36,213 nt of DNA, taken from NCBI GenBank assembly GCA_015488215.1, contig WFOE01000215.1, positions 1 through 36,213 on the forward strand. The letters are read 5' to 3'. Below the pieces are notes generated by a model. That model searched no databases. It saw only the letters and a list, made by a program, of their open reading frames with translations, and had not been told where the DNA came from. This document shows positions 1-36,213 of this stretch, piece by piece. Made by a program: the position numbers and the translations under genes. This DNA is from Planctomycetales bacterium (GTDB lineage: Bacteria; Planctomycetota; Planctomycetia; Pirellulales; S012-138). The first letter of the stretch is position 1. Every line of letters starts with the position of its first letter.

Positions 1-42
1 GACCTCTTGCAACAAAACCACAAAAGCTGCTACAAGGTCCAT
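1..42 (-). CDS. 5' end of a probable insertion-sequence transposase (cut by window edge)
   Basis: Only the first 14 codons lie in the window. The ATG (minus strand, position 42) has a strong Shine-Dalgarno, AAGGAGG, at about 49-55. The peptide MDLVAAFVVLLQEV resembles the hydrophobic N-terminus of DDE transposases of the IS4/IS701 type as I remember them. The stretch 43-207 holds no gene I can support. It probably contains the left end of the element, but I could not define an inverted repeat. The IS assignment is an inference from a very short peptide and from the decayed mobile-DNA surroundings. Confidence 0.4.
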   Translation of the reverse strand, partial: MDLVAAFVVLLQEV

Positions 43-207
43 CGTGAGCCTCCTTGCGTAGTGCCTGGATGGTGTGATAACGCCCAAGCATTATGCTGGA
101 GGCTCGCTTCATGTAGGTAGGCCAATTTCGCCCTGAAAAAGTGCAAAAGTCAACTTAGCAGCGATTGCGAAAACACATGGTCGTCAAAATGCCTTGTTAG
201 TCCGACA

Positions 208-774
208 TCACTCCTGCTTTATATAGATGCCCTTTTTCTTGGCAGCTTCGCGAACCTCATGGCGAATCTGCTCAACCTCTTCGCTCTCAGGGCACATGAT
301 CATAACCTCCGAATATTTATCATACTCGTCAAAAGACCAGTTATCACCCGCAAGACGCGCAAGGCAATACCATGCGCGTGCTCGAGGACACTCGCTTGTC
401 GATTTAGACTCTGCTAACCGCCACAAGAGAGTGAGCGCTTCCCGATCCCCAGCTTCGGCTAATTCGGCCAGACACTCGATAGCTTCTGACTGGAGTGGCA
501 TCTCCATATAGTCACGTGGATCGCCTCGGGCAAGCTCCATAATCAGGTCTCGATACTCTTCTACGTTACCATATATATGGGTCAACGCATACAACGTTGC
601 AGCAACGACCATCGCATCGTGGTGATAAAGCAGGGGAGTAAGAAGCGACTCGTCGCCTCGTTTCGGGTTTCGCCGAAGATCGATAACCGCTTTGTAAACT
701 TCCAGATCCGGGTGCATGCTAGGGCTATGCAGTATTTCTATTGCCCGCTCGCGAATCGCCTCGTTGACCGCCAT
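208..774 (-). CDS. HEAT-like helical repeat protein, putative immunity protein of a toxin cassette
   Basis: 188 aa. The ATG at 774 is chosen because AGGAGA lies about 9 nt upstream, and the residues encoded further upstream overlap the toxin gene and look non-coding. The protein is almost entirely alpha-helical, with paired helices (for example HHDAMVVAATLYALTHIYG and PLQSEAIECLAELAEAGD) typical of HEAT/ARM-like repeats. It has no signal peptide or membrane segment, so it should be cytoplasmic. It starts 22 nt after the stop of the Hint/Ntox28-like toxin tail on the same strand. That is the usual place for the cognate immunity gene in polymorphic-toxin loci, and HEAT-like repeats are a known immunity fold. 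The immunity role is inferred from position and fold. The GC content is lower than in the rest of the window, consistent with transfer. Confidence 0.72.
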   Translation of the reverse strand: MAVNEAIRERAIEILHSPSMHPDLEVYKAVIDLRRNPKRGDESLLTPLLYHHDAMVVAATLYALTHIYGNVEEYRDLIMELARGDPRDYMEMPLQSEAIECLAELAEAGDREALTLLWRLAESKSTSECPRARAWYCLARLAGDNWSFDEYDKYSEVMIMCPESEEVEQIRHEVREAAKKKGIYIKQE

Positions 775-796
775 GGTACGGTATCTCCTGAATCCC

Positions 797-1441
797 TTAC
801 TCTTGCAACACTCTCCTGGCGAAGTCCAGCAGCAGCGAAAACTCTCGCAACTCGCCCTCGATAATCTGGCGCTGAGCCTCTGTAAGATTAGGATCACTCA
901 GGTGCTTTTTCAGCCACTTTATCCGATCCTTTGCTCCCGCAATTGCACGTCTCGTTTCGGTCAAGTGGTCAAAAGGCGTACCATCGGCTCGTCTGGCTAC
1001 AACTTCTCCGGCTTTCTCTGCGATTTCTCGAATGTGTTCGGGACTTAGAGCGTGCTTGTACCCGTCAACAGTGCGAGTATTTCGTCCATATTGGGTGTCA
1101 AATGCCAGACACGGGTCGCCGTTGTTATGCACCAGCACGCCGGCTGGGCCGACGCGGTAGACGTGCTGGCCGTGGATTTCCAGGTTATAAACCCGACCTG
1201 AGCCGGGCAAGCGTTTTACTTGCGCGACGGCCACCGGGCCGTTTCGGACTGCGAGCAGCTCGTCCGGGCGAAGCTCTCCCGGGGAGACCCAGCCCTGGCG
1301 CGTCTTGCTCCGGCCCGGAGGGTATTTGAGCCGGGGGCACGTTTGCTGTCTTGAAGCTGAACTTCGACCAGATAGCCGGGCAGACACGTTGCTCAACGCG
1401 GAGCACCATGGTGCTGAACATCGCTGGAGAGTACCAGCCAT
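797..1441 (-). CDS. Polymorphic toxin C-terminal fragment: Hint-domain tail plus Ntox28-like toxin domain
   Basis: 214 aa as an open frame, but only residues from about 48 onward look like protein of a known type. Residues about 48-104 match the C-terminal half of a Hint (intein-like) domain: GWVSPGELRPDELL, then VYNLEIHGQHVYRV and the end signature GVLVHNN. After this self-cleavage boundary comes a toxin domain of about 110 residues (DTQYGRNTRTVDGYKH, then FDHLTETRRAIAGAKDRI) that I judge closest to the Ntox28 family, an inferred RNase. The first 47 residues are Arg/Ser/Pro-rich and unlike Hint, and the catalytic N-terminal half of the Hint domain and the RHS/filament body are absent. The gene is therefore a 5'-truncated orphan cassette, probably silent unless recombined onto a full-length toxin. 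The putative immunity gene follows at 774. Confidence 0.6.
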   Translation of the reverse strand: MAGTLQRCSAPWCSALSNVSARLSGRSSASRQQTCPRLKYPPGRSKTRQGWVSPGELRPDELLAVRNGPVAVAQVKRLPGSGRVYNLEIHGQHVYRVGPAGVLVHNNGDPCLAFDTQYGRNTRTVDGYKHALSPEHIREIAEKAGEVVARRADGTPFDHLTETRRAIAGAKDRIKWLKKHLSDPNLTEAQRQIIEGELREFSLLLDFARRVLQE

Positions 1442-1535
1442 TGCAAGAGTAGCAGACAGTCACTCACCGGACGATCTAGTGCTCGTGGTACATCTTGAGT
1501 TGGACCGAAGAGAAAAAAGGTGTTCCGGCTTCTCG

Positions 1536-2052
1536 CTATGCCGGCCGGTAGAGCATACCGACGGCTCCGTCGGCAAGTTTGAGCTCGCCTTTTTCGAAAC
1601 GCCTTCGGGCCCAGTGGCCTACAAGATAACGGTTGTCAATGGCGCTGTCCGGACGGATGACCCCCCGCGTCGATATCTGCTTGGCAAAACGCCATACGGC
1701 CGCCACGAGTTCTTTCATCTTCTGGTCGTTTTCGTTGTAGCCCACGGCAATTCTTCCTGAGAATAGCGTCCCATCTTTCTCGCGAGAGCGAAGGACTTGA
1801 ACTACACATCCCGCGTTCGGTCCTTCAATCCAGCCATTCTTGCGGCGACCAGTTGGAAGCTGGGATAATTCACCGCGGTAGAGACAGACATCATGGTTCT
1901 TGCACTTCTCAATTGATTCACCTGTAGCTAATTCATCCGGCCATAAGTTGCTATCTAAAAAATGGATATCCGGAAACGTATTTTTTTATAAGCTGAGACA
2001 ACGCGGCTTCATCGTTAGTATCGAAAAATATTTGAATTTGTTTTGTTGCCAT
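1536..2052 (-). pseudogene. Frameshifted small cytoplasmic protein, putative immunity protein of the decayed toxin at 2065-2420
   Basis: The ATG at 2052 opens a frame reading MATKQIQIFFDTNDEAALSQ that stops after 33 codons. At a run of seven T (plus strand 1981-1987; A7 on the coding strand) the other frame takes over with NTFPDIHFLDSNLWPDE and stays open to TAG at 1536. Reading A6 instead of A7 would restore one protein of about 171 aa, including CKNHDVCLYRGELSQLPTGR and GYNENDQKMKELVAAVWRFA. I do not recognise the family. It has no signal peptide or transmembrane segment. It begins 12 nt after the stop of a toxin C-terminus, as an immunity gene would. A homopolymer sequencing error is possible, but the toxin next to it is also broken, which favours true decay. 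Confidence 0.6.
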
Positions 2053-2064
2053 GGTAATCAATCT

Positions 2065-2420
2065 CTATTTTGGTTTAGGAGTAACAATCACAGATTCTGC
2101 TTGGGTATGGGCATTCACTTTTAGCCAGTCCAAAGTATTCTGTCCTCGCCGTCGTAAGCGCTCGGTGCTTGCACGTGTTGACGGTATTGATGCGATCCTG
2201 CTATCCATCCGGTTCCTTGAAGGTAAGATCGGCCTAAGGCTCACCTTTTCGACCGGCAGGAATCGGAGGGATGTACTGTTCCGGCAATTCTTCTCCTGTG
2301 GTGCGCGAACGACCCGCGGCAATATGCTTGTAATTGGGGGGTGTTTGCGCTGGAAATGATCCCGCATCGGCTCAAGACGAGTTCGAGTTCGGGAACGTGT
2401 GCCCACCCCCGTACATTGAG
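2065..2420 (-). pseudogene. Decayed C-terminal domain of an RHS/Hint-type polymorphic toxin
   Basis: No single frame codes, but successive pieces in different minus-strand frames line up as one domain. They are GRSRTTGEELPEQYIPPIPA ending GRKGEP, then after an in-frame stop ADLTFKEPDG, then after another stop RINTVNT, and finally, in another frame, a segment ending AESVIVTPKPK before TAG at 2065-2067. This order (a D-x-T-x-x-x-P-D-G strand, an INTVDT-like strand, a helix, and a terminal IPKP-like strand) resembles an uncharacterised module I know from the extreme C-termini of RHS and Hint proteins. At least two stops and two frameshifts make it non-functional. The gene at 2052 follows by 12 nt, completing a toxin-immunity layout. 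Confidence 0.5.
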
Positions 2421-2527
2421 GCTATTATTCTATCGGTCACCGGCGTGAAAATCTCCCCCTAGGCCAGGGAAGTAGCCGTCCAGGTTTCGGCGTTCGCGAC
2501 GCAGCTTCGCCACGGCAGGGTTTGACC

Positions 2528-2914
2528 GTGGCGCAAGACCAACGACGACCCCCGTTTCTGCAAAGTTTCGACCCAGTCGTGCCCTGGCAGGAGCTTTTCC
2601 GGCTGGCTGAGCCTTTTTATGCGGAAGCAGAAGTCCGCGGCTGGCGCCCCGAGGTGCCGCGGCGGATGGGCAAACCCTACTTGCTCTAGATCTGGTACGC
2701 CCTTTGCAACTTGCAGATCTGAGAGCTGATGCACGATTCGCACGCCGTGCACCAGTTTCTGGGGCTGGACCTGGGCCGGGACGAGACAAGCATTCTGCGG
2801 TACTGGCCTGATAGGCTGCCGCGCAGGTTGGCCATGCTGCATTACACCGCGGACCCATCAGTGCAGGCGGGGCTTGCCCCTGCTGGGCTTGGCCGCGGCG
2901 TGGATTCCGCATGA
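2528..2914 (+). pseudogene. Remnant of an IS5-type transposase N-terminus
   Basis: Starting at a GTG, the plus-strand frame reads through VVPWQELFRLAEPFYAEAEV, an in-frame TAG, IWYALCNLQI, an in-frame TGA, then ELMHDSHAVHQFLGLDLGRD followed by ETSILRYW. This matches the N-terminal part of IS5-family transposases in order: the VVPW-x-EL box, a tryptophan helix, the 'E-x-x-x-D-S-x-x-x-x-F-x-G-L-D-L' box and 'D-E-T-T-I-L-x-F'. After about position 2850 the similarity is lost, and the DDE catalytic domain is absent. Two internal stops and the truncation make it a dead fragment. It sits between the toxin cassettes and lpxB and marks the right edge of the island. Positions 2421-2527 hold no gene I can support. 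Confidence 0.6.
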
Positions 2915-2975
2915 GGGGTTGCCAGCCGTTTGGTTTGGTTTCTTTCTGGGATTTTCGCCTGCGGGCGGAGAGGGT

Positions 2976-4250
2976 TCACGCGGCGCGTTGTTCCCGGCGG
3001 CACTCGCTGCCGCTTAGCGCCTGCAGGATGTATTCGGCCGCACGGCGGCACGCCCCAGTTTGGGCGTATTGTTCTTTCAATCGGGCCAGCCAGCGGCGTT
3101 GTCGCTCGTAGAGTTCCGGTTGCTGCAACCAGTCGAGCACCCGGGCAGCCGCGGCCCGAGCCGGATTGCGCCAAGTCAAGTACTCAGGAAACGGCACTTC
3201 TTCGGCCCCCGGGGCTTCCGGGTCGTAAGTGAACGGGGCCTGCAAGAACGGGTCGGCACTGGCCAACAGGTTCACCAACGTGATGTATCGGACGCGTTTG
3301 ACCCGATGCTGCACCCACCAGGCCAGCGGCGAGACGCGGTAAAACACCACCGTGGGCACCTGGCAGTAGAGCAGTTCCAGCGACACCGAACCGGAAACGG
3401 CCAGTGCCACCCGGGCCGCCCGGATTACGTCAAGCGTCCGTCCCGTGACCACCGTGACCGGCAACCCGGGACGTTCGGCCACCTGGCGGCCAATCAGCTC
3501 GGCGTGCTGCGACCCGTAGGCGGCGGCAACCAGGTGGACCTGGGGCATCTCGGCATGCAGCTTGCCCGCGGCGTCCAGCAGCCAGGGCAGGTTTTGCTTG
3601 ACTTCCTGGATGCGCGAACCGGGCAGCAGCGCCACGACCGGCCCTTGGCTCTGCAAACGCTCAATCAGTTGCCGGTCGGCAGCGGTCCCGGCCACGTGGT
3701 CGAAGTACGGATGGCCAATCCACACGGCTCGGCATCCCTGCCGACCGTACCACTGCTGTTCAAACGGCAGGCAGCAGAGTACGTGCTCCACCCAGCGACG
3801 CATCTTCCGCACCCGATGCTGCGCCCAGCCCCAGACCTGCGGAGGGCAGTAGTAGAAGGTGGGGATTCCCAGCTCGTGGGCCGCTCGGGCCACGTGCCAA
3901 TTGAAGCCCGGATAATCGACCAGGACCACGGCGTCGGGCCGCTGCGTTTTCAGGTGGGCCCGAGCCCGGCGGAACAGGCGATAAAAGGTCGGCAAGTGCC
4001 ACAGTGCGCGGGCAAACCACATCACGGCCAGTGGGGTCATATCGGCCAGCAGCTCGCAGCCGGCTTGGGCCAGGTGCGGTCCGCCCAGCCCGGAAGCCTT
4101 CAGTCCCGGGCACTGTTGCCGCAATTGGGCAAGCAGGGCCGCCGCGTGTTCGTCGCCGCTGGGTTCTCCGGCGCTGAAGAACACGTGCCGCGGTTTTTCG
4201 CCGAGGCGGCGCGAGGAAGCGGAAACGCCGTGGTCGGGCAAAGAGTTCAT
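2976..4250 (-). CDS. lpxB: Lipid-A-disaccharide synthase
   Basis: 424 aa, a GT19-type glycosyltransferase. It condenses UDP-2,3-diacylglucosamine with lipid X to give the lipid A disaccharide at the inner face of the cytoplasmic membrane. Family signatures are present: HVFFSAGEPSGDEHAA near the N-terminus, GLGGPHLAQAGCELL, VDYPGFNW, FYYCPPQVWGWAQHR with the charged 'RKMRR' stretch, VALLPGSRIQEVKQNLP and VSGSVSLELLYCQVPTVVFYR. The length is slightly above the usual 380-390 aa because of a longer N-terminus. The start is ATG at 4250, whose ATGA overlaps the stop of the upstream glycosyltransferase gene. A TTG seven codons earlier is open but less likely. The gene implies a true lipid A outer membrane in this organism. 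Confidence 0.95.
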   Translation of the reverse strand: MNSLPDHGVSASSRRLGEKPRHVFFSAGEPSGDEHAAALLAQLRQQCPGLKASGLGGPHLAQAGCELLADMTPLAVMWFARALWHLPTFYRLFRRARAHLKTQRPDAVVLVDYPGFNWHVARAAHELGIPTFYYCPPQVWGWAQHRVRKMRRWVEHVLCCLPFEQQWYGRQGCRAVWIGHPYFDHVAGTAADRQLIERLQSQGPVVALLPGSRIQEVKQNLPWLLDAAGKLHAEMPQVHLVAAAYGSQHAELIGRQVAERPGLPVTVVTGRTLDVIRAARVALAVSGSVSLELLYCQVPTVVFYRVSPLAWWVQHRVKRVRYITLVNLLASADPFLQAPFTYDPEAPGAEEVPFPEYLTWRNPARAAAARVLDWLQQPELYERQRRWLARLKEQYAQTGACRRAAEYILQALSGSECRREQRAA

Positions 4251-4996
4251 GCAGCCTGGTTTCTTTCGCAACGGGAGGGAAGGGCAGAAATCTCCGGATC
4301 GGACCTATCGGAAGGGGCCGGCGCGTGCTCCCAGGCGACGGCTTCGGCCCGGGCCAGAACCAAGGCCGCGGCCGCCAAGTGCCAGGGCCAAGGGCCGGGC
4401 AGCCGGTAACGCTGCGGTCCCTGTGGAGTGACCGTTACCTGGCTCACCCGATACCCTTGCGCCGCCACCCACCAGGGCAACAGGGGCACAAACGGCAGGG
4501 CCTGCTCCAGCCCTTGGAACACCTCGGCCCGGGCGGCCCAGAGCATACAGCCCGGGTCGCGCACCAGCGGCCCCAAACACAGCCGGTAGGGGACCGTGGC
4601 CGCCCAACGCGGCAACCGCCGCCAGCCGCGGCAGCGACGGCGCCCCCAGACCAGATCGGCCCGGACCAGATGGCCGACCATCTCGGGAATCAGCCGTGCC
4701 GGATAGGTTTCGCCCGGGGGCATGAGCACCAGTTGTTCGCCTCGGGCGGCCAGGATCGCCGCGGCCACGGCGCCGGCAGGTCCCTGGGGGCGGCGCAGGC
4801 GCAAGATGTGCCGCCGGATGGCTTCCTCCCCTGGAACAAACAGCCACCGGGGTAGCTCTACCCGGGGAGTGTCGGCCACCAGCACCAGTTCGCCGCAGTC
4901 TGGAGCGGTTTGCTGGAGTTCCCTTTCCACCTCGGCCACCTGCCGCCGAAGCGACTCGTCGGCGCGGGCAAAGGGGATCAGCACGCTGAGTTTCAT
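4247..4996 (-). CDS. GT2-like (GT-A fold) glycosyltransferase, translationally coupled to lpxB
   Basis: 249 aa. The start at 4996 (MKLSVLIPFARADESLRRQV) is fixed by a strong AAGGAGG Shine-Dalgarno about 7-13 nt upstream. The N-terminal beta strand and helix are typical of family 2 transferases, followed by ELVLVADTPRVELP and a central PGETYPARLIPEMVGHLVRA segment. The canonical DxD and QxxRW motifs are not obvious, so the protein may be a divergent GT2 or a non-catalytic relative. There is no clear membrane segment. Its stop overlaps the lpxB start as ATGA, so the two genes are co-translated. This suggests a role in lipid A or other surface glycolipid synthesis, but the sugar and acceptor cannot be read from the sequence. 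Confidence 0.75.
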   Translation of the reverse strand: MKLSVLIPFARADESLRRQVAEVERELQQTAPDCGELVLVADTPRVELPRWLFVPGEEAIRRHILRLRRPQGPAGAVAAAILAARGEQLVLMPPGETYPARLIPEMVGHLVRADLVWGRRRCRGWRRLPRWAATVPYRLCLGPLVRDPGCMLWAARAEVFQGLEQALPFVPLLPWWVAAQGYRVSQVTVTPQGPQRYRLPGPWPWHLAAAALVLARAEAVAWEHAPAPSDRSDPEISALPSRCERNQAA

Positions 4997-5362
4997 GGCC
5001 GCCCTCCTTGACCCAAGGGCTTTCCTGTCGGCTCGTTTGGCCATCTGCGGCACGAGCCGTCCGGGGCGCGATCCCTCCGGAAACGACGCATACTTACCGG
5101 ACCGGCTCGGGATAGGACCACAAGGCACCCCGAGGAATCTTGCCAAAACCGTTCCGGCGAGCCTAGAGCATTGGCCCCTGTGCTAGCACTCCTGGGGAAA
5201 CCACCTGCGTGCTCGTCTCGGCACCTACCTGCAATTATCATGGGGCGTGTTGCACGCCGGATAGCGCCGCGGGATCTGCAAAACACGGGCGCGAGTTTAT
5301 GCTTGGCCGGTGATGCCGCCGCCGGCTGAAAGCATCCCCCTTCAACACAGGAAGAACACACC
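4997..5362. other. Divergent intergenic region between the GT2-lpxB unit and the SGNH hydrolase gene
   Basis: About 366 bp between two divergent transcription units. It must hold a promoter for each direction, but I see no convincing -35/-10 pair. The only clear signals are the Shine-Dalgarno AAGGAGG for the minus-strand gene at about 5003-5009 and a weak AGGAAG near 5349 for the plus-strand gene. I see no RNA gene and no repeat. Confidence 0.4.
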
Positions 5363-6514
5363 ATGACGCACTTTGCCTTGAATCGCCGCCGGATGATCCA
5401 GGCCGGAGCCGCTTCGCTTGCCGTCCCTGCTGCTGGACAGGTCCTCGCCGGGGATACCGGCAAGACACCGCAGGTCGAACCCGTGGTGGAAAAGGGGATT
5501 GCCTGGTACAACCCGGAACACTGGGGTGTGGAAGGGCGCGGCTGGGACCGCACGCTGCGTTATTACGACCGCCTGCCCGCGGAGGCCCGGAAGCGCGTCC
5601 GTCCCGCGGTGTGGAACCTCTCCCGGCACAGCGCCGGCATGTGCGTCCATTTCGCCACCGACGCCAGGACTATCTACGCTCGCTATCGGTTGCTTTCCTC
5701 GCGCGTGGCCATGTTCCACATGCCCGCTACGGGAGTGAGCGGTCTGGACCTTTACGTCAAGCTCCCCGACCGGGGCTGGCACTGGCTGGGCATCTCGCGT
5801 CCCCGGGGCCAGCAGGTGGAAGACCCCTTGGCTGCGGGACTGGATCCGACCGACAAACCACGGCGGTTCGTCGTTTACCTGCCGCTTTACAACGGGGTGG
5901 AAAAGCTCCAGATCGGCGTGCCGCAAGGAGCGGAGTTTCGGCCCATCCCGCCGCGACGCACCGGGCTACTGGTCTATTACGGCACTTCGATCACCCAGGG
6001 AGCCTGCGCCAGCCGGCCCGGGATGGCTTTCCCGGCCATTCTGGGTCGCCGGTTGGGCTGCCCGGTGGTCAATCTGGGTTTCTCCGGCAACGGACGGCTG
6101 GAACCGGAACTGGCCGACCTGATGGGCCAACTGGATGCGGCCGCCTACGGGGTGGATTGCCTGCCCAATCTGGGGCCCGAGGAAGTGGCCAAGCGCACTG
6201 TGCCTTTCGTGCTGCGGCTGCGAAAGCTCCGGCCCCAGGTGCCCATCGTGCTGGTGGAAGATCGTTTCTATGCCGACTCGGTGCTGGTTACCTCGCGGCG
6301 CAAGCGAAACCAGGGGAACCATCGCGCCTTCCGGGAAAAGTACCAGGAACTGCTCCGCATGGGCGTCAAAGGGCTGCACTACGTTCGGGCCGAACGGCTG
6401 CTGGGCTCCGACGGCGAAGCCACTACCGACGGCTCGCATCCCAACGACCTGGGCATGATGCGCATGGCCGACGCCCTGGAAGGCGTGTTTGCCCCGCTGC
6501 TGAAAAAAGCGTGA
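5363..6514 (+). CDS. Secreted SGNH/GDSL-type hydrolase with N-terminal GxDLY domain
   Basis: 383 aa. An N-terminal twin-arginine-like leader (NRRRMIQAGAASLAVPAAG) indicates export by Tat. Residues about 45-190 form the GxDLY-type beta domain (SGLDLYVK at 126-133). Residues about 200-383 are the SGNH hydrolase. Block I is YYGTSITQG with the likely nucleophile Ser209, an NLGFSGNGRLE block follows, then DCLPN, and the C-terminal TDGSHPND carries Asp356 and His359. This two-domain architecture (SGNH N-domain plus GDSL-like lipase domain) is common in planctomycetes and Bacteroidetes and is usually annotated as an esterase or carbohydrate deacetylase. The exact substrate is unknown. The gene is monocistronic and converges on the DUF3500 gene, with a shared hairpin at 6577-6600. 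Confidence 0.88.
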   Translation: MTHFALNRRRMIQAGAASLAVPAAGQVLAGDTGKTPQVEPVVEKGIAWYNPEHWGVEGRGWDRTLRYYDRLPAEARKRVRPAVWNLSRHSAGMCVHFATDARTIYARYRLLSSRVAMFHMPATGVSGLDLYVKLPDRGWHWLGISRPRGQQVEDPLAAGLDPTDKPRRFVVYLPLYNGVEKLQIGVPQGAEFRPIPPRRTGLLVYYGTSITQGACASRPGMAFPAILGRRLGCPVVNLGFSGNGRLEPELADLMGQLDAAAYGVDCLPNLGPEEVAKRTVPFVLRLRKLRPQVPIVLVEDRFYADSVLVTSRRKRNQGNHRAFREKYQELLRMGVKGLHYVRAERLLGSDGEATTDGSHPNDLGMMRMADALEGVFAPLLKKA

Positions 6515-6576
6515 ATCCCGGGCTGCTGGTGCCCGGCACGTCTTCCGCCGCGCCAACCAACCCGCAGTAAAAAAAG

Positions 6577-6600
6577 AACCCCCGGTGCAAGCCGGGGGTT
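6577..6600 (-). terminator. Rho-independent terminator between convergent genes
   Basis: A perfect 9-bp stem (AACCCCCGG / CCGGGGGTT) encloses the 6-nt loop TGCAAG. On the minus strand the stem is followed closely by a T-rich run (the complement of the A run at about 6570-6575). It is therefore an intrinsic terminator for the DUF3500 gene. On the plus strand the tail is only weakly T-rich, so it may also stop the SGNH hydrolase transcript, less efficiently. Confidence 0.8.
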
Positions 6601-6647
6601 GTCGATTATTCCAGCGGTTCGGCGAATGGCCCGGCACCAGCCGGGGG

Positions 6648-7673
6648 TCAGGTGACAATCTTCACATCCGGACGACTGGCCACGTTGACCCACACGTGCA
6701 CGTGCGGAGCCCCCCGGAAGTACCAGACGAACGCCGGGCCTTCCAGCCGCCAGTTGTCCCAAACCTGGTCGCCGCCCAGGTCGTGATCCTTGTAGAAGGC
6801 CAAGTGGCACTGGTCCAGTCCGCCTTGAGCCTGGAGACATTCGACCACTTCCTGGCGGTCCACCTGCCGGAACGGTTCCAGTAGCTTCTGGAGCACTTTC
6901 TGCACGGCTTGCTTCTGATCGGCGGTAAGTTCGGCAATGGGAATGCCGGGATAGGAGCCCTTTTCCCCCCGGAACGCCACGGCCGATTCCCGCGGGGAGC
7001 GATCCACCAGGGCCTTGCGCCGCTGTTTGCCGTCCAGCACCGCCCAGACCTTGTTGGCTTCCAGCGCCTGGGGCCAGAAGACGTTGCCCGGATGGTCCGG
7101 GGCTTCGTTGAACCCTCGGGCGGCGTGTCCGTAGAAGATGGGACCGCCGAAGGCCACATGCTCGGCGCTGTTGCCATCGCAGCGGATGGTGATGTGGCGT
7201 CCGGTGAAGACGAACTCGAAGTTACCTTGGCCCGGCTGGCCGAAAATGGCGATGCTGTGCCGACGTCCCCAGCCACCGGCGTCGTCCTGCAACTGCTTGT
7301 CGATCTTGCTGACCCAGTCGGGGCTGTAAATCCGCTCGAAGATGGCGCGGATGAGGTCTTGCTGGTCTTTGGTGTAGAACCGGCTCCGCACCGCTGGGGG
7401 AGTGATCCGCCAGTTGTTCTGCACGCGGGCTCGCAGCAGCCCCCGGTGGGGATCCACGTAGTCCCAGTCGAAACAGATGACCTTTTTCTGTTCCGGGGTG
7501 AGCGATTCGTACAGTTTTTTCACGTAGCTTTCGGCACTACCGGGCTTGATGGTAGGGGCACCCAGCACGGGAGCCGCCGCGGCCGTGGCCACCGCCGCGC
7601 CGGTGGCGGCCAGAAAATGACGCCGATCCAGGGGTAAGCCGCGGTCGCAGTCGGGACAGGAGGCGCGATGCAT
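6648..7673 (-). CDS. DUF3500 domain protein with Tat leader
   Basis: 341 aa. ATG at 7673 is preferred because GGAGAAG precedes it at good spacing, whereas the upstream TTG lacks support. A Tat signal is visible: DRRHFLAATGAAVATAAAA followed by PVLGAP. The rest matches the DUF3500 family: LTPEQKKVICFDWDYVDPHR, then NNWRITPP, a GQPGQGNFEFVFTGRHITIR strand pair, and a C-terminal FRGAPHVHVWVNVA strand. DUF3500 proteins are secreted, common in planctomycetes, and have no established reaction. A short Cys-x-x-Cys (SCPDCD) lies before the twin arginines. The gene is monocistronic and ends just before the terminator at 6577-6600. Confidence 0.88.
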   Translation of the reverse strand: MHRASCPDCDRGLPLDRRHFLAATGAAVATAAAAPVLGAPTIKPGSAESYVKKLYESLTPEQKKVICFDWDYVDPHRGLLRARVQNNWRITPPAVRSRFYTKDQQDLIRAIFERIYSPDWVSKIDKQLQDDAGGWGRRHSIAIFGQPGQGNFEFVFTGRHITIRCDGNSAEHVAFGGPIFYGHAARGFNEAPDHPGNVFWPQALEANKVWAVLDGKQRRKALVDRSPRESAVAFRGEKGSYPGIPIAELTADQKQAVQKVLQKLLEPFRQVDRQEVVECLQAQGGLDQCHLAFYKDHDLGGDQVWDNWRLEGPAFVWYFRGAPHVHVWVNVASRPDVKIVT

Positions 7674-8255
7674 CACTTCTTCTCCGGGACACAAGGGGGA
7701 GGGAAATCGGTTCTACCACTCCAAAGGAATAAACCCGCCGCCGCCGCCTCGTGGGTTTCGCTGCCGGCGGAAAAACGGCGTTGTCGGTACGGTTCATCCT
7801 GACGGAGTCGGTTGGCCAAGGCAAGCATTTTTGCCTTCCGGCCACCTGGGGCGTGGCCTGCGGACAACAAAACTGTTGCCCGGATGGTTCTGGCCATCCC
7901 GATTCCTGTTGCTCCCAGGCAACGCCGAAGCGGCTGGGAAACGCGCGCCAGGGAAGAGTTTGCCCAATCGGCAGGGTTTAGCCGTTCGTGCGGTCTGCAT
8001 CTGGAGCAAAGTCGCTTTTCCGCCAGGGCAAGTAGTCCCGGGCAAACGGTTCAATGCTAGATTTGAATGAACCGCCCACGGCCCCTGCCAGTCGCTCCTG
8101 TCGGATGCCCCGGCAATTCGGCACAGCGGGGGCCGCAATCGGTTTCCGGTGGCGTGGATTTGGCACCTCCGTTCACCGTGACCTAGGCTACCAGAAAAGA
8201 GTTGGCAGCTTTGGACGACACATCCCTTGCGGAGCAGAGCAGGAAAGGTGACGAC
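7674..8255. other. Intergenic region, 582 bp, divergent genes, no supported gene
   Basis: Short open frames exist on both strands, but none has a credible start or protein-like composition. Two inverted repeats stand out. AAGGCAA/TTGCCTT lies at 7818-7837 with a 6-nt loop. CGGTTCA/TGAACCG lies at 8047-8074 with a 14-nt spacer and could be a regulator site for the gene at 8256. Promoters for both flanking genes must lie here but cannot be assigned by eye. Confidence 0.4.
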
Positions 8256-8966
8256 ATGGGCTTCAGCCAGCCGTATTCTCCCGGTGGCAATCTTCCGGCC
8301 GAACCGGTTTCGCCCTGGAACAGCAGCTTCGACAAGCTGAGCCAGGAGGAGCTGGAAGCCCACTTGCAGGTGGCCCGCTATGGCGACTTCTTCCTCACCG
8401 ATGCGGTCCGGCCCGCCTACGACCTGAAGGTGGTTCCCACCCAGGGCTACCGCTGCGGCGTGTATCGCGACGACGAAAACCACGTCCAGGTGCCCGTGCT
8501 CATGGCCGCCGCCTCCCGGGAAGTGCTGATGGACCTGTTCCTGGACCTGCTGGAACCGCTCGGGCCGGTGGTGGACGTGGTGCTGGAAACCAGCCATCAC
8601 CGCTACAGCGGCGAGCATCAGGACCTGTACCGCGAACACATCGACAAGCCGGTGCTGATGAGCGTGCTGTGCGATTACGAAGACCTGCTGCTAAACGACG
8701 GCTGCACCGGCGTGGCCGTGCTCAATCCCCAACTGCCCGCTGAAGTCCAGTTCGACGAACACAAGCTGCTAATCGTCTATGCCCAGCAACTGGAACCGTT
8801 CCAGGACGTGTTCCACCGGCACGACGTGTTCCGCAACGATCAGATGTCCTTCATCACCGAAGCCGAACACATCCACTCCTCGGCCCCACGCTACTACGAA
8901 CAGTTCCTGGAACTGGCCATGCGGCTGGGCATCGAAGCCGACTACGACATGCTGGCCGGCTGCTGA
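8256..8966 (+). CDS. Conserved hypothetical cytoplasmic protein, acidic
   Basis: 236 aa. ATG at 8256 has AGGAAAGG upstream; an in-frame alternative start lies 18 codons earlier but lacks a ribosome site. There is no signal peptide or membrane segment. The protein is acidic and rich in His, Asp and Tyr: VLETSHHRYSGEHQDLYREH, LLNDGCTGVAVLNP, then FHRHDVFRNDQMSFITEAEH. I recall similar proteins of unknown role in planctomycetes but cannot place it in a named family. The alternating strands and helices and the acidic ends suggest a compact alpha/beta protein. The gene stands alone, with a long leader region upstream and a converging HEAT-repeat gene downstream. Confidence 0.8.
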   Translation: MGFSQPYSPGGNLPAEPVSPWNSSFDKLSQEELEAHLQVARYGDFFLTDAVRPAYDLKVVPTQGYRCGVYRDDENHVQVPVLMAAASREVLMDLFLDLLEPLGPVVDVVLETSHHRYSGEHQDLYREHIDKPVLMSVLCDYEDLLLNDGCTGVAVLNPQLPAEVQFDEHKLLIVYAQQLEPFQDVFHRHDVFRNDQMSFITEAEHIHSSAPRYYEQFLELAMRLGIEADYDMLAGC

Positions 8967-9044
8967 TTTTCCAAACCCCCTTGCTCTCGGCTGGGGAAAA
9001 CCAATCCGGCTTGGATGCCCACTTGGCCGAACGTCCGGTCGCCG

Positions 9045-10184
9045 CTACGGCCGGTCGGTCGAAAGAATGGCCGTGCCCGTGCGGTCGCAGACCCGGAGTC
9101 GGAACTGCCACCCTTGGGCCCAGGGTTCCTTCTGTTCGTTCTGGCAGCACTTGACCAGAATGACGTTCTTTCCCGGGCGGAGTCGTCCCCGGCCGATGTA
9201 CTGGTCGGTCCGCTGCCCGGCGTGATAGACCTCGTAGGAGCCGAGCAACTGGCCGTTGAGCCAGAACTTGACCGCGCAATCGCTCGTGACGCGGATGTCC
9301 ACCTCCTGGGCCCGATCCGCATAGAAGATGGTGGCCGCATAGCCTACGGCTCCCATGTGCTTGCCCAGAGCCTTGTTCAAATCCACTCGGCCGTTGGGCT
9401 CATCGGTGGTGTAGTCGATCCACCGCACGGGACCCACTTTGCCCGGGTAAGTGGCCTGAAAGTCCAGCTCCCGTTCCGGGGGATAGGCCACCGCAAAGCC
9501 CTTTTTGGCCGTGTTGTCAAACGGTCCGATCAGCTTCCACCGCAGCACGTAGCCGAAGTGCCGGGCCAGATCCACCTTCTGCCCCAGCGAGCGGAGCTTG
9601 TCGGCCAGGTGCTTCACCTGGTCTTCGTCGCGGGCGGCCGACAGAGCCTGGCGGTAAAGCCGCACGAGCTCCTGTTTGTCCGCCCCGGCCTTTTCCTTTT
9701 GTTCGATCTGGCCAATCAGGTGGCTGACCGCTTCGCGGCGCAGCTCCACGCTGGGATCATCCAGAAAGGAAGGAATGAGCTTTTGCCCGAGCGGGGGATT
9801 GGCCCGAGCAAGCAGTTCCCAGGCCAGGCGCCGTGCCCGGGGTTCGTGGCGCCGGTCTTGCAAAAAGGCCAGGATTTGCTTTTCCGGCAGCGGTTTCTTT
9901 TCCCGCAGGGCTTTTTCGGCCACCGTCTCGATGGCCGCACGAATCCAGTTGGCCGCCAGGGGCTCGGCCCGATCCAGCGCTTCGAGCAGCACGGGTATCG
10001 TCTCCGGCCCTTGCCGCACCACGCGTTGCCACGCCCGGGCGGCTTCCACGTGGCCCTGGCCCTTACCCCGTACGGCAAGCAAGGTTTCGAGCTCTTGCCG
10101 AAGCGGGGGCTCTTCCGCCGGCAGAAGCGAAGCGGCCGCCAGCAGCAACACTCCCCCGGTTATCCATCGCACAGCGTAACTCAT
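9045..10184 (-). CDS. Secreted HEAT-repeat protein with C-terminal beta-sandwich domain
   Basis: 379 aa. The N-terminus is a Sec signal peptide (MSYAVRWITGGVLLLAAASL then LPAEEPP). Residues about 25-190 form HEAT-like helical pairs (GPETIPVLLEALDRAEPLAA, PSVELRREAVSHLIGQIEQK). Residues about 210-379 are a beta-rich domain starting at WKLIGPFDN and containing VDIRVTSDCAVKFWLNGQLL and RLRPGKNVILVKC. This pattern (a 'fluid' strand, a small 'lNG' turn and a 'G.N.iLvK' strand) is typical of PA14/carbohydrate-binding-like modules attached to planctomycete secreted proteins. No catalytic motif is visible, so a binding or scaffold role is inferred. The ATG at 10184 has only a weak AGGA upstream. Confidence 0.8.
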   Translation of the reverse strand: MSYAVRWITGGVLLLAAASLLPAEEPPLRQELETLLAVRGKGQGHVEAARAWQRVVRQGPETIPVLLEALDRAEPLAANWIRAAIETVAEKALREKKPLPEKQILAFLQDRRHEPRARRLAWELLARANPPLGQKLIPSFLDDPSVELRREAVSHLIGQIEQKEKAGADKQELVRLYRQALSAARDEDQVKHLADKLRSLGQKVDLARHFGYVLRWKLIGPFDNTAKKGFAVAYPPERELDFQATYPGKVGPVRWIDYTTDEPNGRVDLNKALGKHMGAVGYAATIFYADRAQEVDIRVTSDCAVKFWLNGQLLGSYEVYHAGQRTDQYIGRGRLRPGKNVILVKCCQNEQKEPWAQGWQFRLRVCDRTGTAILSTDRP

Positions 10185-10578
10185 CGCAGCGGCATCCTGG
10201 TGACAAACTGGACCACGGCAAAGCGCCGGGCCGGTCCCGGCGACCGACCCACTTGTGGCCCATTGTAAGGACCGCTCCGCGGCCGCGAAAGCGCCTCCGT
10301 CGGCCTTCGGTCAAGTGGCCGGGATGGGCGTGCCGCCTCCGGAAGCGAACGCTCCCGGCTCGCGCTTCTCCCCGAGCTAAAGCTCAGGGCTCGCTGGTTG
10401 CAAGAATCGGCGTTTATTCTTGCATTGGACCGGTAGCTCCGTGCGCAAGGCGCAGGTCGCACGCCGCAAGCCGATTTGCGCCCGGAGCGGAAGCATCTCA
10501 CTCAAGACCCACGACGCAAGACCCAAGACGCGCCGATGCAACAGCACCGGCGCAAGTCCCCAGGCCCCCACGCCTTCG
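10185..10578. other. Intergenic region downstream of recA containing repeat and hairpin sequences
   Basis: About 394 bp with no supported gene. It contains a partial copy of a dispersed palindromic repeat (10370-10394) and a perfect 9-bp hairpin at 10399-10424 (TGCAAGAAT / ATTCTTGCA, loop of 8 nt). The hairpin lies about 155 nt past the recA stop on the recA strand but has no T tract, so it is not a clear intrinsic terminator. Confidence 0.45.
10370..10394. repeat. Partial copy of a dispersed CCCCG-CTAAAG-GGGCTCGC palindromic repeat
   Basis: The sequence has the layout CCCCGAGCTAAAGCTCAGGG followed by CTCGC. It matches the right half of the element at 20130-20220 (CCCCGGACTAAAGTCCGGGG followed by CTCGCC) with a few compensated changes: the GAGC/GCTC stem here replaces GGAC/GTCC there. 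The compensatory changes suggest that the hairpin matters. The preceding GCTTCTC also matches the element's flank in inverted form. Confidence 0.55.
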
Positions 10579-11703
10579 TCAGGCTTCGCCCTCCGGGAGA
10601 GGTTCGTTTTCCGGGGCGATGAGGGCCTCGGGATTGACCGCGGCCAGGATTTTTTCGCGCAGCTCGCGAACTAGTTGCGGGTTCTGTTCCAGGAAGGCCC
10701 GGACCCGCTCCCGACCCTGGCCCAGTTGCGTCTTGCCGTAGCGGAACCAGGAACCGGAACGCACCACGATGCGATGGGCCACGGCCAGGTCGAGCACGTC
10801 GGCTTCGTAGCTGATGCCGCGGTTGTGCATCATGTCGAACTCGGCGGTGCGGAAGGGCGGGGCCACCTTGTTCTTGACCACCTTGGCCCGAACCCGTTGC
10901 CCCACCACTTCGTCCCCCTCCTTGATCTGCCCGATGCGGCGCACATCGATCCGACAGGAGGCGTAGAACTTCAGCGCCCTTCCGCCGGGGGTGGTTTCCG
11001 GGCTGCCGAACATCACGCCCACCTTTTCGCGAATCTGGTTGATGAAGATGACGCACGTCTTGCTCTTGGCAATGGCTCCGGTGAGCTTGCGCATCGCCTG
11101 GCTCATCAGCCGGGCCTGAAGCCCTACGTGCGAATCGCCAATGTCCCCTTCCAACTCCTGTTTGGGCACCAGGGCCGCTACCGAGTCGACGATGATTACG
11201 TCCACGGCGTTGGAGCGGATGAGCATTTCGGTAATCCGCATCGCTTCCTCGCCGCTGCCCGGCTGGCTGACCAGCAGGCTGTCGAGCTGCACGCCCACCT
11301 TTTTGGCCCAGGCCGGATCCAGCGCGTGCTCGGCGTCGACGAACGCGGCAATCCCGCCGGCCCGTTGGGCGTTGGCCACCACATGCAACGCCAACGTGGT
11401 TTTACCGCTGGATTCCGGGCCGAAGATTTCCACAATCCGTCCCTTGGGCATCCCCTGCCCGCCCAGGGCGATGTCCAGCGAGAGCGAGCCGGTGGGAATC
11501 CCCTCCACGGCCACCGTCTTGTTGGCCCCCAGGGGCATGATGGCCCCCTGGCCGAACTGCTTTTCGATCTGAGCCAGCGTGGTTTTCAGTTCTGGGTGGG
11601 ACTGGAGCATCTGCTCCATGGAATCCTTGGCCTTGGGCCGGGCCTTGGCCGGAGCCGTTTCGCGCCGGGCCGGACGAGCAACGGGTTTGGAGTTGGCAGC
11701 CAT
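10579..11703 (-). CDS. recA: Recombinase RecA
   Basis: 374 aa. RecA forms ATP-dependent filaments on single-stranded DNA, catalyses strand exchange and activates LexA-type repressors. Clear signatures are Walker A GPESSGKT at 95-102, [10 protein letters not shown], the Walker B strand [16 protein letters not shown], and the L2 loop [20 protein letters not shown] followed by [15 protein letters not shown]. The acidic C-terminus ends [13 protein letters not shown] at 11703 ([15 protein letters not shown]) is preceded by a purine-rich AAAGGGGGG ribosome site. The roughly 28-residue Ala/Lys/Arg-rich N-terminal extension before the core is longer than in E. coli. The gene appears monocistronic, and an imperfect palindrome at 11820-11845 may be an operator. 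Confidence 0.97.
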
Positions 11704-11819
11704 CGGTAGGCCCCCCTTTGATACGAATGATGCCTGAGCGAACCGCTTCCCAATCAGAACGGCTGTGCCGCCGCAGCGTACCAGGATCGCCGGCAAGAGG
11801 AAATCCTCTCGCTTTCAGC

Positions 11820-11845
11820 GATACTGAACACATGAATACTGTATC
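11820..11845. promoter_or_regulatory. Candidate operator (imperfect palindrome) upstream of recA
   Basis: A 26-bp imperfect palindrome with GATAC/GTATC outer arms and an inner TGAACA...TGAA core lies about 117 bp upstream of the recA start. It also contains ATACTG twice, 15 bp apart. Its position suits an SOS-type regulatory site, but it does not match the E. coli or Bacillus LexA box, and no lexA gene is in the window. A second inverted repeat, AGAGGAAATCCTCT, lies beside it at 11796-11809. Confidence 0.3.
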
Positions 11846-11908
11846 GGCCCTTCCCCGGCTCGACAAGAGCGTTTGCAGAAAAAATCCCACGGCTTTTTTT
11901 TCGTCCCG

Positions 11909-12472
11909 TTACAGCCCGGCGGCACTGCGCCACACCTGGCCCAACTCGACGCCCACTTCGGGCAACACCTGCAAGCGGAGCGTCTCGGCCGAGTGCTGGT
12001 GCAGCCGGTAGCCGTCGGGTTCCAGGACGTACTGTTCCGTTTCCTGCTCGCCGGGATCGACGATCCAGTATTCGGGCACACCGGCCCGTTGGTACAGCTC
12101 CCGCTTGAGCGTGCGGTCCAGTTGCTCGCTGGAGTCGGAAAGCACTTCGACGATCAGGTCCGGGGCTCCTTTGATCTTTTTCGGGGTGATGATTTCCCGG
12201 TGTTCTTTCAGGATCAGCACCAAGTCCGGCTGTACGATGTCGTGCGGGGAAAGTTCCACGTCGATGGGTGAGACGAACACCTGCCCCAAACCCGGCTGCT
12301 GCACGCGTTGCAGCAACTGGTTGGCCAGGGCCAGAACAATCGCTTGATGCCGGGGACTGGGAGCGGGGTTCACCACGTGGTCTCCGTCGATGATTTCGTG
12401 CCGCCGTCCGTCGTCGGGAAACAGCACGTAGTGGGCGTAGGTCAGCTTGGAGCCAGTGCGTGCGGTGTTCAT
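11909..12472 (-). CDS. Uma2 family protein (PD-(D/E)XK-like fold), copy B
   Basis: 187 aa counted from ATG at 12472. This start aligns with the start of the neighbouring paralog, although an in-frame GTG lies further upstream. The Uma2 signature is clear: YVLFPDDGRRHEIIDGDHVV, SPHDIVQPDLVLILKEHR, then IKGAPDLIVEVLSDSS, GVPEYWIVDP and a variable C-terminal strand. The PD...ExK-like residues (Asp in QPDL, Glu in IVEVLS) resemble a nuclease core, but no biochemical role is established for the family. It lies about 50 nt downstream of a close paralog on the same strand, so the pair arose by tandem duplication and is probably co-transcribed. Confidence 0.9.
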   Translation of the reverse strand: MNTARTGSKLTYAHYVLFPDDGRRHEIIDGDHVVNPAPSPRHQAIVLALANQLLQRVQQPGLGQVFVSPIDVELSPHDIVQPDLVLILKEHREIITPKKIKGAPDLIVEVLSDSSEQLDRTLKRELYQRAGVPEYWIVDPGEQETEQYVLEPDGYRLHQHSAETLRLQVLPEVGVELGQVWRSAAGL

Positions 12473-12522
12473 CGCCAAAGGGGTTCCCGGTGCATGCGTG
12501 TCGGTACGGACAAGGTTTTCTG

Positions 12523-13080
12523 TCACCGTGCGGCTTCCCACAGCGGTTGCAAGTCGATCTGCACCGCCGGCAACGAGCCGGCTTGCAAACGCTCGCGGTG
12601 CGTTCCGGCCAGGCGGTACTCTCCAGCGTGCAAGAGGAACTGCTGCACGTGGTGTTCCTGCGGATCGACGATCCAGTATTCGGGCACACCGGCCCGCTGG
12701 TATGCGGATTTCTTGCGCACCTGGTCCAGCTCCCGAGTCGAGTCGGAAAGGACTTCCACCACCAGGTCAGGTGTTCCCTTGATGCGGGTGGGAATGATGA
12801 TTTCCCGATGTTCGTTGAGCACCACCACCAGGTCCGGCTGCACGATGTCGTGCGGGGAAAGTTCGACGTCGATGGGTGAGAAGAAGACTTGCCCGTGTCC
12901 CGCTACTTCCACCTGCTGGTAAAGCTGGACGAACAACTTGCCGCTAACTGCCTGATGTCGGGGACTGGGAGCGGGGTTCACCACGTGCTCTCCGTCGATG
13001 ATCTCGTGCCGTCGCCCGTCGTTGGGAAACAGCACGTAGTGGGCATAGCCCAGCTTCGTCCGGCCAGGGGAAGTCGTCAT
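12523..13080 (-). CDS. Uma2 family protein (PD-(D/E)XK-like fold), copy A
   Basis: 185 aa from ATG at 13080 (MTTSPGRTKLGYAHYVLFPN). It has the same domain as the downstream copy: RRHEIIDGEHVVNPAPSPRH, LSPHDIVQPDLVVVLNEHRE, IKGTPDLVVEVLSDSTRELD and RAGVPEYWIVDPQEHHVQ. The two proteins are very similar through about residue 145 and then diverge in the last 40 residues. At the DNA level, long stretches such as the one around 12230-12265 and 12840-12875 are nearly identical. There is no signal peptide. No adjacent gene explains its role; Uma2 genes are typically scattered in large numbers in cyanobacteria and planctomycetes. Confidence 0.9.
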   Translation of the reverse strand: MTTSPGRTKLGYAHYVLFPNDGRRHEIIDGEHVVNPAPSPRHQAVSGKLFVQLYQQVEVAGHGQVFFSPIDVELSPHDIVQPDLVVVLNEHREIIIPTRIKGTPDLVVEVLSDSTRELDQVRKKSAYQRAGVPEYWIVDPQEHHVQQFLLHAGEYRLAGTHRERLQAGSLPAVQIDLQPLWEAAR

Positions 13081-13203
13081 CGAACGGACCGCTTCGAGCA
13101 GAGGGGAGGAAACCAACAGCCAGTTTCCATTATATGGCCGCCTCTGGCCCAGGCGGTAGCAAATCCCGCTCTCGCCCCGCTGCAAGCAGGGAGTTGCTAG
13201 CAG

Positions 13204-13245
13204 CCCGGGAAGGGTTGCCCTTGACCCCCTGAGCTACTTCCCGGG
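13204..13245. repeat. Inverted repeat upstream of the GT4 glycosyltransferase gene
   Basis: CCCGGGAAG at 13204-13212 and CTTCCCGGG at 13237-13245 form a perfect 9-bp inverted repeat with a 24-nt spacer. It lies in the roughly 227-bp divergent region between the Uma2 pair and the GT4 gene, about 60 bp before the latter's start. It could be an RNA hairpin in the leader or a regulator site. Its role is unknown. Confidence 0.4.
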
Positions 13246-13307
13246 ACCATGCCCCGGACGCGGCCCGGGATGGAATCGGTTCCTTCTGGCAGGAGATGTG
13301 CCCTCGG

Positions 13308-14489
13308 ATGCGTGTGGCCCTGGTCCATGACTGGCTGACCGGAATGCGAGGCGGGGAAAAGTGCCTGGAGGCCCTGTGCCAGATGTTGCCTGAGGCGGAA
13401 GTGTTCACGCTGCTTCATCGCCGGGGGAGCGCCTCCGGGCCCATCGAATCGCGGCCCATCGCCACCAGCTCGTTGCAGCATCTGCCCGGGGTCACCCGCG
13501 GCGGCTATCGCTATCTGCTGCCGCTGATGCCCTGGGCCGTGCAAGAACTGCGGCTGCCGGAACGGCTGGACGTGGTGCTTTCGTTCAGCCATGCGGTGGC
13601 CAAAGGAGTAACCGTGCCCGAGGGCGTGCCGCACGTGTGTTACTGCTTTACGCCCATGCGCTACGCCTGGCACTTGCAGGACCAGTATCTGGACGCCGGC
13701 CAGGAAGGCGTCTCGGGGGTGTTTCAGCAGGTGATCCGCGGGCCGCTCCGGGAAGCCAAACGGCAAGTGCTTCAGTGGATGCGGCAGTGGGACCAGGCCG
13801 CCTCCAGTGGCGTAACGCGATTCGTGGCCTGTTCCCGAACGGTGGCCCGGCGCATTCGCAGCTATTACGGGCGCAGCAGCACGGTGGTCTATCCACCGGT
13901 GGATACCCGGTTCTACTGCCCGGACGACTCTCCCCGGGAAGACTACTACCTGTGGGTTTCGGCCCTGGTCCCTTACAAGCGAGTGGACCTGGTGCTGGAC
14001 GCGGTGCGGCATCTGGGGCGGCCTCTGGTGGTCATTGGCGACGGGCCGCAGCGGGAGCTGGTTCAGCGCGCCGCTGGCCGTTGGGTCACCTACCTGGGCT
14101 GGCAGCCCGATGCGGTGATCCGGCGGCATTATCGCCGCTGCCGGGCGTTGCTGTTCCCGGCCCTGGAAGACTTCGGCATCGTGCCGGTGGAAGCCCAAAG
14201 TTGTGGTGCTCCGGTCATCGCCTTTGGCCAGGGAGGAGCGTGCGAAACGGTGCTGGAAGCCGGACCGGACCAGCGGGGCACGGGCTGGTTCTTCGCCCGG
14301 CAGGAAGTGGACGCTCTGGCGGAAGCCATCCGGCGTTTCGAGCAGCAGCAGGAATGGTTCTGTCCCCGGCTGGCACGGCACAACGCGCTGCGTTTTTCCG
14401 TGGAGAGGTTTCAGCGGGAAATGCTTCACGTGCTGCGCGAAACCATTCGGGAAGCGAAGCAGCCGGCCCCAAACGCCGCATCCGCCTGA
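13308..14489 (+). CDS. GT4 family glycosyltransferase (GT-B fold)
   Basis: 393 aa. ATG at 13308 is preferred because an AGGAG lies at 13291-13295. The in-frame ATG at 13296 directly abuts that site and cannot use it. The N-terminal domain starts VALVHDWLTGMRGGEKCLE, the classic acceptor-binding loop of family 4 enzymes. The C-terminal nucleotide-sugar domain includes WVSALVPYKRVDLVLDAVRH, VVIGDGPQRELVQRAA and the EX7E motif in FPALEDFGIVPVEAQSCGAP. Such proteins add a hexose from a nucleotide sugar to a lipid-linked or polysaccharide acceptor at the cytoplasmic membrane, and the sugar cannot be read from the sequence. The gene stands alone and is not part of a visible polysaccharide cluster. 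Confidence 0.9.
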   Translation: MRVALVHDWLTGMRGGEKCLEALCQMLPEAEVFTLLHRRGSASGPIESRPIATSSLQHLPGVTRGGYRYLLPLMPWAVQELRLPERLDVVLSFSHAVAKGVTVPEGVPHVCYCFTPMRYAWHLQDQYLDAGQEGVSGVFQQVIRGPLREAKRQVLQWMRQWDQAASSGVTRFVACSRTVARRIRSYYGRSSTVVYPPVDTRFYCPDDSPREDYYLWVSALVPYKRVDLVLDAVRHLGRPLVVIGDGPQRELVQRAAGRWVTYLGWQPDAVIRRHYRRCRALLFPALEDFGIVPVEAQSCGAPVIAFGQGGACETVLEAGPDQRGTGWFFARQEVDALAEAIRRFEQQQEWFCPRLARHNALRFSVERFQREMLHVLRETIREAKQPAPNAASA

Positions 14490-14606
14490 GAACGCAGCCG
14501 CCGATGACGTGGAGTTGCTTTATTCCAAAGGGACCAACACGCTGCACAATGGCTGCCGATCTTGCCGCAACCAAAAGCCGTTACAGTGCGGCTTGCCGTT
14601 GGGGGA

Positions 14607-16412
14607 CTACGTTCCGGCAAGCAACCGCACCACGGCTTCGTGCTTGCGGTCCTGGGCTAGATCGCGGGGAGTCATGCCGGCGGAGTCTTTCTGGGTCGGG
14701 TCGGCATTGGCGCGAAGCAATGCCTTGACCACCTCGGCATGCCCGCGGAAAGCGGCCTTGTGTAGCGGGGTCTGGCCGTCGGCATCGCGTGCGTTCGGCT
14801 CGGCTCCGGCTTTCAGAAGCAGCTCCACCGTTTCGGCATGACCGACCCAGGCGGCTTTGTGCAGCGGGCTGCTCTGCCCGGCGGGGAAGTTGACCGTGGC
14901 TCCCGCTTCGAGCAGGGCCCGTGCCGTCCGGGGTTTGCCTTCCCAGGCGGCCACATGCAGCGGGGTGCTCCCGGATTGATCGGCCACGCTGGGGTCGGCT
15001 CCGCGTTTTACAAGCAGTTGCACCAGTTGGGCCGAAAGCGCGTCGTCTTCCGGCGTGGCTGGGCCGGGGGTTCGGGAAGGACTGGGAGCCGGGCCCCCGG
15101 GAACAGGGCGGCGCCGGGGCAGAATCCCGATAGGACGCCCCGGAAACGAAGAGCCCGAACCGTTGCTCGGTTTTCTTGCCGCCGCGGCCAGGTGCAGCAG
15201 GGTGACACCGCCTTCGAAACGCCGATTCACGTCGGCCCCGGCCTGAAGCAGAACCCTGGCCACGTCCAAATGTCCGTGTTGAATCGCCAGATAGAGCGGC
15301 GTGCGTCCCTGGTCGTCGGTCTGGTCCGCGGCGATGCCCTGCTTCAGAGCCAGTTGGGCCACGTTGGTCATTCCTTCGCGGGCGGCCCAGAACAGGATCG
15401 GTTCTCCTTCGGGAGAACGCTCAGGCAAGCGGCCCACTTTGCCGGCAATCAGGTCGATTACCGGGGCGTAGCCCGTCTGGAGAGCCAGCTCCAGCGGGGT
15501 TTTCCCGTCGGGACCTTTGCGGTTCGGGTCGGCCCCGGCTTCCAGGAGCAGGGCAACGACTTTTTCAGGCTTGCGGGAAGTGCTCCACGGGGAGATGGAC
15601 TGTAACGCCCAGGACAGCGGCGTCCGATTCTGCACTGGCCACTCGGCTTTGGCGCCCGCTTCGAGCAACAGCTTGACCGACTCGGCGTTCAACGACTGGC
15701 AGGCGGACACCAGCGGGGTCCACCCGTTTCTGGAGACGTTGGGATCGGCCCCGGCCTCGAGCAACACTTTCAGTACTTCCGGATGATGCACGGCAAAGTG
15801 GACGGGGTAACTGCCGTTCCGGTCCGGGAGGTTGACCTTGGCCCCGGCCTGGATTAACGCCCGGACCGCCGAAACCATTCCCCGGCTGGCGGCCAGGTGC
15901 AAGGCTGTTTGTCCCGAAGCGTTCCTCGCGTTGGGATCGACCCGCTTGAGGAAGTACAACGCGGCCGGTTCGTTGCCGAACATCAAAGCCACCATGAGGG
16001 CGTTGTTTCCGCTCCGGTCCAGATTGTTCAGCGAAGCTCCCGCCTGCACCAGCGCCTGCATGGCCGGCAGATTACGGCGCTGGATAGCCAGCCACAACGG
16101 GGTGCGACCGAACCGATCGCGATGGTTCGCGTTGGCTTTGCGCCGCAGCAGCTCCCGCAGCACGAGCATCTGCGGCGATTCGCCCTGGAAAAGCCGTTGG
16201 ATTGGATTCCGCACCGGTACGGCCGACACTGCGTAAAACAGGGGGGTCTGTCCCCGGCGGTCGGTGGCTTCCAGCAGTTGGGGATTGCGGTCCAGGAGCT
16301 GTTTCACCCGGGTCAGATCTCCCCGCTGGGCGGCGCGATGGATTTCCTGCTGGGCCACCACCACTGCGGACATGGCCAGCCAGAGCCCTACGGCGAAGGA
16401 GAGCTTGTGCAT
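14607..16412 (-). CDS. Secreted ankyrin-repeat protein
   Basis: 601 aa. ATG at 16412 follows GAGGTG at good spacing and opens a Sec signal peptide (MHKLSFAVGLWLAMSAVVVA then QQ), so the protein is periplasmic or extracellular. Essentially the whole mature chain consists of about 14 ankyrin repeats (for example GRTPLWLAIQRRNLPAMQAL, GQTPLHKAAFRGHAEVVKAL). At roughly residues 410-455 the solenoid is interrupted by a Pro/Gly/Ser/Arg-rich linker (RPIGILPRRRPVPGGPAPSP). No catalytic domain is present, so protein binding is the expected role. It could protect against a secreted partner or scaffold an envelope complex, but the neighbours give no hint. It converges on the GT4 gene and lies downstream of argC, about 250 bp away. 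Confidence 0.9.
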   Translation of the reverse strand: MHKLSFAVGLWLAMSAVVVAQQEIHRAAQRGDLTRVKQLLDRNPQLLEATDRRGQTPLFYAVSAVPVRNPIQRLFQGESPQMLVLRELLRRKANANHRDRFGRTPLWLAIQRRNLPAMQALVQAGASLNNLDRSGNNALMVALMFGNEPAALYFLKRVDPNARNASGQTALHLAASRGMVSAVRALIQAGAKVNLPDRNGSYPVHFAVHHPEVLKVLLEAGADPNVSRNGWTPLVSACQSLNAESVKLLLEAGAKAEWPVQNRTPLSWALQSISPWSTSRKPEKVVALLLEAGADPNRKGPDGKTPLELALQTGYAPVIDLIAGKVGRLPERSPEGEPILFWAAREGMTNVAQLALKQGIAADQTDDQGRTPLYLAIQHGHLDVARVLLQAGADVNRRFEGGVTLLHLAAAARKPSNGSGSSFPGRPIGILPRRRPVPGGPAPSPSRTPGPATPEDDALSAQLVQLLVKRGADPSVADQSGSTPLHVAAWEGKPRTARALLEAGATVNFPAGQSSPLHKAAWVGHAETVELLLKAGAEPNARDADGQTPLHKAAFRGHAEVVKALLRANADPTQKDSAGMTPRDLAQDRKHEAVVRLLAGT

Positions 16413-16665
16413 GATGCACCTCGTCATCGGGAAACGCGGAAGCAATGCCGGATTGGGAACCGCTTTGGAGCAGGCGTTCTGCTGCCCATTCTGGACTCGC
16501 AGCCCGGGCGGGGCACGCAATTTTTCTCTTCGTGCGCAGAGCCTCGCCCAAAGGGCAAAACGGCAATAGCCTGCCACCGGTTCGACGCGCCGGGACGGAA
16601 AAAGTTCCCGGGATTTTTTACTCTGGAAATGTCGTTTCGCCGACTGGGGCTTTCGCCGGTGGGGG

Positions 16666-17679
16666 CTACAGCAACGCGGTGGTTTCTTCCAGGCCCAACA
16701 GCAGGTTCATGTTCTGCACGGCCGCCCCGGCGGCCCCCTTGCCCAGGTTGTCCAGGCAACTGAGCACCAGCACGCGGCCGCGGACCACGCGCACTGTCAG
16801 ATCGCAGAAGTTGCTGCCCGCGGTGTCCTTGGTGGCTGGCAGGTGTTCGACCACGCGGACGAACGGTTCCCGGCGGTAAAAGTCGGCGAAAAGTTCCAGC
16901 AGTTCCTCCTCGCCCACTTCGCGCCACGGCACGGCATAGACGGTGGAGAGAATCCCCCGGTCCATCGGCGCAAGATGCGGCGTAAAGATTACCTCCACGT
17001 CCGCCCCGGCGGCTTCGCCGAGCACCTGTTCGATTTCCGGCGTGTGCCGGTGCCGACCCACGTTGTAGGCCGAAAGGCTTTCGTTGCACTCCGGATAGAG
17101 CGTGGTGAGCTTGGGCTGGCGGCCTGCGCCGGAAACCCCGCTTTTGGAATCGACGATAATCCCCCGCGGCTCAATCATTCCGGCCCGAAGCAGCGGAGCC
17201 AGGGCCAGAATGGCCGAGGTGGGATAACAGCCCGGGTTGGCCACCAGACGGCAGGAGCGAATCTGTTCCCGATAAAGTTCCGGCAGCCCATAGACGGCTT
17301 GAGGGAGCAGCTCGGGAGCCTGATGCTCCTTGCCGTACCACTGGCGGTACACTTCGGCGTTTTTGAGCCGGAAGTCGGCACTTAGGTCCACCACGCGGGC
17401 CCCAGCTTCCAGCAGCCGGGGAACCACCTGGGCCGTCACCCCGTGCGGCAGGCAGCAAAACACCACGTCGGATCGGGCGGCCACGGCTTCCGGTTCCAGG
17501 TTCTCGCAGCAGAGGTCCAATCGCCCGGCCAGGCTGGGATGCACGGCGGCGATGTGCGGATTGCCCTCCTGGCGCGAGGTGAGCACGGAGATTTCCACCT
17601 CCGGATGCCGTAGCAAATAGCGCAACAGCTCCAGGGCCGAATAGCCCGTGGCGCCCATAATCCCTACGCGAACGGCCAT
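16666..17679 (-). CDS. argC: N-acetyl-gamma-glutamyl-phosphate reductase
   Basis: 337 aa, of normal length. ArgC reduces N-acetylglutamyl phosphate to the semialdehyde with NADPH, the third step of arginine synthesis. The Rossmann motif GATGYS is at 9-14. The catalytic cysteine is Cys151 in [13 protein letters not shown]. Further conserved segments are [39 protein letters not shown] and the C-terminal [20 protein letters not shown] at 17679 ([14 protein letters not shown]) has AGGTT upstream. No other arginine gene is nearby, so the pathway is dispersed in this genome, as is usual outside Proteobacteria operons. Confidence 0.96.
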
Positions 17680-18082
17680 GATGGAACCTGTGTCAGCGAT
17701 GCGTAAGTATCTGTGGAACAAGCGATAAGTTCCAGGTGCTACACTTCTCTGGAGGCAGGTCCGTGGTGGGACCTACGGGTCCCAATATACCACCGCCCCG
17801 GGCCACTGGCCACGACCGCAGGAGACGGCGGACCGGAGGCCGGAACCAATTTGACAAAAGGGAGTTGCGCAAAGCGTTGAACCAACCGCCCCCCATCTGG
17901 CACGAACAAAGTGTGCCGGTGGTCCGCTTTGTGCAAAAGCCGCAGCTTCTGCGGTTTCCAAGCGGCTCGGGAACCAAGGCTGGCATTGGCAACCGCCCAG
18001 GTCATCGGCCAAACTGAACAGTTGGTACAACCCTTACGTTTTGCTTCCTTTAGTTTCTTTCCTGCCAGAGGATGCCGAAACG
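17680..18082. other. Divergent intergenic region between argC and the MoxR gene
   Basis: About 403 bp without a supported gene. It must hold the argC promoter and the promoter of the large plus-strand cluster. The only striking element is a perfect 7-bp hairpin at 17767-17784, TGGGACC/GGTCCCA closed by TACG, that is, the very stable C(UACG)G tetraloop form. It has no T tract on either side. Confidence 0.4.
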
Positions 18083-19103
<1,021 letters not shown>

Positions 19104-19132
<29 letters not shown>

Positions 19133-20006
19133 TGAGGCCATCCGCCGCATCTCCCGGCTGGAGTTGCGGGCACGGCACATCGTGGAAGGGTTTCTTTCCG
19201 GGATGCACCGCAGTCCCTACTTCGGGCACTCGGTGGAGTTCGCCCAGCACCGCGAGTACGTGCCAGGGGACGATCTGCGCGACATCGACTGGAAAGTCTG
19301 GGCCAAACAGGACCGGCTCTATATCAAGCAGTACGAAGAAGAAACCAACATGCGCTGCACGCTGTTGGTGGACGTTTCGCGCAGCATGCAGTACGGCAGC
19401 GGCCCGCTGAACAAGTACGAATACGCCTGCACCGCGGCGGTGAGCCTGGCCTACTTGATCCTGCGGCAGCAGGATTCGGTGGGCTGCATCGCTTTCGACA
19501 GCAAGATCCGCACGGCCGTCCCGCCCCGCAGCAAGCGGACGCACTTGATGTCCATCATCAAGGCCCTGGACGGCAGCCGCCCGCAGGAGACGACCGACCT
19601 TTCGACCATCCTGGCCCAGGTGGCCGAAAACCAGCCGCGGCGCGGGATGGTCGTGCTGTTTTCCGACCTGCTGGTCGAGCGGCCGCCGCTTTTGCGAGGG
19701 CTGCGGCTGCTGCGACAACGAGGGCACGACGTGCTAGTGCTGCACGTGATGGACGACGACGAGCTGGACTTCCCCTTCAGCGGCCCCACCCGCTTCGACG
19801 GGCTGGAGGTGCCCGAGCACCTCTCCTGCAACCCCCGGGCCCTGCGGGAAGGATACCTGGAAGCCCTGAACGCCTACCTGGAGGAAATCCGCCGCGGCTG
19901 CGCCGGACACACGATTGACTACGCCCTGGTCCGCACCAGCCAGCCGCTGGATGCGGCCCTGGCCCATTTCCTGAGCAACCGCTTGGGAATGCATCACCGG
20001 AATTGA
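19104..20006 (+). CDS. DUF58 domain protein with vWA MIDAS motif
   Basis: 300 aa, ATG at 19104, overlapping the end of the MoxR gene by about 30 nt. The DUF58 signature [18 protein letters not shown] is at about 51-68. It is followed by a vWA fold with the MIDAS pattern D-x-S-x-S at Asp90-Ser94 ([12 protein letters not shown]), the threonine in [10 protein letters not shown] and the aspartate in [10 protein letters not shown]. There is no transmembrane segment, unlike many DUF58 proteins, so it should be cytoplasmic and available to MoxR. The MoxR-DUF58 pair is conserved across bacteria and is linked to envelope stress, aerotolerance (Bat) and metal-cofactor insertion in different lineages. 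Which applies here is unknown. Confidence 0.94.
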
Positions 20007-20446
20007 CGGCTTGCGGCGTGCGCTAGGGTGCTACCGCATGAAAGGCTTGGGGGCTTGGAGGCGTGGGGGGATGAGGAGGTGCTTCCGCACCGAAGCAAGA
20101 ACAAACGCAACAACACGAGACGACAAAACGGCGAGCCGGGGACTTCAGTCCCCGGAGAAGAAACACCAGGAGGCGATTCCGATTTGTTTTTCCTCCCCGG
20201 ACTAAAGTCCGGGGCTCGCCAGGCAAAAACCAACCTGGCAAAGCCCAAGCAAAAACGGTCAACGTAAACCGATGCATGACACGGAAGCTCACAGCACAAA
20301 TGGAAACACCTGTGCACAAACGGGGAGACACATTCGCAGAAACGGCAAGCCGCCGACTTGCCGGCTGACTTGAACAACCGGTGGCGAAGACGTTGAAACC
20401 GCCGCGCTGAACCAACAGCCCCGACCGCGCTGACAGACAACCGCTT
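20007..20446. other. Intergenic region inside the MoxR/vWA cluster
   Basis: 440 bp between the DUF58 gene and the first membrane vWA gene, a conspicuous break in an otherwise tight plus-strand cluster. It contains the palindromic element at 20130-20220. The remaining sequence is free of a plausible gene. A GGCAAG/CTTGCC inverted repeat lies near 20344-20363. A new promoter for the downstream genes is possible here. Confidence 0.45.
20130..20220. repeat. MITE-like palindromic element with two sub-hairpins
   Basis: The 91-bp element is bounded by GGCGAGCC (20130-20137) and its complement GGCTCGCC (20213-20220). Inside each end lies its own hairpin: GGGGACTTCAGTCCCC on the left and CCCCGGACTAAAGTCCGGGG on the right. 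Similar sequence occurs at 10370-10394, so this is a dispersed family. No transposase is associated. It could be a non-autonomous mobile repeat or an extragenic palindrome of REP type. Confidence 0.65.
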
Positions 20447-22630
20447 ATGGAACAGTTTTTCATCCATCCCGGGCTGGCTTCGCTGGGAGCCCTGCTGGTG
20501 GGCGTGCCGGTGTTGATCCACCTGATCAACCTGATGCGCCACCGCCGGGTCGAGTGGGCGGCCATGGAGTTCCTGCTGGCGGCCTACAAGAAGAGCCGCA
20601 CCTGGGTCATTCTGAAGCAGCTTTTGCTGCTGCTGTTGCGGATGCTGGCCGTGGCCGCCGTGGCCCTGATCGTGGCCCAGCCGCTGCTTCAGGCCGACCG
20701 CTGGTTTCTGCTGGGCGGGCAGACGACGCACCACATCGTGCTGCTGGACGACAGCTTTTCCACCTCGGACCGGCACGGCGACCGCCAGGCGATGGACCTG
20801 GGCAAGGACGTGGTGCTGCGGCTGGCTCGCCGGGCGGTGGAAGCCCGCAGCCCGCAAAAGTTCACCCTTGTCCGCTTTTCCCGCCCTCGGCAGCCGGAAC
20901 TCAACGCCGCGTTGGTGGACTCGCAGTTCGAAGCCCGGCTGGTTTCGGAGTTGAACCGCATTACCCCGTCGCAGACCGACGCCGGCCCGCTGGCCGCCTT
21001 GCAAGGGCTGGATCAGTTGCTGGACGATTCCAGCGAAAAGCGCGTGGTGTACCTGGTTTCCGACTTCCGGCAGCGGCAGTGGCAGGAACCCAAGGCGCTG
21101 GACCGGCGTTTGCAGCAGCTTCGGGACCAGGGGCTGGAGGTCCACCTGATCCAGTGCGTGGACCAGCAGCACGAAAACCTGGCCATCGTGCGGCTGGAGC
21201 CGGCCTCGGGCATCCGGGCGGCCGGCGTGCCCGTGACCATGGAAGTAACCGTGCACAACTACGGCACCAGCGTGGCCCGCGAAGTGGCCGTCACCCTCCG
21301 CGAAGACGGCAAGGAACGGCCCGGGGTGGTCATTCGTTCCATCGGTCCCGGACAAGCCGAAACGCGACGTTTTACGGTCCAGTTTGCCACGGCCGGACAG
21401 CACTTCGTTACCGCCCAACTGGCCACCGACGCGGTGGAGGCGGACAACGTGCGTTACTGCGTGCTGGACCTGCCGGTGTCGGTGCCGGTGCTCATCTGCG
21501 ACGGCGACCCGGCGGCCACCGACGGCCGGTTTCTCTCCCTGGCCCTGGCTCCTAGCAACCGGGTGCGGTCGGGGATTTCGCCCCGGGTAGAGCTGCCCCG
21601 GTTCTTGAATAACCACCCGTTGGAAAACTTTCAGGGCATCTATCTGACTAACTTTTCCACGCTGGACCAGGTGGCCATCGAGAACCTGGAACGCTACGTC
21701 CGCGGCGGCGGAGGGCTGGCCGTTTTTATGGGCGAGGAGGTTCGCGCCCAGTTCGTCAACGAGCATCTGTATCGGGACGGCCAGGGGCTGTTCCCCGTGC
21801 CGCTGGTCACCCCGGTGGACTTGATTCCCGACCCGCTGAACGAAAAACCGGACGTGGAGCCGGACACTTCGCATCCGGTGTTCCGTATCTTCGAGTACCT
21901 GCGCAACGATTTCCTCAAGGCGCTGCGCGTATATCGTTACTTCGCCGTGCCGCAGGACTGGCAGGCCACCAGCGAGCATCCGGTCCGCGTGGTGGCCCGG
22001 CTGCGCAACGGAGCCCCCCTGGTGCTGGAACACCGCTTCGGCCGCGGGCGGGTGATCGTCTTCCTGACCAGCGTGGCCCCGGTGTGGAACAACTGGGTGG
22101 GCAATCCCAGCTTTCTGGTTTCCATGCAGGAACTGCAATCGTACCTGGCCCGCTGGAGCGATCCGGGGCTGCAAGTGGGCCAGCCACTGGTGCTGCGCGT
22201 GCCGGCGGCCCAGTACGCCGCCCAGGCCACGCTGCGGCGACTGGAAAACCAACCACTGAGCGTGCCGCTGCAAGGCGTACTGAAGGACGAAACGCTCACC
22301 TTCCGCTGGGACGATACGTCGCTGGCCGGCGTCTATCGCTGGGAACTGCAACCGGCCCAGGGCGAACCGGAACACCACGCCTACGCGGTGAACGTCAACC
22401 CGGAAGAAGGCGACCTGGCCTACTTCAGCCCGGACCAGCTCGACTCCCGGCTGGAAGCCGACGTGCGAATCATGAATGCAGCGGCTGTTAGCGACCTGGC
22501 TTCGAACCAGGCCCGCAGCAGCGTCAGCGAATACCTGCTTTATGCCCTGATTGTGTTGTTGCTTGGCGAACAACTGCTGGCCTATTCGGCCAGTTATCAT
22601 CCTCCTTCGCTCAAGGGGGTGCGTGCATGA
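20447..22630 (+). CDS. BatA-type membrane protein with vWA domain and C-terminal membrane anchor
   Basis: 727 aa. The N-terminus MEQFFIHPGLASLGALLVGV with PVLIHLINLMRHRRVEW matches the BatA/aerotolerance N-domain: a membrane hairpin of two segments at about 10-30 and 56-82. A vWA domain follows with MIDAS Asp101-x-Ser-x-Ser (LLDDSFST), QTDAGPLAAL and VYLVSDFRQR. Residues about 240-330 form a CARDB-like beta domain (VEVTVHNYGTSVAREVAVTL-like pattern). A class I glutamine-amidotransferase-like fold follows (YVRGGGGLAVFMGEEV), and a last membrane segment lies near 700-715 (YLLYALIVLLLGEQLLAY). The amidotransferase-like part lacks an evident catalytic triad. The gene's ATGA end overlaps the next gene. 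Confidence 0.9.
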   Translation: MEQFFIHPGLASLGALLVGVPVLIHLINLMRHRRVEWAAMEFLLAAYKKSRTWVILKQLLLLLLRMLAVAAVALIVAQPLLQADRWFLLGGQTTHHIVLLDDSFSTSDRHGDRQAMDLGKDVVLRLARRAVEARSPQKFTLVRFSRPRQPELNAALVDSQFEARLVSELNRITPSQTDAGPLAALQGLDQLLDDSSEKRVVYLVSDFRQRQWQEPKALDRRLQQLRDQGLEVHLIQCVDQQHENLAIVRLEPASGIRAAGVPVTMEVTVHNYGTSVAREVAVTLREDGKERPGVVIRSIGPGQAETRRFTVQFATAGQHFVTAQLATDAVEADNVRYCVLDLPVSVPVLICDGDPAATDGRFLSLALAPSNRVRSGISPRVELPRFLNNHPLENFQGIYLTNFSTLDQVAIENLERYVRGGGGLAVFMGEEVRAQFVNEHLYRDGQGLFPVPLVTPVDLIPDPLNEKPDVEPDTSHPVFRIFEYLRNDFLKALRVYRYFAVPQDWQATSEHPVRVVARLRNGAPLVLEHRFGRGRVIVFLTSVAPVWNNWVGNPSFLVSMQELQSYLARWSDPGLQVGQPLVLRVPAAQYAAQATLRRLENQPLSVPLQGVLKDETLTFRWDDTSLAGVYRWELQPAQGEPEHHAYAVNVNPEEGDLAYFSPDQLDSRLEADVRIMNAAAVSDLASNQARSSVSEYLLYALIVLLLGEQLLAYSASYHPPSLKGVRA

Positions 22631-25101
22631 CGTGGTGGGAACATCCCCCGCTGGCCCAGGCCACGGCGGCCGTGGAGTCGGCCCCGCAGCTCACCTTCGA
22701 GCTGGGGCGGCTGCTCTCCTTCGGGCCGTGGCAGTGGGTGTTGCTGGTGGGGGTAATCGTGCTGGTGGCCGCGGTGGTCATCACCCTGTATCGCCGCGAT
22801 ACGGTCGAGCTGGGCCGCGGCGTGGCGCTGCTGCTGGTTTCGCTGCGGCTGGCCGCGCTGCTGGGCCTGCTGTGGATTTACCTGCTGCCGCAGTACCGCG
22901 TGGAACGCGAACAGGTCATCCCTTCGCGCGTGCTGCTGCTAGTGGATACGAGCCAAAGCGCCACGCTGGCCGACGTGCCCGGCCCCGACGGCGAACCGAT
23001 GCGCCGCATCGACGCGGCCGTGCATCTGCTGCGGGACACGCCGCTGGTGGAAAAGCTGCGCCAGGTGCATCGCGTAACCGTGCTGAAGTACGACGCCAAG
23101 GCCGAAACCGTGGCCGACCTGCCGCCTTACTACGCACAGAAAGGCTCCCGCCCGGGCACCTCGGCCAAAGACGGCCCCGAGCAGCAGGAACCCGCCCCGG
23201 ACTGGGCCCGGCTGCTTGCCGCCCAGGGGCGCCAGTCGCGGCTGTGCGGCGTGCTGCGCGAAGTGCTCACCGCCCATCACCAGGACCCCCTGGCCGGCGT
23301 GGTGATTCTGACCGACGGGCAGAACAACACCGGCGAAGGGCCGGACGCCGCGGTGGCTCTGGCCAAAGAGAACCGCGTTCCCCTCTGGCCCGTGGGACTG
23401 GGTTCCAACCAGCCGGAACGCTCGCTCCAGGTGGCCGATTTCCTGGTGCCGGCTCGGGCCTATCGGGGCGATGCCTACAAGGTGACCGGCTACGTGCGCG
23501 GCTTCGGCCTGGGTAACGCCCCGGTGCTGGTCGAACTGTTGCAGCGTCCAGCAAGCGCCGCCCGGGAAGCGGCCGACGTGGTCGATTCGCAGCAGCTCAC
23601 GCTTCCGGCCGACGGGGAGATCGTCCCAGTGCAGTTCGAGCAAAGCGCCGGCTCGCTCGACGAAGAAGACGAACCGGCCGGCGACGCTTCGGAGCAGTTG
23701 TTGCTGACGCTGCGCGTGCGCACGCTAAGTGGAAAACCGCTCCAGGCCGAAAAGGAGAAGATGATCGAGATCGTGGACTACAAGACCCGGGTGCTCCTGC
23801 TGGCCGGAGGGCCGACGCGCGAGTACCGCTTCGTGCGCAACCAGCTCAAACGCGACCCTTCGATGGTGGTCCACGTGGTGTTGCAAACCGCCCAGGAAGG
23901 AGTTTCCCAGGACGCCGACGAGCTGCTGGACGACTTCCCTTCGCTGAAGCAGGAGCTTTACGACTACGACTGCATCGTGGCTTTCGACTTCAACTGGCGC
24001 GAGCTGAGCCAGCAGCAGATCGAAATGCTCCAGGACTGGGTGGCCGAGGAGGCCGGCGGGCTGGTGGTGGTGGCCGGTCCGGTCTATATGGACACCTGGG
24101 TGCGTTCCCAAACCCCGGCCATGACCAGGCTCCGCGGCATGGTGCCAGTGCTGTTCCAGCAGCACTTTGCCGCGGTGGAAGACGACCGCTTCCAGCGGAA
24201 GGAACCAGCCCGGCTGGTGTTTACTCCCGAAGGGCTGACTGCTCCCTTTTTGCAACTGGCCGACACGCCCGAGGAAAGCCGCATGGTGTGGGAAACCTTC
24301 GAAGGCGTGTACGGCTACTATCGGGTCAAAGGCCCCAAGCCCGCGGCCACCGTCTTTGCCCGCTTCGACGATCCCACCAGCACCGAGGAAGAAACGGTCT
24401 ATCTGGCCGGGCACTTTTACGGTTCGGGCCGGGTGTTCTACCTGGGCAGCGGCGAGATGTGGCGGCTGCGCAGCCAGGGAGCCGGCTACTTCGAGGCTTT
24501 CTGGACCAAGCTGATTCGCCACGTTTCCCAGGGGCGGCTGCTCCGGGGGTCCAAACGCGGCGTGCTGCTGGTGCAACAGGACACCTACCAGGTGGGCCAG
24601 ACCGTGGCCGTTCAGGCCCAACTGAAAAACGCCCAACTGGAACCGCTCGAACTGACCCAGGTAACGCTGGAGATCGTCCGCCCGGACCAGAAACTGCAAA
24701 CCCTCACCCTGGCCGCGAAAGCCGACCGGCCGGGAACCTACGCCGGGCAGTTCAGCGTCTATTTGGAAGGGAACTACCAGCTCCGGCTCCCCGTGCCCGA
24801 AAGCGACGAGGTGCTCACCTGGAGCATCGAAGCGGTGATGCCGGACGTGGAAAAACAAAACGCCCAGCGCAACGACGCCCTGCTGGAACAACTGGCCAGC
24901 CAGACCGGCGGTACCTACCTGGACCGCTGGCAAAAGGTGCTGGAACCCGAACCCCTGTGGCAGAAACTCCCCGACCGGCGGCGGACGATTATCCTCCGCG
25001 GCACCCCGCAAACCCTGTGGGACAACCAGTGGACGCTGCTTGTGATTTGCGGGCTGCTGTTCGCGGAGTGGTTAATCCGCCGGCTGAGCAAACTGGCCTG
25101 A
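22627..25101 (+). CDS. Large membrane vWA protein, second copy of the BatA-like architecture
   Basis: 824 aa, ATG at 22627 overlapping the previous stop (ATGA), so translationally coupled. Two membrane segments lie at about 36-56 and 65-88. A vWA domain with MIDAS Asp107-x-Ser-x-Ser (LLLVDTSQSATLAD) and a later VVILTDGQNNTGEG follows. A beta domain comes next, then an amidotransferase-like fold (YDCIVAFDFNWRELSQQQIE, EEAGGLVVVAGPVYMDTWVR), a second beta domain with QVGQTVAVQAQLKN, and a C-terminal membrane helix (WTLLVICGLLFAEWLIRRL). The layout parallels the 727-aa neighbour, suggesting an ancient duplication into a heteromeric pair. Orientation: the vWA and amidotransferase-like parts lie between the N- and C-terminal anchors. 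Confidence 0.9.
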   Translation: MTWWEHPPLAQATAAVESAPQLTFELGRLLSFGPWQWVLLVGVIVLVAAVVITLYRRDTVELGRGVALLLVSLRLAALLGLLWIYLLPQYRVEREQVIPSRVLLLVDTSQSATLADVPGPDGEPMRRIDAAVHLLRDTPLVEKLRQVHRVTVLKYDAKAETVADLPPYYAQKGSRPGTSAKDGPEQQEPAPDWARLLAAQGRQSRLCGVLREVLTAHHQDPLAGVVILTDGQNNTGEGPDAAVALAKENRVPLWPVGLGSNQPERSLQVADFLVPARAYRGDAYKVTGYVRGFGLGNAPVLVELLQRPASAAREAADVVDSQQLTLPADGEIVPVQFEQSAGSLDEEDEPAGDASEQLLLTLRVRTLSGKPLQAEKEKMIEIVDYKTRVLLLAGGPTREYRFVRNQLKRDPSMVVHVVLQTAQEGVSQDADELLDDFPSLKQELYDYDCIVAFDFNWRELSQQQIEMLQDWVAEEAGGLVVVAGPVYMDTWVRSQTPAMTRLRGMVPVLFQQHFAAVEDDRFQRKEPARLVFTPEGLTAPFLQLADTPEESRMVWETFEGVYGYYRVKGPKPAATVFARFDDPTSTEEETVYLAGHFYGSGRVFYLGSGEMWRLRSQGAGYFEAFWTKLIRHVSQGRLLRGSKRGVLLVQQDTYQVGQTVAVQAQLKNAQLEPLELTQVTLEIVRPDQKLQTLTLAAKADRPGTYAGQFSVYLEGNYQLRLPVPESDEVLTWSIEAVMPDVEKQNAQRNDALLEQLASQTGGTYLDRWQKVLEPEPLWQKLPDRRRTIILRGTPQTLWDNQWTLLVICGLLFAEWLIRRLSKLA

Positions 25102-25141
25102 GGGCCCGCCGGAAGAGTTCCCCTTGCGTCAAGACCACACG

Positions 25142-27445
25142 ATGACCCCCAACAGCCAACCTGCGGTTCGTCCCGAGGTGCTCAAGGCGCTGCGTCGCCT
25201 GCGGGGCAAGATACGCCGGTACGTCTTTCTCCAGGGCGTGTTCGTCCTGCTGGCCTGGTTGGGGCTGGTGTTCTGGGTTTCGCTCGCCCTGGACTGGCTG
25301 CCCGTGGCCATGGGCCACGACGAACCGGGCCACGGCGCCCGGGTGGTGTTGCTCGGGCTTTACGCCCTGCTGACCCTGGGCGTTACCTTCTGGTACCTGT
25401 TGCGGCGACTGTTTGTGCGATTGCCGGATCGGGCCATGGCCGTGCTGCTGGAACGGCGGTTTCAGGACTTTCACGATAGCCTGATTACCACCGTCGAGCT
25501 GGGCCAGGAACCGGAACACGCTCAGGCGTTTGATCCCCGGCTGCTGGACCACACGTTCCAGGAAGCCGCCCAGCGGGCAAGCCGTGTGCCCTTGGGCGAA
25601 GTGTTCCGCCTTCGGCCGCTAGTAAAAGCCCTGGTGCTGGCCCTGGTGGCCGTGGTGTCGGTCGGTTCGTTCGCCCTGGCGGCTCCGGAGGCGTTTCGCA
25701 TCTGGATGCGCCGCACCTTGCTGCTGCAAGACCTGCGCTGGCCGCGGCGACACCACATCGAAGTGGAAGGTCCCCGGGTACGCAAAGTGGCCCGCGGCGA
25801 CGACGTGACGGTGCTCGTGCGGGCCGACACGCGCAAGCGCGTCCCTCGCACCGTGCGGCTGGAGTACCAGTTCGCCGACGGCACCTGGGGCGAAGAAAAC
25901 ATGACCCGCGAAGGCGTCCCCCAGGACGGCTACCAGCTTTTCAGCTACACGTTCCGCGACCTGGCCCAAAGCGTCCGGTTCGACGCGGTGGGCGGCGACC
26001 ATCGCGTGCGGGACTACCGGTTGCTGGTGGTTGATAGCCCCACGGCCGAGCTGGCCCTGCACTGCGTGTTTCCCGATTACATGGTCGATGCGGAACACGG
26101 GCTTTATACCCCTCGCACGCTGCCGGTCAGCGGGGTGATGGAACTGCCCCAGGGGACGCGGATCACCGTATTGGGCCGCGCCAACAAACCGCTGGAAGCC
26201 GCCTGGGCCAAGCTGCCCGCGACCGAAAAAAACGCCGCCGCCGAGCGGCCGCTGGAACTGACCGGCCCGCGCCAGTTCCAGTTGGAACTGCCCCCGCTGG
26301 AACAGGACATGGTAATCCAGTTCCGCTTGCTGGACCGCGACGGTATCCGCAACAAACAGCCGGTCCGGCTGGCTCTGGTGGCCGTGCCGGATCAGCCGCC
26401 GGAGGTGAACATCCGCCTGCTGGGCATCGGCACGGCCGTTACTCCCGATGTTCGTATTCCCTTGGCCGGGGAAATCAGGGACGATTACGGCGTGGCCAGC
26501 GTGCATTGGTCTTACCGCATCGATGAGCAAGAGGAGGTCAAGCTCCCTCTGCTGGCCGAAGCGGGTCGCCGCACCGAGATTGCCTGGAACGAACAAGACC
26601 CGCCGGTGCTGGACTTCCGCGCCTTGCGGCAACAAGCCCTGGAACGCTTCCGCCAAAGCCGGAAAGGCTCCTCGCAAGACGAAAACAGCCCCCCGGACCA
26701 GAAAGCCCTGGATGCGGCTCTGGCCCCCTACCGGTTAGTGCCGGGCCAGAAACTGGTGCTGACCGTCACTGCTAGCGACGCTTGCACGCTGGAAGGCGGG
26801 CCGCACTCGGCCCAGGGCCAGCGCTACCTGCTGGACGTGGTTACGCCGGAGGAACTGCGGGCCATCCTGGGGGCCCAGGAGCTGAACTTGCGGCGGCGGC
26901 TGGAACAAATCCTGGAAGAAGTGCGCGAAACGCAGGATTCGCTGCTGCGGGTGCGTTTCGACTCCGAGCAAGAGAATAAGAGCCCCAACGACCCGCTGGA
27001 AGTGGCCTCCTTGCGCGTCCAACGGGCACGGCAAAACAGCGAGAAAAACGCCAACGAAGTGCTGGGCGTGGCCGTCGGCTTCGACGACATCCGCCAGCAG
27101 TTCGTCAATAACCGCATGTACAACAAGGAGGTGGACGAACGTATCCGGGGGCGGATTGCCGAGCCGCTGCGGGAAGTGGCCACGGCCATGTTCCCCGAGC
27201 TGGACCGGCTGCTGAAACAGTTGCAGGAAAACCTTACCCAGCCCGAACGACGCGACGCACTGCTGGAAAAAAGCCAGAACCACCTGGCCGAGATTATCCT
27301 CCGGCTGGAAAACGTGTTACAAAATATGCTGGAATTGGAAAGCTTCGAGGAAGCGATTCAACTAATCCGCGAGATTATCCAAGAGCAGAAAGAGATCGCC
27401 GAAAAGACCAAAAAATACCGCATCAAGCGATTGTTGAACCCTTGA
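25142..27445 (+). CDS. Membrane-anchored protein with beta domains and C-terminal coiled coil
   Basis: About 767 aa from ATG 25142; a TTG at 25124 with a nearby GGAAGAG is an alternative start. Three membrane segments lie in the first 180 residues: VFLQGVFVLLAWLGLVFWVS, VVLLGLYALLTLGVTFWYLL and LVKALVLALVAVVSVGSFAL. A long periplasmic part rich in beta strands follows, including LHCVFPDYMVDAEHGLYTPR and the repeated RDDYGVASVHWSYRID pattern. The last 180 residues form an extended coiled coil ending in a Lys/Arg-rich tail. Topology and general composition resemble the DUF4175-type proteins that accompany MoxR/BatA loci, but I would not insist on that family. No enzymatic motif is visible. A structural or force-transmitting role at the inner membrane is inferred. 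Confidence 0.87.
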   Translation: MTPNSQPAVRPEVLKALRRLRGKIRRYVFLQGVFVLLAWLGLVFWVSLALDWLPVAMGHDEPGHGARVVLLGLYALLTLGVTFWYLLRRLFVRLPDRAMAVLLERRFQDFHDSLITTVELGQEPEHAQAFDPRLLDHTFQEAAQRASRVPLGEVFRLRPLVKALVLALVAVVSVGSFALAAPEAFRIWMRRTLLLQDLRWPRRHHIEVEGPRVRKVARGDDVTVLVRADTRKRVPRTVRLEYQFADGTWGEENMTREGVPQDGYQLFSYTFRDLAQSVRFDAVGGDHRVRDYRLLVVDSPTAELALHCVFPDYMVDAEHGLYTPRTLPVSGVMELPQGTRITVLGRANKPLEAAWAKLPATEKNAAAERPLELTGPRQFQLELPPLEQDMVIQFRLLDRDGIRNKQPVRLALVAVPDQPPEVNIRLLGIGTAVTPDVRIPLAGEIRDDYGVASVHWSYRIDEQEEVKLPLLAEAGRRTEIAWNEQDPPVLDFRALRQQALERFRQSRKGSSQDENSPPDQKALDAALAPYRLVPGQKLVLTVTASDACTLEGGPHSAQGQRYLLDVVTPEELRAILGAQELNLRRRLEQILEEVRETQDSLLRVRFDSEQENKSPNDPLEVASLRVQRARQNSEKNANEVLGVAVGFDDIRQQFVNNRMYNKEVDERIRGRIAEPLREVATAMFPELDRLLKQLQENLTQPERRDALLEKSQNHLAEIILRLENVLQNMLELESFEEAIQLIREIIQEQKEIAEKTKKYRIKRLLNP

Positions 27446-27528
27446 GCCGCCGCGGGCGACTAAGGGACGGTCGCTCGAAGCAAGTCGATGGCATCCCATC
27501 ATCTCCCCCGTTCAGGGAGGCATCTTCC

Positions 27529-29442
27529 ATGTTCGCCCGAGTTCGCCTGCTGCCGCTGGCGGCCCTGCTGGGCCTGATGTTCTTCTCCCAAGCGCTGGTG
27601 GCCCAGGAACCCCAAGGGGAGCAGGAGCCCGCCTCGGTCGACGAGTTGGGCAAACAGATTCACCAGCACCAGCAACGCGTCGAGGCCAAATATCGCCGCT
27701 TCCGCGAAGTGCTGCTGCGGATGGCCCAGTACCTGGCCGACAAGGACCCGGTTCGAGCCGAGCTGCTCCGCAAGGCAATCCGGGAAAGCAGCGAGCGGGA
27801 CATCGAAGGCAAGTTCCGCCGCATCCTGGAAGCCCTGGAAAAAGAACGCCTGGCCACGGCCGTCAACCAGCAGGGCGAACTGGTTACCGATTTGAACCAA
27901 CTGCTGGAGCTGCTCATGAGCGAGCAGCGGTCCAAACGCCTGGCCAGCGAAAAGGCCCGGATCAAGCAGTACATCAAGGACGTCAAGCGCCTCATCCGCC
28001 AGGAAAAGAACCTGGAAGACCGCACCCATCGGGGCGAAGACACCAAGCGCCTGGCTAAACAGCAAGGCAACATCGCCGACCAGGCCAAGCGCCTGGCCGA
28101 CCGTATTGCGCGGAACGAAGGGGCCGCCGGCCAGAACGGCTCGCAAGGCGCCCAGGGCAGCCAGGGGGCAGACGGCGCCCAGGGCAAACAGGGCCAACAA
28201 GGACAAAACAACTCCGGTAAAGATGCCCAGGGCAAGGACGTCCAAGGGAAAGACTCCCAAGGCAAGAACGACCAGGGCAAGAACGGCCAACAGGGTGGAA
28301 AAGACGGCCAACAGGGGGGCAAACAAGGAGGCAAGGACGGCCAACAAGGCGGCCAACAAAACGGCAACCAGAGCGGCAAGGACGGACAGCAGAACAGCAA
28401 AGACGGCCAGCAAGGGGGTAAAAACGGCAACCAAAGCAACAACCAAGGGGGCAAAGGGGATCAGCAAGGGGGTAAACAAGACGGGCAACAAGGGGGTAAG
28501 CAAGGCGGACAGCAGGGAGGCCAACAGGGCGGCCAGCAAGGGGGTCAACAAGGCGGGCAGCAGGACGGAAACCAAAACGGACAGCAGGGCGGCCAACAGC
28601 AGGAAGACAATCCCTTTGGCGACATCCACAAGAAGATTCGCCAGGCCGAGGAGCGGATGCGCCAGGCCCAAAAGCGCCTGGAAGAAGCCAAGCGCAAGGG
28701 GGCCCTGGAAGAAGAACGCAAGGCGACCGAAATCCTGGAGCAGATTCGCCGCGAGCTGGAACGGCTGCTGCGCCAACTGCGCGAAGAGGAGCTGGCCCGG
28801 GTGCTCGCCGCTCTGGAAGCTCGCTTCAAGCGCATGCTGCGGATGCAGGTGGAAGTGTACGAGGGCACGCTGCGACTGGATCTGGTGCCCAAGGAGCGCC
28901 GCGGCCGCAATGAGGAGATTCAGGCCGGCCGGCTCAGTCGCAGGGAATCGCTGATTGTGCTGGAAGCGGACAAGGCCATGCAACTGCTGCGCGAAGACGG
29001 CACCTCGGTGGCCATGGCCGAAGCCCTGCGGCAGGTGCGCGAAGACATGCGGCAAGTGACCATCCGCCTGGCCCAGCAGAAGGTGGGCCAGATTACCCAG
29101 GGCATCGAGGAGGACATCATCGCCGCGCTGGAAGAGATGATCGAAGCGGTGCAGAAGGCCCAGGAGGAACTGGAGCAGAAGCAACAACAGCAGTCCAAGC
29201 CTTCCTCGGGCCGTCCGATGGAACCGCCGCTGATCGACATGCTGGCCGAATTGAAGATGCTCCGTTCGATGGAGATTCGCGTGCGGAAGCGCACCGCACG
29301 GTATCAGAAGCTCATCGGCGAGCAAGATGCCATCGGCCAGGCCACCGAAGCGGACCTGGTGGAAGCCTTGCAGCGCCTGGCCCAGCGCCAGCAGCGGATT
29401 ACCAAAGCCGCCCGGGACATCGTCCTGGGCCGAAATCGTTGA
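27529..29442 (+). CDS. Secreted coiled-coil protein with long G/Q/K/N-rich repeat linker
   Basis: 637 aa. ATG at 27529 has GGGAGG about 8 nt upstream and opens a Sec signal peptide (MFARVRLLPLAALLGLMFFS). Residues about 30-195 are charged coiled coil. Residues about 197-361 are a low-complexity linker built of short G-Q, G-K-D-G-Q-Q and GGQQ units with almost no hydrophobic residue and no proline. Residues about 362-637 return to coiled coil, with a central part (LRMQVEVYEGTLRLDLVPKE) that may be a small folded insert. The layout is two helical rods joined by a long, polar, flexible tether. Such tethers span periplasmic distances or wrap partners. No family can be named. Confidence 0.87.
   Translation: MFARVRLLPLAALLGLMFFSQALVAQEPQGEQEPASVDELGKQIHQHQQRVEAKYRRFREVLLRMAQYLADKDPVRAELLRKAIRESSERDIEGKFRRILEALEKERLATAVNQQGELVTDLNQLLELLMSEQRSKRLASEKARIKQYIKDVKRLIRQEKNLEDRTHRGEDTKRLAKQQGNIADQAKRLADRIARNEGAAGQNGSQGAQGSQGADGAQGKQGQQGQNNSGKDAQGKDVQGKDSQGKNDQGKNGQQGGKDGQQGGKQGGKDGQQGGQQNGNQSGKDGQQNSKDGQQGGKNGNQSNNQGGKGDQQGGKQDGQQGGKQGGQQGGQQGGQQGGQQGGQQDGNQNGQQGGQQQEDNPFGDIHKKIRQAEERMRQAQKRLEEAKRKGALEEERKATEILEQIRRELERLLRQLREEELARVLAALEARFKRMLRMQVEVYEGTLRLDLVPKERRGRNEEIQAGRLSRRESLIVLEADKAMQLLREDGTSVAMAEALRQVREDMRQVTIRLAQQKVGQITQGIEEDIIAALEEMIEAVQKAQEELEQKQQQQSKPSSGRPMEPPLIDMLAELKMLRSMEIRVRKRTARYQKLIGEQDAIGQATEADLVEALQRLAQRQQRITKAARDIVLGRNR
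28113..28605 (+). repeat. In-frame low-complexity repeat encoding the G/Q/K/N linker
   Basis: About 165 codons of short, imperfect repeats. The later part (about 28497-28560) consists of near-identical 12-nt units encoding GGQQ, and the earlier part has GKDxQ and GKN units. The synonymous variation between units (caa/cag, ggc/ggg/gga) shows that it is maintained as protein and is not a recent expansion throughout. It is a likely hot spot for length variation between strains. Confidence 0.8.
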
Positions 29443-29474
29443 CCTGAGCGGTAAAACCGAGTGTACTGAAACTT

Positions 29475-29498
29475 AGGCGGCAAGCTGCTTTGCCGCCT
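29475..29498 (+). promoter_or_regulatory. Intergenic hairpin between the coiled-coil gene and the poly-Q gene
   Basis: A perfect 9-bp stem, AGGCGGCAA/TTGCCGCCT, with a 6-nt GCTGCT loop lies in the 79-nt gap between the two genes. It is followed by CATTTCC, not a T run, so it is a weak terminator at best. It may tune mRNA decay or expression ratios inside the cluster. The Shine-Dalgarno GGGAGAA of the next gene lies about 10 nt beyond the stem. Confidence 0.45.
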
Positions 29499-29521
29499 CA
29501 TTTCCTGCGGGAGAAAACGTC

Positions 29522-30562
29522 ATGCGCGCTGGTGTGCTCATCGCCGCCTCGCTGGTTGCCGTCTTGAGCCTGGCCTTCGGACCGGCCCTCCCGGCGGCGG
29601 AAGACGCCGAGCAGGTTCGCTTCACTCCGCCTTCGGCCGAGTCGGTCCAGCAGCAGTTGCAAGCCTTTCTGGAACAAGCCGGCCTTACGGACCAGCAGCT
29701 CAAACAACTGGCCCCCCTGTGGCAAAAGCTGAAGAAGGCTTCCGCCCCGCCGGAGCGGCTCAAAACGGCCGTGGAGCTGCTGGCTCGAACCGATCCCCGG
29801 TTCGCCCAACTGGCGGCCCGCTGTGCCAGACCCTGGCGGGCGGAGAAGCTGCCCCAGTGGAAATGGCTCGAAGACGACACGCTGCCTCCGTTCGTGCAGC
29901 ACAACCTGCGGCTCTACTATGCCCGCTGGCTGGCCTTGCAACAGTTGTACGACGAAGCGCTGGAGCAGTTCCGCCACATCGACCCGGAACAGGTGATCGA
30001 TCCGGCCGGGTACTTTTTTTACCTGGCCGTGGCCCATCACGGACTGGCCCACAAGAAGGAAGGCTTGCAGGCTCTGGACGCCCTGCTGGCCGAAGTGGAC
30101 CGGCTGCCGCGGCGTTACCGCACGCTGGGCGAACTGATGCGCGAAGACCTGCGGCGGATGCGGGAAGGTTCGCTGGACCAGGTGGCCCGCTGGATGCGCG
30201 ACGTGGAGCGTCGCTTGCAACTGGCCCGAGCCGGCCGCCGGGTCATCAAACGCGAAGACGACATCATCGACGCGTTGGACAAGATGATCGAGGAACTGGA
30301 AAAGCAACAACAACAGCAGCAACAACAGCAACAAGGGGGTGGGCAGCGGCAGTCCAGCAGTCCGGCCCAGGATTCGGCCATTCTGGGCGGTTCCGGGCCC
30401 GGCAAGGTGGACCCGAAGAACATCGGCAACTCGGCCGGTTGGGGCAACCTGCCGCCCAAGAAACGGGAAGAAGCCTTGCAGGAGATAGGCAAGAACTTCC
30501 CGGCCCATTACCGCGAACTAATCGAAGAATACTTCCGCCGCGTAGCGGAACAGGAGAAGTAG
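29522..30562 (+). CDS. Secreted TPR-like helical protein with poly-glutamine tract
   Basis: 346 aa. The signal peptide is MRAGVLIAASLVAVLSLAFG ending PALPAAED. The mature part is all-helical, with TPR-like pairs (LRLYYARWLALQQLYDEALE, AGYFFYLAVAHHGLAHKKEG). A coiled coil follows at about 205-260 (RVIKREDDIIDALDKMIEEL), then ten consecutive glutamines (nt about 30305-30334, mixed CAA/CAG) and a Gly/Ser-rich stretch. The C-terminus carries PKKREEALQEIGKNFPAHYR and ELIEEYFRRVAEQEK, a short motif I have seen at the ends of other planctomycete proteins of this cluster type. No catalytic residues are evident. Its stop lies only 8 nt before the next gene, so the two are co-transcribed. Confidence 0.87.
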   Translation: MRAGVLIAASLVAVLSLAFGPALPAAEDAEQVRFTPPSAESVQQQLQAFLEQAGLTDQQLKQLAPLWQKLKKASAPPERLKTAVELLARTDPRFAQLAARCARPWRAEKLPQWKWLEDDTLPPFVQHNLRLYYARWLALQQLYDEALEQFRHIDPEQVIDPAGYFFYLAVAHHGLAHKKEGLQALDALLAEVDRLPRRYRTLGELMREDLRRMREGSLDQVARWMRDVERRLQLARAGRRVIKREDDIIDALDKMIEELEKQQQQQQQQQQGGGQRQSSSPAQDSAILGGSGPGKVDPKNIGNSAGWGNLPPKKREEALQEIGKNFPAHYRELIEEYFRRVAEQEK

Positions 30563-30569
30563 GCTCCCG

Positions 30570-31805
30570 ATGACCGTACCGTTGCTCGGTTCGTTCCTGG
30601 CGCTTTTGCTGGCCGCAGGAGGTCCTGCGGTCAAGGTGCTTACTTTGGACGAACAGTCCCACCAAGGAAAGCTGGCCGCCTGGCAGCGCGAGGCGGTGGT
30701 GTTGCAACTGGAAGGACAAACGCGGCGCGTGCCGCTGGACCAGGTGCTGGAGCTGGTGCCCCAGCAGCCGCCTGAGACGGACGAAACGGCCGCGGCGACG
30801 CTTCTGCTTCATGACGGCACCCAGCTCCCTGCCGCCGGGCTGAGCTACGACGGCAAACAGCTCCGCTTCAAGCTCTGGGACAAGGACCTGGCCGTGCCGG
30901 TGGCCCAGGTGGCTTCCTGGATGCGGCGCAAGCCCACCGCGGAACAGGAAAAGCAGTGGCGGGAGATTCTTGCCGAGAAGCCCCAGGGCGATCTGCTGGT
31001 GACGGCCAAGGGGGATTCGCTGGATTACTTCGAAGGCGTGGTACGCAAGATTACTCCCCAGGCCGTGCACTTCGAGCTGGAAGGGACCCAGGTGCCGGTG
31101 AAGCTCCAGCGCGTCTTCGCCGTGGTGTTCTATCGTCCCAACGTGCCGGAAACTCCCGAGCCGAAGGCCGTGTTCTACGCGGTCGGAGGGGCTCGCGTGC
31201 CGGCAGCGGCAATCGCCTGGGACGATGGTGTGTTCCGGCTGACCACGCCCGGGGGGCTGGAACTGGCGCTGCCGGAGGACCGATGGCAGCGGGTCGATTT
31301 CTCCCTGGGCAAGATTGCCTACCTGGACCAGTTGGAACCGGAAGAAGAAACGGTGCAGCCCCGGCCCCTGACCAACTTCTCCACTCGCAAGGAACAACTC
31401 CGCCTGGCCCTGGAAGAAGACCGTCTGCTGCGGCGGGTGCGTCGCGGGCGGTGGAGCCCATCGCGCCCGTTGAAGCTCGACGGGCGAAGCTACCAGCGCG
31501 GGCTGGGTCTGCGGGCCGGCACTCGGGTGGCGTTCCGCCTGGCCGGCCGCTACAGCCGCTTGCAGGCGGTTGTCGGCGTGGACGACCAGGTGCAGGCTTC
31601 CCAAGGACCGGTGCTGCTGACCATTCGCGGCGACGACAAAGTGCTGGCGCAGGTGAAGCTCTCCGCAGCGGATCGCCCCCGTGGGCACCCGCTGGAACTG
31701 GACATCTCCGGCGTGCATAAGCTGACCATCGAAGTGCACCACCCGCCGGGAGCCTTCCTGGGCGACGACTTTGTAGACCTGTGCCGGATTCGTGTGCTCA
31801 AGTGA
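30570..31805 (+). CDS. Secreted protein with C-terminal NPCBM domain
   Basis: 411 aa. ATG at 30570 has GGAGAAG about 11 nt upstream, inside the previous gene's end. The signal peptide is MTVPLLGSFLALLLAAGGPA. Residues about 20-260 are three to four small beta repeats of the pattern 'V-L-L-D-G-x-x-L-P...V', where loops such as TLLLHDGTQLPAAGLSYDGK recur. Residues about 275-411 match an NPCBM (novel putative carbohydrate-binding module) domain: YQRGLGLRAGTRVAFRLAGR, YSRLQAVVGVDDQVQ, GDDFVDLCRIRVLK. NPCBM domains bind glycans in secreted glycosidases, but here no glycosidase domain is attached. A role in anchoring the complex to a cell-surface polysaccharide is inferred. Confidence 0.87.
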   Translation: MTVPLLGSFLALLLAAGGPAVKVLTLDEQSHQGKLAAWQREAVVLQLEGQTRRVPLDQVLELVPQQPPETDETAAATLLLHDGTQLPAAGLSYDGKQLRFKLWDKDLAVPVAQVASWMRRKPTAEQEKQWREILAEKPQGDLLVTAKGDSLDYFEGVVRKITPQAVHFELEGTQVPVKLQRVFAVVFYRPNVPETPEPKAVFYAVGGARVPAAAIAWDDGVFRLTTPGGLELALPEDRWQRVDFSLGKIAYLDQLEPEEETVQPRPLTNFSTRKEQLRLALEEDRLLRRVRRGRWSPSRPLKLDGRSYQRGLGLRAGTRVAFRLAGRYSRLQAVVGVDDQVQASQGPVLLTIRGDDKVLAQVKLSAADRPRGHPLELDISGVHKLTIEVHHPPGAFLGDDFVDLCRIRVLK

Positions 31806-31828
31806 CCCGGAGGCGAGGGCCCCCCATC

Positions 31829-33580
<1,752 letters not shown>

Positions 33581-33615
33581 GCGGTTGCTTGTTCACTTCC
33601 ACGGGACCTTTCGCA

Positions 33616-34641
33616 ATGAAACGCGTTGCTCTCCTTGCCCTCGGCTTGTTTGCCACCGCGGTGCCGCTGGCAGTCCCCGGCCGCTTGCCGGCCCAGGAGC
33701 CGCTTACGGACCTGGTGGCCCGCTGCCATCCCAAGGTGGTCAAAATCTACGGAGCCGGCGGCTTTCGCGGCCTGGAACACTACCAGAGCGGCATCTTGAT
33801 TTCGCCCCAGGGCCACGTGCTCACCGCCTGGAGCTACGTGCTGGACACCGACCATCTGGTGGTCCACCTGGCCGACGGCCGACGCCTGGAGGCGAAGCTG
33901 CTGGGGGCCGATCCCCGGCTGGAGATGGCCGTGCTGAAGCTGGATGGGAATGACTTCCCCTACTTCCCGCTGGAACGGGTTCGCCTGGAGCCGGGAGCCA
34001 AAGTGCTGGCGCTGAGCAACCTGTACGGCGTGGCGGTGTTCGACGAGCCGGTGAGCGTCCAGCACGGCGTGGTGGCCGCCCGGGTGCCGCTGCGGGCCCG
34101 CCGGGGCGCGTTCGAAACCCCCTACCGCGGGCCGGTGTACATTCTGGATGCCATCGTCAACAACCCTGGAGCGGCCGGAGGGGCGATTGTCGATCGCCAG
34201 GGCCGTCTGGTGGGAATGATTGGCAAAGAGCTGCGCAACACGCTGACCAACACCTGGATCAACTACGCCATTCCCATCGACCAGTTGATTGGCACCATCG
34301 AGCAGATAAAGCAGGGCAAGTTCGTCCCTCGCACCGAGGAAGCGGAGCAACAGGCCCGCAAGCCCCAGGACCCGGTTACGCTTGAGCGGCTGGGCATCGT
34401 GCTGGTGCCCGACGTGCTGCCCAAGACGCCCCCGTTCGTGGAAGAAGTGCGGCCCGGCTCGCCGGCTGACCGGGCGGGACTGCTGCCGGACGATTTAATC
34501 CTGTTCGTCAACGACCGCCATCTGGTCCAGTCGTGCGAAGCGCTGCGCAAGGAACTGAGCTACATTCCCTGGGGCGACCCGGTCCGCTTGACCATCATCC
34601 GCGGCCAGGAGCTGCGCGAGCTGGAACTCAAGACGCGCTAA
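33616..34641 (+). CDS. HtrA-like pseudoprotease with PDZ domain (triad lost)
   Basis: 341 aa from ATG at 33616, with a signal peptide (MKRVALLALGLFATAVPLAV, then GRLPAQ). It has the S1C fold: SGILISPQGHVLTAWSYVLD, ADPRLEMAVLKLD, VNNPGAAGGAIVDRQGRLVG. All three catalytic positions are changed relative to the upstream paralog. His is Tyr74 or Ser73 depending on the alignment, Asp is Glu103, and Ser is Ala187. A PDZ domain follows (EEVRPGSPADRAGLLPDDLI). It should bind peptides but not cleave them. It begins 36 nt after the active protease gene and probably regulates or delivers substrate to it. The alignment of secondary structure is otherwise good, so this is loss of catalysis, not a different family. 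Confidence 0.9.
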   Translation: MKRVALLALGLFATAVPLAVPGRLPAQEPLTDLVARCHPKVVKIYGAGGFRGLEHYQSGILISPQGHVLTAWSYVLDTDHLVVHLADGRRLEAKLLGADPRLEMAVLKLDGNDFPYFPLERVRLEPGAKVLALSNLYGVAVFDEPVSVQHGVVAARVPLRARRGAFETPYRGPVYILDAIVNNPGAAGGAIVDRQGRLVGMIGKELRNTLTNTWINYAIPIDQLIGTIEQIKQGKFVPRTEEAEQQARKPQDPVTLERLGIVLVPDVLPKTPPFVEEVRPGSPADRAGLLPDDLILFVNDRHLVQSCEALRKELSYIPWGDPVRLTIIRGQELRELELKTR

Positions 34642-34684
34642 TCCCGCCCTGGTCCACGCCCTCGCACCCAAGAGGTAACTGTCA

Positions 34685-36213
34685 GTGAAACAAAACGTGC
34701 TTCGGCAACCAAGCGCGCTGGCCGTCGTGCTGGTGGGGATGCTTGCCGGAAGGCTTGCCGCCCAGGACCTGACCGCACTGGAAGAACAAGCCGTGCGCCA
34801 GGCGGCCGCCCGCGTGGCCCCCAGCGTGGTGGCCATCGAAACAATCGGCGGCCTGGAACGAGCCGGGCGCGTGCTGCTTGGTTCCGGTCCCGGCACCGGG
34901 CTGGTCGTTTCTTCGGACGGCTACATCGTCTCCAGCTTGTTCCACTTCCTGCAAAAACCGGCGACGATTCTGGTGCGATTGCACGACGGCACCCGGCTGC
35001 CGGCCCGTCGCGTGGCCACTGACTATTCGCGGATGCTGGTGCTGCTGAAGGTGGAACCGAAAAAACCCCTGCCCGTCCCGCAGATGGTCCCCGAGGCCGA
35101 AGTGCAAGTGGGCATGTGGGCCGTGGCCCTGGGACGTTCGTTCCCCGAAGCGCCCGTAACCATCTCCGTAGGGATTGTCAGTGCCAAGGGGCGCATCTGG
35201 CGCCGCGCGTTGCAGACGGATGCCAAGGTCTCGCCGCTGAACTACGGCGGCCCGCTGGTGGACATCCGCGGCCGGGTGCTGGGCGTGCTGGTTCCCTTGT
35301 CCCCGCGCGGCTCGGACCAGGTGGCCGGAGTGAAGTGGTACGACTCGGGCATCGGCTTTGCCGTCCCGGCCGACCAGGTGATGGCGGCGGTCGAGCGGAT
35401 GAAAGAGGGCCGGGACCTCCGCCCGGGCCTGCTGGGCGTGGCCCTGCGGCGAGGGCACCAGTTTGCCGATCCGGCCGTGGTGGCTTCGGTCCGGCCTAAC
35501 TCGCCGGCCTACAAAGCCGGCATCCAACCGGGCGACCGGATTGTGAAAGTCGGCCAGGTGGAAGTGACCCGCCAGGTGCAATTGCGCGAAGCCCTCGGCC
35601 CGCTCTACGCCGGGGACGAAGTGACCATCGAAGTGCTGCGCAAGGGAAAACGGCTCCGCTTTTCGGTAACGCTGGTGGATAAACTCCTCCCCTACCAGCG
35701 ACCGCAGTTGGGCGTGCTGCCGCTGGCCGAAGTGGCCGCTCCGGACCAGAAAAAACCCTCCGGCGTGGCGGTCCGCTGGGTGATTCCCGACTCGGCGGCC
35801 CAGCAAGCGGGAATCCAGGTGGGCGACCGGATTGTTCGGGCCGCGGGCCAGAGGGTGGCCGACGCCGACACGCTGAGACAACTGGTCTGGAACGCCGAGG
35901 TGGGCCAGAAGCTCCCGCTGCAAGTCGAGCGGAATGGCAAGACGCTCTCGCTGGAAGTAACGCTCACTCCCCTTTGGGAAGGCGTGCCCCGGCAGGAGCT
36001 TCCCGAGCGCACTACCGGCCGGTTGCCTGCGCCCGGCCAGGCTCCGCCCCGGGGAGAGCAAACCTTCAAACTGCCGCAGTTCCCTCACGAAGCGCTGCTC
36101 TACGTGCCCGAGGACTACCATCCGGCCCTTCCCCACGCCCTGCTGGTGTGGTTCCACGACGCGGCCGGCTTGGACGAACAAGCCGCCAAGGACCTGCTGG
36201 ACCAGTGGAAAAA
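34685..36213 (+). CDS. HtrA-like pseudoprotease with two PDZ domains fused to a hydrolase-like domain (3' end outside window)
   Basis: At least 509 aa from GTG at 34685 (AAGAGGT upstream), continuing past the window end. The signal peptide is LAVVLVGMLAGRLAAQ. In the S1C-like domain His87 is kept (GYIVSSLFHFLQ), but the Asp position is Met117 (TDYSRMLVLLKV) and the Ser position is Tyr187 (KVSPLNYGGPLVDIRGRVLG), so proteolysis is not expected. PDZ1 is at about 265-345 (VRPNSPAYKAGIQPGDRIVK) and PDZ2 at about 355-430 (VIPDSAAQQAGIQVGDRIVR). After a Pro-rich linker, from about residue 460 the chain reads LLYVPEDYHPALPHALLVWF, then HDAAG, which is the oxyanion-hole start of an alpha/beta-hydrolase (esterase-like) domain. 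A protease-like domain has apparently become the sensor part of a new enzyme. Confidence 0.88.
   Translation, partial: MKQNVLRQPSALAVVLVGMLAGRLAAQDLTALEEQAVRQAAARVAPSVVAIETIGGLERAGRVLLGSGPGTGLVVSSDGYIVSSLFHFLQKPATILVRLHDGTRLPARRVATDYSRMLVLLKVEPKKPLPVPQMVPEAEVQVGMWAVALGRSFPEAPVTISVGIVSAKGRIWRRALQTDAKVSPLNYGGPLVDIRGRVLGVLVPLSPRGSDQVAGVKWYDSGIGFAVPADQVMAAVERMKEGRDLRPGLLGVALRRGHQFADPAVVASVRPNSPAYKAGIQPGDRIVKVGQVEVTRQVQLREALGPLYAGDEVTIEVLRKGKRLRFSVTLVDKLLPYQRPQLGVLPLAEVAAPDQKKPSGVAVRWVIPDSAAQQAGIQVGDRIVRAAGQRVADADTLRQLVWNAEVGQKLPLQVERNGKTLSLEVTLTPLWEGVPRQELPERTTGRLPAPGQAPPRGEQTFKLPQFPHEALLYVPEDYHPALPHALLVWFHDAAGLDEQAAKDLLDQWK

Follow-up and report, generated by a model that had tools for sequence, protein, structure and literature searches.

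Pairings of a live protease with a dead one have hitherto been known from a few specialised systems, and serine-protease homologues without activity are in themselves not uncommon (42 of 966 in one survey, PMC2605481). The closest parallels to the locus described here are MamE/MamO and CspBA/CspC. MamO is a dead relative of HtrA that is required for proteolysis by MamE, and its active conformation is disfavoured by features that include the loss of the glycine at position 193; the MamE/MamO pairing is magnetosome-specific and has evolved independently several times (PMC4794232). Clostridioides difficile produces the protease CspB as a fusion with one pseudoprotease, CspA, and has another, CspC; according to the published description, neither the fusion nor the pseudoprotease state occurs beyond C. 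difficile and its family (PMC6636752). Here we describe three adjacent planctomycete genes, one encoding an active HtrA-like protease (H1) and two encoding HtrA-like pseudoproteases (H2 and H3), a trio of which we found no published description in the mainly open-access literature searched.

Organization of the locus

The window (the whole 36,213-nt stretch of DNA analysed) is a single contig, C215, of a 4.3-Mb genome. Its last three genes, H1, H2 and H3, are co-directional and separated by gaps of 35 and 43 bases. The features discussed below are as follows, with residues numbered from the gene starts used in this analysis.

18041-19135, + strand: MoxR-type AAA ATPase, head of the probable operon (AAA_3, 215.6 bits; seen in this window)
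19104-20006, + strand: DUF58 protein, head of the probable operon (DUF58, 180 bits; seen in this window)
20447-22630, + strand: BatA-domain/VWA protein, operon partner (BatA, 47.4 bits; partly seen in relatives)
22627-25101, + strand: g22, 824-aa membrane protein, operon partner (weak MG2 match only; order conserved)
25139-27445 (start uncertain), + strand: large membrane protein matching no Pfam family, operon partner (order conserved)
27529-29442, + strand: g27, Gln/Gly/Lys-rich protein, operon partner (order conserved)
29522-30562, + strand: g29, conserved secreted protein, operon partner (order conserved)
30570-31805, + strand: NPCBM-domain secreted protein, directly upstream of H1 (NPCBM, 65.9 bits; order conserved)
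31829-33580, + strand: H1, secreted active HtrA-like S1C protease (583 aa; Trypsin_2, 109 bits)
32054-32056, + strand: H1 His76 codon, catalytic (from alignment)
32147-32149, + strand: H1 Asp107 codon, catalytic (from alignment)
32393-32395, + strand: H1 Ser189 codon, nucleophile, in NPGNSGGP (from alignment)
33616-34641, + strand: H2, secreted HtrA-like pseudoprotease with signal peptide, S1 domain and one PDZ (341 aa)
33835-33837, + strand: H2 Tyr74, at the catalytic His position (from alignment)
33922-33924, + strand: H2 Glu103, at the catalytic Asp position (from alignment)
34174-34176, + strand: H2 Ala187, at the nucleophile position, in NNPGAAGG (from alignment)
34685-36213, + strand: H3, secreted pseudoprotease of the HtrA type carrying two PDZ, incomplete at the contig end (domains from Pfam)
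34943-34945, + strand: H3 His87, at the catalytic His position (unusual, most relatives having Asn here)
35033-35035, + strand: H3 Met117, at the catalytic Asp position (from alignment)
35243-35245, + strand: H3 Tyr187, at the nucleophile position, in SPxNYGGPLVD (from alignment)
36056-36213, + strand: start of the H3 C-terminal alpha/beta-hydrolase-like domain (boundary approximate)

All three proteins start with a signal-peptide-like stretch (judged by eye), which in H1 is followed by an S1 domain, a PDZ and a further C-terminal region. Each carries a chymotrypsin-like S1 domain of the HtrA S1C type scoring above the Trypsin_2 cut-off (72.6 bits in H2, 76 bits in H3). There is one PDZ in H2 (PDZ_6, 38.3 bits) and two in H3 (both PDZ_2 stretches); the PDZ of H1 is weak, at 24.2 bits against the Pfam cut-off of 27. 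AlphaFold2 models of H2 (from 79 sequences, mean pLDDT 87.6) and of H3 (from 68 sequences, mean pLDDT 92.1, the modelled chain being a relative in locus L102) find their best Foldseek matches in DegQ, DegP and DegS. Whole-chain TM-scores are moderate (0.5 for H2) and the rmsd is large, probably because the domains of the models are oriented differently. The retention of fold and PDZ domains proposed in a preliminary description of this DNA, made from the sequence alone, is thus upheld, as is its reading of intact frames with normal codon use: the open reading frames of H1, H2 and H3 are uninterrupted over the coordinates that it too had given, and GC3 is 0.84 in H2 and 0.81 in H3 against 0.80-0.84 in adjacent genes.

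The remainder of H3 lies at the start of another contig of the same genome, C154, which overlaps the window end (window 36056-36213 and L201:1-611) and has a hisA-like gene after the end of H3. In relatives full-length H3 has about 650 aa and usually the alpha/beta-hydrolase-like C-terminal domain, which is absent from a minority of H3 proteins. The preliminary description could not see this domain.

The presence of MoxR, DUF58 and BatA genes together, as in Bat-type aerotolerance operons, is seen in this window only; the gene order conserved in Pirellulales starts at BatA or g22. Within the operon, g27 (27529-29442) includes an extended low-complexity region, rich in Gln, Gly and Lys, in which near-repeats are numerous. 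The window also encodes a 656-aa ankyrin-repeat protein on the minus strand (14607-16577; Ank_2, 325 bits).

Active-site residues, age and selection

Residues were counted among about 160 deduplicated relatives per family, from which near-copies were not fully removed. The H1 triad is invariant (His in 157/157, Asp in 157/157 and Ser in 159/159 aligned rows), giving H1 the HtrA/S1C triad that H2 and H3 lack; these two are non-peptidase homologues. At the catalytic His position of H2, Tyr is found in 101 of 169 rows, His in 27 and other residues in 41, and at the Asp position Glu is found in 117, Asp in 22 and others in 30 of 169. The nucleophile position is Ala in 128 of 168 rows and Ser in only two, and no row among the 168-169 aligned has the full H-D-S triad. 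The H2 substitutions vary by lineage (Ala, Gln, Pro, Tyr). Both Ser rows come from second-copy operons (L096 and L098) and have Ile and Gln at the other triad sites. Such second, divergent copies of the operon occur in some Pirellulales (L096, L098 and L097, in genomes G029, G012 and G049), and in two of them the H2 copy has a GASGG motif with Ser at the nucleophile position, without the His and Asp.

H3 has diverged in its own way. Its catalytic His position is Asn in 112 of about 162 rows, including both nearest relatives, and His in just three, so that His87, as judged from these relatives, is a quirk of this genome. Met occupies the Asp position in 89 of about 162 rows, and Asp in none. 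The nucleophile position is Tyr in 160 of the 161 rows that reach it, the exception being Val in L069; two rows that seemed to have His are fragments ending short of the site. The two families also differ at the oxyanion-loop glycine (position 193), which in H2 is Gly185 and is kept in 168 of 168 rows, and which is lost in H3 (Gly in 2 of about 161).

The H3 C-terminal domain lacks the GxSxG nucleophile elbow of PHB-depolymerase-type esterases. None of the 67 rows reaching the site has Ser there, the residues being Gln (31), Glu (17), Gly (8), Arg (5), Asp (4) and others; in this genome the elbow (on G000:C154) reads GYDTGG, with Asp, compared with GHSMGG in a solved esterase. From its residues H3 looks dead twice over, in both the S1 and the esterase-like domains. 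Another trypsin-like protein of the same genome (L010, G000:C211:11234-11563) has no recognisable triad in the tree alignment, and is possibly a further pseudoprotease.

In a tree of S1 domains built without the active-site columns each family forms one clade, with support of 99/99 for H1, 100/98 for H2 and a moderate 86/87 for H3, and the clades include Pirellulales as well as other families of its class and planctomycetes further removed. Read most simply, the tree places the loss of catalysis in H2 and H3 before the split of these planctomycete lineages. Against the nearest relative, dN/dS is 0.10 (NG86) or 0.04 (YN00) for H2, 0.19 or 0.06 for H3 and 0.16 or 0.09 for H1; more distant pairs were compared by NG86 only, with dS near saturation. 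These values indicate purifying selection of similar strength on the live and the dead members. The losses in H2 and H3 go beyond chance, the substitutions being kept across many planctomycete lineages.

The active-site residues proposed in the preliminary description (His76/Asp107/Ser189 in H1, Glu103/Ala187 in H2 and His87/Met117/Tyr187 in H3) all hold in the alignment, and the choice it left of Tyr or Ser at the His site of H2 falls on Tyr74, Ser73 being the neighbouring residue. In the graded loss of catalysis that it described, H3 is not a half-active stage, since His87 is shared by so few rows. We rejected a half-active H3 acting through His87: Asn takes its place in the nearest relatives, and H3 has lost the Asp and the Ser as well. 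Sequencing or frame error was likewise rejected, as the substitutions are common to orthologs. The conservation of the substituted residues that it looked for in homologs is found in the H3 Tyr and the H2 Ala, which are not random, and no replacement catalytic site stands out in the conservation of H2 or H3; a migrated catalytic residue is accordingly without support there. With conserved substitutions, ancient clades and low dN/dS, H2 and H3 are, as it had proposed, maintained pseudoenzymes and not products of decay. Partnership with the active protease, which it also suggested, gains indirect support from co-inheritance, synteny and H1-H2 fusions, described below.

Inheritance of the trio and proposed roles

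Among 149 genomes sampled evenly from the class, the three genes are all present in 108 and all absent from 40; G070 is the one exception, with H2 alone, so that 148 of 149 are concordant. Most absences fall in one family (f21), and independent losses are few, perhaps five. In four trio-less genomes of that family g22 matches are at paralog level only and NPCBM matches are weak; the trio was thus seemingly lost with its operon. The order H1-H2-H3 on one strand is found in nearly all of 80 named loci, preceded by the same upstream genes where the contig allows, and recurs in most of 58 relatives and in other planctomycete lineages. Two single-contig genomes (G075 and G176) have the three genes far apart and retain them all. 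A search for fusions among H1, H2 and H3 gave four in-frame H1-H2 open reading frames without a second signal peptide (L097, L180, L187 and L200). In G070, H2 lies directly after the NPCBM gene in the operon (L221:4732-5796) and H1 and H3 are not detectable in that genome, showing that H2 can persist without the other two. A database record labelled Candidatus Nealsonbacteria (L111, JABMRB010000139.1) carries the planctomycete trio, with 56% identity to H2, and is probably a mislabelled or contaminated MAG.

We somewhat favour the reading that H2 and H3 are ancient maintained pseudoproteases acting as non-catalytic partners of H1 in the periplasm. H1 would be the sole cutter. H2, which retains the oxyanion-loop glycine and adjoins H1, would most likely bind H1 directly and gate or allosterically activate it; H3, with its pair of PDZ domains, a Tyr at the nucleophile position and an esterase-like domain that is itself dead, would most likely recruit or sense a substrate or ligand. 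MamE/MamO and CspBA/CspC are precedents for such a partnership. Activation is preferred over inhibition by analogy with MamO only, which MamE-dependent proteolysis needs. We infer the physical complex, the direction of regulation, the periplasmic site and the link to the MoxR/Bat-type operon products. A bolder version is offered tentatively, as one we would sooner doubt than adopt: H1, H2 and H3 may form one obligate hetero-oligomeric periplasmic protease that arose early in the history of Planctomycetota; its two dead HtrA subunits, of which one includes a second dead enzyme, would sense ligands and gate the sole active subunit for the MoxR/Bat-type machine.

Against partnership with H1 it can be said that H3 is tied to H1 by co-inheritance and neighbourhood only, that G070 keeps H2 in the operon without detectable H1 or H3, and that other operon genes are co-inherited too, so that the real partner of H2 and H3 could be among those. 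In a rather unlikely alternative, H2 and H3 are maintained pseudoenzymes that work independently of H1, using their PDZ domains to bind peptides or serving as a scaffold on which the operon's MoxR/Bat-type membrane proteins assemble. Its best argument is again the G070 operon, and it agrees with the conservation of the whole neighbourhood (DUF, g27, g29, NPCBM) alongside H2 and H3 and with the trio-less genomes, where g22 matches are at paralog level only and NPCBM matches are weak. H2 is, however, fused to H1 in the four cases above (H1, H2 and H3 being the only genes tested for fusion), and the trio is retained even where its genes are scattered.

Two further explanations carry much less weight with us. 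It is very improbable that H2 and H3 remain enzymes in which the active site has moved and a different Ser or His provides catalysis. H2 does have candidate residues, namely Ser73, which adjoins the His site and is conserved in 78 of 79 rows, His67, which is 91% conserved in the Pirellulales set and sits in the turn before the strand leading to the His site, and the oxyanion-loop glycine; yet the nucleophile positions lack Ser, no His of the H3 S1 domain is more than 50% conserved, the position-193 glycine of H3 is gone, and the H2 residues differ among lineages in a way not tolerable in an active site. Hardly credible is the notion that H2 and H3 are degenerating, functionless gene copies, as the missing catalytic residues might suggest, for the frames are intact across many planctomycete lineages, dN/dS is low, the H3 replacement residue is nearly invariant and the three clades are ancient. 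The evolutionary signals point to dead members that work with live H1, as in the favoured partner reading.

Comparison with known systems

H2 and H3 resemble DegP, DegQ and DegS (HtrA, S1C) in fold and S1-PDZ architecture and differ from them in lacking the catalytic triad; against the Do-family model they score 110 and 217 bits, far under its cut-off of 416. Domain searches alone label all three members of the trio trypsin-like peptidases, and routine annotation could therefore miss the pseudoproteases.

The likeness to MamE/MamO lies in an active HtrA beside a trypsin-fold pseudoprotease with a degenerate triad in one gene cluster, and, for H3, in the shared loss of the position-193 glycine. 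MamO differs in having a TauE-like domain, which a Pfam domain search did not find in H2 or H3, and a metal-binding di-histidine. Membership of H2 and H3 in the MamO family was rejected on the NCBIfam MamO model, whose cut-off of 800 bits lies far above their scores of 42.8 and 33.6. With CspB, CspA and CspC the trio shares one live protease with two pseudoproteases and the occurrence of live-dead fusions, but the Csp proteins have the subtilisin (S8) fold, act in spore germination and lack PDZ domains, while H2 and H3 have the S1 fold. By the tests made, H2 and H3 belong to neither the MamO nor the CspA/CspC family.

The host bacteria have a poorly understood envelope, and the natural series of split, adjacent, fused, scattered and lost genes offers a test of pseudoenzyme control over proteases. 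The trio is a real, well conserved and apparently undescribed form of live-dead protease pairing, an old trait with two different dead members. Unlike MamE/MamO, it combines two dead proteins, retained PDZ domains and a dead esterase-like domain, and it has been kept across many lineages of a phylum.
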